Origin: Pseudomonas synxantha
GTDB lineage: Bacteria; Pseudomonadota; Gammaproteobacteria; Pseudomonadales; Pseudomonadaceae
Assembly (NCBI RefSeq): GCF_900105675.1
Contig: NZ_LT629786.1
Span: 4,650,001 to 4,714,000 of the forward strand
Reading direction: 5' to 3'
Length of the DNA stretch: 64,000 nt
Shown here: piece by piece, positions 1 through 64,000 of the stretch
Position numbering within the stretch: position 1 is the stretch's first letter
Layout: every line of letters begins with the position of its first letter
Notes under the pieces: generated by a model
Databases searched by the model: none
Seen by the model: the letters and a program-made list of their open reading frames with translations, nothing else
Told to the model about the DNA's origin: nothing
Made by a program: the position numbers and the translations under genes

Positions 1-241
1 TTTGGGCGGCGTCGACAAACAGTTTCTGCCGTTCCAGGCACTGCCCGCGCAGCATCGACACCTCCGGCTGCACATAACGACGGGTACGGCTTTCGCGATC
101 GACCTGGGACAACTCCAGAGTGACGCGCGCGCAATCGCCCACCCCATAGGCGCGGTAAGCGTTGTTCAAATGATGGTCCATCGACCAGCGAGTACAGCCG
201 ACAACACTGACGGCCAGGGCAGCAACGAGCAAAATTCGCAT
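1..241 (-). CDS. Small lipoprotein, 3' end outside window
   Basis: Reading the minus strand from an ATG at 241 gives an open frame of 80 codons that runs off the left edge. It begins MRILLVAALAVSVVGCTRW, a short signal peptide followed by a lipobox (VVGC), so the product should be an outer- or inner-membrane lipoprotein. A good ribosome site (AGGAGAA) lies just upstream. The visible part, with its YRAYGVGDCARV and MLRGQCLERQ segments, resembles the start of a small TPR-like lipoprotein, but no function can be assigned. It is divergent from the pyruvate kinase gene. Confidence 0.75.
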   Translation of the reverse strand, partial: MRILLVAALAVSVVGCTRWSMDHHLNNAYRAYGVGDCARVTLELSQVDRESRTRRYVQPEVSMLRGQCLERQKLFVDAAQ

Positions 242-416
242 GGGGGTTCTCCTGTCTTGTGCAGTGTATCGACCCCTGGTCGAAAATCTTCAAGGATGTT
301 TGCCCAGTCAAGCGCAGCAAAAACAAGCCAATCGTCGATAAGTAGTGCAAACGAACAATGACTACAACGAAAGAGCATAGTAGCCTTCTCCAGCGCTTGA
401 ACTCAGGAGTCTGTGC

Positions 417-1868
417 ATGTCCGTCCGTCGCACCAAAATCGTCGCCACCCTTGGCCCGGCCAGCAACTCGCCGGAAGTCCTCGAACAGCTGATTCTGGCT
501 GGTTTGGACGTCGCCCGTCTGAACTTCTCCCACGGCACCCCGGACGAGCACAAGGCTCGCGCCAAGCTGGTGCGTGACCTGGCCGCCAAGCATGGCCGCT
601 TCGTTGCACTGCTGGGTGACCTGCAAGGCCCGAAAATCCGTATCGCCAAATTTGCCAACAAGCGAATCGAGCTGAAGATTGGTGACAAATTCACCTTCTC
701 CACCAGCCACCCGCTGACCGAAGGCACCCAGGACGTCGTGGGTATCGACTACCCGGACCTGGTCAAGGATTGCGGTGTCGGTGACGAACTGCTGCTGGAC
801 GATGGCCGCGTGGTCATGCGCGTCGACACCGCGACCCCGACCGAGCTGCACTGCACCGTGATCATCGGCGGCCCGCTGTCCGACCACAAAGGTATCAACC
901 GCCGCGGCGGTGGCCTGACGGCGCCAGCCCTGACTGAAAAAGACAAGGCTGACATCAAGCTCGCCGCCGAAATGGAAGTCGACTACCTCGCCGTGTCCTT
1001 CCCACGCGACGCCGCCGACATGGAATACGCCCGTAAACTGCGCGACGAAGCCGGCGGCACCGCCTGGCTGGTGGCGAAGATCGAACGCGCCGAAGCCGTG
1101 GCCGACGACGAAACCCTCGACGGCCTGATCAAGGCGTCCGACGCGGTGATGGTTGCCCGTGGCGACCTGGGTGTGGAAATTGGTGACGCCGAGCTGATCG
1201 GTATCCAGAAGAAGATCATCCTGCACGCACGCCGCCACAACAAGGCCGTGATCGTTGCGACCCAGATGATGGAGTCGATGATCCAGAACCCGATGCCGAC
1301 CCGTGCCGAAGTGTCCGACGTGGCCAACGCCGTGCTCGACTACACCGACGCCGTGATGCTCTCGGCTGAAAGTGCCGCCGGCCCGTACCCGCTGGAAGCC
1401 GTGCAGGCCATGGCGCGCATCTGCGTCGGCGCTGAAAAGCATCCGACCAGCAAGACCTCCAGCCACCGCATCGGCAAGGTCTTCGAAAGCTGCGACCAGA
1501 GCATCGCCCTGGCTGCCATGTACACTGCCAACCACTTCCCGGGCGTGAAGGCGATCATCGCCCTGACCGAAAGTGGCTATACGCCGTTAATCATGTCGCG
1601 CATCCGCTCCTCGGTGCCGATCTACGCGTTTACCCCTCACCGCGAAGCCCAGGCCCGCGCGGCGTTGTTCCGTGGTGTGTACACCATCCCGTTCGACCCG
1701 GCTTCGCTGGCACCGAACGAAGTCAGCCAGAAGGCTATCGACGAGCTGGTCAAGCGCGGCGTGGTAGAGAAAGGCGACTGGGTCATCCTCACCAAGGGCG
1801 ACAGCTACCACACCACCGGTGGCACCAATGGCATGAAGATCCTGCACGTGGGCGACCCGCAGGTCTGA
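417..1868 (+). CDS. pykA: Pyruvate kinase (type II)
   Basis: Converts phosphoenolpyruvate and ADP to pyruvate and ATP, the last step of lower glycolysis/Entner-Doudoroff in the cytoplasm. The 483-residue product has the family hallmarks: N-terminal RRTKIVATLGPAS, the substrate loop ARLNFSHG, the inserted B domain around residues 70-165, the catalytic Lys in LVAKIERAEA, the metal/active-site block VMVARGDLGVEIG and the MMESMIQNPMPTRAEVSDVANAV signature. Length fits the AMP-regulated PykA type. The ATG has a GGAG ribosome site (CAGGAGTCTGTGC). It appears monocistronic, with a strong terminator 20 bp downstream. Confidence 0.97.
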   Translation: MSVRRTKIVATLGPASNSPEVLEQLILAGLDVARLNFSHGTPDEHKARAKLVRDLAAKHGRFVALLGDLQGPKIRIAKFANKRIELKIGDKFTFSTSHPLTEGTQDVVGIDYPDLVKDCGVGDELLLDDGRVVMRVDTATPTELHCTVIIGGPLSDHKGINRRGGGLTAPALTEKDKADIKLAAEMEVDYLAVSFPRDAADMEYARKLRDEAGGTAWLVAKIERAEAVADDETLDGLIKASDAVMVARGDLGVEIGDAELIGIQKKIILHARRHNKAVIVATQMMESMIQNPMPTRAEVSDVANAVLDYTDAVMLSAESAAGPYPLEAVQAMARICVGAEKHPTSKTSSHRIGKVFESCDQSIALAAMYTANHFPGVKAIIALTESGYTPLIMSRIRSSVPIYAFTPHREAQARAALFRGVYTIPFDPASLAPNEVSQKAIDELVKRGVVEKGDWVILTKGDSYHTTGGTNGMKILHVGDPQV

Positions 1869-1884
1869 GTGACACGCTGAAAAC

Positions 1885-1917
1885 AAAAGCCCTGCCATGT
1901 GAATGGCGGGGCTTTTT
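1885..1917 (+). terminator. Rho-independent terminator of pykA
   Basis: Stem AAAAGCCCTGCCAT / ATGGCGGGGCTTTT with a GTGA loop and one G.U pair, followed by T residues, starting about 17 bp after the pykA stop. Confidence 0.9.
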
Positions 1918-2000
1918 GCATTTCAAATCAGAGTCATCTGCTGCTAGCCCCCAGCGCGGCATGGATATGTAAGCAACCATGTAGCAGCCACCGGTAACCA

Positions 2001-2379
2001 CGATGCGCAGCGAGCCGCCCTTGATCTTGATCTGCTTTTGATCTTGATCTTAGGCGCCCCGTCAAACCACGCTGGCCGGAATTCGACAGGGATTTGGGGG
2101 GTAAACCGGCAGGGATGCCGCTTTAGCCGCCCCGCGCCATGGATGGGGAGTGGCGGCGGCCCCCCAAATCCCTGTCGGATTACGGGCACACCGAGCCTGA
2201 GCGAGGTGCCGAGTGGTGGGGCATAAGCGTTTTGCTTACTTTTGCGCTTTTCAAAAGTGAGCCGCTGTAAAAGCGGAACCATAAGTAGCCGTTGCCCAAA
2301 TAACGGATATGTACTCGGTAAAAGTCCAACATTCTGGTCGGCTGTCAGGCCGCCATCGGGGGCAAGCCCCCTCCCACAT
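2001..2379 (+). repeat. Long structured intergenic repeat, copy A (single arm)
   Basis: This block recurs, diverged, at 28152-28517 and 62398-62757 and inverted at 61901-62222. Ordered elements: CGATGCGCAGCGAG lead; ACCACGCTGGCCG; an 18-bp perfect outer stem (2084-2101 with 2160-2177) enclosing two hairpins (about 2102-2125 and 2126-2157); GGGCACACCGAGCCTG linker; hairpin 2234-2244/2252-2262; hairpin 2262-2266/2272-2276; ATAACGGATATGTACTCGGT; and a terminal REP (2352-2379). There is no credible reading frame. The same fold is kept in the other arms by compensatory stem changes (see findings). Confidence 0.85.
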
Positions 2380-2529
2380 TTGGATTGCAGTGCATCAGTT
2401 AGATAGCTATAAGCTGCCCGGGAGCAGATACCCATGCCCACCGCGGACAAGCCCGACTCCCACATTGGAATGCGGTCAACTGTGGGAGCCGGGCTTGCCC
2501 GCGATGGCGCCAGAACAGCCAACACCGTT
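2380..2529. repeat. Repeat tail plus REP palindrome between pykA and enoyl-CoA hydratase
   Basis: A segment with GTGCATCA and TAGCTATAAGCTGCC (2391-2420) is shared with the tail of the 62.8 kb repeat. It is followed by facing REP ends CCCGACTCCCACATT and CTGTGGGAGCCGGGCTTGCC (about 2450-2505). No gene is seen here. Confidence 0.6.
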
Positions 2530-3279
2530 TTATCGCCGGGTGATAAACCCCGACAACGCCGCAATCGCCTCCGGCGATCTCAAGCGCTGGGTAAACAACG
2601 CCCCCTCCTCCTCGATCACCTGCCGCAACTGCTCGCGATCAACGCTTTTCATCAACTGCTTGGTGACCTGCACCGCCCCCGGCGCCAGGCTTTCAAAACG
2701 TCCGGCCATTTCTCGCGCCTTGGCCAAGGCCGCCTCGCCACTGCCCAACGCCTCGGTGGCAATCCCCCACGCTGCGGCTTGTTCGCCAGTGAACCCCTCG
2801 CCCAACAACAGTAGTTCAGCCGCCTTCGCATGTCCCAGCAACCGCGGCAGGATCAGGCTCGAGCCAAACTCCGGGCACAAACCCAGGTTAACGAACGGCA
2901 TGCGCAAGCGTGCATCGCGGCTGATATACACCAGGTCGCAATGCAGCAACAGCGTGGTGCCAATGCCCACCGCCGCTCCAGCCACGGCGGCGATCACCGG
3001 TTTGCGGCAGTTGAGCAGGCTTTTCATAAAGTGAAACGGTGGGCTGTCGAGATCGTTGGGTGGCTGTTCGAGAAAATCGCTGATGTCATTGCCGGCGGTA
3101 AAACACTCGCTGCTGCCCTGGAGCAGTACGGCGCGAATATCCGAGTCTGCATCGGCCTGTTCCAGCGCCTCGGCCAGTTGCGTATACATGGCACGGGTCA
3201 GGGCGTTTTTCTTGTCAGGGCGATTGAGCTGCAAGGTCAGCAACCCGCGTTCGCGTTGCTGCAGGATGGCGTCGGTCAT
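2530..3279 (-). CDS. Enoyl-CoA hydratase/isomerase family protein
   Basis: A 249-residue crotonase-fold enzyme, probably hydrating or isomerising an enoyl-CoA in fatty-acid or related CoA-ester breakdown. Visible signatures: LNRPDKKNALT near the N-terminus, the oxyanion-hole segment CFTAGNDISDF (about residues 59-69), KPVIAAVAGAAVGIGTT (about 93-109) and the catalytic-loop glutamate in LGLCPEFGSS (about 133-142). Only one acid is evident at the active site, which fits isomerase-like members as well as hydratases. It lies 30 bp downstream of the ferredoxin-reductase gene on the same strand, so the two are probably co-transcribed, as in P. aeruginosa (PA4330/PA4331 order). Substrate unknown. 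Confidence 0.9.
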   Translation of the reverse strand: MTDAILQQRERGLLTLQLNRPDKKNALTRAMYTQLAEALEQADADSDIRAVLLQGSSECFTAGNDISDFLEQPPNDLDSPPFHFMKSLLNCRKPVIAAVAGAAVGIGTTLLLHCDLVYISRDARLRMPFVNLGLCPEFGSSLILPRLLGHAKAAELLLLGEGFTGEQAAAWGIATEALGSGEAALAKAREMAGRFESLAPGAVQVTKQLMKSVDREQLRQVIEEEGALFTQRLRSPEAIAALSGFITRR

Positions 3280-3309
3280 GGCGAATCTCGCGGCAAAAGG
3301 TTTCAGCGC

Positions 3310-4242
3310 TCAACCACGGGGCAGGAACACATCGGCCAGCAGTTGATTGCGCGGCAGCCCGGCCAGGAACAGGCGCTTGGAAAAAGCCTCGACGCTGACA
3401 GGGTGACCGCAGAGTAAAGCCAGCGTTTGCCGCGAAACAAGCCGCAGTTGCGCCAATGCCTGGTTCAACTCTGCCGCCGTCCATAGCTCCACCGTCAGGT
3501 TCCCATGCTGCGTGGCCAGCGCCGCCAGGGGTTCGGCCAGGTAATGAGCCTCGGCATCATGGGCCAGGTGAATGACACGGATGGCACCTTGGTGATCCTG
3601 GCGCAGCGCTTCGCGCAATATGCCCCACAACGGGCCCAGGCCGGTGCCGGCGGCCAGCAGCCACAACGGCCGCGATTGCCAGTCAGGGTCATAGTGCAGC
3701 GCCCCGCCCCGCAACTCGCCCAGGCGCAGAGGCTCACCAACCTTGAAATGGCGAGCGGCATCGCTGAATTCACCGTGTTGGCGGCAATCGATATGAAACT
3801 CCAGGTATGCATCCTGCTGGGGCAAGCTCGCCAGGGAATACGGGCGCGCCACCTGCCCCGCCCACAACACCAGATGCTGCCCGGCCCGATACCGCAGGCC
3901 ACGCTCCGGTAGCAGGCGCAGGCGCAGCACCGTGGAACTCAACCAATCAGCGCCCACCACCTGGCCCGCCAGGCCGTCACGCAACGGTTCAAATGCTTCG
4001 ATCTGGAGGTCGCCGACGACCCGACACTGACACGCCAGGCGCCAACCCTGCTGACGTTGTGTCGGGCTCAGGGCTTCGGGCTGCTGGTCATCGACCTTGC
4101 CCTGGCAACGCACCAGGCACGCATGGCAGCTGCCGGCCCGGCAACTGTAGGGCACGGCGACTCCCGCCTGGTTCAAGGCATCCAGCAGGTTAGCGCCGGT
4201 GGGCACCGACCAATGGCGTTCGCCGACGTGCAGTTCAGGCAT
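3310..4242 (-). CDS. Ferredoxin-domain flavin/NAD(P) oxidoreductase
   Basis: A 310-residue soluble electron-transfer protein. The N-terminal plant-type [2Fe-2S] ferredoxin domain carries the cluster ligands in SCRAGSCHACLVRC plus a later Cys in LACQC. Next come an FAD-binding barrel with RPYSLAS and an NAD-binding domain with AGTGLGPLWGI. The layout matches phenol-hydroxylase/CDP-6-deoxy reductase-type single-chain reductases. An ATG at 4242 (MPELHVGERHW) is preferred over an in-frame TTG at 4254; neither has a strong ribosome site. It is divergent from fumarase and in a probable operon with the downstream enoyl-CoA hydratase. The electron-acceptor partner is not evident. Confidence 0.9.
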   Translation of the reverse strand: MPELHVGERHWSVPTGANLLDALNQAGVAVPYSCRAGSCHACLVRCQGKVDDQQPEALSPTQRQQGWRLACQCRVVGDLQIEAFEPLRDGLAGQVVGADWLSSTVLRLRLLPERGLRYRAGQHLVLWAGQVARPYSLASLPQQDAYLEFHIDCRQHGEFSDAARHFKVGEPLRLGELRGGALHYDPDWQSRPLWLLAAGTGLGPLWGILREALRQDHQGAIRVIHLAHDAEAHYLAEPLAALATQHGNLTVELWTAAELNQALAQLRLVSRQTLALLCGHPVSVEAFSKRLFLAGLPRNQLLADVFLPRG

Positions 4243-4458
4243 ATGGAGGCTCAATCAATAGGTTTGCGCACAGGGAATCACGCCCGGCAGAGTTTGACCA
4301 TAGTCGGGTGTATCGGCCACCGCGCCGGGTTATACTGCCGCGCCTTTTTAGCGTCGCGCCTGCACCACTTTGGCGTGCCTTGGAAAGATGGTTTCAGCCG
4401 ACCGACGCAACACTGAAGCCACCTTTATTGAATGTTCCCTTATAGAGGAGCGCGACTC

Positions 4459-5982
4459 ATGACCGTGATCAAGCAAGACGACCTGATTCAGAGCGTTGCC
4501 GACGCCCTGCAATTCATTTCCTATTACCACCCCGTTGACTTCATCCAGGCTATGCACGAAGCCTACCTGCGCGAAGAATCGCCGGCGGCCCGTGACTCCA
4601 TCGCCCAGATCCTGATCAACTCGCGCATGTGCGCCACCGGCCACCGCCCGATCTGCCAGGATACCGGTATCGTCACCGTGTTCGTGCGCGTAGGCATGGA
4701 TGTACGCTGGGACGGCGCCACCATGGGCCTGGACGACATGATCAACGAAGGCGTGCGTCGCGCCTACAACCTGCCGGAAAACGTCCTGCGTGCATCCATC
4801 CTCGCCGATCCGGCGGGCGCGCGGAAAAACACCAAGGACAACACCCCGGCGGTGATCCACTACTCCATCGTCCCGGGTAACACCGTGGAAGTGGACGTGG
4901 CGGCCAAGGGCGGTGGTTCCGAGAACAAGTCGAAAATGGCCATGCTCAACCCGTCCGACTCCATCGTCGACTGGGTGCTCAAGACCGTTCCGACCATGGG
5001 CGCCGGCTGGTGCCCACCGGGCATGCTCGGCATCGGCATCGGCGGCACCGCCGAGAAAGCCGCGGTGATGGCCAAGGAAGTGTTGATGGAATCCATCGAC
5101 ATCCACGAGCTGAAAAAGCGCGGCCCGCAGAACCGTATCGAAGAGATGCGCCTTGAGCTGTTCGAGAAGGTCAACCAACTGGGCATCGGCGCCCAGGGCC
5201 TGGGTGGCCTGACCACCGTGCTCGACGTGAAGATCATGGACTACCCGACCCACGCCGCGTCCCTGCCGGTGTGCATGATCCCCAACTGCGCCGCCACCCG
5301 TCACGCGCACTTCGTGCTCGACGGTTCGGGCCCGGCGTCGCTGGAAGCGCCATCGCTGGACGCCTACCCGGAAATCGTCTGGGAAGCCGGCCCGTCGGCC
5401 CGCCGCGTCAACCTCGACACCCTGACCCCGGAAGAAGTGCAAAGCTGGAAGCCGGGCGAAACCGTGTTGCTCAACGGCAAGATGCTCACCGGCCGCGACG
5501 CAGCGCACAAGCGCATGGTCGAGATGCTCAACAAGGGCGAGACCCTGCCGGTGGACCTCAAGGGCCGCTTTATCTACTACGTCGGCCCGGTTGATCCGGT
5601 GCGCGAAGAAGTGGTCGGCCCGGCTGGCCCAACCACCGCGACGCGGATGGACAAATTCACCCGCCAGATCCTCGAGCAGACTGGCCTGCTGGGCATGATC
5701 GGCAAATCCGAGCGCGGCCCGACCGCCATCGAAGCGATCAAGGACCACAAGGCCGTGTACCTGATGGCCGTGGGCGGCGCCGCTTACCTGGTGGCGCAAG
5801 CCATCAAGAAGTCGCGCGTGGTAGCGTTCGCCGAACTAGGCATGGAAGCCATCTACGAGTTCGACGTAAAAGACATGCCGGTCACCGTTGCAGTGGACAG
5901 TCAGGGCGAGTCGGTACACATCACCGGTCCTGCCATCTGGCAGAAAAAGATCAGTGAGAGCCTGGCGGTAGAAGTACAGTAA
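4459..5982 (+). CDS. fumA: Fumarate hydratase, class I (iron-sulfur)
   Basis: Interconverts fumarate and malate in the TCA cycle using a [4Fe-4S] cluster. The 507-residue chain has the N-terminal catalytic part (MCATGHRPICQDTGIVTVF, KGGGSENKSKMAM) and a C-terminal beta part (LNGKMLTGRDAAHKRM, YYVGPVDP, GPTTATRMD). Conserved Cys residues occur in ICQDTG, WCPPGMLG and VCMIPNCAA. I start at the ATG at 4459 (MTVIKQDD), not the upstream in-frame ATG at 4432, because AGAGGAG lies 8 bp before 4459. It stands alone, with a REP palindrome directly after the stop. Confidence 0.96.
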   Translation: MTVIKQDDLIQSVADALQFISYYHPVDFIQAMHEAYLREESPAARDSIAQILINSRMCATGHRPICQDTGIVTVFVRVGMDVRWDGATMGLDDMINEGVRRAYNLPENVLRASILADPAGARKNTKDNTPAVIHYSIVPGNTVEVDVAAKGGGSENKSKMAMLNPSDSIVDWVLKTVPTMGAGWCPPGMLGIGIGGTAEKAAVMAKEVLMESIDIHELKKRGPQNRIEEMRLELFEKVNQLGIGAQGLGGLTTVLDVKIMDYPTHAASLPVCMIPNCAATRHAHFVLDGSGPASLEAPSLDAYPEIVWEAGPSARRVNLDTLTPEEVQSWKPGETVLLNGKMLTGRDAAHKRMVEMLNKGETLPVDLKGRFIYYVGPVDPVREEVVGPAGPTTATRMDKFTRQILEQTGLLGMIGKSERGPTAIEAIKDHKAVYLMAVGGAAYLVAQAIKKSRVVAFAELGMEAIYEFDVKDMPVTVAVDSQGESVHITGPAIWQKKISESLAVEVQ

Positions 5983-5988
5983 GTCGAT

Positions 5989-6013
5989 GTGGGAGGGGCT
6001 TGCCCCCTCCCAC
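5989..6013. repeat. REP palindrome
   Basis: Self-complementary GTGGGAGGGGC / GCCCCCTCCCAC, six bases after the fumarase stop. It may also act as a transcription attenuator or mRNA 3'-end stabiliser. Confidence 0.8.
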
Positions 6014-6072
6014 ACACGTTCCAGACAGCTCATGGTATGGTGCTCGCCCTTACCGTGCCTGTTCATCATCGT

Positions 6073-7839
6073 ATGATCGTGATCCCTCGCCCCCTGCGCC
6101 TGACCTTTTACTCGTTATTGATCATCGCCGGTGCGGTGCTGGCCGCTGCCTTGGCCACACGCCATGCCGAACGCCAGGCCCTGGTGGATGACGCCGCTCG
6201 CGCCAATCAGCAACTTGCGCTGTATGCCAACTCCCTGCACACCCTGATCGAACGCTACCGCGCCCTGCCCGCCGTGCTGGCCCTGGACTCGGAAATGATC
6301 CGCGCCTTGAAGGGCCCGCTGGATAGCACCACCCAGGACGTGCTCAATCGCAAGCTCGAACGCATCAACGGCGCCGCCCAATCATCCACCCTGGAGCTGA
6401 TGGACCGCAGCGGCCTGGCGGTGGCCGCCAGCAACTGGAATTTGCCCAGCAGCTATGTCGGCCACAACTACGCATTTCGCCCGTATTTCAGCCAGACCCT
6501 GAGCCAAGGCACCGGGCGTTTTTACGCGGTGGGGGTGACTACTGGCATTCCGGGTTACTTCCTTTCCAGCGCGGTGGTCGATGAGCACGAGCAGTTCCTC
6601 GGCGCCATGGTGGTCAAGCTGGAATTCCCTGAGCTTGAACGCGAATGGGCCCAGGGTAATGACTTGCTGTTGGTCAGCGATGCGCGGGGCATTGTGTTTA
6701 TCGCCAACCAGCCGGGCTGGCGTTATCGCAACCTGCGACCGTTGTCCGAAACTGACCTGGCTGAACTCAAGGCCACCCGCCAATACGACAAGAAACACCT
6801 GCAGCCGCTGGAGACCAGCGTCTTGCAGCGCTTCGACGACAACAGCCATTTGATGCGCGTCAATGGCCCCGACGGTAATGCCAACTACATCTGGGAGTCC
6901 CTGCCGTTGAAAGCCGAGGGTTGGACCCTGCACCTGCTGCGCAAACCCCAGTTCCCGTTTGAGGACCAACGCAACGCCGGTCTCGCCGCCGCGGGTTCCT
7001 GGCTGGCGCTGGTATTCCTGGCGCTGTTCCTCAGCCAGCGCTGGCGCCTGGCCCGCTTGCGTCAGCGCAGCCGCGAAGAGCTGGAACAGTTGGTCGAGGA
7101 GCGCACCCAGGCGCTGCGCACCGCCCAGGACGGCCTGGTGCAGTCGGCCAAGCTGGCGGCACTGGGGCAGATGTCCGCCGCCCTCGCCCATGAAATCAAC
7201 CAACCGTTGACGGCCCAACGCATGCAACTGGCAACACTGCGCCTGTTGCTCGACCACGGCCGCGTCGACGATGCCTACAAGGCACTCACGCCGCTCGATG
7301 ACATGCTCACGCGCATGGCCGCGCTCACCGGGCACCTCAAGACCTTCGCCCGCAAGAGCCCCAGCGGCCTGCGTGAACGCCTGGACCTGGCCACCGTGGT
7401 CGATCAGTCCCTGCACTTGCTCGACGCGCGCCTGCGTGACGAAGCCATCGGCGTCGTGCTCAACCTGACGCGCCCGGCCTGGGTACGCGGCGACGCGATC
7501 CGCCTGGAACAGGTACTGATCAACCTGCTGCGCAACGCGCTGGACGCCATGGCCGACAAGCCGCGCAAGCGCCTGGAAATCCGCCTGCATGCCGATCAGC
7601 AGCTGTGGCAGTTGACTGTCAGCGACAGCGGCGGCGGGATTGCCGAAGAGCACCTGAACAGCGTGTTCGATCCGTTCTTCACCACCAAGCCGGTGGGCGA
7701 TGGCCTCGGCTTGGGGCTGGCGGTGTCCTACGCTATCGTGCATGAATTGGGCGGGCGCCTGAGCGCCGGCAACCGTGGCGACGGCGCAGTGTTTACCCTG
7801 ACCTTGCCGATTGCATTGGAGACGCCAGCGCCATGTTGA
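6073..7839 (+). CDS. mifS: DctB/MifS-type sensor histidine kinase
   Basis: A 588-residue membrane sensor. TM1 at about residues 13-33, a large periplasmic Cache-type sensor region to about 300, TM2 ([15 protein letters not shown]), a coiled-coil linker, then HisKA with phospho-acceptor His373 ([13 protein letters not shown]). The HATPase boxes are [16 protein letters not shown] and GLGLGLAVS. The family senses C4-dicarboxylates or alpha-ketoglutarate. Its length and its adjacency to an alpha-ketoglutarate-type permease favour MifS over DctB, but that is inference. The ATG at 6073 is chosen because upstream candidates would start inside the REP. Its end overlaps the regulator gene by 7 bp, so the two are translationally coupled. 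Confidence 0.88.
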
Positions 7840-9158
7840 ACGCCGTAATTGTGGTCGATGACGAAGCCAGCATTCGCACCGCCGTCGAGCAATGGCTGAG
7901 CCTTTCGGGGTTTGAGGTGCAATTGTTCAGTCGCGCCGAAGAATGCCTGGCGCACCTGCCCAAAGACTTTTCCGGTGTGATTTTGAGCGATGTGCGCATG
8001 CCCGGGCTCGGCGGCCTTGAGTTGCTGGCCGAGGTAAAGCGTCGCGATGCCGACCTGCCGGTGATTTTGCTCACCGGCCATGGTGACGTGCCGATGGCCG
8101 TCGAAGCCATGCGCGACGGTGCCTACGATTTCCTGGAGAAACCCTTTAGCCCCGAGGCCCTGCTCAACAGCCTGCGCCGGGCATTGGACAAGCGTGGCCT
8201 GATCCTGGAAAACCGCCGCCTGCATCAACAGGCCGATCACCGCGCACAGCTGGAATCCAGCCTGCTGGGGGTCTCCCGCAGCTTGCAGAACCTGCGCCGC
8301 CAGGTGCTGGACCTGGCGACCCTGCCGGTCAATGTGCTGATCCGTGGCGAGACGGGCAGCGGCAAGGAATTGGTTGCTCGCTGCCTGCACGACTTTGGCC
8401 CCAGGGCGAAAAAGCCGTTTGTAGCACTCAACTGTGCCGCCATCCCCGAGCAGCTGTTTGAAGCCGAGTTGTTCGGCCACGAAAGCGGCGCCTTTACCGG
8501 CGCCCAGGGCAAACGCATCGGCAAGCTGGAATACGCCCATGGCGGCACGTTGTTCCTGGATGAGATCGAAAGCATGCCCCTGGCCCAACAAGTGAAATTG
8601 CTGCGGGTGTTGCAGGAACAGAAGCTGGAGCGGCTGGGTTCCAACCAAAGCATCCATGTGGATCTGCGCATCATCGCCGCCACCAAGCCTGACCTCCTGG
8701 AAGAGGCCCGCGCCGGGCGTTTTCGTGAAGACCTGGCCTATCGCCTGAACGTCGCGCAACTGCGCCTGCCGCCGTTGCGCGAGCGCCGCGAAGATATTCC
8801 GTTGCTGTACGACCATTTCGCGCAAAGTGCTGCTGAACGTTTGGGGCGTCATGTCGAACCCTTGAGTGGGCCACAGTTGGGGCGCCTGCTCAGTCATGAC
8901 TGGCCGGGGAACGTGCGTGAACTGGCCAACGTCGCCGAGCGCCAGGTGTTGGGGCTCGGCGATCCGGAACCGGACGGCATCGAGGCCGGGCAATCGTTGG
9001 CGGCGCAACAGGAAGCGTTCGAGGCACATTGCCTGAAAGCCGCATTAACTCGGCATAAAGGCGATATCAAGGCAGTGCTGGCCGAGCTGCAACTGCCGCG
9101 CCGGACCCTCAATGAAAAGATGCAGCGGCATGGGTTGGCAAGGGAGATGTTTCTCTAG
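7833..9158 (+). CDS. mifR: DctD/MifR-type sigma-54 response regulator
   Basis: An NtrC-family activator of 441 residues. The receiver domain has phospho-acceptor Asp53 (LSDVRMPG). The AAA+ domain has Walker A GETGSGKE near residue 172, the sigma-54-contact loop GAFTGA and Walker B LFLDEIE. A C-terminal Fis-type helix-turn-helix ends the protein (DIKAVLAELQLPRRTLNEKM). It should activate RpoN-dependent transcription when phosphorylated by the overlapping kinase. The likely target is the permease gene that follows, which has a sigma-54 promoter and an upstream palindrome. Confidence 0.92.
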   Translation: MLNAVIVVDDEASIRTAVEQWLSLSGFEVQLFSRAEECLAHLPKDFSGVILSDVRMPGLGGLELLAEVKRRDADLPVILLTGHGDVPMAVEAMRDGAYDFLEKPFSPEALLNSLRRALDKRGLILENRRLHQQADHRAQLESSLLGVSRSLQNLRRQVLDLATLPVNVLIRGETGSGKELVARCLHDFGPRAKKPFVALNCAAIPEQLFEAELFGHESGAFTGAQGKRIGKLEYAHGGTLFLDEIESMPLAQQVKLLRVLQEQKLERLGSNQSIHVDLRIIAATKPDLLEEARAGRFREDLAYRLNVAQLRLPPLRERREDIPLLYDHFAQSAAERLGRHVEPLSGPQLGRLLSHDWPGNVRELANVAERQVLGLGDPEPDGIEAGQSLAAQQEAFEAHCLKAALTRHKGDIKAVLAELQLPRRTLNEKMQRHGLAREMFL

Positions 9159-9208
9159 CGACCTTCCGATCGCCATCAGGGCTTGCCCCAGATGGCGCCA
9201 GCAACCAT

Positions 9209-9255
9209 AAGCGGATTTCCGCTTACCAGCCGAAAATCATCGGCAACTTTCCGCT
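9209..9255 (+). promoter_or_regulatory. Putative upstream activator site for the DctD/MifR regulator
   Basis: A perfect inverted repeat AAGCGGA-TT-TCCGCTT (9209-9224) and a second half-site TTTCCGCT (9248-9255) lie 45-90 bp upstream of the sigma-54 promoter, the normal position for an NtrC-family activator. The binding protein is inferred from position only. Confidence 0.65.
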
Positions 9256-9298
9256 CAAAAAAATCCTGCAACCCTTCTATTCCGGGCCTTCATCTATC

Positions 9299-9314
9299 TG
9301 GCACAGCTCCTGCT
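9299..9314 (+). promoter_or_regulatory. Sigma-54 (RpoN) promoter of the permease gene
   Basis: TGGCACAGCTCCTGCT matches TGGCACGN4TTGCW with GG at -24 and GC at -12 in correct spacing. It lies 64 bp before the permease start codon. Confidence 0.88.
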
Positions 9315-9377
9315 ATAGCCCGAACCAGGCAGTGCTCAAGCACGCTCCATAAAAACAACTAGATGAAGGATCCTTCA

Positions 9378-10697
9378 ATGGATAACTCCAATACCTTGCC
9401 TCTGGGGTCGGCGGCTGCGCCGGCAAAAGAACGCACCACTTCCAGTCGAATCAAATCGATCTTCAGCGGGTCGGTGGGCAACATGGTCGAGTGGTACGAC
9501 TGGTACGTCTACGCCGCCTTCTCGCTGTACTTCGCCAAGACCTTCTTCCCCAAGGGCGACACCACCGCCCAATTGCTCAACACCGCCGCGATTTTCGCCG
9601 TGGGCTTCCTGATGCGCCCGATCGGTGGCTGGCTGATGGGCCTGTATGCCGACAAAGTCGGACGTAAAAAAGCCCTGATGGCCTCGGTCTACCTGATGTG
9701 CTTCGGCTCCCTGCTGATTGCCCTGAGCCCAAGCTATGAAGTCATTGGTATCGGCGCGCCGATCCTGCTGGTGTTTGCCCGTTTGCTGCAGGGCCTGTCG
9801 GTCGGTGGCGAATACGGCACCTCTGCCACTTACCTCAGTGAAATGGCGACCAAGGAACGCCGTGGCTTCTACTCCAGCTTCCAGTACGTGACCCTGATCT
9901 CCGGCCAGCTCATCGCGCTGGCGGTGCTGATCGTGCTGCAACAACTGCTGACCACCGAGCAGCTGTATGCCTGGGGCTGGCGTATCCCGTTCGCCATCGG
10001 TGCCTTGTGTGCAGTGGTCGCGCTCTATCTGCGTCGTGGCATGGAAGAAACCGAGTCGTTCACCAAGAAGGAAAAAGCCAAGGAAAGCGCCATGCGCACC
10101 TTGATGCGCCACCCCAAGGAACTGATGACCGTGGTTGGCCTGACCATGGGCGGCACCCTGGCGTTCTACACCTACACAACCTACATGCAGAAATACCTGG
10201 TGAACACGGTCGGCATGAGTATCTCCGACTCCACGACCATCTCGGCGGCCACGCTGTTCCTGTTCATGTGCCTGCAACCCCTGGTCGGCGGGCTGTCGGA
10301 CAAGATTGGCCGGCGGCCGATCCTGATCGCCTTCGGTGTCCTCGGCACCCTGTTCACCGTGCCGATCCTCACTACCCTGCACACCATCCAGTCCTGGTGG
10401 GGTGCGTTCTTCCTGATCATGGCGGCGCTGATCATCGTCAGCGGCTACACATCGATCAACGCCGTGGTGAAAGCCGAACTGTTCCCCACCGAAATCCGCG
10501 CCCTGGGCGTGGGCCTGCCGTATGCCCTGACCGTGTCGATCTTCGGCGGTACCGCTGAATACATCGCCCTGTGGTTCAAGAGCATCGGCATGGAAACCGG
10601 CTACTACTGGTACGTGACCGCGTGTATCGCAGTGTCGCTGATGGTCTACGTGACCATGAAGGACACGCGCAAGCATTCGCGGATTACCACGGACTAA
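9378..10697 (+). CDS. kgtP: Alpha-ketoglutarate/dicarboxylate MFS permease
   Basis: A 439-residue inner-membrane proton symporter of the metabolite:H+ symporter branch of the MFS. It has about 12 transmembrane segments, the family signature VEWYDWYVYA near the N-terminus, the loop 2-3 motif GLYADKVGRKKAL and the loop 8-9 motif GGLSDKIGRRPIL. It is close to E. coli KgtP in length. I use the ATG at 9378 because AAGGA lies 7 bp upstream, whereas the ATG at 9363 has no ribosome site. The sigma-54 promoter and adjacent two-component genes indicate substrate-induced expression. The exact substrate (alpha-ketoglutarate versus C4-dicarboxylate) cannot be read from sequence. Confidence 0.92.
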   Translation: MDNSNTLPLGSAAAPAKERTTSSRIKSIFSGSVGNMVEWYDWYVYAAFSLYFAKTFFPKGDTTAQLLNTAAIFAVGFLMRPIGGWLMGLYADKVGRKKALMASVYLMCFGSLLIALSPSYEVIGIGAPILLVFARLLQGLSVGGEYGTSATYLSEMATKERRGFYSSFQYVTLISGQLIALAVLIVLQQLLTTEQLYAWGWRIPFAIGALCAVVALYLRRGMEETESFTKKEKAKESAMRTLMRHPKELMTVVGLTMGGTLAFYTYTTYMQKYLVNTVGMSISDSTTISAATLFLFMCLQPLVGGLSDKIGRRPILIAFGVLGTLFTVPILTTLHTIQSWWGAFFLIMAALIIVSGYTSINAVVKAELFPTEIRALGVGLPYALTVSIFGGTAEYIALWFKSIGMETGYYWYVTACIAVSLMVYVTMKDTRKHSRITTD

Positions 10698-10702
10698 AAA
10701 AT

Positions 10703-10727
10703 GTGGGAGGGGCAAGCCCCCTCCCAT
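10703..10727. repeat. REP palindrome
   Basis: GTGGGAGGGGC-AA-GCCCCCTCCCAT, immediately after the permease stop; may serve as a 3'-end hairpin. Confidence 0.8.
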
Positions 10728-10770
10728 ATTGGATATGATGTGGGCTTCAGAATTGAGAGCAGAACAGGTC

Positions 10771-11403
10771 ATGTCCGACGATATCCACTTCTACGAACCC
10801 GCCAACGGCCACGGCCTGCCCCATGATCCGTTCAACGCGATTGTCGGCCCGCGGCCGATTGGCTGGATTTCGTCACACGACCGCGAAGGTCGCCTGAATC
10901 TGGCGCCCTACAGTTTCTTCAATGCGTTCAACTACATTCCGCCGATCATTGGTTTTTCCAGTGTCGGGCGCAAAGACAGCCTGAACAACATCGAACAGAC
11001 CGGCGAGTTCGTATGGAACCTGGCCACCCGCCCGCTGGCCGAGCAGATGAACCAGAGCTGCGCGGCGGTCTCGCCTGAGGTGAACGAATTCGAGTTATCC
11101 GGCCTGACACCGGTGGCTTCGAAAGTCGTCGCTGTACCCCGCGTCGGCGAGAGCCCGGTGTCGTTCGAATGCAAAGTGACGCAGATCATTCAACTACAAC
11201 GCGCCGACAAGGAATTGGTACCGAGCTGGCTGGTGCTGGGCGAAGTGGTGGCGGTGCACATTGCCAAGTGGTTGCTAAAGGATGGGATCTACGACACCGC
11301 TGCTGCCGAGCCAATTTTGCGGGGGGGTGGCCCGGCAGATTACTTCCAACTGGGGCCGGAAGCCCTGTTCAAAATGTACCGTCCAGGCGCCACAAAACTC
11401 TGA
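10771..11403 (+). CDS. Flavin reductase-like (split-barrel FMN-binding) protein
   Basis: A 210-residue protein with the flavin-reductase-like domain: IVGPRPIGWISSHDREGRLN (residues about 22-41), APYSFFNAFNYIPPIIGFSS and the GEFVWNLATRPLAEQMN segment. Such proteins bind FMN and reduce free flavin or act as NAD(P)H:flavin oxidoreductases. No partner oxygenase is adjacent. The ATG at 10771 (MSDDIHFYEP) fits the domain start; the upstream ATGs lie in or next to the REP. It ends before a REPIN at the convergent junction. Confidence 0.85.
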   Translation: MSDDIHFYEPANGHGLPHDPFNAIVGPRPIGWISSHDREGRLNLAPYSFFNAFNYIPPIIGFSSVGRKDSLNNIEQTGEFVWNLATRPLAEQMNQSCAAVSPEVNEFELSGLTPVASKVVAVPRVGESPVSFECKVTQIIQLQRADKELVPSWLVLGEVVAVHIAKWLLKDGIYDTAAAEPILRGGGPADYFQLGPEALFKMYRPGATKL

Positions 11404-11420
11404 TTGAAATGCAATAAAAA

Positions 11421-11511
11421 TGTGGGAGGGGGCTTGCTCCCGATAGCAGTGTGTCAGCGAAAAATAAGCTGACTGACCCACCGCTATCGGGGGCAAGCCC
11501 CCTCCCACATT
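11421..11511. repeat. REPIN (paired REP hairpin)
   Basis: Two inverted REPs (TGTGGGAGGGGGCTTGCTCCCGATAG and its complement) flank about 35 bp. It lies between convergent genes and could act as a bidirectional terminator. Confidence 0.85.
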
Positions 11512-11527
11512 TGCTCATCTGCGTTGT

Positions 11528-11773
11528 TTAGTTCGCAGCAGGTGCCCAGCTCAGCTGGCCTTCTGCATCCACATCGACCAGGCACTCAAGTTGCAGCGTC
11601 GCCGCATCATCGGCATCGGACGCCGTCTTGAACGTCTGCCCTTCAAGGATCTTGTGAAACTGCGGGGCGCCCATGCCATCCAGTGCCTTGACGGCGACGG
11701 CGGCGCTGTAGCCACCTTCTCCCGGTACTACGGCGGAAACGGCTTCGTGGTGGGCAAATTGTCTACGTGCCAT
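11528..11773 (-). CDS. Conserved small protein of unknown function
   Basis: An 81-residue soluble protein starting MARRQFAHHEAVSAVVPGEG and ending with a segment rich in Asp/Ala and an LVDVDAEGQLSW tail. No signal peptide or known motif is visible. The ATG at 11773 is the only in-frame ATG near the start of the conserved-looking region. It lies 41 bp downstream of the monooxygenase-domain gene on the same strand and is probably co-transcribed. Confidence 0.65.
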   Translation of the reverse strand: MARRQFAHHEAVSAVVPGEGGYSAAVAVKALDGMGAPQFHKILEGQTFKTASDADDAATLQLECLVDVDAEGQLSWAPAAN

Positions 11774-11814
11774 GTTGCAGGTCCTGGCCAATGGAAAGTC
11801 GGCCATTGTAACCC

Positions 11815-12156
11815 TCAACCGGCCAGTTGCAGGTACTCGCCGTAGGCATGGGCGGCAGATGCATCGGTGAAGGTCTGGAAGTCCATGCTGCGGATCACCA
11901 TGTCGTTCAACAGCTCGGTGAGGATCATCAGGGCCGGCGAGTTGAAGTAGGCGCTCATGGCCTGCTCGCTGCTCCAGAACCCCGAGACCAGCCAGACATC
12001 GGGGTCGACCTGGGAATGCTGCAACGAGAATTGCAGGCAACCCTCGGCCTGGCGTCCTGGTTCGATCAAACTGCTCAAGCGTGCACCGAGTTCGGTGCTG
12101 CACCCGCTACGGGCGCGGATAAAGGCCATATGGCTCGCGGGAATGGGGGTGGACAT
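11815..12156 (-). CDS. Antibiotic-biosynthesis-monooxygenase (ABM) fold protein
   Basis: A 113-residue dimeric alpha-beta barrel-type protein. The pattern MAFIRARSGCSTELGARLSSLIEP, GCLQFSLQHSQVDPDVWLVSGFWSSEQAMSAYFNSPA matches the ABM/YgiN family (residues about 10-80), whose members oxidise quinones or act as small cofactor-free monooxygenases. The ATG at 12156 has GGGAGAG upstream. It is divergent from an AraC-family regulator gene, so it may be a target of that regulator. Substrate unknown. Confidence 0.8.
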   Translation of the reverse strand: MSTPIPASHMAFIRARSGCSTELGARLSSLIEPGRQAEGCLQFSLQHSQVDPDVWLVSGFWSSEQAMSAYFNSPALMILTELLNDMVIRSMDFQTFTDASAAHAYGEYLQLAG

Positions 12157-12484
12157 GTTCGACTCTCCCGTTGAGAAGTGATGCTCGGCAAGCACTGTGG
12201 GGGCGTGTTGCCACAGGATCAAAGATAACGGCGCGGGTGTGGACGCGGTTAGTCGATTCCTGCCGGCTTATTGCACAATCCTGCGAAAAGCGTAGATAAG
12301 ACGTTTGCCCCACAGGATTTATTCCACGCGCCTGCCCAGTGTTTCAGGGAGATGACAGGCCTGGCGCTTGCCTGATTCACGACAGATCGCAGGATCAGGC
12401 AAGGATCAGGCAGAATCGACGTAACACTATTTAAAAAGCCGCCGCTAAGCTGAGCCCATCAAAGTAGCGTGTAGAGGACGCCCC
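12157..12484. promoter_or_regulatory. Divergent control region between ABM gene and AraC regulator
   Basis: This 328-bp gap contains no convincing gene. It must hold the promoters for the two divergent transcripts. An imperfect direct repeat (AGGATCAGGCAAGGATCAGGCAG, about 12391-12413) stands out and could be part of a regulator site, but no assignment is possible. Confidence 0.35.
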
Positions 12485-13414
12485 ATGCCGTCGCCCGATC
12501 CGAAGTCCACTCCCCTCGATGCCGAGATGGAAAAGCAACGCGCCGAGTTGGCCAGTATCGTGCACCGCCATACCTGGGAAGACGGCTCCTACGGCACCGC
12601 GATTACCTCGCTGTACCTGAACCGCCACAACACACCGCGGGATTTCATGCCGGTGCTGGTGGAACCTGCGCTGTGCATCCTGGCCAGCGGCAGCAAGGAA
12701 GTGCGCCTGGCCGACGAAATCTTCGCCTACGACCCGCTCAACTACCTGGTGTTCTCGGTGGCGATGCCGGTGGCCGGGCGGATTATCGATGCCACCGCCG
12801 AGAACCCCAACCTCTCCGTGCGTATCAACATCGACCCAACGCAACTGACGGCCCTGATCGCAGAGGCCGGGCCCATGGGCGTGCCCTCGCGCCCGTCGAC
12901 CCGCGGAATGTACGTCGACCGCATCGACCACCAATTGCTCGACGCCGTGCTGCGCCTGACCCGGCTGCTGGATACGCCCAAAGATATCGCCATGCTCGCG
13001 CCGTTGATCAATAGGGAAATCCTCTACCGTTTGCTACGGGGCCCGCAGGGTTATCGCCTGTATGAAATCGCCGTGGCCAACAGCCAGAGCCATCGGGTCA
13101 GCCAGGCGATCAAATGGCTGAACGGCAACTATGAACAACCGCTGCGCATCGACGACCTGGCCAAGGAAGTGAACCTGAGCGTCTCGACCTTGCACCATCG
13201 TTTCAAGGCGATCACCGCCATGAGCCCGCTGCAGTACCAGAAACAACTGCGTTTGCAGGAGGCGCGGCGACTGATGATTGCCGAAGGGCTGGAAGCCTCG
13301 GCGGCGGGCTATCGGGTAGGGTATGAAAGCCCGTCGCAATTCAGTCGGGAATACAGCCGGTTGTTTGGCGCGCCGCCGCTGCGCGACCTGGCCCGGTTGC
13401 GCCAAAGTATTTGA
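12485..13414 (+). CDS. AraC-family transcriptional regulator
   Basis: A 309-residue regulator with an N-terminal AraC_N (YqhC-type cupin) domain, seen in SLYLNRHNTPRDFMPVLVEPALCILASGSKEV and the FAYDPLNYLVFSVAMPV strand. The C-terminal double helix-turn-helix (about residues 200-300) contains LRIDDLAKEVNLSVSTLHHRFKAIT and the second-helix signature GYRVGYESPSQFSREYSRLFG. The family usually activates a divergent oxidoreductase gene, here most likely the ABM gene. The ligand is unknown. The ATG at 12485 follows AGAGGA. Confidence 0.9.
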   Translation: MPSPDPKSTPLDAEMEKQRAELASIVHRHTWEDGSYGTAITSLYLNRHNTPRDFMPVLVEPALCILASGSKEVRLADEIFAYDPLNYLVFSVAMPVAGRIIDATAENPNLSVRINIDPTQLTALIAEAGPMGVPSRPSTRGMYVDRIDHQLLDAVLRLTRLLDTPKDIAMLAPLINREILYRLLRGPQGYRLYEIAVANSQSHRVSQAIKWLNGNYEQPLRIDDLAKEVNLSVSTLHHRFKAITAMSPLQYQKQLRLQEARRLMIAEGLEASAAGYRVGYESPSQFSREYSRLFGAPPLRDLARLRQSI

Positions 13415-13431
13415 ATGGATGGAGATCAAAA

Positions 13432-13521
13432 TGTGGGAGGGGGCTTGCTCCCGATGGCGGCGTGTCAGCCAAGGATTCATTCCCTGACACTCCGCTATCG
13501 GGAGCAAGCCCCCTCCCACAT
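13432..13521. repeat. REPIN
   Basis: Inverted pair TGTGGGAGGGGGCTTGCTCCCGATGG ... CTATCGGGAGCAAGCCCCCTCCCACA between the convergent AraC gene and gtrS. Confidence 0.85.
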
Positions 13522-13536
13522 TTAATCAGCGTGTGT

Positions 13537-15006
13537 TCAGTCAAGTCCGCGGGGCAGTTGCAGGGTGACGCGAAGGCCGCCTTCGCGCAGGTTTTGCAAA
13601 CTCACTTCCCCTCCATGACTATGGGCAATATTGCGCGCAATCCCCAATCCCAACCCATACCCCTGCTGCTGGCCGGCCAGGCGAAAGTGCGGTTCGAAGA
13701 CTTGCTCCAGGCGCTGCTCCGGCACACCTGGCCCTTCATCATCCACATGCAGGATGAACTGCGCGCCATCGTCCTCGATATGCAAATGCGCGTTCTGCCC
13801 ATACTTCAAGGCGTTGTCGATCAGGTTGCCGATGCATCGCTTGAGCGCCAGCGGCTTGCCCGGGTAGGTCGTCAGGGCCGCGCCATCCAGGGACACGCGA
13901 CCGTTGCCGTTGGGTGCCAGGTACGGCTCCACCAGGCATTCGAGTACATGGTTGAGGTCCACCGGCTGGATGTTTTCGTGAATGTCGGTGTCTTTCACGC
14001 ATTGCAGCGCGCCCTTGACCAGCAACTCCAATTCATCCAAATCGCGGCCGAACTTGGCTTGCAGGTTTTCGTCTTCAAGCAACTCTACCCGCAGCCGCAG
14101 GCGAGTAATTGGTGTGCGCAAATCGTGGGAAATCGCGCTGAACAACTGGCTGCGTTCGGTCAGGTAACGGCTGATGCGTTCGCGCATCGCATTAAAGGCA
14201 CGGCCTACCTCCACCACTTCGCTGCCGCCGCCTTCGGCCACCGGTTCCACATCGGCGCCCAGGGACATGTCACGCGCCGCCCGCGCCAGACGCTTGAGCG
14301 GCCGGCTTTGCCAGTGCACCAGCAGGCCGATGAACAGCAGCAGCAAGCCGCTGGTCAGCACGATAAACCACACCTGCTGGGACGGCAGGCTCTGCTCCTC
14401 GAGGCTGGTATAGGGCTCGGGCAACAGTGAGGCGATGTACAGCCATTCTCCGGGGGCAAGCTGGATCTGGGTGACCAGTACCGGCGGGTTCACCGGTTCC
14501 AGGGTCAAGGCGTAATGCGCCCAGGAACGCGGCAGCTCGTCGAGCTTCAAGCCGGCATTGAAGATACGCAGGTCCTCGGCGCTGACGAACTCCACCGAGA
14601 TAAGCACGTTGGCGCCCAGAGTCTGGCGCAACACGTCATCGACCGCTTCCAGCACCGCCTGCTTGCGCGGGGTTTGCGGCAGCAAGGCCATATCCAGCGG
14701 GCGATCATTGAGGGTCACGACAAAACGCGTGCCGCCCATGCTGCGCAACTGGTCGAGCACCAAGGGCCGATAGGCCACCGGCAGCGAACGGAAATAACTT
14801 ACGCTGGCGGTCATCGAATGCGCCAGGCTACGGGCGCTGGTGACCAGGCCCTCAAGTTGGGTGGCGCGCAACTGCGAGACCCAGATCACGCTGGACAATG
14901 CCTGGGCGAACAGCACCACCAGCAAGGTCAGCAGCAGCATGCGCCCCAGTAGGGAGCGCGGTACCGGAAAGCGGCGACGGCGTTCGGCCGGGTGTTCAGT
15001 GGGCAT
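13537..15006 (-). CDS. gtrS: Sensor histidine kinase of glucose metabolism (GtrS)
   Basis: A 489-residue membrane kinase. TM1 (LLLTLLVVLFAQALSSVIW, about residues 21-42), a periplasmic domain, TM2 near 195-215 (VWFIVLTSGLLLLFIGLLV) and HAMP. HisKA has the phospho-acceptor in SAISHDLRTPITRLRL, and HATPase has NLIDNALKYG, DDEGPGV and GYGLGLGIARN. Gene order edd-glk-gltR-gtrS matches P. aeruginosa and P. putida, where GtrS responds to glucose-derived ketogluconate/6-phosphogluconate and phosphorylates GltR. The ATG at 15006 overlaps gltR by 11 bp; a TTG at 15015 is possible. Confidence 0.93.
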   Translation of the reverse strand: MPTEHPAERRRRFPVPRSLLGRMLLLTLLVVLFAQALSSVIWVSQLRATQLEGLVTSARSLAHSMTASVSYFRSLPVAYRPLVLDQLRSMGGTRFVVTLNDRPLDMALLPQTPRKQAVLEAVDDVLRQTLGANVLISVEFVSAEDLRIFNAGLKLDELPRSWAHYALTLEPVNPPVLVTQIQLAPGEWLYIASLLPEPYTSLEEQSLPSQQVWFIVLTSGLLLLFIGLLVHWQSRPLKRLARAARDMSLGADVEPVAEGGGSEVVEVGRAFNAMRERISRYLTERSQLFSAISHDLRTPITRLRLRVELLEDENLQAKFGRDLDELELLVKGALQCVKDTDIHENIQPVDLNHVLECLVEPYLAPNGNGRVSLDGAALTTYPGKPLALKRCIGNLIDNALKYGQNAHLHIEDDGAQFILHVDDEGPGVPEQRLEQVFEPHFRLAGQQQGYGLGLGIARNIAHSHGGEVSLQNLREGGLRVTLQLPRGLD

Positions 15007-15730
15007 TGCCGGCAACCACGCTGGCTGCCAGCTGGTAACCGCTGCCGCGCACGGTGCGGATCAGCCGCGGGGGTTTTTCAGTATCACGCAGGCGCTGGCG
15101 CAGGCGGCTGACAGCCATGTCGACGATACGGTCCAGGGGCATCAGGTCACGGCCACGAGTGGCGTTGCCGATGGTGTCGCGGTCGAGGATCTGTTGCGGG
15201 TGATCGAGAAACAATTTGAGCAAGGCAAAGTCGGCACCGGAGAGGATCACCTCTTCACCATCAACGTGGAAAAGCCGATGGCTGATCATATCCAGACGCC
15301 ACTCGTCGAACACCAGCACGTCGCTACTGCTGCCGCGTTCCTGGCCAAACTGGCAACGGCGCAGCAGCGCCTTGATGCGCGCCTGCAATTCTCGGGGGCT
15401 GAATGGCTTGCCGATATAGTCATCGGCGCCCAGCTCCAGACCGATCACCCGGTCGGCTTCGTCGGAACTGGCGGTGAGCATGATGATCGGCACCTGCGCC
15501 TGGCGAGGGTGCTGGCGGATCCAGCGACAAAGGCTGAAACCGTCTTCGTCCGGCAGCATTACATCGAGAATGACCAGGTCGCACGGCGCCTCGTTCATCG
15601 CCTGGCGGAACCCCGCGCCATCCGGCACGCCACGCACCTGGAAGCCGGCGCGACTGAGGTAGGTTTGCAGCAATTCGCGGATTTCCTGGTCGTCGTCGAC
15701 GAGGAGAATGGATTTACTGATTACGCTCAC
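14996..15730 (-). CDS. gltR: Response regulator GltR (OmpR family)
   Basis: A 244-residue OmpR-type regulator: the receiver domain has phospho-acceptor Asp in LVILDVMLPDEDG and Lys in GKPFSPRELQ, followed by a winged-helix domain with VSRLRQRLRD and IRTVRGSGYQL. It starts at GTG 15730 with GGAGGA close upstream. It is the partner of the overlapping GtrS kinase. In pseudomonads GltR controls glucose uptake and the edd/gap promoters. A REP pair separates it from glk, so the distal part of the operon may be differentially expressed. Confidence 0.93.
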   Translation of the reverse strand: MSVISKSILLVDDDQEIRELLQTYLSRAGFQVRGVPDGAGFRQAMNEAPCDLVILDVMLPDEDGFSLCRWIRQHPRQAQVPIIMLTASSDEADRVIGLELGADDYIGKPFSPRELQARIKALLRRCQFGQERGSSSDVLVFDEWRLDMISHRLFHVDGEEVILSGADFALLKLFLDHPQQILDRDTIGNATRGRDLMPLDRIVDMAVSRLRQRLRDTEKPPRLIRTVRGSGYQLAASVVAGNAH

Positions 15731-15765
15731 GGGGTCCTCCTTGTTGTTATGGGGGTGCTCTTCAG

Positions 15766-15827
15766 GGCCTCATCGGGGGCAAGCCCCCTTCCACACAAGT
15801 GGGAGGGGGCTTGCCCCCGATGAGGCC
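15766..15827. repeat. Inverted REP pair between glk and gltR
   Basis: GGCCTCATCGGGGGCAAGCC facing its near-perfect complement with a short centre (ACACAAGT). Here the REPs are in head-to-head order, unlike the other REPINs. It is intra-operonic. Confidence 0.8.
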
Positions 15828-15835
15828 ATCACTGC

Positions 15836-16792
15836 CTACGCAAAAGCCTGTTCAAGCGCCACACCCGCCCCGGTCAACCCGGAATACGGCGCGGTCACCA
15901 ACCACACCGGAATGCCCTTGAAGTAGTCGCTCATGCAACCTTTATCCGCAAAGCTCTTGGCGAAACCGCTGGCGATAAAGAAGTCGGCAAACCTCGGTAT
16001 TACCCCACCCACGATGTAAACACCACCGCGCCCACCCGTGGTCAGTACGTTATTGCCCGCCACCCGGCCCAGCCAGATGCTGAACTGGTCCAGCACTTCC
16101 ATCGCCACCGGGTCACCGGCCAGCCCCGCTGCGGTAATAGCCTCGGGACTGTCCAGCACCGGAGTATGCCCGTCGACCGCACAGATGGCGCGGTACAGAC
16201 GCGGCAACCCACCGCCGCTCAACGCGGTTTCGGCGCTGACATGGCCAATCTCGTTGTAAATGTGCTGCCACAGCTGGGTTTCCCGCGGGCTGCTCAGGGG
16301 CAGGTCGACATGTCCGCCCTCCCCCGGCAGCGCCGCGAAGCGGCCAGCGCCCAAATCCAGCAACGTCCCCACACCGAGGCCGGTGCCCGGGCCGATCACT
16401 ACGGCCGGGCGCAACGGTTCCGGCGTGCCTTGGCAGACCACGCGGAATTCATCGGGCTTGAGGCGCGTCATGCCCAGGGCCATGGCGGAAAAATCGTTGA
16501 CCAGCAGCAGTTCTTGCACCTGCAGCGCTTGGCAAAACGCAGTCTTGCTCAGGCGCCAATGATTGTTGGTGAATTTAAATTCATCACCGCTCACCGGCCC
16601 GGCTACCGAGAGGCACACCGCGCCGATATCGCCGACTTGCAGGCCCTCTTCCTTGAGGTAGACCTTGATGGCCTCCTCAGGGCTCGAGTGATCTGCGGTG
16701 GCATGCACGCGGATCGAATGCAGCTCCTGGTCCCGCCACAACGCAAAGCGGGCGTTGGTACCGCCGATGTCACCGACCAGCGCAAGTTTCAC
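15836..16792 (-). CDS. glk: Glucokinase
   Basis: Phosphorylates glucose to glucose-6-phosphate with ATP in the cytoplasm. The 318-residue bacterial Glk has the N-terminal phosphate-binding motif [12 protein letters not shown], the sugar-binding NNHW and NDFSAMALG segments, [12 protein letters not shown] and a C-terminal [10 protein letters not shown]. Its length equals E. coli Glk. The start overlaps the edd stop by 4 bp (ATGA), so translation is coupled. It is part of the edd-glk-gltR-gtrS operon. Confidence 0.97.
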
Positions 16793-18615
16793 TTAAGCGT
16801 CTCCAAGGCACAGGTAAAGGCGCTGGCGCCCTGCTCTGCGGAGCTTGCGGCCAAGCGCATGAATGCAAACAGCTCACGACCGGCGCCCACGTTATTGCCC
16901 AACAGGCCCGTGGCAGGCGTGCGCGCTGCAAAGGTTGCGGCGTCTACCTTAAGCTCCAAGGTGCCGGTTACGCCATCCACGCGGATGATATCGCCATCCT
17001 GCACTCGCGCCAGTGGCCCGCCGCTCTGGGCTTCGGGGTTGACGTGAATCGCGGCGGGGATCTTACCCGAGGCGCCGGACATACGCCCGTCTGTCACCAG
17101 CGCAACTTTGAAACCACGGTCCTGCAACACACCGAGGAACGGCGTCATCTTGTGCAATTCAGGCATGCCGTTGGAGCGCGGGCCCTGGAAGCGCATCACT
17201 GCAACGAAGTCTTTTTCCAGCAGGCCGGCCTTGAAAGCGTCCGCCAGGTCCTGTTGGTCCTGGAACACCACCGCCGGCGCTTCGACAACCTGATGCTCCG
17301 GCGCCACCGCCGAGACTTTCATGACGCCACGGCCAAGGTTGCCTTCCATCACGCGCAGGCCGCCTTCGGGCGAGAACGCACGGGCCACCGGGCGCAGGAT
17401 GGTTTCGTCGAGGCTTTCGATGGGGCCGTCGCGCCAGACCAGCTCGCCGTCCACCAGGAACGGTTCCTGGATGTATCGGCTCAAGCCCTTGCCGGCCACG
17501 GTGTTGACGTCTTCGTGGAGCAGGCCGGCTTCGAGCAGTTCGCGGATCAGGAACGACATGCCGCCCGCCGCCTGGAAGTGGTTGATGTCGGCCTTGCCAT
17601 TTGGATACACGTGGGACAGGGTCGGCACCACCTCGGAAAGGTCGGCCATGTCCTGCCAGGTCAGGATGATGCCCGCCGACATGGCGATGGCCGGCATGTG
17701 CAGGGTGTGGTTGGTGGAACCGCCCGTGGCGTTGAGGGCGACGATGGAGTTGACGATGGACTTCTCGTCGACAATCTCGCCGATCGGCGTGAAGTTGCCA
17801 TTGGCCTTGGTCAAGCGGGTGACCTGGTGCGCGGCCTCGCGGGTCAACGCATCACGCAGCGGCGTGTACGGGTTGACGAACGACGCGCCCGGCAAGTGCA
17901 GGCCCATCACTTCCATCAGCAACTGGTTGGTGTTGGCGGTGCCGTAGAAGGTGCAGGTACCGGGGCTGTGGTAGGACTTCATCTCCGATTCCAGCAGCTC
18001 CTCGCGACTGGCCTTGCCTTCGGCGTAGCGCTGGCGCACATCGGCCTTCTGCTTGTTGGAGATGCCCGACGGCATCGGCCCGCCGGGCACGAAGATCATC
18101 GGCAGGTGGCCGTAGCGCAGCGCGCCCATCATCAAGCCGGGGACGATCTTGTCGCAGATCCCCAGCATCAGCGCGGCGTCGAACATGTTGTGGGACAGCG
18201 CTACCGCCGTGGACATGGCGATGACTTCACGGCTGAGCAGGCTCAGCTCCATCCCCGGCTCACCCTGGGTCACGCCGTCGCACATGGCGGGCGTGCCGCC
18301 GGCGAACTGGCCAACCGAGCCCACTTCACGTAGGGCTTTCTTTATTTGTTCAGGGAAATGTTCATAAGGCTGGTGCGCCGAGAGCATGTCGTTATACGAA
18401 GAAACAATTGCCACGTTGGCGGCATTCATCATGCGCAGGCTGTTTTTGTCTTCGGTGCCGCAACCGGCCACGCCGTGGGCGAAGTTGGCGCATTGCAGCT
18501 TGCCGCGCATCGGACCGTCGCTGGCGGCGCCGCGAATGAGCGCAAGGTAGGCCTCGCGGGTGGCGCGGCTGCGGGCGATAAGCCGTTCGGTGACCTCAAG
18601 GACGCGGGGATGCAT
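16789..18615 (-). CDS. edd: 6-Phosphogluconate dehydratase
   Basis: The first enzyme specific to the Entner-Doudoroff pathway. It dehydrates 6-phosphogluconate to KDPG using an iron-sulfur cluster. The 608-residue IlvD/Edd-family protein shows [46 protein letters not shown] and the C-terminal signature [17 protein letters not shown]. The ATG at 18615 has a GGAG site. It is the first gene of the glucose operon, transcribed away from gap across a region with two HexR operators. Confidence 0.97.
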
Positions 18616-18735
18616 GTATAGAACTCCAGGCTAACGGATGTGGCGACCTGAGTGTCTATGCTGATCAAACGCCCACGGCTCATGGGATGGCAGGGGGTCG
18701 TTTGGATCATCGGACCAGTTGATTCAGGTCACTCG

Positions 18736-18750
18736 TTGTAGATTGAACAA
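18736..18750. promoter_or_regulatory. HexR operator 1 (edd side)
   Basis: TTGT-N7-ACAA, the known Pseudomonas HexR palindrome, 121 bp upstream of edd. HexR is an RpiR-type repressor released by KDPG. Confidence 0.85.
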
Positions 18751-18797
18751 AATATTGCCACTAAAAAGGCTTGTTTTCTATTTTTATGCGAATAATC

Positions 18798-18812
18798 TTG
18801 TAATTCTTACAA
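18798..18812. promoter_or_regulatory. HexR operator 2 (gap side)
   Basis: A second TTGT-N7-ACAA palindrome, itself almost fully symmetrical (TTGTAA...TTACAA), 24 bp before the gap start codon and so likely at its promoter. Confidence 0.88.
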
Positions 18813-18836
18813 CAAATCGACGACAGGCACTTTCCA

Positions 18837-19838
18837 ATGACTCTACGTATCGCAATCAATGGTTTTGGCCGTATCGGCCGTAATGTCCTGCGCGCACTGT
18901 ATACCCAAGGCTACCGCCAGGATTTGCAGATCGTCGCCATCAATGATCTGGGCGACAGCTCGATCAATGCCCACCTGCTCAAGTACGACACCGTGCATGG
19001 CACTTTCGATGCAGAGGTCGCCCACGATCAGGAAAGCCTGACCGTCAATGGTGACCGGATTGCCGTCAGTGCCATTCGCAACCCCGCCGACCTGCCGTGG
19101 GCTGCACACAAGATTGACGTAGTGTTCGAATGCACCGGTCTGTTCACCGACCGTGACAAGGCTGCCGCCCATATTACCGCCGGCGCACGCAAGGTGATCA
19201 TCTCGGCACCGGCCAAGGGCGCGGATGCCACTGTGGTTTACGGGGTAAACCATGACATTTTGCGTCAATCCCACCAGATCATCTCCAACGCCTCGTGCAC
19301 CACCAACTGCCTGGCGCCGGTGGCCCAGGTTCTGCACCGCGAACTGGGCATCGAAAGCGGCCTGATGACCACCATTCACGCCTATACCAACGACCAGAAC
19401 CTTACCGACGTCTACCACACCGACCCGTACCGCGCGCGTTCGGCCACCCAGAACATGATCCCGAGCAAGACCGGCGCCGCCGAAGCGGTGGGCCTGGTGC
19501 TGCCGGAACTGGCGGGCAAGCTGACCGGCATGGCGGTGCGTGTACCGGTGATCAACGTGTCCCTGGTGGACCTCACCGTGCAATTGAAGAAAGAAGCCAC
19601 TGCCGATGAGGTCAATGCCCTGCTGAAACAGGCCAGCCAACATTCGAAGATCCTCGGCTACAACACCCTGCCGCTGGTTTCCAGTGACTTCAACCATAAC
19701 CCACTGTCGTCGATCTTCGACGCCAACCACACCAAGGTCAGCGGCAAGCTGCTCAAGGTGCTGGCGTGGTACGACAACGAGTGGGGCTTCTCTAACCGCA
19801 TGCTGGATAACTGCCTGGCGCTCTGCAACGCCGAGTAA
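18837..19838 (+). CDS. gap: Glyceraldehyde-3-phosphate dehydrogenase
   Basis: Oxidises glyceraldehyde-3-phosphate downstream of KDPG cleavage. The 333-residue protein has the Rossmann start [15 protein letters not shown], the active-site [12 protein letters not shown] with the catalytic Cys near residue 155, the sugar-phosphate loop [12 protein letters not shown] and a C-terminal [12 protein letters not shown]. It is divergent from edd with shared HexR control, as in P. aeruginosa (PA3195) and P. putida gap-1. It works with the edd-glk module in glucose use. Confidence 0.96.
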
Positions 19839-19844
19839 CTCCAC

Positions 19845-19875
19845 CTGTGGGAGGGAGCAAGCCCCCCTCCCACAG
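19845..19875 (+). repeat. REP palindrome after gap
   Basis: CTGTGGGAGGGAGCAAGCCC with its complement forms a single hairpin 6 bp after the gap stop and may function as its terminator. Confidence 0.75.
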
Positions 19876-19928
19876 TTACATTTTGTCCAGAGTAGGTTCA
19901 GGGAAATAGCCACTTGCCATTTCAGTTG

Positions 19929-19945
19929 ATGATAAGCATTATCAT
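19929..19945. promoter_or_regulatory. Fur box upstream of the haem sigma factor
   Basis: ATGATAA-GCA-TTATCAT is a perfect 7-bp inverted repeat matching the Fur consensus core. It lies 26 bp before the GTG start of the ECF sigma gene and indicates iron repression of the haem uptake unit. Confidence 0.85.
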
Positions 19946-19971
19946 TCACTGCAAATCGGTCTGGTATCACT

Positions 19972-20490
19972 GTGAGCCAATCTCGCTTCAACCACGTCTT
20001 TCTCACCCAACGGGTGATTCTGCTCCGCACTCTGCAGCGCATGGTCAATAACCACAGCACTGCCGAAGACCTGTTGCAGGAAACCTACCTGCGCGTGACT
20101 CGGGCCCTGAGCGAGCGGCCAATCGACCACCTCGAACCTTTTGTCTACCAGACAGCGCGCAACCTGGCGCTGGACCACTTGCGTTCACGCCGGATCCAGG
20201 CCCGCACGTTGCAGGAAGATGTGCCACTGGACGTGCTGCAAAGCGTGGCCGCCCCGGTCAGTACGCCCGAAGAGGCCACCCAGGCCGAGCAACTGCTGGA
20301 ACATTTGAGCGTCAGCCTCGGCCAGTTGAGCGCCCGCCAGCAACGAATTTTCATCCTCAGCCGCCTGCACGGTTGCAGCTATCAGGAAATTGCCGATCAG
20401 TTGAACGTGTCCTTGAGCACCGTGCAAAAGGAACTGAAATTGATCATGGCCATCTGTGTAGGTGTGGCCGAACGGTTGGATCAGCCTTAA
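19972..20490 (+). CDS. hxuI: ECF sigma factor for haem uptake (FecI/HxuI type)
   Basis: A 172-residue iron-starvation sigma-70. Region 2 includes NNHSTAEDLLQETYLRVTRAL and YQTARNLALDHLRSR. Region 4 includes RQQRIFILSRLHGCSYQEIADQLNVSLSTVQKELK. It should direct RNA polymerase to the receptor gene when the anti-sigma factor signals haem occupancy. The GTG start at 19972 lies just after a Fur box. It is followed by a FecR-type gene and a haem receptor, the same order as hxuI-hxuR-hxuA in P. aeruginosa (PA1300-1302). Confidence 0.9.
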   Translation: MSQSRFNHVFLTQRVILLRTLQRMVNNHSTAEDLLQETYLRVTRALSERPIDHLEPFVYQTARNLALDHLRSRRIQARTLQEDVPLDVLQSVAAPVSTPEEATQAEQLLEHLSVSLGQLSARQQRIFILSRLHGCSYQEIADQLNVSLSTVQKELKLIMAICVGVAERLDQP

Positions 20491-20564
20491 GCTTCACCCG
20501 ACAGAGCTATCGATCCAGGCTGTAGGAAAAATGAATAGAACGTGGCGAAGACCCGAGGAACACC

Positions 20565-21533
20565 GTGACGGACCGGAATAAACTGCCCCCTCATGAGCTG
20601 GCTCATGAGGTGTTGCAAGACGCGGCCATGGACCAAGCCCTCGATTGGCTGATCGCCTTGCAGTGCCCGCAACCCGGGCAGCAGGCCGCGTTCGACGCTT
20701 GGCTGGCCGCAGACCCGGCCCACGTTCACGCCTTCAGCAAGGCCCAGGCCGCCTGGAGTGGTGCGCCAGTACACAGTGCCGCCGTGGCTCTCGCTGCGCC
20801 GCGCAAGCCAAGGGGTTGGCGCCGGGTCAAACCGCATTGGAAACCCCTCGCTACCGCCGCCGTGCTGCTGATCGGCCTGTTCAGTTTCAGCAACCTGCCG
20901 GTGCGCCTGCAGGCTGACCACCTCACCGTGGTCGGCGAGCGCCAGCGCCTGCAACTGGACGATGGCTCCAAGGTGCTGCTGAACACCAACTCGGCGTTTT
21001 CCAGCAGCATCAAGGACCACCAGCGCATTGCCCGCCTGTATCAGGGCGAAGCGTTTTTCGAAGTAGCCCCCACCCGTGGCCTGCCCCTGGAAATCGACGC
21101 CGGCCCCGTACGCGCCAGCGTGCGCGACACGGCGTTCGCCGTGCGCTACCTCAATGGCGAAGCCCAGGTACAGGTGCAGCGTGGCGATGTCGACTTGAGC
21201 AACACCTTCGACGATGCCCGCGTGCGCCTGAGTGCCGGGCAAAGCATCCGTATCGGCCCCAAGGGGTTCGGGCAGCCGGCCATGCTGGATGCCAGCAAAG
21301 ACCTGGCCTGGGTCCAGGGCAGACTGGTGTTCGAAAACTGCCCGCTGAGCGAAGTGCTGGCCGAGCTGCGGCGCTATTACCCTGGTTGGATCGTCAACAA
21401 CAACGAGCAACTGGCCAGTGTCGCCGTCACCGGCAACTATCGCCTCGACCAGCCCCTGGACGTGGTGCGCTCCCTCGCCCACATCACCTCGGCCAAGCTG
21501 TCGGAATACCCGGCGTTGGTGATCTTGAACTAA
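20565..21533 (+). CDS. hxuR: FecR-type anti-sigma factor/regulator
   Basis: A 322-residue inner-membrane protein. The cytoplasmic N-terminal DUF4880 domain has QCPQPGQQAAFDAWLAADPAHVHAF-type spacing, then one TM segment (ATAAVLLIGLFSFSNLPV, about residues 86-106). The periplasmic FecR domain (GERQRLQLDDGSKVLLNTNS, ARLYQGEAFFEV) and an STN-like C-terminus (RYYPGWIVNNNEQLASVAVTGNY) follow. It relays the signal from the receptor's STN domain to the sigma factor. It starts at GTG 20565 after GAGGAA. Confidence 0.9.
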   Translation: MTDRNKLPPHELAHEVLQDAAMDQALDWLIALQCPQPGQQAAFDAWLAADPAHVHAFSKAQAAWSGAPVHSAAVALAAPRKPRGWRRVKPHWKPLATAAVLLIGLFSFSNLPVRLQADHLTVVGERQRLQLDDGSKVLLNTNSAFSSSIKDHQRIARLYQGEAFFEVAPTRGLPLEIDAGPVRASVRDTAFAVRYLNGEAQVQVQRGDVDLSNTFDDARVRLSAGQSIRIGPKGFGQPAMLDASKDLAWVQGRLVFENCPLSEVLAELRRYYPGWIVNNNEQLASVAVTGNYRLDQPLDVVRSLAHITSAKLSEYPALVILN

Positions 21534-21550
21534 ATGAGAATTATTTTTAC
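21532..21550. promoter_or_regulatory. Possible Fur-like AT-rich site before hxuA
   Basis: AAATGAGAATTATTTTTAC, overlapping the end of hxuR, is a partial match to three NATWAT units. The 116-bp gap should also contain the ECF-sigma promoter, which I cannot identify. Confidence 0.35.
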
Positions 21551-21649
21551 TCGATAGTACGCGGTGGTACGTCTCGTTTTAGCCAATGCAACTGATTCCT
21601 ATTTGGTTCGGTTCGCAACTATAAGATACGTATTCCCGGAGCGTTCTCG

Positions 21650-24214
21650 ATGTCCTCTCGTTTCAACCGCCGGTGTTCTTCGCCCGTCTTGTCCTTGCTG
21701 GCCGCCGCGATCCTGCTGGCTGGCGCGCCCGTCATGGCCGCCACCGCCGCCGAGCCGACCCCGCGCAGCCATGCAAATTACAATTTCAGCATCGAGCAAC
21801 AGCCGCTCGTGTCGGCACTCAATGCCTTTACTGCGGTAACCGGCTGGCAAGTCGGCCTGCCGGCCGAGCTGGGCCAGGGTGTGTCGTCCCCTGGCGTACG
21901 CGGCCCGCTGCCGCCAGAAAAAGCCTTGGACCGGCTGTTGGTGGGGACCAACCTGAGCTATCGCAAACTGGGCGATAACAACATCGTGCTGGAGAAACGG
22001 GCCGCAGGCGGCGCCCTGAACCTGCAACAGGTGACCATCAGCGCCACCCGTAACGAACAGGATGTGAACAGCGTACCGAGCACCGTCAGCGTGCACGACC
22101 GCGAGGAACTGGACCGCCAGAACGTCAACAACATCCGTGAACTGGTGCGCTACGAACCCGGCGTCTCGGTCGGCGGCGCCGGTACCCGTTCAGGTAACGC
22201 AGGCTACAACATCCGCGGCATCGACGGCGATCGCGTCCTTACCCAGGTGGATGGCGTCGAAGTGCCCGACAACTTCTTCAATGGCCCCTACGCCAAGACC
22301 CGCCGCAACTACGTCGACCCGGAAATCGTCAAGCGCGTGGAGATCCTGCGCGGCCCGGCCTCGGCCCTGTACGGCAGCAGCGCCATCGGCGGCGCGGTGA
22401 GTTATTTCACCCTCGACCCGGACGACATCATCAAGCCAGGCAAAGACGTCGGCGCCCGCCTGAAGACCGGCTACAGCTCCGCCGATGAAAGCTGGCTGAC
22501 CTCCGGCACCTTCGCCGGGCGTATACAGGACTTTGACGGCTTGCTGCATCTGAGCCAGCGCAACGGCCATGAAACCGAATCCTACGACGGCAACAACGCC
22601 ACCGGCCTGGCCCGTACCGGCGCCAACCCGGAAGATGCGCGCACCACCAACGTACTGGCCAAGCTGGGCTGGAACTACGGGGATGACAATCGCCTGGGCC
22701 TGACCTACGAGAAGTTCAAGGATGACCGCGACGTCAACCTGAAGAACGCCGTAGGCGGCCCATTCATCGGCGGCCGGGGCATGAACCTCTACCGCGCCCG
22801 CTCGGGCAACGACACCATTACCCGCGAGCGCTTCGGCCTGGAAAACAGCTTCGCCCTTGATTCACCGATTGCCGACCGCATCAAGACCAGCCTCAACTAC
22901 CAGATCGCCAAGACCGACCAGACCACCGCCGAAATCTACCAGGCTGGCCGTCGTGTCCTGCGCACCCGCGATACCCTTTACGAAGAAAAACAGTGGGTCT
23001 TCGACGCCCAGCTGGACAAGGCTTTCAGCCTCGGTGAGACCGATCACCAGGTGACCTACGGCACCACCCTCAAGCAGCAAAAAGTCACCGGCTCCCGCGA
23101 AGGCTCGGCCTCGTGCCTGGCCGTTGGCGCCGGCTGCACGGCCATCGGCGCGCCGAGCCCCTCAGCCGGTGACAGTGTGAAAAAGGCCAGTGACTTCCCC
23201 GATCCGACCATCAACACCTACTCGCTATTCGCCCAGGACCAGATCACTTGGGACAAATGGACCTTCCTGCCCGCCGTGCGTTATGACTACACCCGGCTCA
23301 AGCCCAAGCTGACCCAGGAATTCCTCAACACCGTCAACCCGACCGGCGCCTATGCCGTCGACGGCAAGGACAAGACCTGGAACCGCGTAACACCCAAGTT
23401 CGGCCTGACCTACGCCTTGACCGATAACTACACCTGGTTCGGCCAATATGCCGAGGGCTTCCGTACCCCATCGGCCAAGGCCCTGTACGGGCGTTTTGAG
23501 AATCTCGATCTGGGTTACACCGTCGCCCCTAACCCCGACCTCAAGCCGGAAACCAGCAAAGGCATCGAAACCGGGATTCGCGGCAAGTTTGACCAAGGCT
23601 CCTTTGACATCGCGGTGTTCTACAACAAGTACCGCGACTTTATCGACGAAGACAACGCCGTGGTCGGCGGCACTGTGGAACAGTTCCAGGCCGTGAACAT
23701 CAAGCGCGCTACCATCAAGGGCGCGGAAGCCAAGGGCCGCCTGAACCTGGATGCCTTCGGTGCGCCGAAAGGTCTGTATACCCAAGGTTCGATTGCCTAC
23801 ACCTACGGTCGCAACGACGACAATGGCGAACCGCTCAACAGCGTCAACCCACTCAAAGGCGTGTTCGGCCTGGGCTACGACCAGGACAACTATGGTGGCC
23901 TGCTGAGCTGGACCCTGGTGAAGAAACAGGGCCGCGTCGACAGCACCACCTTCCACGCGCCCGACGGCAACACCGACGGTCCGTTCAAGACCCCGGGCTT
24001 CGGCATCCTCGACCTGACCGCCTATTACAAGGTCAGCAACGGCGTGACCATCAACGGCGGCCTCTACAACCTGACCGACAAGAAGTACTGGAACTGGGAT
24101 GACGTGCGTAGCTACGACAGCGTCGGCGAAGCCGCGGTAACCGGCCCGGCCAACCTCGACCGCCTGACCCAGCCCGGTCGCAACTTTGCGATCAACCTGA
24201 TCTGGGACATCTGA
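21650..24214 (+). CDS. hxuA: TonB-dependent haem/haemoprotein receptor with signalling domain
   Basis: An 854-residue outer-membrane receptor. A signal peptide (LSLLAAAILLAGAPVMAATAA) is followed by a secretin/TonB N-terminal signalling domain (YNFSIEQQPLVSALNAFTAV, to about residue 115), a TonB box-like VTISATR, a plug domain (VRYEPGVSVGGAGTRSGNAG, VEILRGPASALYGSSAIGG) and a 22-strand barrel with FRTPSAKALYGRF. The overall match is to the haemoglobin/transferrin-type family. Length matches HxuA. The STN domain explains the paired ECF sigma/anti-sigma genes: cell-surface signalling. A haem oxygenase gene follows. Confidence 0.92.
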   Translation: MSSRFNRRCSSPVLSLLAAAILLAGAPVMAATAAEPTPRSHANYNFSIEQQPLVSALNAFTAVTGWQVGLPAELGQGVSSPGVRGPLPPEKALDRLLVGTNLSYRKLGDNNIVLEKRAAGGALNLQQVTISATRNEQDVNSVPSTVSVHDREELDRQNVNNIRELVRYEPGVSVGGAGTRSGNAGYNIRGIDGDRVLTQVDGVEVPDNFFNGPYAKTRRNYVDPEIVKRVEILRGPASALYGSSAIGGAVSYFTLDPDDIIKPGKDVGARLKTGYSSADESWLTSGTFAGRIQDFDGLLHLSQRNGHETESYDGNNATGLARTGANPEDARTTNVLAKLGWNYGDDNRLGLTYEKFKDDRDVNLKNAVGGPFIGGRGMNLYRARSGNDTITRERFGLENSFALDSPIADRIKTSLNYQIAKTDQTTAEIYQAGRRVLRTRDTLYEEKQWVFDAQLDKAFSLGETDHQVTYGTTLKQQKVTGSREGSASCLAVGAGCTAIGAPSPSAGDSVKKASDFPDPTINTYSLFAQDQITWDKWTFLPAVRYDYTRLKPKLTQEFLNTVNPTGAYAVDGKDKTWNRVTPKFGLTYALTDNYTWFGQYAEGFRTPSAKALYGRFENLDLGYTVAPNPDLKPETSKGIETGIRGKFDQGSFDIAVFYNKYRDFIDEDNAVVGGTVEQFQAVNIKRATIKGAEAKGRLNLDAFGAPKGLYTQGSIAYTYGRNDDNGEPLNSVNPLKGVFGLGYDQDNYGGLLSWTLVKKQGRVDSTTFHAPDGNTDGPFKTPGFGILDLTAYYKVSNGVTINGGLYNLTDKKYWNWDDVRSYDSVGEAAVTGPANLDRLTQPGRNFAINLIWDI

Positions 24215-24222
24215 CCCACCCG

Positions 24223-24267
24223 CCTCACCTCGCCGGAATCCACAGCGGCGGGGTGAGGTTTTTTTAC
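24223..24267 (+). terminator. Rho-independent terminator after hxuA
   Basis: CCTCACCTCGCCG / CGGCGGGGTGAGG stem (one G.U) followed by seven T residues, so haem oxygenase transcription is separated from or attenuated relative to the receptor. Confidence 0.9.
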
Positions 24268-24350
24268 TGTGCCGCGTCTTCTTGTTCGTCTAGTTGATAA
24301 CAGCTCTCTTTAAGGGCACCCAGGCGCTTACCTTCTCAAGGACTTTTTAC

Positions 24351-24959
24351 ATGACCGCTTCTCCTACCGCAGAACGCCCGAGCCTGCGCTCCCAGCGCCT
24401 GAACCAGATCACCAATGAACCGCATACCAAGCTGGATGCGTTGGTGAAGGCTCATGCGCCGTTCGAAACCCAAGCCAACTTCGCCCGCTTCGTAGTGGCC
24501 CAGTACCTGTTCCAGTCAGAACTGGTAGCGCTGTACAACGATGCCGAACTGATCAAGATCGTCCCGGACCTGGCCGCACGCTGCCGCGCCGAAGCCGCCA
24601 AGCTCGACCTGGCGGACCTGGACACTGAAATCCCGGCTCCGGTGGCCGGTGCAGTAAAGAATCCGAGTAAAGCCGAAGCCCTGGGCTGGCTGTTCGTGTC
24701 CGAAGGCTCCAAACTGGGCGCCGCGTTCCTGATCAAGCGCGCCGTGGGCTTGGGCCTGAGTGAAACCTTCGGCGCCCGTCACCTGGGCGAACCGGCCGGC
24801 GGTCGCGCCGAAGGCTGGAAAAGCTTCACCCGCACCCTCGACAGCCTGGAATTCAGCGCAGAAGAAGAAGCTGCGGTAGAAAAAGGCGCGATCGATGCGT
24901 TTGTGCGCTTCACCGTGTTGCTGGAACAGGCGTACGCTAGCGCCCCTGAAATGGCCTGA
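24351..24959 (+). CDS. hemO: Biliverdin-producing haem oxygenase
   Basis: A 202-residue cytoplasmic enzyme that opens haem to biliverdin, CO and iron. The proximal ligand is His25 in LNQITNEPHTKLDALV. GWLFVSEGSKLGAAFLIK is the distal helix with the conserved glycine. The residues that hold the haem rotated in P. aeruginosa PigA/HemO (an Asn seven residues before the His, and downstream Lys and Phe) appear conserved, so delta/beta regiospecificity is a reasonable inference. ATG 24351 follows AAGGA. Its place directly after the receptor fits uptake coupled to degradation. Confidence 0.93.
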   Translation: MTASPTAERPSLRSQRLNQITNEPHTKLDALVKAHAPFETQANFARFVVAQYLFQSELVALYNDAELIKIVPDLAARCRAEAAKLDLADLDTEIPAPVAGAVKNPSKAEALGWLFVSEGSKLGAAFLIKRAVGLGLSETFGARHLGEPAGGRAEGWKSFTRTLDSLEFSAEEEAAVEKGAIDAFVRFTVLLEQAYASAPEMA

Positions 24960-24986
24960 CCTCCAGATTGAAATGCAATCAGAAAA

Positions 24987-25076
24987 TGTGGGAGGGGGCT
25001 TGCTCCCGATGGCAGTGTGCCAGCTAAACATAAGCTGACTGACACTCTGCCATCGGGAGCAAGCCCCCTCCCACAC
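24987..25076. repeat. REPIN
   Basis: TGTGGGAGGGGGCTTGCTCC ... GGAGCAAGCCCCCTCCCACA, between haem oxygenase and the DUF454 gene on the same strand. Confidence 0.85.
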
Positions 25077-25118
25077 TGAGCACTCATTTCACATTGATTT
25101 TCTGTGATATTCCTACCT

Positions 25119-25520
25119 ATGACCGGCAAAACCCAATCCACCTCCAAAGTCGCCCAAGTCCTCTTCGGCCTGCTGGCCTACGCCAGCCTGGGGATCGGCC
25201 TGGTGGCGATTGTCATACCGGGTTTGCCGACCACCGAATTCATCCTGCTCGCCGCCTGGGCCGCCACCAAAAGCTCACCGCGCCTGAGCGCCTGGCTGGA
25301 AAACCACCGCCTGTTCGGGCCGATCCTGTTCAACTGGCGCAACGGCAAGATCATTGCGCGCCGGGCCAAGGTCAGCGCCACCGTGAGTATGTTGCTGTGT
25401 GCCATCCTGATGCTGGTGATGCTGGATCACGGCTGGCCGGTGTACCTGGCCATTGCCGGGATGAGCCTGGGCAACCTGTGGATCTGGTCTCGCCCCGAGC
25501 AGCTGGCACGGCCCATATAG
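25119..25520 (+). CDS. YbaN-like DUF454 inner-membrane protein
   Basis: A 133-residue small membrane protein. TM helix 1 carries the family motif GLVAIVIPGLPTTEFILLAAW (about residues 22-44). A middle basic segment contains the characteristic HRLFGPILFNWRNG, and two C-terminal helices follow (SMLLCAILMLVML, VYLAIAGMSLGNLWIW). Function unknown in the family. ATG 25119 was chosen because upstream in-frame starts add only a few residues before the domain. Confidence 0.85.
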   Translation: MTGKTQSTSKVAQVLFGLLAYASLGIGLVAIVIPGLPTTEFILLAAWAATKSSPRLSAWLENHRLFGPILFNWRNGKIIARRAKVSATVSMLLCAILMLVMLDHGWPVYLAIAGMSLGNLWIWSRPEQLARPI

Positions 25521-25657
25521 GGCTGCATGTAGGCGTTATCCTACCGCTCATCGCCTATTTCTCATGAATCGATTTGTGACGCCGATGTTTCAGGCATGGC
25601 GCCGAATGGACTTGGCTCTGCTGCCTGCATTCCAACAAGTCATTCGTGAGTGAACCT

Positions 25658-27796
25658 ATGTTCGACACCCTCTCCATTCGCTTGAAAATCGTGCTGCTGT
25701 CCGGTCTTTGCCTGTTGGGGGTCATTGCACTGGTGGTCGGCATCAATATCTACAACACCAACCAGAATGACCTATTGGTCAGTGACTCAAGCTCACGAAT
25801 GCTGACCGCCAGCGTGGAACAGCTGCTGCAAGCCAAGGCAGCCGAACAGGCCGGGCACTTACAAAAGACCTTCGGTGAAAACCTGCTGGTGGTTACTGCC
25901 CTCGCCGACCAGATCAAAGACCTGCGTCAGCTGGGGACCAAGCGCTCTCTTGAAGCCGGCGCCCTGCGCGAAGAAATCAACCAGAGCGTAAAAACCGCAT
26001 TCGAGCGCAACACCAAGGTACTGGGTATCTGGCTGTCATTCGAACCCAACGGGCTGGACGGCAAAGACAGCGAATTCGTCGACGACAAAGCGCGCGTCTC
26101 CAACGAAAAAGGCCGCTTTTCCAGCTACTGGAGCCGTGCAGGTGGTGAAGGCCTCAACACCATCATGGTCGAGGATGACTTGACCAAGACCACCCTCAAC
26201 CTCAGCGGCACGCCCTACAACATTTGGTATACCTGCCCACGGGACACCCGCAGCACCTGCCTGCTGGACCCGTACGAAGACACTGTGGCTGGCAAACCTG
26301 TGCTGATGACCACCATTTCCCTGCCACTGATCGTCGATGGCAAAGTCATTGGCGTCGTCGGCATCGATATCGCCCTCACGGCCCTGCAAGCGACTACCGA
26401 TGCCGCGCAGAAAGATCTTTTCAACGGCGCAGCGCACCTGGAGATTCTGTCCAGCACTGGCTTGATCGCGGCCTATAGCGGTGAACCGGCCAAGGTAGGC
26501 AAGAACCTGATCGATAGCCTCGGCGCCGAAGGCAAGGAAATCGTGCAACTGCTCGCCAATGACCGGCCAGTGATCCGCGGGCAGAACGACATCATTCGCG
26601 CCGTGTACCCGGTCAAGCCGATTGCCGACGCCAAGTCCTGGGGCGTGGTGATCAAACTGCCGAAAGCCGTGATGCTGGCCGATAACGTCAAGCTGCAAGC
26701 GGTACTCGACGAAGCCCAGGCCAGCGGTACCCTCAAAGCCTTGCTGGTGGCGGCGGCTGCCGGCCTGTTGGGCTTGCTGCTGATCTGGCTGACCGCCACC
26801 GGCGTCACCCGGCCGATCAACAGCGTCGCCGCGATGCTCAAGGACATCGCCAGCGGCGACGGCGACCTCACCCAACGCCTGGCGTACGCCAAGAAAGACG
26901 AACTGGGCGAGTTGGTGAACTGGTTCAACCGCTTCCTCGACAAGCTGCAACCGACCATCGCGCAGATCAAGCAAAGCATTACCGAAGCCCGTGGTACGGC
27001 GGATCAGTCCTCGGCCATTGCGCGCCAGACCAGCGAAGGCATGCAGGTGCAGTTCCGCGAAATCGACCAGGTGGCGACCGCCTCCAATGAAATGAGCGCC
27101 ACTGCCCATGACGTCGCCAACAGCGCCTCGAATGCTGCCAGCGCGGCACGCGGTGCCGATCAGTCGGCCCGCGAAGGCATGTCGATCATCGAGCAGAGCA
27201 CCCGTGATATCACCACCCTTGCCGAGGAAGTCAGCAAAGCGGTGACCGAAGTCGAAGCCCTGGCGGTCAACAGTGAACAGATTGGCTCGGTTCTGGAGGT
27301 GATCCGCAGCATCGCCGAACAGACCAACCTGCTTGCATTGAACGCCGCGATTGAAGCGGCACGCGCCGGCGAAAGCGGGCGTGGCTTTGCGGTGGTTGCC
27401 GACGAAGTACGCAACCTGGCCAAGCGCACCCAGGATTCGGTCGAGGAAATCCGCCTGGTGATCGAACGTATCCAGAGCGGCACCCGAGGCGTGGTAGCGA
27501 CCATGCACTCCAGCCAGCAACAGGCCCAGAGCAATGCCGGGCAGATCCACCAGGCGGTGCAGGCCCTGGGCAAGATCAGTGACGCGGTCACGGTGATCAG
27601 CGACATGAACCTGCAAATCGCCAGTGCCGCCGAAGAGCAGAGCGCAGTGGCCGAAGAGGTCAACCGCAACGTCTCGGCGATTCGCACCGTGACCGAAACC
27701 CTCACCGGCCAGGCCACGGAATCGGCGGCGATCAGCAGCCAGCTCAATGCACTGGCCAGCCAGCAGATGAAGTTGATGGATCAGTTCAGGGTGTAA
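25658..27796 (+). CDS. Methyl-accepting chemotaxis protein with double-Cache sensor
   Basis: A 712-residue chemoreceptor. TM1 at about residues 11-31 ([19 protein letters not shown]); a periplasmic dCache_1 domain to about 365 with [21 protein letters not shown] and [11 protein letters not shown]2 ([19 protein letters not shown]); HAMP; and the signalling hairpin tip [21 protein letters not shown]. The pocket retains WY and the two acidic positions seen in amine/amino-acid dCache sensors. The Arg expected before WY in the amino-acid motif appears to be Asn, so the ligand may not be a standard amino acid. An in-frame GTG lies at 25646. Confidence 0.93.
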
Positions 27797-27811
27797 TTCA
27801 CACCACAGGTC

Positions 27812-28517
27812 CAATGTGGGAGGGGGCTGCGCGACAGCCCCATGTTGACGATGTGACCGGTCCGTACAAACAGCGCAAAAGTAAGCAAAACGCTCTTGCC
27901 CAACCACTCAGCACCTCGCCCAGGCTCGGTGTGCCCGTAATCCGACATTGATTTGGGGGGCCGCCTGAGATCAAAAGCACAGCGAGGCGGCCTTAGAGCC
28001 GACCTGATCGTTGAGGCGTACGCGTACCTCTGTGGGAGCGGGCTTACCCGCGATGGTCGTTAACGATGACGCGGGAGATCAGAATGAACGCGGCGCCCTC
28101 AAGTTTTTCGCGGGCAAGCCCGCTCCCACAGAAAAGCAAAGGCGCCCCAAGCGTATCCACGATGCGAAGCGAGTCGCTCTTGATCTTGATCTCAGGCGCC
28201 CCGTTAAACCACGCTGGCCGAACGCAGGCTTGAATCCGTGGGTAACCCGGCAGGACGCCGGGTTAGCCGCCCCGCGCCATGGATGGCGCGTGGCGGCGGC
28301 CCACGGATTCAAGCCGGAGAGAGGGCATGCCGAGCCTAGGCGAGGCACCGAGTGGTGGGGCGAGGACCTTTTGCTTACTTTTGGGTCCTTCCAAAAGTAA
28401 GCCGCTGTAAGAGCGGAACCAATAGCAGCCGTGACCTAAATAACGGATATGTACTCGGTCCCCCCCAACATCCTGGTTAGCTGTCAGGCCGCCATCGGGG
28501 GCAAGCCCCCTCCCACA
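27812..28517. repeat. Long structured repeat, copy B (two inverted arms, left arm deleted)
   Basis: Left arm (about 27865-27975, inverted) holds the complement of GCTTACTTTTG, the CACTCAGCACCTCGCCCAGG linker and TCCGACATTGATTTGGGGGG, then breaks. The centre (about 27975-28150) carries a REPIN of another subtype (28031-28132). The right arm (28152-28517) has a 16-bp perfect outer stem (28227-28242 with 28300-28315), inner hairpins 28242-28265 and 28266-28297, hairpin 28373-28384/28391-28402, and a terminal REP at about 28491-28517. No gene is credible across this 738-bp gap. Confidence 0.85.
28031..28132. repeat. REPIN, GTGGGAGCGGGC subtype, in centre of copy B
   Basis: TGTGGGAGCGGGCTTACCCGCG ... 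CGCGGGCAAGCCCGCTCCCACA, separated by about 55 bp. The related pair in copy C is at 62271-62370. This subtype differs from the GGAGGGGGC REPs elsewhere in the window. Confidence 0.8.
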
Positions 28518-28534
28518 TTTTGACCGCACACCGC

Positions 28535-29098
28535 TTAGCGTCCGGTCCAGGCCTGGACGAACGGCGTCAGGTCTTCCTTCGGCGCCGTACGCGGCGGGTT
28601 CTGCGGCGTACCGAGGTAAAGAAAGCCAATCACTTCTTCACCCGCCGTCAGCCCCAAGCCTTTGGCCACATGGGCCGAGTAGGACAACTCCCCGGTCCGC
28701 CACACCGCACCAATCCCCTGCGCATAGGCCGCCAACAGGATGCCGTGGGCCGCACAGGCCGCCGCCAGCAATTGCTCGGACTTGGGCACCTTGAAGTGCT
28801 CCTGCAGGCGTGCAATCACCACCACCACCAACGGCGCACGCAGCGGGCCGTTCTGGGCCTTGTCGATGACCGCCTGGGGAGCGTCGGCATCCTGCAGGCG
28901 GGCGGCCTCGGCCAACAGCGCGCCCATCTGCTCACGGGCTGCGCCTTCTACGGTAAGGAAACGCCAAGGGCGCAGCTGACCGTGGTCGGGCGCACGCATG
29001 GCGGCGGCGAACAACAGGTCGCGCTGCTCCTGGGTCGGTGCCGGTTCCAGCAGACGTGGCACGGAAACACGGTTGAGCAAAGCGTCGAGAGCCTGCAT
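28535..29098 (-). CDS. NAD(P)H nitroreductase, YdjA-like
   Basis: A 187-residue FMN-dependent nitroreductase-family protein. Features are MQALDALLNRVSVPRL with the FMN-phosphate binding RxS, MRAPDHGQLRPWRFLTVEG (the DHGxLxPWRF motif of YdjA), AAHGILLAAYAQGIGAVWRTG and the C-terminal GFLYLGTPQ. Length matches E. coli YdjA (183). The natural substrate is unknown. GGAGGTGG precedes the ATG. It is divergent from the DUF1111 operon and ends next to the structured repeat. Confidence 0.9.
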   Translation of the reverse strand: MQALDALLNRVSVPRLLEPAPTQEQRDLLFAAAMRAPDHGQLRPWRFLTVEGAAREQMGALLAEAARLQDADAPQAVIDKAQNGPLRAPLVVVVIARLQEHFKVPKSEQLLAAACAAHGILLAAYAQGIGAVWRTGELSYSAHVAKGLGLTAGEEVIGFLYLGTPQNPPRTAPKEDLTPFVQAWTGR

Positions 29099-29161
29099 TG
29101 GCCACCTCCAGAAAAAAATGTGCAGTCATTCTAGCGGGAATGAATCCGGATGCCACCAAAC

Positions 29162-29178
29162 GATAATTGCTCTTATTC
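29162..29178. promoter_or_regulatory. Weak Fur-like site upstream of the DUF1111 operon
   Basis: GATAATTGCTCTTATTC has two near-palindromic NATWAT-like halves 61 bp before the operon start. Imelysin-type operons are commonly iron-regulated, but this match is imperfect. Confidence 0.35.
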
Positions 29179-29238
29179 AAACCGCCCTGCCCTGTTAGAC
29201 TTTGCGACCGTATTTTCCGCCCTTGTCCAGGAATCTCG

Positions 29239-30678
29239 ATGTTCCGTTCGCTCCTCTGCCTGTCCGCAGCGTTGATGGCTTTAAGCCTGACCGCTTGCGA
29301 CGATGCCCCCCGCTTCACCAAGGCCGAGCCTGGTGAGTCGCGGTCAGGTGGTGCAACGACGGTGAACAAGCGCGACCAGAACGCCTTTTCCCTGCCCTCG
29401 GCCAACCTGGCGCCCACCCGCCGCCTGGATTTCAGCGTCGGTAACAGTTTCTTCCGCAGCCCCTGGGTGATTGCGCCGTCCACCACCACGGCACGGGATG
29501 GCCTGGGCCCGCTGTTCAATACCAACGCCTGCCAGAACTGCCATATCAAGGACGGTCGGGGCCATCCGCCGCTGCCTGATGCGCCGAATGCGGTGTCGAT
29601 GCTGGTGCGCCTCTCCATCCCTCTCTCCATTACAGAGCAGCCCCCCTACGCCAAGCTCATCGAACAGCTCGGCGTGGTGCCCGAGCCGGTGTATGGCGGG
29701 CAGTTGCAGGACATGTCCGTGCCGGGCGTCGTGCCGGAAGGCAAGGTGCGGGTCGACTACAGCCCTGTCCAGGTCAGCTTCAAGGACGGCACCGTCGTCG
29801 AACTGCGCAAACCCGACCTGCAAATAACCCAGCTCGGCTACGGCCCGATGCATCCTGATACGCGCTTCTCCGCCCGGGTGGCACCGCCGATGATCGGCCT
29901 GGGCCTGCTCGAAGCAATCAGTGACGCCGATATCCTGCGCAACACCGACCCCAAGACCGCCGACAAAGACGCCATCGTCGGCCGCGCCAACTGGGTCTGG
30001 GATGACGCCCAGCATAAAAGCGTACTCGGGCGTTTTGGCTGGAAAGCCGGGCAACCCAACCTCAACCAACAAAATGTTCACGCGTTCTCTGGTGATATGG
30101 GCCTCACGACCTCCCTGAGACCCTTCGATGATTGCACCGATGCCCAAGTGGCCTGCAAGCAGGCGCCCAACGGCAATGGCCCAGATGGCGAGCCGGAAGT
30201 CAGCGACAACATCCTGCGCCTGGTGCTGTTCTACACCCGCAACCTCGCGGTGCCCGCGCGCCGAGGCGTCAACACGCCGCAGGTGCTGGCCGGCAAGAAC
30301 CTGTTCTACCAGGCCGGTTGCCAGGGCTGTCACAAGCCGACATTCACCACGGCCGCCAACGCCGCCGAACCGGAGCTGGCCAACCAGGTGATACGCCCCT
30401 ACAGCGACCTGTTGTTGCACGATATGGGCGAAGGCCTGGCCGACCACCGTACCGAATTCAAAGCCACTGGCCGTGACTGGCGCACCCCGCCGTTGTGGGG
30501 CATTGGCCTGACGCAAGCCGTGAGTGGTCACACCCAGTTCCTGCATGACGGCCGCGCCCGCAACCTGCTCGAGGCCGTGCTGTGGCATGGCGGGCAAGCA
30601 CAAGCGGCGCAGCAACATGTGTTGTCGTTCAATGCCGAGCAGCGTGCCGCGTTGCTGGCGTTCCTGAATTCTTTATAA
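29239..30678 (+). CDS. DUF1111 di-haem oxidoreductase-like lipoprotein
   Basis: A 479-residue exported lipoprotein (MFRSLLCLSAALMALSLTACDD, lipobox LTAC). It contains two c-type haem motifs, CQNCHIKDG (about residue 98) and CQGCHKPTF (about 364), as in the DUF1111 'thiol oxidoreductase' family, which resembles MauG/cytochrome c peroxidases. It is probably a periplasmic redox protein. It is first in a three-gene operon with an imelysin-like and a DUF1513 protein, the same order as P. aeruginosa PA4371-PA4373 (from memory). The icmP-type imelysin that I recall preceding that set is not present here. A role in iron handling is likely but unproven. Confidence 0.85.
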   Translation: MFRSLLCLSAALMALSLTACDDAPRFTKAEPGESRSGGATTVNKRDQNAFSLPSANLAPTRRLDFSVGNSFFRSPWVIAPSTTTARDGLGPLFNTNACQNCHIKDGRGHPPLPDAPNAVSMLVRLSIPLSITEQPPYAKLIEQLGVVPEPVYGGQLQDMSVPGVVPEGKVRVDYSPVQVSFKDGTVVELRKPDLQITQLGYGPMHPDTRFSARVAPPMIGLGLLEAISDADILRNTDPKTADKDAIVGRANWVWDDAQHKSVLGRFGWKAGQPNLNQQNVHAFSGDMGLTTSLRPFDDCTDAQVACKQAPNGNGPDGEPEVSDNILRLVLFYTRNLAVPARRGVNTPQVLAGKNLFYQAGCQGCHKPTFTTAANAAEPELANQVIRPYSDLLLHDMGEGLADHRTEFKATGRDWRTPPLWGIGLTQAVSGHTQFLHDGRARNLLEAVLWHGGQAQAAQQHVLSFNAEQRAALLAFLNSL

Positions 30679-30709
30679 GCTTTGCCCCACTTACAGAAGG
30701 GAGCTCGAC

Positions 30710-31774
30710 ATGTTTCGTCCCAAGTTGTTGTTCACCAGCCTGGCCGCCCTGGCGCTCGGTGCCTGCTCGCCCCAGGACCCGCAAGCGGTGACCTCGGCGG
30801 CCATCGCCAAGCAAGTGATCCTGCCGACCTACAGCCGCTGGGTTGAAGCCGACCGCCAACTGGCCGTCAGCGCCCTGGCCTACTGCCAGGGCAAGGAAAG
30901 CCTGGACACCGCCCGTGCCGACTTCCTGCACGCGCAAAAAGCCTGGGCCGAGTTGCAACCACTGTTGATCGGTCCGCTGGCCGAGGGCAACCGTGCCTGG
31001 CAGGTGCAGTTCTGGCCGGACAAGAAGAACCTGGTCGGTCGCCAGGTCGAGCAACTGGTCAGCGCCCAGCCGCAGATCGATGCCGCCGCCCTGGCTAAAT
31101 CCAGTGTCGTGGTGCAGGGCCTGTCGGCCTACGAATACATCCTCTACGACGCCAAGCCGGACGTCGCCGACCAAGCACAGAAAGCCCGCTACTGCCCACT
31201 GTTGATGGCGATCGGCGAACGCCAGAAAGTCCTGGCCGAAGAGATTCTCGCCAGCTGGAACAGCACCGACGGCATGCTCGCGCAGATGACCAAGTTCCCG
31301 AACCAGCGCTACGCTGATTCCCACGAGGCCATTGCCGACCTGCTGCGCGTGCAAGTGACTGCCCTGGACACCCTGAAGAAAAAACTCGGCACGCCCATGG
31401 GCCGCCAGACCAAGGGCATCCCGCAACCGTTCCAGGCCGATGCATGGCGCAGCCAGTCGTCGCTGCAAAGCCTGGAGGCGAGCCTCGCCGCGGCCCAGAC
31501 CGTGTGGGTCGGCGTCGACAACAAAGGCTTGCGTGGCCTGCTGCCGGCGGATCAGAAGCCGTTGGCCGAGAAGATCGACGCTGCCTATGCCGCATCTCTG
31601 AAACTGTTCGCCAGCAACCAGCGCAGCCTCAACGAACTATTGAACGATGACGCCGGGCGCCAGCAGCTCAACGACATCTACGACAGCCTCAACGTGGTCC
31701 ACCGCCTGCACGAAGGCGAGCTGGCCAAGGCCCTGGGAATCCAACTGGGCTTCAACGCCAACGACGGTGACTGA
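30710..31774 (+). CDS. Imelysin-family lipoprotein
   Basis: A 354-residue lipoprotein (LALGACSP lipobox) with the all-helical imelysin/IrpA fold, seen in TYSRWVEADRQLAVSALAYC and AQKAWAELQPLLIGPL. The GxHxxE motif expected in metal-binding imelysins reads GLSAYEYILYD here, with Ser in place of His. The putative metal site is therefore incomplete and protease activity unlikely. It is 31 bp after the DUF1111 gene and its stop overlaps the next start by one base. A substrate-binding or structural role in periplasmic iron uptake is the best guess. Confidence 0.88.
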   Translation: MFRPKLLFTSLAALALGACSPQDPQAVTSAAIAKQVILPTYSRWVEADRQLAVSALAYCQGKESLDTARADFLHAQKAWAELQPLLIGPLAEGNRAWQVQFWPDKKNLVGRQVEQLVSAQPQIDAAALAKSSVVVQGLSAYEYILYDAKPDVADQAQKARYCPLLMAIGERQKVLAEEILASWNSTDGMLAQMTKFPNQRYADSHEAIADLLRVQVTALDTLKKKLGTPMGRQTKGIPQPFQADAWRSQSSLQSLEASLAAAQTVWVGVDNKGLRGLLPADQKPLAEKIDAAYAASLKLFASNQRSLNELLNDDAGRQQLNDIYDSLNVVHRLHEGELAKALGIQLGFNANDGD

Positions 31775-32874
31775 TGATGCTCAGGCGACAGGCTTTGGCG
31801 GTGGGCAGCGTGCTGCTCAGCGCCCTTACGTTGGGCGGCTGGACGCTGTTCAAAGGCAAGGATAAAGGCCCGCTGCTGCTGTCGGCGCGGGATGATGCCG
31901 ACGGCAAGCACTACGCCGTCGGCTATCGCCTGGATGGCAAGCAGGTGTTTGCCACCCAGGTCGACCAGCGTTGCCACGACATCGTCAACCATCCGACGCT
32001 GCCGATTGCGCTGTTCGTCGCCCGCCGCCCGGGCACCGAGAGTTACCTGATCGACCTGCGTGATGGCGCGCTGCTGCAAACCATCAGTTCGAACGCCAAC
32101 CGCCATTTCTACGGGCATGCGGTGATCCATAGGAGCGGCGACTGGCTGTACGCCACCGAGAACGACACGTCCGACCCCGGCCGCGGCCTGTTGGGTGTGT
32201 ATAAGTTCGAAGGCGAGCGGCTGGTGCATAGTGGCGAGATTTCCACCCACGGCATCGGCCCGCATCAGGTCTCCTGGATGCCCGACGGCGAAACCCTGGT
32301 GGTGGCCAACGGCGGTATTCGTACCGAAGCCGAAAGCCGGATAGAGATGAATCTCAACGCCATGGAGCCGAGCCTGGTGCTGATGCATCGCGATGGCACC
32401 TTGATCAGCAAGGAAACCCTGGGCCAGCAGATGAACAGCGTGCGCCATATGGGCATCGCCAACGATGGCACTATCCTTACCGGGCAGCAGTTCATGGGGC
32501 CGTCCCAGGAACGCTCGGAGTTGCTGGCGATCAAGCGCCCAGGCCAGCCTTTCGTGGCGTTCCCGGTGGCTGATGAGCAGTTGCAGGCGATGGGGCACTA
32601 CACCGCCAGCGTAGCGGTACACAGCGAACTGCGCCTGGTGGCCCTGACCGCGCCACGGGGCAATCGTTTCTTCATTTGGGACATGGACAGCGCCGAGCTG
32701 CGCCTGGATGGGCCGCTCCCCGACTGCGCCGGTGTGGGTGCAGTGGCCGATGGGTTCGTCGTCACGTCAGGCCAAGGGCGTTGCCGCTTCTATGATTGCC
32801 GCCAGACAACGTTGCTGGCCAAGCCGCTGGAATTACCGGCCGGCTTTTGGGATAACCACCTGCACCTGATCTGA
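31774..32874 (+). CDS. DUF1513 beta-propeller periplasmic protein
   Basis: A 366-residue protein with a twin-Arg-like N-terminus (MMLRRQALAVGSVLLSALTLGG) and repeated beta-propeller blades (HPTLPIALFVARRPG, VIHRSGDWLYATEND, GIGPHQVSWMPDGETLVVANGGI, NSVRHMGIANDGT). DUF1513 proteins are regularly found after DUF1111 and imelysin genes. The start overlaps the imelysin stop (TGATG), so translation is coupled. Function unknown; possibly scaffolds the other two at the membrane. A second ATG follows at 31777. Confidence 0.88.
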   Translation: MMLRRQALAVGSVLLSALTLGGWTLFKGKDKGPLLLSARDDADGKHYAVGYRLDGKQVFATQVDQRCHDIVNHPTLPIALFVARRPGTESYLIDLRDGALLQTISSNANRHFYGHAVIHRSGDWLYATENDTSDPGRGLLGVYKFEGERLVHSGEISTHGIGPHQVSWMPDGETLVVANGGIRTEAESRIEMNLNAMEPSLVLMHRDGTLISKETLGQQMNSVRHMGIANDGTILTGQQFMGPSQERSELLAIKRPGQPFVAFPVADEQLQAMGHYTASVAVHSELRLVALTAPRGNRFFIWDMDSAELRLDGPLPDCAGVGAVADGFVVTSGQGRCRFYDCRQTTLLAKPLELPAGFWDNHLHLI

Positions 32875-32902
32875 AATCCCCCTCTGTAGGAGCTTCAGGC
32901 GT

Positions 32903-32937
32903 AAAAAAAGGGCCTCGCATCGCAAGGCCCTTTTTTT
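32903..32937. terminator. Bidirectional terminator
   Basis: AGGGCCT / AGGCCCT stem with flanking A7 and T7 runs, between the DUF1513 gene and the convergent small membrane protein gene. Confidence 0.92.
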
Positions 32938-32950
32938 GAGGGCAATCGTT

Positions 32951-33178
32951 TCAACTCTGCGGCTTCATCGCTTGAGACATCCCGAACATGAATAACAGCA
33001 ACTCATGATCAGGCTTGGCCGCCACACTTGCCTTGGCAATGCGTGGCAACAGGCATTGCCCACCGCCATCTACCGCACTGAGCACTTGTGTGCGAGGTTG
33101 TTCCCACACCGCCAGGGCCAGGGCTGAAACGCCCAACGCCCCGACCAGGAACAAACCTCGTGCTATTTCTAGCTTCAT
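32951..33178 (-). CDS. Small membrane-anchored protein, unknown function
   Basis: A 75-residue protein with one N-terminal hydrophobic helix (GLFLVGALGVSALALAVW) and a short periplasmic tail containing GGGQCLLPRIAKA and a Met-rich end (LLLFMFGMSQAMK). The start codon overlaps the stop of the upstream kinase gene (ATGA), strong evidence that it is real and in the ColRS-linked operon. No family recognised. Confidence 0.7.
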   Translation of the reverse strand: MKLEIARGLFLVGALGVSALALAVWEQPRTQVLSAVDGGGQCLLPRIAKASVAAKPDHELLLFMFGMSQAMKPQS

Positions 33179-33894
33179 CTGATTAAACCCTTGATAGCGC
33201 TGCCAAACGCCGTCTCGTAAAAGTAGCTGAGTTTTTTCCAGTCGGTATCATTCCACGACGAATGGCGGCGCAATTGCAGCATGTCATGGGAGGCGGCCCG
33301 ATAAGCGGTCAAGCGTTGGCGACATTTTTCAAAGTCCAACAGGGCCACTTCTACAGTCGCCGCCTCGGGCTCGCCGGTGACCCGCACGAAGATGTGCTTG
33401 ATATACAAGCAACCGTGCTGCCAGCGGCCTTTGTGCATGCGGGCCAGGGTGCCGGCCAATTCCTGCAGCAAGCGCTCGTGGACGGCCTCGCCATACTGCT
33501 CACGGCCGCCAGCGGCGTACCAGTTTTCGATCTCGTCGAAACCGTCCAGGGACGCAGTGACCAGCAGGGCCTTCCATTGGTGCTCCGGGTCGCGTCGCGC
33601 CTCGCAGAACACCAGCTCCGGCACGCGCACATCCAGCAAACGCAGGCCCTTGAGGGCATCACGTTCACGTAGCACGGTCGGGCGCCCAAAGGGGTGCAGC
33701 CAACTGCGGTAAATGTGGCCGGTCTGGCGCTTGCTATAGAGCAACCGCCCGTTGGGGCCTACCACACGCTGCACGCCGCTTTCGCCACCACGTCGGCGAT
33801 TGGGTTCTTCAACCCACTCGCCTTGCTGACGCCAGAAAAAATCAAATCGTTCTTCGGGAGCTACATGACTGCCTGCTACGCACTCAACTGCCAT
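33175..33894 (-). CDS. inaA: LPS kinase of the Kdo/WaaP (InaA/WapQ) family
   Basis: A 239-residue protein-kinase-like enzyme expected to phosphorylate LPS core sugars. Visible motifs are the lysine strand LYSKRQTGHIYRS, LARMHKGRWQHGCLYIKHIFV (catalytic-loop region HG-LY-KHIF) and ALLDFEKCR (the DFG-like metal motif). I start at ATG 33894 (MAVECVAG) with AGAGGT upstream, because the longer frame overlaps warA. It lies 4 bp after warA. In P. fluorescens WCS365 the equivalent pair orf222-wapQ follows colRS. Confidence 0.9.
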   Translation of the reverse strand: MAVECVAGSHVAPEERFDFFWRQQGEWVEEPNRRRGGESGVQRVVGPNGRLLYSKRQTGHIYRSWLHPFGRPTVLRERDALKGLRLLDVRVPELVFCEARRDPEHQWKALLVTASLDGFDEIENWYAAGGREQYGEAVHERLLQELAGTLARMHKGRWQHGCLYIKHIFVRVTGEPEAATVEVALLDFEKCRQRLTAYRAASHDMLQLRRHSSWNDTDWKKLSYFYETAFGSAIKGLIR

Positions 33895-33898
33895 CCTG

Positions 33899-34579
33899 TT
33901 ACCTCTTGCGCAATACATATACTCGCCACATGGCGTAGAGCGGTATGAAGTCCAGGGATTCCTGAACACGGAAACCGGCCTGCTCGAATTCTGCCTCGAC
34001 AGTAGCAGCCGGTAACACAAACCGGTTTTGGTAACCTTCCTGCTCACCTCGTTTGCGACGACGTACTTCGCTGCGCTTGCGCTTCCAGGCCTTGAAATTG
34101 CCGTCTACCCACAGCGAAATAATCACGCTGTCACGGGTAACCCGCTGAAACTCGCGCAATATTGTCAGCCTGTGCTCAGGTTCACCGATGTGGTGCATCA
34201 AGCGCATGCAGAAAATACTGTCGACGGAGTTATCTGGCAAATCGATATCAAAGGCAGATGTCTGCAAAGGGCGTACCCGTTTCACCACATCCGCCGGTTG
34301 GGCGGTGGTGGCGATCTTTAACATCGACGCCGAATTGTCAGCCCCGATAATTACACGATTGGGTTTTTCGGCCAGCAACGGCCAGAAGCGTCCAGCGCCA
34401 CAAGGCAGATCCAGCACCAGGCCGGGTTCACCGGCCATGGCCAGCGCACCGCGCGCCAGTTGCTCGTCGCGTTTGTGGGACAACCGGCGAGCCAGATTGT
34501 CCTGATGTTTGAGCAAATATTGTTGCGCGTGTTGATCGTCGTACTTTTCGGAAAATTCCAACTTGATTGGGGAAGGCAT
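33899..34579 (-). CDS. warA: Class I SAM methyltransferase (WarA/Orf222-like)
   Basis: A 226-residue methyltransferase: motif I is VLDLPCGAGRFWPLLA (about residues 55-70), followed by GADNSASMLKIA, FDIDLPDNSVDSIFCMRLMHHI (motif IV/post-I region) and RVTRDSVIISLWVDG. Its place downstream of colS and upstream of an InaA-type kinase matches the P. aeruginosa and P. fluorescens colRS clusters, where it affects LPS and root or host interactions. The methyl acceptor is unknown. GGAG precedes the ATG. Confidence 0.88.
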   Translation of the reverse strand: MPSPIKLEFSEKYDDQHAQQYLLKHQDNLARRLSHKRDEQLARGALAMAGEPGLVLDLPCGAGRFWPLLAEKPNRVIIGADNSASMLKIATTAQPADVVKRVRPLQTSAFDIDLPDNSVDSIFCMRLMHHIGEPEHRLTILREFQRVTRDSVIISLWVDGNFKAWKRKRSEVRRRKRGEQEGYQNRFVLPAATVEAEFEQAGFRVQESLDFIPLYAMWRVYVLRKR

Positions 34580-34767
34580 CGCACGTCTCCAGTAACTGAT
34601 GCCTACAACCTTATGCAGCGAACTGTGATCAACAGGTCAACTCATTGTGAAAATCTTGTCCTGTCCAACTGCATACATTTCAAGACTTTACAGAAACATT
34701 CAGTAGCATGGGGCCATCTTCGCTGAAAAGCGGGCAGTCTGCATTAGCAAAACGACAGACTGAACGG
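34580..34767. promoter_or_regulatory. colS-warA intergenic region with a possible ColR half-site
   Basis: The 188-bp gap contains, on the minus strand, ATTTTCAC (34647-34654), one base off the TTTTTCAC core reported for ColR sites. This is consistent with separate ColR control of warA/inaA. No terminator was evident. Confidence 0.35.
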
Positions 34768-36048
34768 TCAGCTTTTGACCTGGCTCAATTCCACATGAAA
34801 ACGACAGCCATTGGGCTCCATCGTCGTCAAGCTCACGCTCCAGCCCTGGCTCTCGCAGATCCGTTGCACCAGCGACAGGCCGAGCCCCAGCCCCTCGCCA
34901 CGGTTCTCGCTGCCGCGTACAAACGGCTCGAACATCGCTTCGCGTTTTTCTTCGGGAATGCCGACACCGGTGTCCTCCACCACGAAGCCACTGGGCTCCA
35001 ACGTGAGGCGGATAAACCCGTGCTCGGTGTAGTGCAGGGCGTTGCGCAGCAGGTTGCCCATCACCGCATGCAAGAAGGTGGTGTTGTAGCGGGTGTCCAG
35101 CGGGTTGCCTGGTCGGTAGATCAACTCCAGGCCTTTTTTCTCGATAGGCTCACGCCAGATGCCGAGCAGGTCTTCGGCGACCTGGCTGAGGTTGCCCTGG
35201 GGCGCAACGGCAGCATCATCGTGCTTGGCGCGTGCCAGCATCAGGAAGGTCTGCACCAGCTCGCGCATTTCTTCACAGGCACGGGCGATGCGCTCCACCT
35301 GGCGGCGGCCACGCTCATCAATGGCCGGGTTTTCCAGCAACAGTTCGCAGGAGCTGGCCAATACCATCAAGGGCGTGCGCAACTCGTGGCTCACGTCGCT
35401 GGTAAACAGTTGCTCGCGAGACAGCGCCTGGCGCAAGCGGCCCAGGGTGGCGTCGAACGCCACCGCCAGCTCGCCCACTTCATCGGCAGCATAATCCGGA
35501 GCCAGGGGCGGGGCCAGGCCCAGCAGTTGGTCACGGTGACGCACCTGACGAGCCAACCGCACCACCGGCGCCATCACCTTGCGGGCCAGCACCCAGCCGA
35601 GGAATACCGCCAGCGCCAGGCTGAGCACGAACCCCACCAGCACCACGGCAAACAGCACACGCTCACGTTCTTCGAAATCGCTCTGGTCTTGCAACAACAC
35701 ATAACGCCGGCCATCAATCACTTCGACCATGGCGTGGTACGACAGCGACTCGCGAAACACCTCGTGAAAACCCGGCTCCAGGTGGCGCAGATCCTTGGGC
35801 AGTTCGAAATCGCCGCGCCCGCCACTGAAGTAAAACAGCTGGTCCGGCTCCGGCCGGTGGCTCCAGTCTTCGACGCTGTCCATCAACAGCAGGCGTTGCA
35901 GGTCACCGCCCAGGCCCGCCGAGATCAACTTCTCTTCCACCAGGTGCACCGTCGCAACGATCCCCATGGCGAAGGCCCCCGCCACCAACGCACTCATCAA
36001 GGCAAAGGCGATGATGATCCGCTGGGCAAGGCTTTGCTTAAACTCCAT
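34768..36048 (-). CDS. colS: Sensor kinase ColS
   Basis: A 426-residue inner-membrane kinase: TM1 (about 10-32), a short periplasmic loop of about 96 residues, TM2 (about 131-155), HAMP, HisKA with DVSHELRTPLMVLAS, and HATPase (NLLRNALHY, VEDTGVGI, GEGLGLGLSL). The periplasmic loop keeps all the metal-sensing residues reported for P. putida ColS at the same numbers: His35, Glu38, Glu96, His105 and the Glu126-x-x-Glu129 motif. This supports Fe(III)/Zn sensing and the start at 36048. The stop-proximal end of colR overlaps it by 11 bp. Confidence 0.94.
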   Translation of the reverse strand: MEFKQSLAQRIIIAFALMSALVAGAFAMGIVATVHLVEEKLISAGLGGDLQRLLLMDSVEDWSHRPEPDQLFYFSGGRGDFELPKDLRHLEPGFHEVFRESLSYHAMVEVIDGRRYVLLQDQSDFEERERVLFAVVLVGFVLSLALAVFLGWVLARKVMAPVVRLARQVRHRDQLLGLAPPLAPDYAADEVGELAVAFDATLGRLRQALSREQLFTSDVSHELRTPLMVLASSCELLLENPAIDERGRRQVERIARACEEMRELVQTFLMLARAKHDDAAVAPQGNLSQVAEDLLGIWREPIEKKGLELIYRPGNPLDTRYNTTFLHAVMGNLLRNALHYTEHGFIRLTLEPSGFVVEDTGVGIPEEKREAMFEPFVRGSENRGEGLGLGLSLVQRICESQGWSVSLTTMEPNGCRFHVELSQVKS

Positions 36049-36721
36049 CACGACCCTCGGCCAAGCGGTAACCCACGCCGTGCACCGTTTGCAGCAACGG
36101 CTTGGCGAATGGCTTATCGATCACCTGGCGCAATTGGTGAACGTGGCTGCGCAGGCTGTCGCTGTCCGGGCAATCATCGCCCCACAGCGCTTCTTCGAGT
36201 ATTTCCCGGCGCAGTACGTGCGGGCTCTTCTGCATCAACACCGCAAGCAATTTCAGGCCAACGGGGTTGAGCTTGAGCAGGCGCCCTTCGCGGGTGACTT
36301 CCAATGTGTCGAGGTCGTAGTTCAGGTCACCCACCTGCAGGGCACGGCGTCCGCCACCCTGGGCACGACGCAGCACCGCCTCGATACGCGCGGCCAGTTC
36401 CGACAAGGCGAATGGCTTGAGCAAGTAATCATCGGCGCCAGACTTGAAGCCCTGCAGGCGGTCGTCCAACTGGTCACGGGCGGTGAGCATGATCACCGGC
36501 GTATCGCGGCGCGCGTCCTCGCGCAGGCGTTTGCAAAGGGTGTAGCCATCAATGCCGGGCAGCATGATATCGAGCACGATCAGGTCGTAATGCTCGGTGG
36601 CCGCCAGGTGCAGGCCCGACAAGCCGTCCTGCGCACAGTCCACTGTGTAGCCTTTAAGCCCCAGGTAATCGGCCAGGTTGGCGAGGATATCGCGGTTGTC
36701 TTCAACCAATAGAATTCGCAT
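36038..36721 (-). CDS. colR: Response regulator ColR
   Basis: A 227-residue OmpR-type regulator: receiver Asp in LIVLDIMLPGIDG, Lys in LLKPFALSEL, and a winged helix with LRSHVHQLRQVIDKPF and LLQTVHGVGYRL. Length equals ColR of P. putida and P. fluorescens. It is the partner of ColS. The regulon includes envelope-modifying genes that protect membrane integrity under metal or phenol stress; the flanking genes here (warA, inaA, LTA-synthase-like, PAP2) fit that role. Confidence 0.95.
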   Translation of the reverse strand: MRILLVEDNRDILANLADYLGLKGYTVDCAQDGLSGLHLAATEHYDLIVLDIMLPGIDGYTLCKRLREDARRDTPVIMLTARDQLDDRLQGFKSGADDYLLKPFALSELAARIEAVLRRAQGGGRRALQVGDLNYDLDTLEVTREGRLLKLNPVGLKLLAVLMQKSPHVLRREILEEALWGDDCPDSDSLRSHVHQLRQVIDKPFAKPLLQTVHGVGYRLAEGRDGV

Positions 36722-36846
36722 GGGCAGTGTCTCCGTACGCGGTAACAGCCGTGTTGGCTCGCGCAGCTTAAGGCCAAGCGGGGCTCAGGGATAGAGCTGA
36801 AAGACCCACCGATAACGGTATTCAACTGATTACAGGAGTAAACGAG

Positions 36847-36854
36847 TTTTTCAC
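36847..36854 (+). promoter_or_regulatory. Possible ColR-binding core upstream of the LTA-synthase-like gene
   Basis: TTTTTCAC, the invariant part of the reported ColR consensus, 67 bp before the start codon; the upstream half (TAAACGAG) matches the rest only partly. Confidence 0.4.
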
Positions 36855-36921
36855 TATAGCTTCACAAACCCACCACAGCTTCAGGCAGAAGATCGCGCCC
36901 ATCGATTTCAGGAACATAGAT

Positions 36922-38871
36922 ATGGGCCTTCTCAAAACAGCGCCAATGCGCTATCTGCTGTTGATAACCGGCGCCTGGTTATTAGTGTTCCTGCTCACTC
37001 GCAGCGTGCTGCTCGTGACTCATGTGAATGAAGTGGGCGGCAATTGGCTGCCGGTGTTTGGCGTGGGAATGCTCTACGACCTGGCCTTCCTTGCCTACGC
37101 AGCTTTACCGCTGGGCCTGTATTTACTGCTCTGCCCACCTGCACTCTGGCGCCGCCGAGGTCATCGCTGGTTCCTGCAGGCGCTGCTGACGGCCAGCCTG
37201 TTCGCCATGCTGTTTACTTCGGTGGCCGAATGGCTGTTCTGGGATGAGTTTGGCGTACGCTTCAACTTTATTGCCGTTGACTATCTGGTGTATTCCGATG
37301 AGGTGCTGAACAACCTGCTGGAATCCTATCCGATCGGCAAGTTGCTGAGCCTGTTGGCAATGCTGGCGATCCTCATGAGCCTGGCCCTGCGTAAACCTTT
37401 CAATGCCGCCATGGCAGCGCCGTTGCCGGCACTGCGTGGCCGGCTGCTTAATGGTCTGGGATTATTGGTGGTCGCCGGCCTCAGCCTGCAACTGATCAGC
37501 CAGGACAGCCCACGTGCCCAAGGCGGCAACGCCTACAAGAACGAATTGGCCAGCAACGGCCCTTACCAATTCTTCGCTGCGTTCCGCAATAACGAACTGG
37601 ACTACACCCAGTTCTACAAAAGCCTGCCTACCGACGTGGTCGCCCGGCAATTGCGCGCCGAACTCAGCGAGCCGAATGCCCGCTTTATCGACCCGGACCC
37701 GCTGGATATTCGCCGCGCCATCACCAACCCGGGCACGCTGCGCAAGCCCAACATCGTGCTGGTCACCATCGAAAGCTTCAGTGCCAAGTACATGGGCAGC
37801 AACGGCGATCAACGCAACCTCACGCCCAACCTGGATGCATTGCGCAAACAAAGCCTGTACTTCAATAACTTCTATGCCACCGGTACACGAACCGACCGGG
37901 GCCTGGAAGCCATTACCCTGGCCATTCCACCAACGCCAGGTCGTTCGATCGTCAAGCGCATCGGCCGTGAAAGCGGGTTCGCCAGCCTTGGGCAACAACT
38001 CAAGGCCATCGGCTATGACAGCGTGTTTGTCTACGGCGGGCGCGGTTACTTCGACAATATGAACGCGTTTTTCAGCGGCAATGGCTATCGGGTCGTAGAC
38101 CAGAGCAGCGTGCCTGAGTCAGACATCTCATTCAAAAATGCCTGGGGCATGGCCGACGAGGACCTGTTCAAACAGACCCTGACACTGGCCGACGCCGACT
38201 ACGCCAAGCAGCAGCCGTTCTTGCTGCAGCTGATGACCACCTCTAACCACCGCCCCTACACCTACCCGGACGGGCGTATCGATATCAAGTCAGGCAAGGG
38301 CCGCGACGGTGCGGTGAAATACACCGACTACGCCATCGGCCAATTCCTCGAGGCCGCACGCCAGAAACCGTGGTTCGATAACACGATCTTCGTGTTCGTC
38401 GCCGACCACACCGCCGGCAGCGCAGGCAAGGAAGACCTGCCGATCACCAACTACCAGATTCCTTTGTTTGTCTATGCGCCCAAGCTGATCGACCCACGGG
38501 AATCCGCCCAACTGGCCAGCCAGATCGACCTTGCACCGACCTTGCTGGGTCTGATCAACCTGAGTTACGAATCGACCTTCTTTGGCCGCAACCTGTTGCA
38601 AGACAACCCGCTGCCACCGCGAGTGGTGATCGGCAATTACCAGCATTTGGGCTTGTTTGACGGCAAGGACCTGGCGATCCTCAGCCCACGCCAAGGGCTG
38701 CGTCGCCACGACCAAGCCCTTGGGGAGAGCCAGGAGTTGCGCGTGGGCAGCGATGATCCATTGGTCCAACGGGCGATTACCTACTACCAAGCCGCCAGTT
38801 ACGACTTCAAACAACAACTGCTGAGTTGGAGGGTGCCCAAGGACGCGGCCCCGACGCTGAGCACACGCTGA
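36922..38871 (+). CDS. LTA synthase/phosphoethanolamine-transferase-like sulfatase-family membrane protein
   Basis: A 649-residue protein. Five N-terminal TM helices (residues about 8-200) are followed by a periplasmic sulfatase-type domain. Catalytic-site candidates match LtaS: Glu in VLVTIESFSAKYMG (about 284), the Thr nucleophile in GTRTDRGLEA (about 321-323) and Asp-His in VFVADHTAG (about 495-496). It should transfer phosphoglycerol or phosphoethanolamine to a periplasmic glycan or lipid; the substrate is unknown. It is divergent from colR with a possible ColR core site, and is followed 51 bp later by a PAP2 phosphatase gene, a plausible partner for recycling the lipid by-product. Confidence 0.88.
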   Translation: MGLLKTAPMRYLLLITGAWLLVFLLTRSVLLVTHVNEVGGNWLPVFGVGMLYDLAFLAYAALPLGLYLLLCPPALWRRRGHRWFLQALLTASLFAMLFTSVAEWLFWDEFGVRFNFIAVDYLVYSDEVLNNLLESYPIGKLLSLLAMLAILMSLALRKPFNAAMAAPLPALRGRLLNGLGLLVVAGLSLQLISQDSPRAQGGNAYKNELASNGPYQFFAAFRNNELDYTQFYKSLPTDVVARQLRAELSEPNARFIDPDPLDIRRAITNPGTLRKPNIVLVTIESFSAKYMGSNGDQRNLTPNLDALRKQSLYFNNFYATGTRTDRGLEAITLAIPPTPGRSIVKRIGRESGFASLGQQLKAIGYDSVFVYGGRGYFDNMNAFFSGNGYRVVDQSSVPESDISFKNAWGMADEDLFKQTLTLADADYAKQQPFLLQLMTTSNHRPYTYPDGRIDIKSGKGRDGAVKYTDYAIGQFLEAARQKPWFDNTIFVFVADHTAGSAGKEDLPITNYQIPLFVYAPKLIDPRESAQLASQIDLAPTLLGLINLSYESTFFGRNLLQDNPLPPRVVIGNYQHLGLFDGKDLAILSPRQGLRRHDQALGESQELRVGSDDPLVQRAITYYQAASYDFKQQLLSWRVPKDAAPTLSTR

Positions 38872-38922
38872 ACAGAGCGTCTCGTACAGGTCAGTACGGG
38901 ACGGTTTACATTAAGGTCTGCC

Positions 38923-39657
38923 ATGCGCTCTCACCCCGCTGCACCGGCTTCCAAGCCCCTTGATTTCTGGCTGTGCCTGGGTATTCCCATCGCCGCTGCG
39001 CTGGTATTGCTGATGCTGGAGCTGACTTCGCTGGACATGGATCTTGCCAAGCAGTTCTACAACGCAGCCGATGGAGGCTTCATCGGTCGCTACAGCTTCT
39101 TCCTCGAAGACATCCTGCATGACCGTGCCAAGGAGTTGGTGATCCTGTTTTCGGTCCTGGCGATCCTTGGGTTTGTCGGCACCTTTATCTTGCAGCGCCT
39201 CAAGCCTTACCGCCGCGAACTGGGGTGCCTGGTGCTTTCCCTGGGGCTGGCGACAGCCTTCGTATCGCCGCTGAAAACCATCACCGCCGTGCAGTGCCCC
39301 TGGAGTCTCAAGGAATTTGGCGGCCAGGAAACCTATAGCGAACTGCTAAGCCCTCGCCCGCCTACCGACAAGCCAGGTCGCTGCTGGCCCGGTGGGCATG
39401 CGGCAACCGGGTTTGCCTTGTTCGCCTGGTTCTTTGCCCTGAGGGATCGCAAGCCGAAGATGGCGCGCAACGCGTTCATCGTTGCAGTCGGTTTGGGCAG
39501 TGTCTTTTCGGTGAGCCGCATGCTTCAAGGGGCGCACTTCTTTTCCCACAATGTGTGGACAGCAATTTTTTGCTGGCTGATTTGCCTGGCCATGTATTGC
39601 CTGCTGCTGTACCGGCCATCAAGGCAAACAACATCCATCGCTACCCACCCCCTATAA
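38923..39657 (+). CDS. PAP2-family membrane phosphatase
   Basis: A 244-residue integral membrane phosphatase with about six TM helices. PAP2 motifs are degenerate but readable: KTITAVQCPW (motif 1, with Cys-Pro in place of Arg-Pro), CWPGGHAATGFALF (motif 2) and SRMLQGAHFFSHNVW (motif 3, with the catalytic His). Related proteins dephosphorylate lipid A or undecaprenyl/diacylglycerol pyrophosphates. Pairing with the upstream LTA-synthase-like gene suggests envelope lipid modification. Confidence 0.88.
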   Translation: MRSHPAAPASKPLDFWLCLGIPIAAALVLLMLELTSLDMDLAKQFYNAADGGFIGRYSFFLEDILHDRAKELVILFSVLAILGFVGTFILQRLKPYRRELGCLVLSLGLATAFVSPLKTITAVQCPWSLKEFGGQETYSELLSPRPPTDKPGRCWPGGHAATGFALFAWFFALRDRKPKMARNAFIVAVGLGSVFSVSRMLQGAHFFSHNVWTAIFCWLICLAMYCLLLYRPSRQTTSIATHPL

Positions 39658-39694
39658 AAAAACCCCGCCTGCATCACTGCAGGCGGGGTTTTTC
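39655..39694. terminator. Bidirectional terminator between PAP2 and groEL
   Basis: AAAACCCCGCCTGCA / TGCAGGCGGGGTTTT with TCAC loop and T-run on both strands, at the convergent junction. Confidence 0.93.
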
Positions 39695-39713
39695 AGTGCC
39701 GGGTAAGGCTGGC

Positions 39714-41372
<1,659 letters not shown>

Positions 41373-41409
41373 TTAAATACTTTGTAGTAACGGGAAAATG
41401 AACGGGGAA

Positions 41410-41703
41410 TCAGTCTTCCAGAACGGCGAGAATCTCGCTCTCGCTCATGACCAGCAGGTCTTCGCCGTCGATTTTCACAGTGTTGCTGCCGGAGTAAGGG
41501 CCGAAAACAACCTTGTCACCCACTTTCACGGCCAGCGCACGTACTTCACCGTTTTCCAGAGCCTTGCCTGGACCCGCAGCAAGAATCACACCGTGGTTGG
41601 CTTTTTCAGCAGCCGAACCTGGCAGGACGATGCCGCCAGCGGTTTTCTTTTCTTCTTCACTGCGACGGATGACGACGCGGTCATGCAGAGGACGAAGCTT
41701 CAT
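41410..41703 (-). CDS. groES: Co-chaperonin GroES
   Basis: The 97-residue heptameric lid of GroEL. It starts [18 protein letters not shown], has the mobile loop [16 protein letters not shown], and ends [22 protein letters not shown]. First in the groESL operon; a sigma-32-like promoter lies about 140 bp upstream. Confidence 0.99.
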
Positions 41704-41843
41704 TGTCGATCTCTCCTAATTGTGATTTTCATCGGCCGGTATCAATTCCGGCGGGTTAAATTCCGGCGGTGCCGGTCGCGACTCGCTGGGCGAATCGCGG
41801 AAGTCTGTCTAGTGTCACCACCAGAAACCTTGCGGTGACCGTT

Positions 41844-41871
41844 ACATAAGGGCGGCTGTGGTTATTACAAG
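41844..41871 (-). promoter_or_regulatory. Probable sigma-32 heat-shock promoter of groESL
   Basis: On the minus strand, CTTGTAA (41871-41865), a 12-bp spacer and CCCTTATGT (41852-41844) approximate CTTGAAA-N11-16-CCCCATNT. No CIRCE element was seen. Confidence 0.5.
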
Positions 41872-41916
41872 GGGGCAAGGATGAAATTTTTTGTGTCGGC
41901 GGCGGGGTGAATGCAA

Positions 41917-41938
41917 CACGGCACCCGAGGGTGCCGTG
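41917..41938 (-). terminator. Hairpin after fxsA
   Basis: CACGGCACCC / GGGTGCCGTG with a short loop, 12 bp after the fxsA stop on the minus strand; the T-run is weak. Confidence 0.5.
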
Positions 41939-41950
41939 CCAGTGAATCGG

Positions 41951-42427
41951 TTATTTGCTGTCGCGGTGTTCGAATTCGCCTTCGATCACATCGCCTTCGC
42001 GTCCCAGGGGCTGGCGCGGGGCCGGACCGCCACGCGGTTGCAGGTCGTCGGCGAAGGCGCGTTGGCGAATCGCGGCTTCTTCGGCGCGCTGGCGCATCTT
42101 GCCGGCCAGCAGCTTGCGCGTGAACGGCAGCAGCAGGACCAGGCCGACCACATCGCTGACAAAGCCCGGCAGGATCAACAAGCCACCTGCCAGCGCCATC
42201 ATCAAGCCCTCCAGCATGGTCTGGGCGGGTAACTCGCCGCGGTTCAGGCTCTCACGGGCACGCAACGCCGTAGCCAGGCCGGCGACGCGCAGCACGAGGA
42301 CGCCGAGCATCGAGCCGGCGATGATCAACAGCAATGCCGGGAAAAACCCGATCGCACCGCTGACTTGAACGAATACGAACAGCTCCAACACCGGGAACAG
42401 CAGAAAGAGCAATAAAAAAGGGCGCAT
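41951..42427 (-). CDS. fxsA: FxsA-family membrane protein
   Basis: A 158-residue inner-membrane protein with FxsA-family helices: MRPFLLLFLLFPVLELFVFVQV, PALLLIIAGSMLGVLVLRVAG, and GLMMALAGGLLILPGFVSDVVGLVLLLPF (the family's LPGFxSD motif). A charged cytoplasmic tail follows. FxsA overproduction relieves phage T7 exclusion in E. coli; its normal role is unknown. ATG 42427 (GAGGAA upstream) is used rather than the longer frame. Its position next to groES is common in gammaproteobacteria. Confidence 0.92.
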   Translation of the reverse strand: MRPFLLLFLLFPVLELFVFVQVSGAIGFFPALLLIIAGSMLGVLVLRVAGLATALRARESLNRGELPAQTMLEGLMMALAGGLLILPGFVSDVVGLVLLLPFTRKLLAGKMRQRAEEAAIRQRAFADDLQPRGGPAPRQPLGREGDVIEGEFEHRDSK

Positions 42428-42493
42428 CAAATGGTTCCTCAACGCAAGAATGCCTTGCCAGTCCACCTTAGATGACGTCGCCATTTCGTGAAT

Positions 42494-43225
42494 TCAAGCA
42501 TTGGCGGCGGTTATTTTCGGCCAGGCCTCGGCGTGAGCCAACGAAACCAAGGCTTCGCGCACTTGTGTCGGCGTGTTGCAAGGCGTTGCGAAGGGCAACC
42601 AATGCAGGGACTGGCCGATACGCAGGTGCATGCCTTCGCTGTCGATGCCAGCCAATTGCGCAGGCTCGGACGCGGGCAACCCGCTGAGCTCGACGTAATG
42701 GGCAATGGCCTTGGTGTGATCGCTGTTCATGTGCTCGATCATGCTGCGTTCGGCCTTGCCGGCAAACGGGTTGGCCAAGGTCAACTGATCGACCCAGTGA
42801 ATCGCGCCAAACCCGCCGATATACCGGTGGCGCACCGGCTTGAGCATCCAGAAATCGAAATCGTGGGCCTTGTGGTAGTTGGCCGAATCGGGGAAATAGC
42901 GGTAATAACGCTCGGCAGCGGCTTCAATCGCTGCTTGGTCTTCAAGCTTTTCGGCTTCGGCCAGGTAGGTCAGGCGCCCCACGGCCTGCACATCATCGGC
43001 CCCGCGCTCACCTACCAGCAGCGAGCACTTGGGATCTTTTTGCAGGTTGTGGGTGTGCTGGGCGATGCGGCTGATCAGGATCAGCGGGCGGCCTTGTTCG
43101 TCAAGGCAATAGGGCACGACCGAGCCAAAGGGAAACCCGGGCATGGCCTTGGACAGTGTGGAGAGAGCCCCACGGTATTCCTTGAGCAACAGCTCTCGGG
43201 CGTTCTTGGCAACGTGCGCGCTCAA
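42494..43225 (-). CDS. HugZ-like split-barrel protein with DUF2470 domain
   Basis: A 243-residue pyridoxamine-phosphate-oxidase-like protein: an N-terminal FMN/haem split barrel (ALSTLSKAMPGFPFGSVVPYCLDEQG, ISRIAQHTHNLQKDPKCSLLVGE) plus C-terminal DUF2470 (MIEHMNSDHTKAIAHYV). Relatives include haem-degrading HugZ/HutZ, but the set is broad. I prefer TTG 43225 because GAGGAG lies exactly 7 bp upstream; the ATG at 43255 has no ribosome site. It lies 66 bp upstream of fxsA on the same strand. Confidence 0.85.
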   Translation of the reverse strand: MSAHVAKNARELLLKEYRGALSTLSKAMPGFPFGSVVPYCLDEQGRPLILISRIAQHTHNLQKDPKCSLLVGERGADDVQAVGRLTYLAEAEKLEDQAAIEAAAERYYRYFPDSANYHKAHDFDFWMLKPVRHRYIGGFGAIHWVDQLTLANPFAGKAERSMIEHMNSDHTKAIAHYVELSGLPASEPAQLAGIDSEGMHLRIGQSLHWLPFATPCNTPTQVREALVSLAHAEAWPKITAANA

Positions 43226-43327
43226 CGTATGACTCCTCGGTGTTGCGCCGTCCATGGCATATGGGAATGGATCTCAACACAAGGTAATCAATATCCGCGC
43301 AGGTTGCCAGGGTGGCCGACGCAGGTT

Positions 43328-44335
43328 TTACCAGGCCACACCAAAGCCTGCGGTGTAGCGGGTCTTGCTCAAGCTGCTGTCGGAGTTGCCGCTGACCTCG
43401 TTGCGCTCAGCCTTCAAGTTCAGCGAAGCCCACTCGGTGACCTTGTAGCGCAGGCCCATCTCGGCATCCAGGGAATACTCGGCCGGTCCGGCCAGGGGCT
43501 TGCCCAATTCACCGTTGGTGAAGAATTCAACGGTCTTGCCCACCAGGTAGCGGTTGTAGTTCCACTTCATGGCCAGGGAATAGAAGTTGTCCTTGCCGCC
43601 GTCGGCATATTCATAATCGGTGCGGTTGACCAGCGAACCCAGGGAGAAGGCGCCCAGCTCATCGTCCCAGAACTGATAGCCCGGGCCGGTACCGACAACG
43701 CGCTGGCGAGCCAGGTCTTCGACCTTGTCGCGCTTGTAGGTCAAGCGGCCCTGCCAGAACCAGTGCTCGGTGATGAAGCGGTCCAGGCTGTATTCCAGCG
43801 CCCAGTTGTCGGTGGTGGTGACGTCATCCTGGAACTCGCGGTTGTATTCACCCTTGCCCGTATGACGCCACTGGCCGTGACGGGCCGAGGTCTTGAAGTC
43901 GACGTCGTAGTCGTTGGTGTCTTTGTCCGCACGCTTGTAGTCGAGCGCCAGGTCGACGTTGCCCTTCCACACCAGGTCTTCGATCACTGGCTTGGGCTTC
44001 ATGATCTGTTGGATACTTGCCAGCTCCACGGTCTTGGGTGCCTCGCCATTGGCCAGCACCACCTTCCCATCATCCGAGGCGTGCAAGGACTTGGCCTTTT
44101 CACCGCTGTAGGCGTCCTGCTTGACCAGCAGCTCCTGGTCGCTTTCCAGGGTCTTGACCTGCTTCCAGTCCACCGGGATAGAGCCTGCGTAGGTTGTCTG
44201 GATCAGCAATTTGCCGCCGTCGAAGACTTTGATCTTGCCGGTCAGGCGGTCACCGTTTTTCAACCACACGGTATCGGCGAGCAAGGGCGTGGAAGCACTG
44301 AAAACAGCAAGGCACAACAGGGTTCTGGACAACAT
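43328..44335 (-). CDS. DUF481 (YdiY-like) outer-membrane protein
   Basis: A 335-residue exported protein: signal peptide MLSRTLLCLAVFSASTPLLADT, a short N-terminal domain (VWLKNGDRLTGKIKVFDGGKL, repeated beta motifs), then a DUF481 beta-barrel of about 220 residues rich in alternating aromatic strands (WALEYSLDRFITEHWFWQGR) and ending GFGVAW with the terminal aromatic residue typical of outer-membrane barrels. E. coli YdiY is acid-inducible; function unknown. Confidence 0.88.
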   Translation of the reverse strand: MLSRTLLCLAVFSASTPLLADTVWLKNGDRLTGKIKVFDGGKLLIQTTYAGSIPVDWKQVKTLESDQELLVKQDAYSGEKAKSLHASDDGKVVLANGEAPKTVELASIQQIMKPKPVIEDLVWKGNVDLALDYKRADKDTNDYDVDFKTSARHGQWRHTGKGEYNREFQDDVTTTDNWALEYSLDRFITEHWFWQGRLTYKRDKVEDLARQRVVGTGPGYQFWDDELGAFSLGSLVNRTDYEYADGGKDNFYSLAMKWNYNRYLVGKTVEFFTNGELGKPLAGPAEYSLDAEMGLRYKVTEWASLNLKAERNEVSGNSDSSLSKTRYTAGFGVAW

Positions 44336-44492
44336 AAGCAGATACGGGGCTCAGGGGTGGCGAAAATAAGGGGCGTTATAGTGTTACATGGCTAGAACTG
44401 ACTCAAGGATTTATATTGAGTTCAATTCTCATCGCCATGTTTACAGACGTTTCTGACAAAACAACGACGATCTCAACGGATATCCCCACATA

Positions 44493-44846
44493 GTGAATCT
44501 ACCTGCCGATACGCCGCAGAACCCCGCCGACATGCGTCGTACCGCCTTGTACCTGACACTGGCGCAAGTGCCGGAAGGCTGCGTGGTGAGCTACGGCGAG
44601 CTGGCCCAACTGGCCGGCCTGGGCCGCGCCGCCCGCTGGGTCGGGCGCACCCTGAGCCAGTTGCCCGAGGACACGCGATTGCCCTGGCATCGGGTGTTGG
44701 GTGCCGGCGGTCGGATAAGCCTGCCGGTGGGCAGTGCCTCGGGTGACGAACAACGTGCGCGTTTGCGTAGCGAAGGCATCACTATCCTGAACAATCGCGT
44801 TGATATTCAGCGTCATGGCTGGCGCCCGGTAGAGCACAGCGGTTAG
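44493..44846 (+). CDS. Alkyltransferase-like DNA-repair protein (ATL)
   Basis: A 117-residue homologue of the DNA-binding domain of O6-methylguanine-DNA methyltransferase. It keeps the helix-turn-helix GELAQLAGLGRAARWVGRTLSQ with the Arg finger. The active-site PCHR is replaced by LPWHRVLGAGG, the hallmark of ATL proteins that bind alkylated guanine and hand it to nucleotide excision repair. It starts at GTG 44493; an ATG at 44532 would remove 13 residues. Confidence 0.92.
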   Translation: MNLPADTPQNPADMRRTALYLTLAQVPEGCVVSYGELAQLAGLGRAARWVGRTLSQLPEDTRLPWHRVLGAGGRISLPVGSASGDEQRARLRSEGITILNNRVDIQRHGWRPVEHSG

Positions 44847-44889
44847 AGTGCGCGCTTTGTTTCCGCAAATCTGAGGCAGACTCCAGCCC

Positions 44890-46422
44890 ATGCCCCGTAA
44901 AACCTGGCGCGCCGCGCTCGCCGCCTATGCCAGCCCCTCGACGTTAGTGCTGTTGTTGCTCGGTTTCGCCGCCGGCATGCCTTACATGTTGGTGTTCTCG
45001 ACGCTTTCCGTGTGGCTGCGTGAAGCCGGTGTGGCTCGCGAGACCATCGGCTATGCGAGCCTGATCGGTCTGGCCTACGCCTTCAAATGGGTCTGGTCGC
45101 CGCTGCTCGACCAATGGCGCCTGCCGTTACTCGGAAAACTGGGGCGTCGTCGTTCCTGGCTGGTGCTGGCCCAGTCGCTGGTGATCCTCGGATTGATCGG
45201 CATGGGCTTCTGCGATCCGCAAAAACACTTGTCCTGGTTGATCGCCATTGCGGTGGTAGTCGCGTTCGCGTCGGCCACCCAAGACATTGCCGTCGATGCC
45301 TATCGCCTGGAAATTGCCGACGACAGCCGCCAGGCCGCCCTAGCCGCAAGCTATATGTCCGGTTATCGCATCGCCGCCCTGCTGGCCACGGCCGGCGCAC
45401 TGTTCTTTGCCGAAGGCTTCGGCTCCACCGGCTTCAACTATAAACACTCGGCCTGGACCGGCACCTATGTGCTGTTCGGCGTGCTGATGGTTCCGGCGCT
45501 GCTGACCACGCTGTTGATGCGTGAGCCCGATGTGCCCCTACGCACCCAGTTGCAGGCCGGGCGCTACAGCTTCGTGCACCAACTGGTGTCGGTGTTCGTG
45601 TTGATCGTGCTGCTGGTGTCGGTGCCCGCGATGTTCACCCAGCTGTACAACACTGACTTCGCCAGCGTGCTGTTCCAGGGTGTGAGCCTATGGGAATTGC
45701 TGATGGAAGACCGCGCATTCCTGCGCGCCATCCTCTATATCACGCTCACTTCGCTGTGCCTTTCGGCCATGGGTCGCCGGGGCCTGGCGCCGGTGCTGAC
45801 GCCGGTCAACGACTTTATCCTGCGTTATCGCTGGCAGGCACTGTTGCTGCTCGGGCTGATTGCCACCTATCGCATGTCCGACACGGTGATGGGCGTGATG
45901 GCCAACGTGTTCTACATCGACCAGGGCTTTACCAAGGACCAGATCGCCGGGGTGAGCAAGATCTTCGGCCTGATCATGACCCTGGTCGGCGCCGGCATGG
46001 GCGGCCTGTTGATTGTGCGGTTCGGTATCCTGCCGATCCTGTTCATCGGCGGCGTGGCCTCGGCCGGCACCAACCTGTTGTTCGTGATGCTCGCCGACAT
46101 GGGCCCCGACCTGCAGATGCTGATCGTCACCATTTCCCTGGATAACTTCAGCTCGGGCCTTGCCACGTCGGCGTTTGTCGCCTACCTGTCGAGCCTGACC
46201 AACCTCAAGTTCTCCGCCACCCAGTACGCGTTGCTCAGCTCGATCATGCTGTTGCTGCCACGCCTGATCGGTGGGTATTCGGGGGTGATGGTGGAGAAGT
46301 TCGGTTACCACAACTTCTTCATGATCACCTGCCTGCTGGGCCTGCCGACGCTGTTCCTGATTGCGTTGCACTGGTTCCAGGAAAACCGGCGTGCACAGCT
46401 GAATCCGCCGCAGGAAGATTGA
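44890..46422 (+). CDS. ampG: AmpG-family muropeptide permease
   Basis: A 510-residue MFS permease with about 12-14 TM helices and AmpG signatures: LLLGFAAGMPYMLVFSTLSVWL, YAFKWVWSPLLDQWRLPLLGKLGRRRSW and ATQDIAVDAYRLE. It imports GlcNAc-anhydroMurNAc peptides for cell-wall recycling and AmpC induction. It is 43 bp after the ATL gene and followed by a REPIN before proS. Confidence 0.92.
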   Translation: MPRKTWRAALAAYASPSTLVLLLLGFAAGMPYMLVFSTLSVWLREAGVARETIGYASLIGLAYAFKWVWSPLLDQWRLPLLGKLGRRRSWLVLAQSLVILGLIGMGFCDPQKHLSWLIAIAVVVAFASATQDIAVDAYRLEIADDSRQAALAASYMSGYRIAALLATAGALFFAEGFGSTGFNYKHSAWTGTYVLFGVLMVPALLTTLLMREPDVPLRTQLQAGRYSFVHQLVSVFVLIVLLVSVPAMFTQLYNTDFASVLFQGVSLWELLMEDRAFLRAILYITLTSLCLSAMGRRGLAPVLTPVNDFILRYRWQALLLLGLIATYRMSDTVMGVMANVFYIDQGFTKDQIAGVSKIFGLIMTLVGAGMGGLLIVRFGILPILFIGGVASAGTNLLFVMLADMGPDLQMLIVTISLDNFSSGLATSAFVAYLSSLTNLKFSATQYALLSSIMLLLPRLIGGYSGVMVEKFGYHNFFMITCLLGLPTLFLIALHWFQENRRAQLNPPQED

Positions 46423-46424
46423 AA

Positions 46425-46515
46425 TGTGGGAGGGGGCTTGCCCTCGATGGGAGTGTGTCTGTCAGTACATCTGACACTGACACACCGCCATCGAGGGCAA
46501 GCCCCCTCCCACATT
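46425..46515. repeat. REPIN
   Basis: TGTGGGAGGGGGCTTGCCCTCGATGG and its inverted partner, starting 3 bp after the ampG stop; may act as its terminator. Confidence 0.85.
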
Positions 46516-46624
46516 GGATCTCCCACAGTCAGTCAGCCCCCGCAACGTCACGCCTGTACTCCAGCAGCAAGCGCCCGTACAATCCCAAGTCATTTCAAGT
46601 CCAAGCAACCGACAACGGCCTACC

Positions 46625-48340
46625 ATGCGTACCAGTCAATATTTGCTCGCCACACAGAAAGAAACGCCTTCCGACGCGGTAGTGATCAGCCACCAGCTGA
46701 TGCTGCGCGCCGGTATGATCCGCAAACTGGCCTCCGGCCTGTACACCTGGTTGCCCATGGGCTTGAAGGTGATGCGCAAGGTCGAAGCCATCGTTCGTGA
46801 AGAAATGAACGCCGCCGGCTCTCTGGAAGTGTTGATGCCGAGCACCCAACCGGCTGAGTTATGGCAGGAATCCGGGCGCTGGGAAGAGTACGGCCCTGAG
46901 TTGCTGCGCTTCAAGGACCGTCATGGCCGCGATTTCTGCGCCGGCCCGACCCATGAAGAGGTCATCACCGATCTGATGCGCAACGAGTTGAGCAGCTATA
47001 AGCAGTTGCCACTGAACCTGTATCAGATCCAGACCAAGTTCCGTGATGAAATCCGCCCACGCTTCGGCCTGATGCGTGGCCGCGAGTTCATCATGAAGGA
47101 TGCTTATTCCTTCCACGCCGACCTCGCGTCGCTGCAGGTCACCTACGATCGCATGCACCAGGCCTATTGCAACGTGTTCACGCGCCTGGGCCTGAAATTC
47201 CGCCCGGTTGAAGCGGACAATGGCTCCATCGGCGGTGCCGGCTCCCACGAATTCCACGTGCTGGCCGAATCCGGCGAAGACGATATCGTGTTCAGCAACG
47301 GTTCCGACTACGCGGCCAACATCGAGAAAGCCGAAGCCGTGCCACGGGAAACTTCCCGCCCCGCACCGGCCGAGGAACTGCGCCTGGTCGATACCCCTGA
47401 CACCAAGACCATCGCGGCACTGGTGGAAAAATTCAATCTGCCGATTGAAAAGACCATCAAGACCTTGATCGTGCACGCCGAAGAAGAAGGCAAGCTGATC
47501 GCCCTGGTCATCCGTGGCGACCATGAGCTCAACGAAATCAAGGCGGCCAACCAACCTGGCGTGGCCAGCCCACTGGTCATGGCCTCCGACGCCGAACTGC
47601 GTGACGCCATCGGCGCTGGCGCCGGCTCCCTGGGCCCGCTGAACCTGCCCCTGCCGATCATCATCGACCGTTCGGTGGAGCTGATGAGCGACTTCGGCAT
47701 CGGCGCGAACATCGACGACAAGCACTACTTTGGCGTGAACTGGGAGCGCGACCTGCCGGTTCCGACCGTGGCCGACCTGCGTAACGTTGTCGCCGGCGAC
47801 CCAAGCCCGGATGGCAAGGGCACCCTGGAAATCAAGCGCGGCATCGAAGTCGGGCATATCTTCCAGCTGGGCAACAAGTACAGCAAGGCGATGAAGTGCG
47901 AAGTGCTGGGCGAGAACGGCAAGCCGATCACCCTGGAAATGGGTTGCTACGGCATCGGCGTTTCTCGTGTGGTAGCCGCTGCCATCGAACAGAATAACGA
48001 CGAAAAAGGCATTATCTGGAGTGACGCCCTGGCACCGTTCCAGGTGGCTCTGGTGCCACTGCGCTACGAAACCGAGCAGGTACGCGAAGCCACCGACAAA
48101 CTGTATGCCGAACTGACGGCCGCCGGTTTTGAAGTGCTGCTGGATGACCGGGACAAGAAGACCAGCCCGGGTATCAAGTTTGCCGACATGGAACTGATTG
48201 GCATCCCGCACCGGATCGTGGTCAGTGACCGCGGCCTGGCCGATGGCAACCTGGAATACAAGAGCCGGACCGAAGCCGAAGCCCAACCGTTGCCGGTGGC
48301 TGACGTGCTGTCTTTCCTCCAGGCGCGCATTCGTCGCTGA
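46625..48340 (+). CDS. proS: Prolyl-tRNA synthetase
   Basis: A 571-residue class II aminoacyl-tRNA synthetase: motif 1 region ([24 protein letters not shown]), motif 2 ([30 protein letters not shown]), an editing (INS/YbaK-like) domain about residues 225-400, motif 3 ([18 protein letters not shown]) and the anticodon-binding domain ([10 protein letters not shown]...[17 protein letters not shown]). Length and domain order are typical of the bacterial type. The ATG at 46625 begins the conserved [13 protein letters not shown]. Confidence 0.98.
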
Positions 48341-48359
48341 AACCAGACCAAGAGACGTC

Positions 48360-49313
48360 ATGTTCAAGCCACACAGCAGAACCCTGGGGGGCGCCGCCTT
48401 GTGCGGCGCCCTGCTGGTCAGCGGCTGCGCCAATCAGATGTCGCAACGCAGTGAGCACGAGGAGCGGATCGAGCGCAAGTTGCTCGACCACAGCCTGCAG
48501 ATCGATGTCGGCGAACCCAAAGTGTTGGAGCTGCCGCAACGCCGGGTTCGCATTCATGAGCAGAAGACCTTCGAGGTCACCGAATTCGAAGTCACCCGTC
48601 GTTACGACCGCTACACGCCCTACCAGCCCTGGCGCAAACTCTACGAGATGCCGCTGGGCGCCGTGGCGTTGGTGGCCGGCGTGGGCGCCAACGTGGCGAA
48701 TATCTTCGCCCTCGGCAACTTGCCCACGAGCGTGACCCGTGACTGGTTGAGCTACGGCGTGGACGGCATCAACCCGTTCATGAACGTGCAATCCCACGGC
48801 CGTGCGCAACAGAACCTGGCAGCTATCGATGAAGTCCAGCGTGACAAGCGCCTGGAGTACTCGAGCCTGCCCTGGAGCGAACGCCCGGTACAGGTCACCG
48901 CCGGCAAGCAGACCCATGAGCTGACCACCGACCGCAACGGCATACTACGCCTGAACCTGTTGGACAGCCCATTTGCCGAGCAAGACCTGAACCGCGTCAC
49001 CACCTTGAAGATCAGCGTCGAAGACGGCCAGGATGACGTGCATACGGACTCGTCCCTGGCGGTCAGCAACAGCCTGCGCGGCAAATTGCTGGAAGCCCAT
49101 GGGCTGATCTACGACGACCTGGAAGATGACGAAGTGAACCAGTGGGTACACCGGGTCAAGCGCCTGTCGGAACTGGGCCTGGAAGAAGAGGCCAGCGAAC
49201 TGGAACAAAGCCTGATTGAACTGACCCGCAATGATCCGGAATTGCAGCAGGAATTCCTGCAGGCGTTGACCAAGGATGCGGGGCGGTTGGTGGCGGATCC
49301 TGGCGCACGCTGA
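48360..49313 (+). CDS. Conserved lipoprotein of unknown function
   Basis: A 317-residue protein with a lipobox (ALLVSGCAN). The central region has one hydrophobic stretch (MPLGAVALVAGVGANVANIFALG) and a beta-rich RPVQVTAGKQTHELTTDRNGI segment. The C-terminus is strongly acidic, with Glu/Leu repeats. It lies 19 bp after proS and is likely co-transcribed; the same pair occurs in P. aeruginosa (PA0956-PA0957). No function known. Confidence 0.85.
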   Translation: MFKPHSRTLGGAALCGALLVSGCANQMSQRSEHEERIERKLLDHSLQIDVGEPKVLELPQRRVRIHEQKTFEVTEFEVTRRYDRYTPYQPWRKLYEMPLGAVALVAGVGANVANIFALGNLPTSVTRDWLSYGVDGINPFMNVQSHGRAQQNLAAIDEVQRDKRLEYSSLPWSERPVQVTAGKQTHELTTDRNGILRLNLLDSPFAEQDLNRVTTLKISVEDGQDDVHTDSSLAVSNSLRGKLLEAHGLIYDDLEDDEVNQWVHRVKRLSELGLEEEASELEQSLIELTRNDPELQQEFLQALTKDAGRLVADPGAR

Positions 49314-49339
49314 TCGCGCAATACCTGTGAAGATCAAAC

Positions 49340-49430
49340 TGTGGGAGCTGGCTTGCCTGCGATAGCGGTGTATCAGTTAAAGCATTCTTGACTGACACTC
49401 CGCTATCGCAGGCAAGCCAGCTCCCACATT
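49340..49430. repeat. REPIN, GTGGGAGCTGGCTTGCC subtype
   Basis: A paired inverted repeat with a different core from the GGAGGGGGC family (ends GTGGGAGCTGGCTTGCCTGC), at a convergent junction before dinB. Confidence 0.85.
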
Positions 49431-49442
49431 TGTTTCGGGTTT

Positions 49443-50501
49443 CTACCAGGAAAATTCGAGCTGTTCGTTACCGCCGCTCAGGTCCAGCAACCGCACCCCA
49501 ATCCCCAGCAATCGCACCGGTTTCCCCCCACGGTTAAACGCCTGGGTCAGCAACTGTTGATAACTCTCCAGATCCCGCCCTGCCCCGGCCTGTTCCAGTG
49601 TCGTCTGGGTAAAGTCATGAAACTTCACTTTTACAAACGGCTTGCCCGCCCGGTAGCTGCTGTCTATGCGCGCCATCCGCCCGGCCAGGGTTTCCATCAG
49701 CTCAGGCAGTTTCGCCAGGCAGCTTGAGAGATCCGGCAAGTCCACGTCGTAGGTATTTTCCACACTGATGGATTGTCGACGGCTGTCGTTCTGCACCACG
49801 CGGTCATCAATCCCACGGGCCAGGCTCCACAGGCGCTCGCCAAAACTGCCGAATTCGCGCACCAGCGCCAGTTTGTTCCACTCGCGCAACTGCAGGCAGT
49901 CTTCGATACCCAGGCGTGCGAGCTTATCCGCCGTGACCTTGCCGACGCCGTGCAACTTGCTGACGCGCAACTGCGAAACAAAGTTTTCGACTTGGTCCGG
50001 GGTGATCACGAATAGGCCGTTAGGTTTTTTCCAGTCGCTGGCGATCTTGGCCAAAAACTTGTTCGGCGCCACACCGGCAGACACGGTGATATGCAGCTGG
50101 TTGGAAACGCGGCGGCGTATATCCTGGGCAATGCGCGTGGCACTGCCGCCAAAATGCGGGCTGTCGGAGACATCAAGGTAGGCTTCATCCAGCGACAACG
50201 GCTCGATCAAGTCGGTGTAGTCGCGAAAGATCGTCTGGATTTCCTTCGATGCTTCTTTATAGGCATCCATGCGCGGCTTGACGATGGTCAGGTCCGGGCA
50301 CAGCTTCAAGGCGTGGCGCGACGACATGGCAGAACGAACCCCGTACGCCCGCGCCTCGTAGTTACAGGTAGCGATCACGCCCCGACGGTCCGCCGAGCCA
50401 CCCACGGCCAAGGGCTTTTGCGCCAGGCTCGGGTCATCGCGCATCTCAATGGCGGCGTAGAAGCAATCACAATCGACGTGTATGATTTTGCGCTGCGTCA
50501 T
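49443..50501 (-). CDS. dinB: DNA polymerase IV
   Basis: A 352-residue Y-family translesion polymerase. Catalytic acids lie in IIHVDCDCFYAAIEM (residues about 5-19) and in DEAYLDVS. Other signatures are SRHALKLCPDLTIVKPRMDAY, GVAPNKFLAKIASDWKKPNGL, GVGKVTADKLARLGI (HhH) and a little-finger domain. ATG 50501 (MTQRKIIHVDCD) fits the family start. A LexA box lies 46 bp upstream, so SOS induction is expected. Confidence 0.96.
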   Translation of the reverse strand: MTQRKIIHVDCDCFYAAIEMRDDPSLAQKPLAVGGSADRRGVIATCNYEARAYGVRSAMSSRHALKLCPDLTIVKPRMDAYKEASKEIQTIFRDYTDLIEPLSLDEAYLDVSDSPHFGGSATRIAQDIRRRVSNQLHITVSAGVAPNKFLAKIASDWKKPNGLFVITPDQVENFVSQLRVSKLHGVGKVTADKLARLGIEDCLQLREWNKLALVREFGSFGERLWSLARGIDDRVVQNDSRRQSISVENTYDVDLPDLSSCLAKLPELMETLAGRMARIDSSYRAGKPFVKVKFHDFTQTTLEQAGAGRDLESYQQLLTQAFNRGGKPVRLLGIGVRLLDLSGGNEQLEFSW

Positions 50502-50546
50502 ATAAACGGGGTGTGAACCAACGGGTGGGCAGTATCGCATTCACAC

Positions 50547-50562
50547 CTGTATATAGCACCAG
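50547..50562 (-). promoter_or_regulatory. LexA (SOS) box upstream of dinB
   Basis: CTG-TATATAGCAC-CAG matches CTG-N10-CAG with an AT-rich centre, 46 bp from the dinB start codon. Confidence 0.8.
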
Positions 50563-50738
50563 TAGTTTGATTCTTCCTTCCAAATGGTAGGAAGTTTCCC
50601 AGATGAATTTATTTTCTCAATCGAATTCAGCCTTCCGATAGAGCTGAAAGCCTCGGCCTGACTGGCCCCGAGCGGTTCAAGGCCGCACTTTGCTGAGCTA
50701 ACCGATTGAAGCACAAGCGCTTTTCTTCGATTAACGGG

Positions 50739-50766
50739 TTGACACACTCGCGTTCCTCTGTAGAAT
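50739..50766 (+). promoter_or_regulatory. Sigma-70 promoter of first tRNA-fMet
   Basis: TTGACA (50739-50744), 16-bp spacer, TAGAAT (50761-50766), 13 bp before the mature tRNA. Confidence 0.85.
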
Positions 50767-50779
50767 GCCGACACACAGA

Positions 50780-50856
<77 letters not shown>

Positions 50857-50865
50857 AACATCAAG

Positions 50866-50895
50866 AAAGGCTACTCGAAAGAGTGGCCTTTTTTG
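50866..50895 (+). terminator. Terminator of first tRNA-fMet
   Basis: AAAGGCTACTC-GAAA-GAGTGGCCTTT stem followed by T-run, 10 bp after the tRNA. Confidence 0.92.
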
Positions 50896-50992
50896 TGCGC
50901 GTCTGTTTTTCATCACCCCTCTTACCAAAAACGCGCCAACGCCTTGATTTCAGGATAATTCGCACTAATTGGCCCCATCGGTGCATTAACGG

Positions 50993-51020
50993 TTGACACC
51001 TTGCCGCTGGACTGTAGAAT
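50993..51020 (+). promoter_or_regulatory. Sigma-70 promoter of second tRNA-fMet
   Basis: TTGACA (50993-50998), 16-bp spacer, TAGAAT (51015-51020), the same architecture as the first copy. Confidence 0.85.
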
Positions 51021-51032
51021 GCCGCCCACAGA

Positions 51033-51109
<77 letters not shown>

Positions 51110-51118
51110 AACATCAAA

Positions 51119-51147
51119 AAAGGCTACTCGAAAGAGTGGCCTTTTTT
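51119..51147 (+). terminator. Terminator of second tRNA-fMet
   Basis: Same AAAGGCTACTC-GAAA-GAGTGGCCTTT stem and T-run as after the first copy. Confidence 0.92.
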
Positions 51148-51388
51148 GTATCCGGTGAAAAAGTTCTCCTGAAACAATGACATGGCATCTTTCATGAAAC
51201 CGTACAGGGTTTGTAGAGTCCATCTCATTGCACGCTAGGCTCAATGCTCAAGCGCTTCCCTCTACGACCAATGGCCGCAGTCGCCCCACCCGGTGATCCG
51301 CGTTAATATTTGTAATTATTTTGTCCATAGGGATTGGTAACTTGGCTGGATACCCCCATCCTGTCGCGCACAATCCACGAGGTGATTG

Positions 51389-54031
51389 ATGCGCGCCAAC
51401 TCGTCTGAACCACAAGACACTGTCACAGCAGAACAACCGATCACGCCCACCCGCTTGCGCTGGCTGGATCTGTTGAGCAAGTACCGGCAGCCCATCGGCC
51501 TGGCGGTTACGCTGCTGTTGTTTGCTATCGCCCTGATCGCTTGCCGACACCTGCTGCTGGAACTGGATCTCTATGCCCTGCATGACTCGATCCTGGAGGT
51601 GCCCAAGCCAGCCCTGCTCGGCGCGTTTGCAGCGGCGGTCGCCGGCTTCGTCATCCTGCTCGGCTATGAATTCTCCGGTGCCCGTTATGCCGGGGTGAAG
51701 TTGCCCGCCAAGACCCTGGCCCTGGGTGGCTTCACCGCCTTTGCCATCGGCAACGCCATTGGTTTGTCGATGCTCTCGGGCGGCTCGGTGCGCTACCGTC
51801 TATATGCACGGCATGGCATCGGCGCGTCGGAAGTGGCGCACATGACCGTGTTCGCCAGCCTGGCCCTGGGCTGTGCCCTGCCGCCACTGGCCGCATTGGC
51901 CACCTTGAGCAACCTGCCGGCGGCCTCGACTTACCTGCACTTACCGCAAGGCCTGCTCGGCGGCATCGCCGGTGCCGTGCTGCTGCTGTCAGCCGCGTTG
52001 TGCATCGGTATCTATCGCCGCCGCCTGCCGGAACAGCCCTATCCCGACAACCTGCTGGTCAAGGCCGGACGCCGTACGCTGCGCCTGCCTGGCCGTCGCC
52101 TGACCTTCCTGCAGCTGATCATCACCGCATTGGACGTCGCCGCTGCCGCCACCGTCCTTTATATGTTGTTGCCGGAAGCACCGCCCTTCGGTCCGTTCCT
52201 GCTGGTGTACCTGCTGGCCCTGGCCGCCGGCGTGCTCAGCCATGTGCCGGGAGGCGTGGGTGTATTCGAAGCGATCCTGCTGGCGGCCTTCGCCGACAAA
52301 CTCGGTGCCGCGCCCCTGGCTGCAGCCTTGCTGCTGTACCGGATGATCTATGTGGTCCTGCCGCTGTTGATCGCCTGTGTGTTCCTGCTGGTCAACGAGG
52401 CCCAGCGTCTATTCCAGACCCAGCAAAGCCTGCGGGTGGCCTCGGGGCTGGCGGCGCCAGTACTGGCCGTACTGGTTTTTTTGTCCGGCGTGGTCCTGCT
52501 GTTTTCCGGCGCCACGCCAGAAATCGACTCACGCCTGGAAAACATCGGCTTCCTGATTCCCCACCGCCTGATTGACGCTTCGCACTTTGGTGCCAGCCTG
52601 ATCGGCGTGTTGTGCCTGCTGCTTGCCCAGGGCCTGCGTCGACGTTTGTCGGCAGCCTGGATGCTGACCATGGTGTTGCTGCTGGTGGGGGCCCTGCTCT
52701 CGCTGCTTAAAGGTTTCGACTGGGAAGAAGCCAGCCTGATGACCATGACAGCGGTGCTGCTGGCGATCTTCCGTCGCTCGTTCTACCGCGCCAGCCGCCT
52801 GACCGAATTGCCTTTTTCGCCGCTGTACCTGGTGGCCAGTGTCTGTGTACTCGGCGCTTCGATCTGGCTGCTGCTGTTCGCCTATCAGGACGTGCCCTAC
52901 AGCCATCAACTGTGGTGGCAGTTCACCCTCGACGCCAACGCCCCACGTGGCTTGCGCTCATTGCTGGGTGCCGCGGTACTGCTGGTAATCGTGTCGCTGA
53001 CCTGGCTACTGCGCACTGCACGCCCGGTCATCCACTTGCCGACGTCGGAAGAACTGGAGCGCGCCACCAAGATCCTGATGGCCTCCTCCCAGCCCGACGG
53101 CGGCCTGGCGCTGACTGGCGACAAGGCGCTGCTGTTCCACCCCAACGACGAAGCCTTCCTGATGTACGCTCGTCGCGGACGCAGCCTGGTGGCCCTGTAC
53201 GACCCGATCGGCCCGACCCAACCGCGTGCCGAGATGATCTGGCAGTTCCGTGACCTGTGCGACATCCATCATGCCCGCCCGGTGTTCTATCAGGTCCGTG
53301 CCGAGAACCTGCCGTACTACATGGACATCGGCCTCACCGCGATCAAGTTGGGCGAAGAAGCCCGCGTCGACCTGAAACGCTTTGACCTGGAAGCCAAGGG
53401 CAAAGAGATGAAGGATTTGCGCTACACCTGGAACCGTGGCACCCGGGACGGCCTGTCCCTGGAAATCTTCGAACCCGGCCAGGCGCCGATGGATGAATTA
53501 AAAGTTATCTCCGATGCCTGGCTGACAGGTAAGAATGTGCGGGAAAAGGGCTTCTCCCTGGGCCGTTTCAGCGACGACTACCTCAAGCACTTCCGTATTG
53601 CGATCATTCGCTTCGAAGGGCGCCCGGTGGCCTTTGCCAACCTGCTCGAAACCTACAACCATGACCTGGCCAGCCTTGACCTGATGCGTGCCCACCCGGA
53701 CGCGCCCAAGCTGACCATGGAGTTCATGATGGTGGGCCTGATTCAACATTATAAGAACCACGGCTACGCCCGCTTCAGCCTCGGCATGGTGCCGCTGTCG
53801 GGCCTGCAACCGCGGCGTGGCGCACCGTTGACCCAGCGCCTGGGCTCGATGGTGTTCCGTCGTGGCGAGCAACTGTATAACTTTCAAGGTCTGCGCCGCT
53901 TCAAAGACAAGTTCCAGCCTGACTGGGAACCCCGTTACATGGCCGTGCCCGCAGGACTTGATCCGCTGGTGGCACTGGCCGATACCGCCGCCCTGATCGC
54001 GGGCGGCTTGACTGGATTGGTGAAACGCTGA
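51389..54031 (+). CDS. mprF: Aminoacyl-phosphatidylglycerol synthase/flippase MprF
   Basis: An 880-residue protein. The N-terminal half is a polytopic flippase (about 14 TM helices, with YEFSGARYAGVKLPAKTLALG and HVPGGVGVFEAILLA). The C-terminal cytoplasmic DUF2156 domain (about residues 545-860) transfers an aminoacyl group from tRNA to phosphatidylglycerol (DEAFLMYARRGRSLVALYDPIGP, FQGLRRFKDKFQPDWEPRYMAVP). Length equals P. aeruginosa MprF, which makes alanyl-PG. ATG 51389; a TTG three bases earlier is possible. Its stop overlaps the start of the next gene. Confidence 0.95.
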   Translation: MRANSSEPQDTVTAEQPITPTRLRWLDLLSKYRQPIGLAVTLLLFAIALIACRHLLLELDLYALHDSILEVPKPALLGAFAAAVAGFVILLGYEFSGARYAGVKLPAKTLALGGFTAFAIGNAIGLSMLSGGSVRYRLYARHGIGASEVAHMTVFASLALGCALPPLAALATLSNLPAASTYLHLPQGLLGGIAGAVLLLSAALCIGIYRRRLPEQPYPDNLLVKAGRRTLRLPGRRLTFLQLIITALDVAAAATVLYMLLPEAPPFGPFLLVYLLALAAGVLSHVPGGVGVFEAILLAAFADKLGAAPLAAALLLYRMIYVVLPLLIACVFLLVNEAQRLFQTQQSLRVASGLAAPVLAVLVFLSGVVLLFSGATPEIDSRLENIGFLIPHRLIDASHFGASLIGVLCLLLAQGLRRRLSAAWMLTMVLLLVGALLSLLKGFDWEEASLMTMTAVLLAIFRRSFYRASRLTELPFSPLYLVASVCVLGASIWLLLFAYQDVPYSHQLWWQFTLDANAPRGLRSLLGAAVLLVIVSLTWLLRTARPVIHLPTSEELERATKILMASSQPDGGLALTGDKALLFHPNDEAFLMYARRGRSLVALYDPIGPTQPRAEMIWQFRDLCDIHHARPVFYQVRAENLPYYMDIGLTAIKLGEEARVDLKRFDLEAKGKEMKDLRYTWNRGTRDGLSLEIFEPGQAPMDELKVISDAWLTGKNVREKGFSLGRFSDDYLKHFRIAIIRFEGRPVAFANLLETYNHDLASLDLMRAHPDAPKLTMEFMMVGLIQHYKNHGYARFSLGMVPLSGLQPRRGAPLTQRLGSMVFRRGEQLYNFQGLRRFKDKFQPDWEPRYMAVPAGLDPLVALADTAALIAGGLTGLVKR

Positions 54032-55311
54032 TGATTCGACGCTCCTGGCGGTATGTATTGGCCTTTGTAGTGCTGCTCGCCCTGATCCTGGGTGGCGGCT
54101 ATTGGTACTGGAACCGCCCTGCTCCGCAACCGACCCTGGAGCAATTGCCCCAGGCCGACGGCTCGGTGATGACCCGCGTGACCCCGGCCAGCACCGCGAA
54201 AGCTCGTGTAGCCGTGGCGGTGATGGCTGATGAAGCCCTGACCGACAGCCAGCTGATTGCCCTGAGCCAGGGTGGCGCGGCACAGATCATCCAGGTGGTG
54301 CTGCCCAAGGCTGACTGCACAGTGCAGGAACAAGCCCTGCAAGGCGCCCTGGCCCAGCTTAAGGGCCCGGCGACCCTGGTCAGCGGCATCGGCCCTGGCG
54401 CCGCACTCGCCTGGCGCTGGCTGGCCACCCAGAACGATGACAAGGCCAACGCCATCTCGGTGGGCTTCGCATTGACCCAGGAAGGCTGCAAGGACCCGCT
54501 GCCGAAAACCGCCGCCCATGGCAACTGGCTAGTGGCGTGGAACGATAATCCTGACGATGAAAGCGCCAGCTTCGTACGCGACACACCGCGTGCTACTACC
54601 AGCATCAGCGACTACGACATTCATTACCCGCAAATCCTGAACAACGAGCTGCGCAAGCAACTGGTAGGTTCGGACAACGGCGGCCTGGCCATTCCAGTGG
54701 TGGAAGTACCCGCTGGCCAAGCCAAGGACACCGTGACCCTGTTTCTCTCCGGTGACGGCGGCTGGCGCGACCTGGACCGCGACGTGGCCGGCGAGATGGC
54801 CAAGATCGGTTACCCGGTGGTCGGCATCGACACCCTGCGCTACTACTGGCAGCACAAGACCCCGGAACAAAGCGCCAAGGACCTCACTGAGCTGATGCAG
54901 CACTACCGGCAGAAATGGGGCACCAAACGCTTCGTGCTGACCGGTTATTCGTTCGGCGCCGATGTACTGCCAGCCATTTACAACCGTATGCCGGAAAACG
55001 AACAGCAACGGGTCGACGCAATCATCCTGCTGGCCTTCGCCCGCACCGGCAGCTTTGAAATCGAAGTGGAAGGTTGGCTGGGCAACGCCGGCAAAGAAGC
55101 CGCCACCGGCCCGGAAATGGCCAAGCTGCCACCTGAGAAGGTCGTGTGCATCTATGGTGCAGAGGAAGTCGACGAGAGTGGCTGCACCGACAAGACCGCA
55201 GTGGGCGAAGCCATGAAGCTGCCGGGCGGGCATCACTTCGATGAGAACTACCCGGCGCTGGCCAAGCGCTTGGTGGATATTATCGTCAAGCACCAGGCCA
55301 AAGCCGAGTAG
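54031..55311 (+). CDS. VirJ/AcvB-like alanyl-phosphatidylglycerol hydrolase
   Basis: A 426-residue periplasmic protein anchored by an N-terminal helix (YVLAFVVLLALILGGGYWYW). The AcvB/VirJ domain has an alpha/beta-hydrolase catalytic set: the Ser307 nucleophile in TGYSFGADVLPA, acidic GDGGWRDLDRD and the His in PGGHHFDENY. It overlaps mprF by one base (TGATGA), so the two are translationally coupled. The P. aeruginosa counterpart (PA0919) removes alanine from alanyl-PG made by MprF, giving a make-and-remove pair for tuning membrane charge. Confidence 0.92.
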   Translation: MIRRSWRYVLAFVVLLALILGGGYWYWNRPAPQPTLEQLPQADGSVMTRVTPASTAKARVAVAVMADEALTDSQLIALSQGGAAQIIQVVLPKADCTVQEQALQGALAQLKGPATLVSGIGPGAALAWRWLATQNDDKANAISVGFALTQEGCKDPLPKTAAHGNWLVAWNDNPDDESASFVRDTPRATTSISDYDIHYPQILNNELRKQLVGSDNGGLAIPVVEVPAGQAKDTVTLFLSGDGGWRDLDRDVAGEMAKIGYPVVGIDTLRYYWQHKTPEQSAKDLTELMQHYRQKWGTKRFVLTGYSFGADVLPAIYNRMPENEQQRVDAIILLAFARTGSFEIEVEGWLGNAGKEAATGPEMAKLPPEKVVCIYGAEEVDESGCTDKTAVGEAMKLPGGHHFDENYPALAKRLVDIIVKHQAKAE

Positions 55312-55335
55312 CTCCAGGCTGCACACAGGACCCAA

Positions 55336-55424
55336 TGTGGGAGGGGGCTTGCTCCCGATAGCAGGGTGTCAGTCAATGATGTATGACTGATCCACCGCTA
55401 TCGGGAGCAAGCCCCCTCCCACAT
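55336..55424. repeat. REPIN
   Basis: TGTGGGAGGGGGCTTGCTCCCGATAG and inverse, at the convergent virJ-like/recJ junction. Confidence 0.85.
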
Positions 55425-55447
55425 TTGTCTTGCATTGTCAGGAATAT

Positions 55448-57157
55448 CTAACGTGGTTCGATGTGGGCAATCATCAGCTGTACAGTCTCATTGCCGCGAA
55501 ACTCGTTCACATCCAGCTTATAAGCCAACTCTACCCACCGCACGGTCGGGTTCGGCCACACCTCGCGGTCCACGCCAAAGGCGATACCATCGAGCTTCAC
55601 TGACCCGCATTCGCTCTTGAGCACCACCTTCAGGTGCCGCTCCCCCACTACCCGCTGCTCCACCAACTGGAACACACCGTGAAACAACGGCTCCGGAAAG
55701 TGTTGCCCCCAAGGACCGGCGTGACGCAGGGCGCGGGCCAGTTCCAGGTGAAACTCTTCCACAGCCAAAGTGCCGTCGGAGAGCAAGCGGCCGGTAAGGT
55801 CTTCTTCGCGCAGCTGCCGGCGCACTTCGGCATCAAAGGCTTGCGCAAACAGCGGGAAGTTCGCCTCGGGCAGGGTCAGCCCGGCGGCCATGGCGTGACC
55901 GCCGTACTTGCTGATCAGGTTGGGATGCTGGCTGGCGACAACCGCCAGCGCATCGCGGATATGAAAGCCTTGCACCGAACGCCCAGAACCCTTGAGCAGG
56001 CCGTCACCCGCGTCAGCAAAGGCAATGGTCGGGCGGAAGTAACGTTCTTTCATGCGCGACGCGAGGATGCCGATCACCCCCTGGTGCCACTCCGGGTCGA
56101 ACAGGCACAAGCCGTACGGCATCGACTCCACCGGCAAGTCCTTGAGCTGGGCCAGAGCCTCGCGCTGCATGCCTTGTTCGATGGATTTGCGGTCCTGATT
56201 CATGCCGTCCAGTTGCGCGGCCATTTCCCGTGCGGCGGCAACGTCAGTAGTGAGCAGGCATTCGATGCCCAGGCTCATATCATCCAGGCGCCCGGCGGCG
56301 TTCAGACGCGGGCCGAGGATAAAACCCAGGTCGGTGGAGGTGATGCGGGCATGATCGCGCTTGGCTACTTCGAGGATCGCCTTGATCCCGGGTCGCGCCC
56401 GACCCGCACGGATACGCTCCAGGCCCTGATGGACGAGGATGCGGTTGTTGGCGTCCAGCGGCACCACGTCGGCGACACTGCCCAGGGCCACCAGGTCGAG
56501 CAGTTCACCGATGTTCGGCTGTGGGCTGTTGTCATACCAGCCCAAGCTGCGCAAACGCGCACGCAAGGCCATCAGCACGTAGAAAATCACCCCGACCCCG
56601 GCCAGGGCCTTGCTGGGAAACCCGCAGCCCGGCTGGTTCGGATTGACGATGGCGTCCGCCGCTGGCAGTTCATCGCCCGGCAAGTGGTGGTCGGTCACCA
56701 GCACCTTCAATCCCGCGGCCTTTGCCGCCGCCACGCCTTCGACGCTGGAGATACCGTTGTCCACGGTGATCAGCAACTGCGGCTCGCGTTGCAGCGCCAC
56801 CGCGACAATCTCCGGAGTCAGGCCGTAGCCGTATTCGAAGCGGTTGGGCACCAGATAATCGACATGGGCCGCCCCGAGCAGACGCAGGCCCAGGGTGCCC
56901 ACGGTGCTCGCCGTGGCGCCATCGGCGTCGAAGTCACCAACGATCAGGATGCGCTGGCGCTGCTCCAAGGCGGTCACCAACAAGTCCACCGCCGCGTCGA
57001 TGCCTTTGAGCTGCTGGTAGGGAATCAACCGCGCCAGGCTCTTGTCCAGCTCGGCTTCCGATTGCACCCCGCGTGCGGCGTAGAGACGGGTCAACAGCGG
57101 TGGCAATTCACCGAGGAATGGCAGGACGGCGGGCAATGGGCGGGGATCGATACGCAT
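55448..57157 (-). CDS. recJ: Single-stranded-DNA exonuclease RecJ
   Basis: A 569-residue 5'-3' exonuclease of the DHH superfamily used in recombination and mismatch repair. Metal-binding motifs: ILIVGDFDADGATAS, LLITVDNGISS, LVTDHHLPGDELPAADAIVNPNQ and the DHHA1 part (GGHAMAAGLTL). Length is close to E. coli RecJ (577). The ATG at 57157 (MRIDPRPLP) fits the family. Confidence 0.97.
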   Translation of the reverse strand: MRIDPRPLPAVLPFLGELPPLLTRLYAARGVQSEAELDKSLARLIPYQQLKGIDAAVDLLVTALEQRQRILIVGDFDADGATASTVGTLGLRLLGAAHVDYLVPNRFEYGYGLTPEIVAVALQREPQLLITVDNGISSVEGVAAAKAAGLKVLVTDHHLPGDELPAADAIVNPNQPGCGFPSKALAGVGVIFYVLMALRARLRSLGWYDNSPQPNIGELLDLVALGSVADVVPLDANNRILVHQGLERIRAGRARPGIKAILEVAKRDHARITSTDLGFILGPRLNAAGRLDDMSLGIECLLTTDVAAAREMAAQLDGMNQDRKSIEQGMQREALAQLKDLPVESMPYGLCLFDPEWHQGVIGILASRMKERYFRPTIAFADAGDGLLKGSGRSVQGFHIRDALAVVASQHPNLISKYGGHAMAAGLTLPEANFPLFAQAFDAEVRRQLREEDLTGRLLSDGTLAVEEFHLELARALRHAGPWGQHFPEPLFHGVFQLVEQRVVGERHLKVVLKSECGSVKLDGIAFGVDREVWPNPTVRWVELAYKLDVNEFRGNETVQLMIAHIEPR

Positions 57158-57224
57158 GGGGTGACGGGTGCTTCTCTTCTAATACATCGGTTAAACACAG
57201 ATATTGAACGCAACAAAGATCAAG

Positions 57225-57311
57225 TGTGGGAGCTGGCTTGCCTGCGATGGCATCCACTCGGTGTGTCTGATGTACCGAGTGGTATGCATCGCAGGCATGC
57301 CAGCTCCCACC
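57225..57311. repeat. REPIN, GTGGGAGCTGGCTTGCC subtype
   Basis: Inverted pair of the same subtype as 49340-49430, with an internal ACTCGGT/ACCGAGT hairpin, between yaeQ and recJ. Confidence 0.8.
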
Positions 57312-57314
57312 TTT

Positions 57315-57857
57315 TCAACCACGCTCGCCAACCAACCATTGTAGTTGCACTTCATGCTGGCCACGGTCGTCGGTCACGAAGATTGTGCCTTCACTGATCA
57401 TCACGTCCCACTTGATCACCCGCGGCATGTCCTTGGCCAGGGTCTCGAGCACTTCCTGGGGCACGGCGGCGATGTGCACGTTCTTCAGGTTGTTGGCCAC
57501 CGGCACCACCTTGCCTTCCCACACACGCAGGCTGCCATAGGCCAGCAGGCTGGTGCGCTCGGTGCGGCGCGAGCACCAGGTCAGGCGGTCGGCATCCGGC
57601 TGGCCGACTTCGATCCAGTGCAAAACCCGATCATCCAGGCTTTTTTCCCACAGGGCCGGCTCGTCTACATCTGACAGGCCACGCCCGAACGCCAACTGCT
57701 CGTTGTACCAAAGGGCGTAGGCCAGCAGGCGCACGGTCATGCGCTCTTCGGTTTCCGAAGGGTGGCGGGCGATGGTCTGTTTGACGCTCTCATACACCGA
57801 GCGGTCGAGGTCGGTGAGGTTGAGTTCGAATTTGTAGGTCGTGGACGGCTGGGCCAT
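57315..57857 (-). CDS. yaeQ: YaeQ family protein
   Basis: A 180-residue protein with the family start KFELNLTDLDRSVYESVKQTIARHPSETEERMTVRLLAYAL and the GLSDVDEPALWEKSLDDRVLHWIEVGQPDADRL block. It has a PD-(D/E)XK nuclease-like fold. E. coli and Salmonella YaeQ can compensate for loss of RfaH; the biochemical role is unsettled. Length is standard. Confidence 0.95.
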   Translation of the reverse strand: MAQPSTTYKFELNLTDLDRSVYESVKQTIARHPSETEERMTVRLLAYALWYNEQLAFGRGLSDVDEPALWEKSLDDRVLHWIEVGQPDADRLTWCSRRTERTSLLAYGSLRVWEGKVVPVANNLKNVHIAAVPQEVLETLAKDMPRVIKWDVMISEGTIFVTDDRGQHEVQLQWLVGERG

Positions 57858-57994
57858 GAACGGGCTTCTAGAGACAAGGAAAGGAGGCCAGTCTAACCGA
57901 TGGCGAGGTCATTCAACGAATACTGCGCTGCATCCGGGCAGCTCGCCTATGTTAAAAAGCAAGATACCTCCGTCCCGCACTTGTAAGGATCCCC

Positions 57995-59194
57995 ATGTCG
58001 CTGAATGCCAAACCCCTTGCCGGTCTGAAAGTCATAGAACTGGGCACATTGATCGCCGGCCCATTCGCGTCGCGGATCTGCGCTGAATTCGGTGCCGAGG
58101 TGATCAAGGTCGAATCGCCGGACGGCGGCGACCCGCTGCGCAAATGGCGCAAGCTGTATGAGGGCACCTCGTTGTGGTGGTTCGTGCAGGCGCGTAACAA
58201 GCAGTCGCTGACCCTCAACCTCAAGCACCCCGATGGCCTGGCGATCCTCAAGCAACTGCTGGCCGACGCCGACATCCTGATCGAAAACTTCCGCCCCGGC
58301 GTGCTGGAAAAGCTCGGCCTGAGCTGGGAAACCCTGCATGCATTGAACCCCAAGCTGGTGATGGTGCGCCTCTCGGGTTTCGGCCAGACCGGGCCGATGA
58401 AGGATCAGCCCGGGTTTGGTGCGGTGGGCGAGTCCATGGGGGGCTTGCGCTATATCACCGGCTTCGAGGACCGCCCGCCCGTGCGCACCGGGATCTCCAT
58501 CGGCGACTCGATTGCCGCGTTGTGGGCCGTGATCGGTGCGTTGATGGCGCTGCGTCATCGCGAAGTCAACGGCGGCCTGGGCCAGGTGGTGGATGTGGCG
58601 TTGTATGAAGCCATCTTCGCCATGATGGAAAGCATGATCCCCGAGTTCGACGTATTCGGGTTTATTCGCGAACGCACCGGCAACATCATGCCCGGCATCA
58701 CCCCCTCCTCGATCCACACCAGTGCGGACGGTAAGCATGTGCAGATCGGCGCCAACGGCGATGCGATTTTCAAACGCTTCATGGCCACCATCGGGCGTGA
58801 CGACTTGGCGAATGACCCACAGTTGGCCAGCAATGACGGGCGAGACCTGCGCCGCGACGAGCTGTACGGCGTGATCGACCGCTGGGTCAATTCGCTGCCG
58901 CTGGACCAGGTGGTTGAGCAACTGAACAAGGCCGAGGTGCCCGCCAGCCGCATCTACAGCGCCGAAGACATGCTGGGCGACCCGCAATTCCTGGCCCGGG
59001 AAATGTTCCTCAAGGCGCAACTTCCAGGCGGCAAGGACTTCAAGATGCCGGGCATAGTGCCCAAGCTCTCGGATACACCGGGCAGCTGCGAATGGGTCGG
59101 GCCGCAATTGGGTGAACACAACAGCGTGGTGCTCAATGCCCTGGGCTACGACGCGGCGGCTATTACCCGCCTGCGTGAGAATGGTGCGATCTAA
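57995..59194 (+). CDS. CaiB/BaiF family (class III) CoA transferase
   Basis: A 399-residue enzyme that moves CoA between organic acids. Signatures: LAGLKVIELGTLIAGPFASRICAEFGAEVIKVE at the start, RNKQSLTLNLKHPDGLAIL, LIENFRPGVLEKLGLSWE, VRLSGFGQTGPM, and the C-terminal VPASRIYSAEDMLGDPQFLARE. No dedicated metabolic partner is adjacent, so the acid substrate is unknown. Confidence 0.93.
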   Translation: MSLNAKPLAGLKVIELGTLIAGPFASRICAEFGAEVIKVESPDGGDPLRKWRKLYEGTSLWWFVQARNKQSLTLNLKHPDGLAILKQLLADADILIENFRPGVLEKLGLSWETLHALNPKLVMVRLSGFGQTGPMKDQPGFGAVGESMGGLRYITGFEDRPPVRTGISIGDSIAALWAVIGALMALRHREVNGGLGQVVDVALYEAIFAMMESMIPEFDVFGFIRERTGNIMPGITPSSIHTSADGKHVQIGANGDAIFKRFMATIGRDDLANDPQLASNDGRDLRRDELYGVIDRWVNSLPLDQVVEQLNKAEVPASRIYSAEDMLGDPQFLAREMFLKAQLPGGKDFKMPGIVPKLSDTPGSCEWVGPQLGEHNSVVLNALGYDAAAITRLRENGAI

Positions 59195-59212
59195 AAATCG
59201 CGGGCAAAAAGA

Positions 59213-59243
59213 AACCCCGAGCAGTGGGGAGACAACTCGGGGT
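59213..59243 (-). terminator. Inverted repeat, likely terminator for the DUF3509 gene
   Basis: AACCCCGAG / CTCGGGGTT stem. The T-run (TCTTTTTG) is on the minus strand, so it would stop transcription from the right; it may also help end the CoA transferase mRNA. Confidence 0.6.
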
Positions 59244-59366
59244 TAAACGTGGCCTACAAAAAAGGCCCGCACAGCAAGCAACAAACACCGGAGCACAATG
59301 ATTGCTCTTGCTGATACCAACTCTGACTGACCGCCCCGTAGGAAGGTTCCGAAGAAAAATAATGTT

Positions 59367-59651
59367 TCATGCCAGTGCGCCGCCTCGGGTCTGGGCGGCG
59401 TTGCGCAAGGCTGCAATGACCGAGGGTTCCAGACGCCCTTCGGCGATCTTCAGGTCGCGAAGCAGGCAATCCACCACATCTACCAACGCACGTTTATCGA
59501 TCAACTGCCCACGGTCGACTTCACGTTCAACCACAATGGCGCCACCGGGATTCTTCACGGTTACCAGGCAGTCGTCCCGCACACCAGAAGTGGTCAGCGT
59601 AACCTGATAAGGGCTCAGTGCCTCACTGAGCAATAGGTTGATACTTTCCAT
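59367..59651 (-). CDS. DUF3509 domain protein
   Basis: A 94-residue soluble protein, MESINLLLSEALSPYQVTLTTSG, with the DUF3509 core CLVTVKNPGGAIVVEREVDRGQLIDKRALVDVVDCLLRDL. The family is restricted to Pseudomonas relatives and has no known function. The ATG at 59651 is used; a GTG at 59663 is also in frame. It is divergent from the LuxR-type regulator gene. Confidence 0.82.
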   Translation of the reverse strand: MESINLLLSEALSPYQVTLTTSGVRDDCLVTVKNPGGAIVVEREVDRGQLIDKRALVDVVDCLLRDLKIAEGRLEPSVIAALRNAAQTRGGALA

Positions 59652-59858
59652 CTCGATCACCACTCAATCATTCGAAAAAGGTTCGAAAAACAAAAATGTC
59701 ACGAAGATGCTGACATTCAAGTGACCCGTGCTCAAAGCAGAAAGCTCTACCTTTTGTGTAATCCGCTGCTTGAGGGAAACGAGCATGCACGGAAAACATG
59801 ACAGAGAAAAAACACCCGCTCACAGGCTAGAATCCCTGGATTATCCTGGGAGCCTGCC

Positions 59859-60521
59859 TTGAGAGCCGCGTCTGAAACACCTTTGCGCGTCGTCATTGCC
59901 GACGATCATCCGATTTTCCTGATTGGCCTGCGCGCCGTGCTCGAGCGTGACCCGCACCTCAGCATTGTCGGCGAGGCGAACTCACCCCAGGCTCTCAGTG
60001 CGTTACTGCAACACTGTGCCTGCGATGTGCTGGTGACCGACTTCATGATGCCCGCCGAACCGGAGGCCGACGGGTTGCGCCTGATCGAGCAACTGCGCCG
60101 GCACCATCCGAACCTGCCCGTTGTGGTGGTGACCATGCTCAATAACGCCGGGCTGTTTCATTCCATCCTGGCGTTGGGCGTCATGGGCCTGCTGAGTAAG
60201 GCCAGCCTGGCCGATGAATTGCCGCAGGCAATCCGCCAAGTGCGCCAGCAACGCACCTATGTGGCCCAGACCATTCGCCAGGCGCTGAGCCTGGCCGGGG
60301 AAGTCGGCGCTGATCGCCTGCATTCCCAGGAACAGCTGTCACCCCGGGAGCTGGAAGTGATTCGCCTGTTAGCCAGTGGCATGACCGTAGGCGCGATCGC
60401 TGCACACCTGCATCGCAGCAAACAAACCGTCAGTGCGCAAAAAGTCAGCGCCATGCGCAAGCTGGGGCTGGGCAACGATGCCGCACTGTTTATTTATGTG
60501 CAGGAACACGGGCTGGCCTAG
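59859..60521 (+). CDS. NarL/LuxR-type response regulator (RocA1-like)
   Basis: A 220-residue RcsB-like regulator: receiver with acidic pocket VVIADDHPIFLIG and phospho-acceptor Asp in DVLVTDFMMPAEPEADG, then a LuxR helix-turn-helix LSPRELEVIRLLASGMTVGAIAAHLHRSKQTVSAQKVSAMRKLG. TTG start at 59859 with GGGAG upstream. Together with the convergent REC-EAL gene and the hybrid kinase beyond it, the locus resembles rocA1-rocR-rocS1 of P. aeruginosa, which controls fimbriae and biofilm maturation. Its 3' end overlaps the convergent EAL gene by 32 bp. Confidence 0.88.
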   Translation: MRAASETPLRVVIADDHPIFLIGLRAVLERDPHLSIVGEANSPQALSALLQHCACDVLVTDFMMPAEPEADGLRLIEQLRRHHPNLPVVVVTMLNNAGLFHSILALGVMGLLSKASLADELPQAIRQVRQQRTYVAQTIRQALSLAGEVGADRLHSQEQLSPRELEVIRLLASGMTVGAIAAHLHRSKQTVSAQKVSAMRKLGLGNDAALFIYVQEHGLA

Positions 60522-61734
60522 CCTGGAACGCGATCCATTGCTTGAGCGCCTCGGCGTCCATCGGTCGGGCAATGAAGCAGCCTTGCAGCCACGCCGCTCC
60601 CAGCTCACTCACAGCGTGATAATCGGCGGCAGTTTCCACGCCAGTGACCACCACGGCGATGTTCAGCCGCTTGGCCATGCTCATGGCACCCGCCACCACC
60701 GCGGCCTTACGATCGTCATTGGCCATCCCGCAGGCAAAGGCCGGGGGGATCTTCAGTTCGGTGAACGGCAATTCCAGCAAATGTTGCAAGCTGGTGCCGC
60801 CCATGCCGAAATCACCGATAGATAACTGGCAACCCAACATGCGCAGGCGCAGCAGGCCGGTGACATGCGCGCTGTCGGTTTTCAACGTTGAGGTTTCCAC
60901 CAGTTCCAGGGTCAGGCTGTGGGCGGGCACGCCGTGAAGTTGCAGCAAGCCTTGCAGCACCTGGGGAAAGTGCGCTCGCTCGAGCATGCGCCCAGGAATG
61001 TTCACCGCTACCGGCAACACTTGGCCGGTCTCGCCCATGACCAGGTTCGCGAGGCCGAGCGCCTGTTCCAGCACGTGCCAGGTAAAGGCCTCCTCCATGC
61101 CGGCAAACTCGAGCACCGGCAGGAATTCATCAGGCAGCAACAGTTCGCCTTCCGATAACTGCCAACGCGCTAGCGCCTCTACACCTTGAAGCACACCGGC
61201 CTGGCTGACGATGGGCTGATACCAGACCCTGCCACACGCCGCGATAGTGGCCTGGCTGATATCGGCCGACGGCGGCAACTGCTCGCTGTCGCTCAAGCCC
61301 AGCAACTGGCGCACGCGCTCCCAGGACAGCACCAGTGGCCCAGGGCGCAAGTGCGCCTGGCAGTCGGCCAAGACTTGCCCGATCAACGTTGCCGAGGCCG
61401 GCTTGGGCAGGCACGCCAATACCTTGAGTCCCATCTGCCGTGCCATATTCGCAACGCCTTCCAACACATCAGGCTCGGCATTACTGAGCAGAACCAGCAC
61501 TTGGGCCAGACGGCGCTCGGCCAATTCGCGGATCAGCTCCAGGCCATCGCCCTGCTCCAGGTATAGATCGCAAATGGCGATATCCACCGGGCCTTTGCTG
61601 TCCAGGGATTGGCGGGCCGTTTCGACATTCTCGGCGGTCAGTACGTTGAACACGCCATTGGCATTGAGCATCTGGTGCAGTGCCATCAGTTGAAACGGGT
61701 TGTCTTCGAGGATCAGGACGTTGAGAGAGCGCAT
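60490..61734 (-). CDS. REC-EAL protein (RocR-like) with degenerate EAL site
   Basis: A 414-residue response regulator: receiver domain (LILEDNPFQLMAL; Asp in IAICDLYLEQGDG) joined to a C-terminal EAL domain (about residues 165-400). The EAL signature itself is present (GVEALARW), as are the Asn in VNIPGR and the Glu pair in LELVETS. Three normally essential positions are changed: the DDFG motif reads GDFG, LKID reads LKIP, and the EGVE motif reads TGVE. c-di-GMP hydrolysis is therefore unlikely; it may act as a c-di-GMP or protein-binding receiver. Confidence 0.88.
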   Translation of the reverse strand: MRSLNVLILEDNPFQLMALHQMLNANGVFNVLTAENVETARQSLDSKGPVDIAICDLYLEQGDGLELIRELAERRLAQVLVLLSNAEPDVLEGVANMARQMGLKVLACLPKPASATLIGQVLADCQAHLRPGPLVLSWERVRQLLGLSDSEQLPPSADISQATIAACGRVWYQPIVSQAGVLQGVEALARWQLSEGELLLPDEFLPVLEFAGMEEAFTWHVLEQALGLANLVMGETGQVLPVAVNIPGRMLERAHFPQVLQGLLQLHGVPAHSLTLELVETSTLKTDSAHVTGLLRLRMLGCQLSIGDFGMGGTSLQHLLELPFTELKIPPAFACGMANDDRKAAVVAGAMSMAKRLNIAVVVTGVETAADYHAVSELGAAWLQGCFIARPMDAEALKQWIAFQARPARVPAHK

Positions 61735-61851
61735 GGGTCATTGAGTCGGCATTGGGGCAGAGGCTGACACGCTACTCAGATGTCCCGCACAGCCCCATAG
61801 GACATGTCCTAAATGCAGTCTCAGGGATGATCAAATGTGGGAGTCCCCACC

Positions 61852-62757
61852 ACATCTTCGATGTGACACTGTCGCGCAGCAAACCAGGGAGCTTGCTCCC
61901 GTGGCGGCCTGACAGCCGAGGATGTTGGTTTTCGTCCTGGGTACATATCCGTTGTTTAGGTAACGGCCACTATGGGTTCCGCTTTTACAGCGGGTCACTT
62001 TTGAAAAGAGCCCAAAAGTAACCAAAAGGCTCTTGCCCCACCACTCGGCACCTCGCCCAGGCTCGGTGTGCCCGTAATCCGACATTGATTTGGGGGGCCG
62101 CCGCCACGCGCCATCCATGGCGCGGGGCGGCTAAACCGGCATCCCTGCCGGTTTACCCCCCAAATCCCTGTCGAATTCCGGCCAGCGTGGTTTAACGGGG
62201 CGCCTGAGATCAAAAACACAGCGAGGCGGCTTTATAGCCGACCTGAGCGTTGAAGTGTGCGCGTACCCCGTGGGAGCGGGCTTGCCCGCGAAGGTCGTTA
62301 ACGATGAGACGGGCAACCAGAAAGAACGCGGCGTTCTCAGGTTTTTCGCGAGCAAGCTCGCTCCTACGGAAAAGCAGAAGCGCCGCCAGCGTATCTGCGA
62401 TGCGCAGCGAGTCGCCTTTGATCTTGATCTCTGGCGCCCCGTTAAACCACGCTGGCCGAACGCAGGCTTGAAGCCGTGGGCAACCCGGCAGGACGCCGGG
62501 TTAGCCGTCCTGGGCCAAGGATGGCCCATGACGGCGGCCCACGGATTCAAGCCGGAGAGAGGGCACACCGAGCCTGGGCGAGGTGCCGAGTGGTGGGGCA
62601 AGAGCGTTTTGCTTACTTTGCCGCTTTTGCAAAGTGAGCCGCCGTAAGGGCGGAACCCATAGACGCCGTTACCTAAATAACGGATATGTACTCGGTCTGA
62701 TCCAACATCCTGGTCGGCTCTCAGGCCGCCATCGGGAGCAAGCCCCCTCCCATACTT
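61852..62757. repeat. Long structured repeat, copy C (complete inverted pair)
   Basis: Left arm (about 61901-62222) is inverted: a terminal ACCGGAT-type segment and TACATATCCG; the hairpin complement GTTACTTTTG; linker CACTCGGCACCTCGCCCAGG; outer stem 62080-62097/62156-62173 (two mismatches) enclosing inner hairpins. The centre (about 62223-62397) has a GTGGGAGCGGGC-type REP pair (62271-62370). Right arm (62398-62757): outer stem 62465-62480/62538-62553 (one mismatch), inner hairpins 62482-62503 and 62504-62535, hairpin 62611-62621/62629-62639, hairpin 62639-62643/62649-62653, and a terminal REP (62733-62755). Confidence 0.88.
62271..62370. repeat. REP pair in centre of copy C
   Basis: GTGGGAGCGGGCTTGCCCGCG facing CGCGAGCAAGCTCGCTCCTAC; equivalent to 28031-28132 but with a diverged right half. 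Confidence 0.7.
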
Positions 62758-62922
62758 GGATCGCGGTGCATCAATCATATAGCTATAAGCTGCCAGGGAG
62801 CAGCAGCGCACCAAAGTTGTGTAGATACCTATGCCCCGATGAGGGAGTGTCAGCAAGCAAATCTGTGACTGACCCGCCGCCATTGGGGGCAACCCCCCTC
62901 CCACATTGCATGGCATCGGCAG
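62758..62922. repeat. Repeat tail with degraded REPIN
   Basis: GTGCATCA and TAGCTATAAGCTGCC (62768-62795) match the tail of copy A; a decayed REPIN half (CCATTGGGGGCAACCCCCCTC, about 62880-62905) follows. No gene seen before the hybrid kinase stop at 62923. Confidence 0.6.
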
Positions 62923-64000
62923 TCAATCCAGATAGGGCTGCAGGTCGCGACGAAACACCTTCAATACCTCGGACAACTTCAACCAAGGCTCCTCCAGATC
63001 GGCGCCGCGCTGTTCGCGCGCACATTTTTCCAGGGCCATGCACGCCTTGGCCAGTGGCAGGGCATCCACCAGCGAGCAAATGCCCTTGAGCCGATGCAGC
63101 GCCGCATTCAGGCGCGCAACGTCACGCTCGGCCAGGGCGCTCGCCAATACCTCATGTTCGTGATCCAGGCTCTTCGCCAGTTCCTGCAACATGCTGCGCA
63201 GCACCGGCCCGTCGGCCTGGGTCATGGTGCGCAAGGCCTGGATGTCGAACGACCGCTGCGACGCCACGCGGGCCAGCACACGGGTCCAGTGCTCCAGGGT
63301 CACAGGCTTGACCAGCAGCTCATCCATGCCAGCCTCCTCGCAGCGTTGCAGCTCATCGTTCATGGCGTTCGCGGTACAACCGATCACAGCGCAACGAGAC
63401 CGTTGTTGCTCGGCTTCGATGCACCGGATAGCCTCGCTCAAGGCATACCCGGACATGCCCGGCATCTGGCAATCGGTCACCAGCACGTCGAAATGTTGCT
63501 CACGCCAACGTTGCAACGCGGCGTCGGCTGAATCCAAGGCAATCACCTGATGCCCGAGGAACTGCAACTGCTGGGCCAGCACCAGGCGATTGGCCGCCAG
63601 GTCATCGACCACCAGCACCGAGAGGCTGCACCCCATGGGTGGCAACGTTGCGGTCGGCGTCGCCGGCACATCATCGGTGCTGACCCGATCCAGGCGCAGG
63701 TCAATGCACACCACCGTGCCCTCGCCCACCACGCTGTCGAGGTGAATGCGCCCGCCCATCAACTCCACCAATTGCTTGCAGATACTCAGGCCCAACCCGG
63801 TACCGCCATGTTCCGCCGCGGTCAATGCGCTCACCTGGGTAAACGGCTTGAACACTCGCGGCTGCTGCTCGGCGCTGATCCCCGGGCCGCTGTCCTCGAC
63901 GCAAAGGTGCAGATGCTCGGCTTCGTTCTCATCGCGCTGGCAACTGACACTGAGGCGAACCCCGCCCCGCTCGGTAAACTTCAACGCGTTGCCCAACAGG
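62923..64000 (-). CDS. Hybrid sensor kinase, C-terminal part (RocS1-like), 5' end outside window
   Basis: At least 359 residues visible. From the window edge: the end of the HATPase domain (MGNALKFTERGGVRL, VEDSGPGISAEQQ, GGTGLGLSICKQLVELMGG); a receiver domain with LVVDDLAANRLVLAQQL and Asp in VLVTDCQMPGMSG; and an Hpt domain with the phospho-acceptor His in LNAALHRLKGICSLVDALPLA. This HATPase-REC-Hpt tail is typical of BvgS/RocS-type phosphorelay kinases, which would phosphorylate the neighbouring LuxR-type and REC-EAL proteins. The N-terminal sensor is not visible. Confidence 0.9.
   Translation of the reverse strand, partial: LLGNALKFTERGGVRLSVSCQRDENEAEHLHLCVEDSGPGISAEQQPRVFKPFTQVSALTAAEHGGTGLGLSICKQLVELMGGRIHLDSVVGEGTVVCIDLRLDRVSTDDVPATPTATLPPMGCSLSVLVVDDLAANRLVLAQQLQFLGHQVIALDSADAALQRWREQHFDVLVTDCQMPGMSGYALSEAIRCIEAEQQRSRCAVIGCTANAMNDELQRCEEAGMDELLVKPVTLEHWTRVLARVASQRSFDIQALRTMTQADGPVLRSMLQELAKSLDHEHEVLASALAERDVARLNAALHRLKGICSLVDALPLAKACMALEKCAREQRGADLEEPWLKLSEVLKVFRRDLQPYLD

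Follow-up and report, generated by a model that had tools for sequence, protein, structure and literature searches.

The intergenic repeat at positions 2001..2379 of the window, a stretch of 64,000 nucleotides of the Pseudomonas synxantha genome, raises the question of what kind of element it is and what its fold may do in the cell. A first-pass annotation, made from the sequence, had aligned four arms, claimed that their stems covary, read them as a structured RNA or single-stranded DNA element, and knew of no described function for the fold. All four arms (2001..2379, 28152..28517 and 62398..62757 on the plus strand, 61901..62222 on the minus strand) were found again, both in the sequence and as direct and inverted repeat families in a repeat search of the window, and each has a three-way-junction head and further hairpins. 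The set was not complete, as the repeat search also yielded a fifth, truncated inverted arm at 27868..27965(-) with a deleted head.

The copy at 2001..2379(+) is a solo arm and consists of GATCTT repeats, the head (2084..2177(+), locus L248), hairpins 3 and 4 and a 3' end with a repetitive extragenic palindromic (REP) sequence at 2351..2379(+), which belongs to a repeat family of the window and was seen at the copies listed from an alignment of 30 host-genome copies and one copy from genome G017. It lies between the convergent genes for pyruvate kinase, 417-1868(+), and enoyl-CoA hydratase, 2530-3279(-). The 18-bp outer stem 2084-2101/2160-2177 is perfect, as had been proposed; so is its type-2 counterpart in the arm at 28152. 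Otherwise the copy is partly decayed. Hairpin 1 (2103-2124(+), loop AGGGAT) had been given as TGCCGGTTT and reads in fact AAACCGGCA/TGCCGCTTT with one C.C mismatch (2106/2121). In hairpin 2 (2127-2158(+)) the reported C.T mismatch is present; a G.G (2137/2148) and a G.A (2135/2150) mismatch had been overlooked. The pairing CCAT/ATGG, which had been drawn at its tip, would leave a loop of two nucleotides, and the true loop is the hexanucleotide ATGGAT. Hairpin 3 occupies 2235..2261(+) with the stem 2235-2244/2252-2261 and one G.U pair; hairpin 4, CCGCT/AGCGG at 2262..2276(+), is terminator-like solely when read on the minus strand.

The stems that had been described as type 1 and attributed to this copy are really those of the inverted arm at 61901..62222(-), which has its head at 62080-62173, the loops AGGGAT and ATGGAT and two mismatches in the outer stem. 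This arm forms a divergent pair with the arm at 62398..62757(+) (outer stem 62465-62480/62538-62553 with one mismatch, loops AGGAC and AAGGAT); the spacer between them, 62223..62397, holds two REP-like sequences recognized by eye. The arm at 28152..28517(+) carries the type-2 outer stem (28227-28242/28300-28315) and the type-2 hairpin 1 with the 5-nt loop AGGAC, as annotated, but its hairpin 2 with the loop ATGGAT is of type 1; the GCCGTC..TGGGCCA form of hairpin 2 is confined to the arm at 62398. Since one arm mixes both sets, the two types have to be seen as reassorted modules. The window arms present two A(N)GGA hairpin loops with C-G closure per RNA, AGGGAT (two arms) or AGGAC (two arms) in hairpin 1 and ATGGAT (three arms) or AAGGAT (one arm) in hairpin 2, and many relatives have a strict AYGGAY in both loops. 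Elsewhere in the window, at 50774-51149, two near-identical tRNA genes are located inside a 123-nt direct repeat with copies 99 % alike.

The fold is not new. The Rfam covariance model RF01731 (TwoAYGGAY) matched all four head-bearing arms above its gathering score of 43 bits: 62074-62175(-) with 58.9 bits, 28220-28322(+) with 52.0 bits, 62458-62560(+) with 46.9 bits and 2068-2194(+), the copy at 2001..2379, with 46.6 bits. The repeat of the window belongs to this family, and the view that the fold lacks a described relative or function fell with these matches and with a published proposal, from 2014, that TwoAYGGAY binds CsrA (PMC4333381); work on P. putida adds indirect evidence from the cell (PMC7937890, PMC5568370). 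The table of Weinberg 2010 rates the family as a likely RNA that is unlikely to be cis-regulatory, with sources in the human gut, gamma-Proteobacteria and Clostridiales (PMC2864571). It is named among the improved structures in PMC7657543 and PMC11701678, and its loop energies are discussed in PMC11661157. The repeat heads share the three-way junction, the two GGA hairpin loops and, in some, the tandem G.A, a published TwoAYGGAY trait (PMC4333381), which occurred in hairpin 1 of 8 of the 24 heads of a genus-wide set and was absent from the window copies. The RNA motifs associated with DUF3800 were considered as relatives and dropped, as no link was found in the accessible text of the papers on them.

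Covariation was examined on these 24 divergent heads, representatives (about 86 % identity or less) of 99 distinct heads, aligned with MAFFT. The 99 heads had been selected for two GGA loops with short stems, therefore the set says nothing on loop conservation. Compensated double changes were present in 20 of 25 pairs; 113 double-change cells compared to 37.5 in shuffled alignments and 17-24 with the partner slid. A stricter count, without the loop-adjacent pairs that head selection itself had required, retained 13 of 16 pairs and 90 cells versus 33.5 shuffled and 11-17 slid, and in this count further pair types were no more numerous than in the shuffles (123 of 500). RNAalifold alone predicted 14 pairs, 11 of them with double changes. 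The claimed covariation of the stems was thereby confirmed beyond chance, and the constraint on a structured element is supported across the genus. The first-pass annotation had named missing covariation in a large alignment, or related copies with stems that do not pair, as grounds to abandon its reading; neither arose in the genus-wide set, where covariation exceeded shuffled and slid controls by these counts rather than by R-scape, though the copy at 2001..2379 itself has unpaired stem positions. Mismatches were distributed unequally between the strands, with G.U in 19 versus A.C in 8 cells and G.A in 34 versus C.T in 13 cells of the 24 heads, which leans towards a sense-strand RNA. Columns 38/58 of hairpin 2 were unpaired in 16 of the 24 heads, 12 of them C.U, and the neighbouring columns covary. 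It is nearly certain that the repeat encodes a structured RNA.

For the loops, arms were picked by their downstream DNA, blind to the loops, and yielded 42 arms at 30 loci in 29 genomes. As we read the folds that were printed, GGA was present in both loops of every TwoAYGGAY head (38/38), with T, G, A or no base in the second position; the remaining four arms comprised three with another three-hairpin head without GGA loops and one headless arm. Such a different head, with three hairpins, no GGA and the same outer stem, was observed in L294(+), L296(-), L299(+) and the right arm of L089; head modules seem to have been exchanged. Most loops have the form C-A(N)GGAY-G, and their spacing was 22 nt in 143 of 159 head pairs. 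Four of 24 loci in other genomes of the class (L308, L311, L312, L313) had ACGAC in place of AGGAC in hairpin 2, a loss of GGA by one base. Within the host genome, 30 arms were collected by downstream DNA (40 of 98 candidates scored), of which L261 was dropped for want of hairpin 1; among the 29 copies both GGA were intact in 25 and one was lost in four. Divergence between these copies was 0.7 % in the head stems, 4.5 % in the loops and 9-10 % in the flanks, so the head is conserved far above its surroundings. The loops varied more than the stems, with off-majority cells at 8 of 348 loop versus 6 of 1,682 head-stem positions, a result against tight selection for Rsm binding on each copy.

The repeat is abundant and widespread. 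At least 69 RF01731 matches, all above the cutoff, were present in the host genome (6.84 Mb, one contig), a floor, as 150 of 294 candidates were scored. Matches occurred in 21 of 57 relatives (G000 included) and, with ten candidates scored per genome, in 173 of 249 genomes of a genus sample, 153 of these above the cutoff. Two P. putida-group sets, which overlap (G124 equals G286 and G178 equals G277 in contig coordinates), had matches in 5 of 6 and in 18 of 21 genomes, 14 of the 21 above the cutoff. In the class sample 24 of 369 genomes matched (16 above the cutoff), G000 included, hence 23 of 368 others; nine other class genomes with seven family labels had six to seven matches among the seven candidates scored in each. 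Other families of the class thus also have heads with GGA loops; the 14 control genomes gave no match. One locus of another family of the order (L047, genome G040) had a single TwoAYGGAY match within a very long stem and is possibly an ancestral single-copy form. On mobile replicons the repeat was rare: two queries each matched one of 72,556 plasmid records, and two of 50,697 phage records gave a match. In the 11.9-kb record of Pseudomonas phage SC_10_H1H2H8_2017 (MT121968.1, 5305-5442) the head region was 95.7 % identical, either host DNA or a transfer.

The order within an arm was constant, hexamer repeats, head, hairpin 3 and hairpin 4. The arrangement of the arms differed: host-genome arms stand single or in divergent pairs, and many of the copies listed have, by eye, REP sequences at their ends on both sides, which hints at a mobilisation of the REP type. 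The P. putida-group copies printed are palindromes of two convergent arms, bounded by hexamer arrays, with REPs only further out in some. L111 and L113 are palindromes of 598 bp, the arms of which are 91.7 % complementary; the corresponding lengths in L232, L233 and L238 are 639, 782 and 722 bp. Some draft contigs end at the repeat, judged by hexamer ends (L120, L121, L132). In L006 (1831-2721) and L012 (1838-2118) the 3' end of the arm, with its REP, is repeated in tandem with a period of about 71 bp. Several insertions were found in the repeat: IS481-family elements in L017 and L021, at almost identical sites in hairpin 3 and with the same translation, other rve-type elements in L228, L229 and L230, and, by eye only, an IS256-like element in L107. 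The rve-type assignment rests on a Pfam run with three insertion proteins (L017, L228, L230), and L229 was judged by its likeness to L228 by eye. The loci L228 and L230 lie beside tusA-pdxB genes, presumably as PP_2114 does in P. putida KT2440. The insertion sequences were rejected as parent element, since those of L017, L021, L228, L229 and L230 interrupt the repeat, which looks like a landing site for several kinds of insertion sequence.

These observations bear on the reading that the arms are transposition signals. A transposase acting in trans, of REP type or another, would need the stems as hairpins of single-stranded DNA and recognise the bases of the loops, and RNA and Rsm binding would be incidental. 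The high copy number, the intergenic position, the palindromic pairing and the REPs on both sides of many host-genome copies suit it, as do stems that are better conserved than loops in that genome. Among the loci examined, however, no transposase was linked to intact copies; the hexamer-array ends of the P. putida-group copies, the recurrence of GGA-loop heads in other families and the excess of G.U and G.A on one strand also argue against it. We consider this reading unlikely.

An RNA source was sought in the surroundings of the repeat. No sigma-70 promoter was detected in 1860-2540. GacA acts through an upstream box, TGTAAG-N6-CTTACA; with this pattern and up to three mismatches eight sites were found in the window versus 9.3 expected, none inside the four arms, and one GacA-box-like site (28031-28048) falls between the truncated arm and the arm at 28152. 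In 24 of 30 host-genome copies the upstream gene reads toward the head in the sense direction. The neighbours were counted with a home-made ORF filter that left two of the 30 copies without a right-hand gene; of the 28 copies for which both neighbours could be classified, 17 are located between convergent genes, and tandem contexts (6 versus 4) revealed no strand preference. With upstream genes reading in, no promoter found and no GacA box beyond chance, read-through is the likeliest source of the RNA. The convergent setting is also what a REP- or BIME-like 3'-end element would show, whose hairpins end or protect the transcripts of convergent genes and whose loops are of little weight; the tail-to-tail bias of the largest P. 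fluorescens repeat families points the same way (Silby 2009, PMC2718517). Such a role leaves the retention of GGA during stem replacement unexplained, and the terminator score of the copy at 2001..2379 was positive on one strand only, with 1 found versus 0.8 expected, so that we regard it as improbable. That the covariation is a functionless mutational by-product, with template switching correcting imperfect palindromes, would suit the block-like replacement of whole stems between copies and the nearly identical head stems within the host genome, but correction would erase the mismatch kept at columns 38/58 in 16 of 24 heads and does not account for GGA loops retained in arms picked blind to them, which makes it very improbable.

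A role in Rsm binding is suggested by the loops themselves. The Rsm/CsrA consensus is RUACARGGAUGU in hairpin loops (PMC7937890), the form C-A(N)GGAY-G fits it, and binding of Rsm/CsrA is proposed on this ground. Published work on P. putida KT2440 can be connected to the repeat. In 2017, RsmA-regulating sRNAs were predicted beside ISPpu8 copies at PP_1864/65/66, asd/PP_1990, PP_2113/14/15 and PP_2218/19, and as a convergent pair at PP_3547/48 (PMC5568370); the accessible text has no mention of TwoAYGGAY or of a transposase. A pull-down of 2021 with tagged, over-expressed Rsm proteins gave as targets common to RsmA, RsmE and RsmI PP_1865, PP_2114, PP_4318 (ISPpu8 and intergenic region) and a 'long palindromic region downstream PP_3547'; its intergenic targets adjoin ISPpu8 copies or share sequence identity with ISPpu8 flanks (PMC7937890). 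Three of the predicted sites, PP_1864/65/66, PP_2113/14/15 and PP_3547/48, match regions pulled down with RsmA, RsmE and RsmI alike. PP_1990 is missing from the common-target table and PP_4318 from the prediction table, as far as the accessible parts of both papers go (PMC7937890, PMC5568370), and no mention of the repeats was found in the accessible part of PMC7366521.

The asd/PP_1990 site is the sole one tied to relatives by gene-order homology. In G078 the order is asd, repeat, asd-like gene and fimV. A DNA search for the asd-asd interval covered 398 genomes, of which 389 were scored, and 30 loci were examined: convergent head pairs lie in this interval in G078, G093 and G166, P. pudica (L119) and P. 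inefficax (L120, at a contig edge) have one head each there, L145 and L150 have divergent heads below the Rfam cutoff, and the P. ceruminis locus (L130) has a palindrome whose hairpin 2 is decayed, with, by eye, the loop AGGAG. Among 60 named loci with a measurable gap, its size was up to 310 bp in 46 (minimum 108), 311-600 bp in five and larger in nine; of ten named loci with a filled or broken gap, two matched RF01731 above the cutoff. The spacing agrees as well: the PP_3547 pair of KT2440 spans 594 bp and two palindromes of G078 598 bp, a fit and not a proof, as the five printed palindromes vary from 598 to 782 bp. ISPpu8 is an IS4-family element of 1,419 bp with six copies, 1990 among them (PMC3056050). 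The two ISPpu8-flanked KT2440 pairs span 2,000 and 2,019 bp, hence 1,406 and 1,425 bp more, close to the length of ISPpu8, and the same palindrome is interrupted by other insertion sequences in relatives. Taken together, the position in the asd-asd gap, the spacing and the insertions make it likely that the Rsm-bound regions of KT2440 are these repeats, an identification by position, spacing and shared ISPpu8 flanks only. The distribution of the regulator adds little, as CsrA is common: it was present in all 26 match-bearing genomes tested versus 313 of 369 in the class sample, and in 23 of 23 match-bearing class genomes other than G000 (P = 0.02). Binding of Rsm proteins to the repeat RNA is probable.

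We therefore favour, as the probable explanation, a high-copy intergenic repeat that carries a TwoAYGGAY RNA, is transcribed by read-through, binds Rsm and may act as a dispersed sponge. Each arm would be one copy of this repeat, which is probably mobile, and its RNA would be made by read-through from the upstream gene. Folded as a three-way junction of a long outer stem and two hairpins, the RNA would offer two loops C-A(N)GGAY-G, about 22 nt apart, to Rsm/CsrA, and a single Rsm dimer could bridge both. With many copies, Rsm would be sponged at a low level from dispersed sites, and it would also be anchored at the 3' ends of adjacent transcripts. More tentatively, and as a possibility to which we give less credit, an Rsm/CsrA-binding RNA may have been captured by mobile or formerly mobile repeats, or these may have evolved as such an RNA; they would then have spread across most species of Pseudomonas and, independently, risen to several copies in further families of the class, and the amount of free Rsm would be set by their copy number and read-through. 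In that case selfish DNA would have spread the sponge of a regulator. In Pseudomonas, secondary metabolism, biofilm formation and interaction with hosts are under the control of the Gac/Rsm network, for which the usual models include a few sponge sRNAs. With at least 69 copies, and both GGA intact in 25 of 29 sampled, the Rsm stoichiometry would change if even a few were transcribed. Under the favoured explanation, an orphan Rfam family and a class of repeats on record since 2009 would both gain a candidate function, and the published Rsm pull-down data can be re-read at once for these repeats.

Known systems share parts of this picture. The RNAs RsmX, RsmY and RsmZ, and likewise CsrB and CsrC, offer several GGA hairpins to Rsm/CsrA from dedicated, Gac-controlled sRNA genes; the repeat likewise has GGA hairpins, but it is present in many copies and no GacA box was found in the window arms. 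Each component has been published on its own: the TwoAYGGAY family, the proposal of CsrA binding, the sRNA predictions and the pull-down in KT2440, and the P. fluorescens repeats. In the open-licence papers searched we found no work that joins TwoAYGGAY, the KT2440 sRNA predictions and the Rsm pull-down, and no description of TwoAYGGAY as a genus-wide high-copy repeat; a high-copy interspersed repeat is absent from the accessible text of the description by Weinberg 2010 (PMC2864571). The predicted RsmA-regulating sRNAs of KT2440, treated there as sRNA genes (PMC5568370), are probably the same elements by the asd/PP_1990 position and the spacing. Among the P. fluorescens repeats, R200 of Silby has 320 bp and 47 copies in SBW25, similar in size and copy number when compared by description, and a tail-to-tail placement was reported for the largest repeat families (PMC2718517). 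With REPINs and BIMEs, host-genome copies share the REP sequences at their ends, and inverted REPs flanking the unit, a REPIN feature, were seen by eye in many of the host-genome copies listed and not at the P. putida-group ends printed, which are hexamer arrays. Compared to these elements, the repeat is far longer and carries a conserved RNA head.
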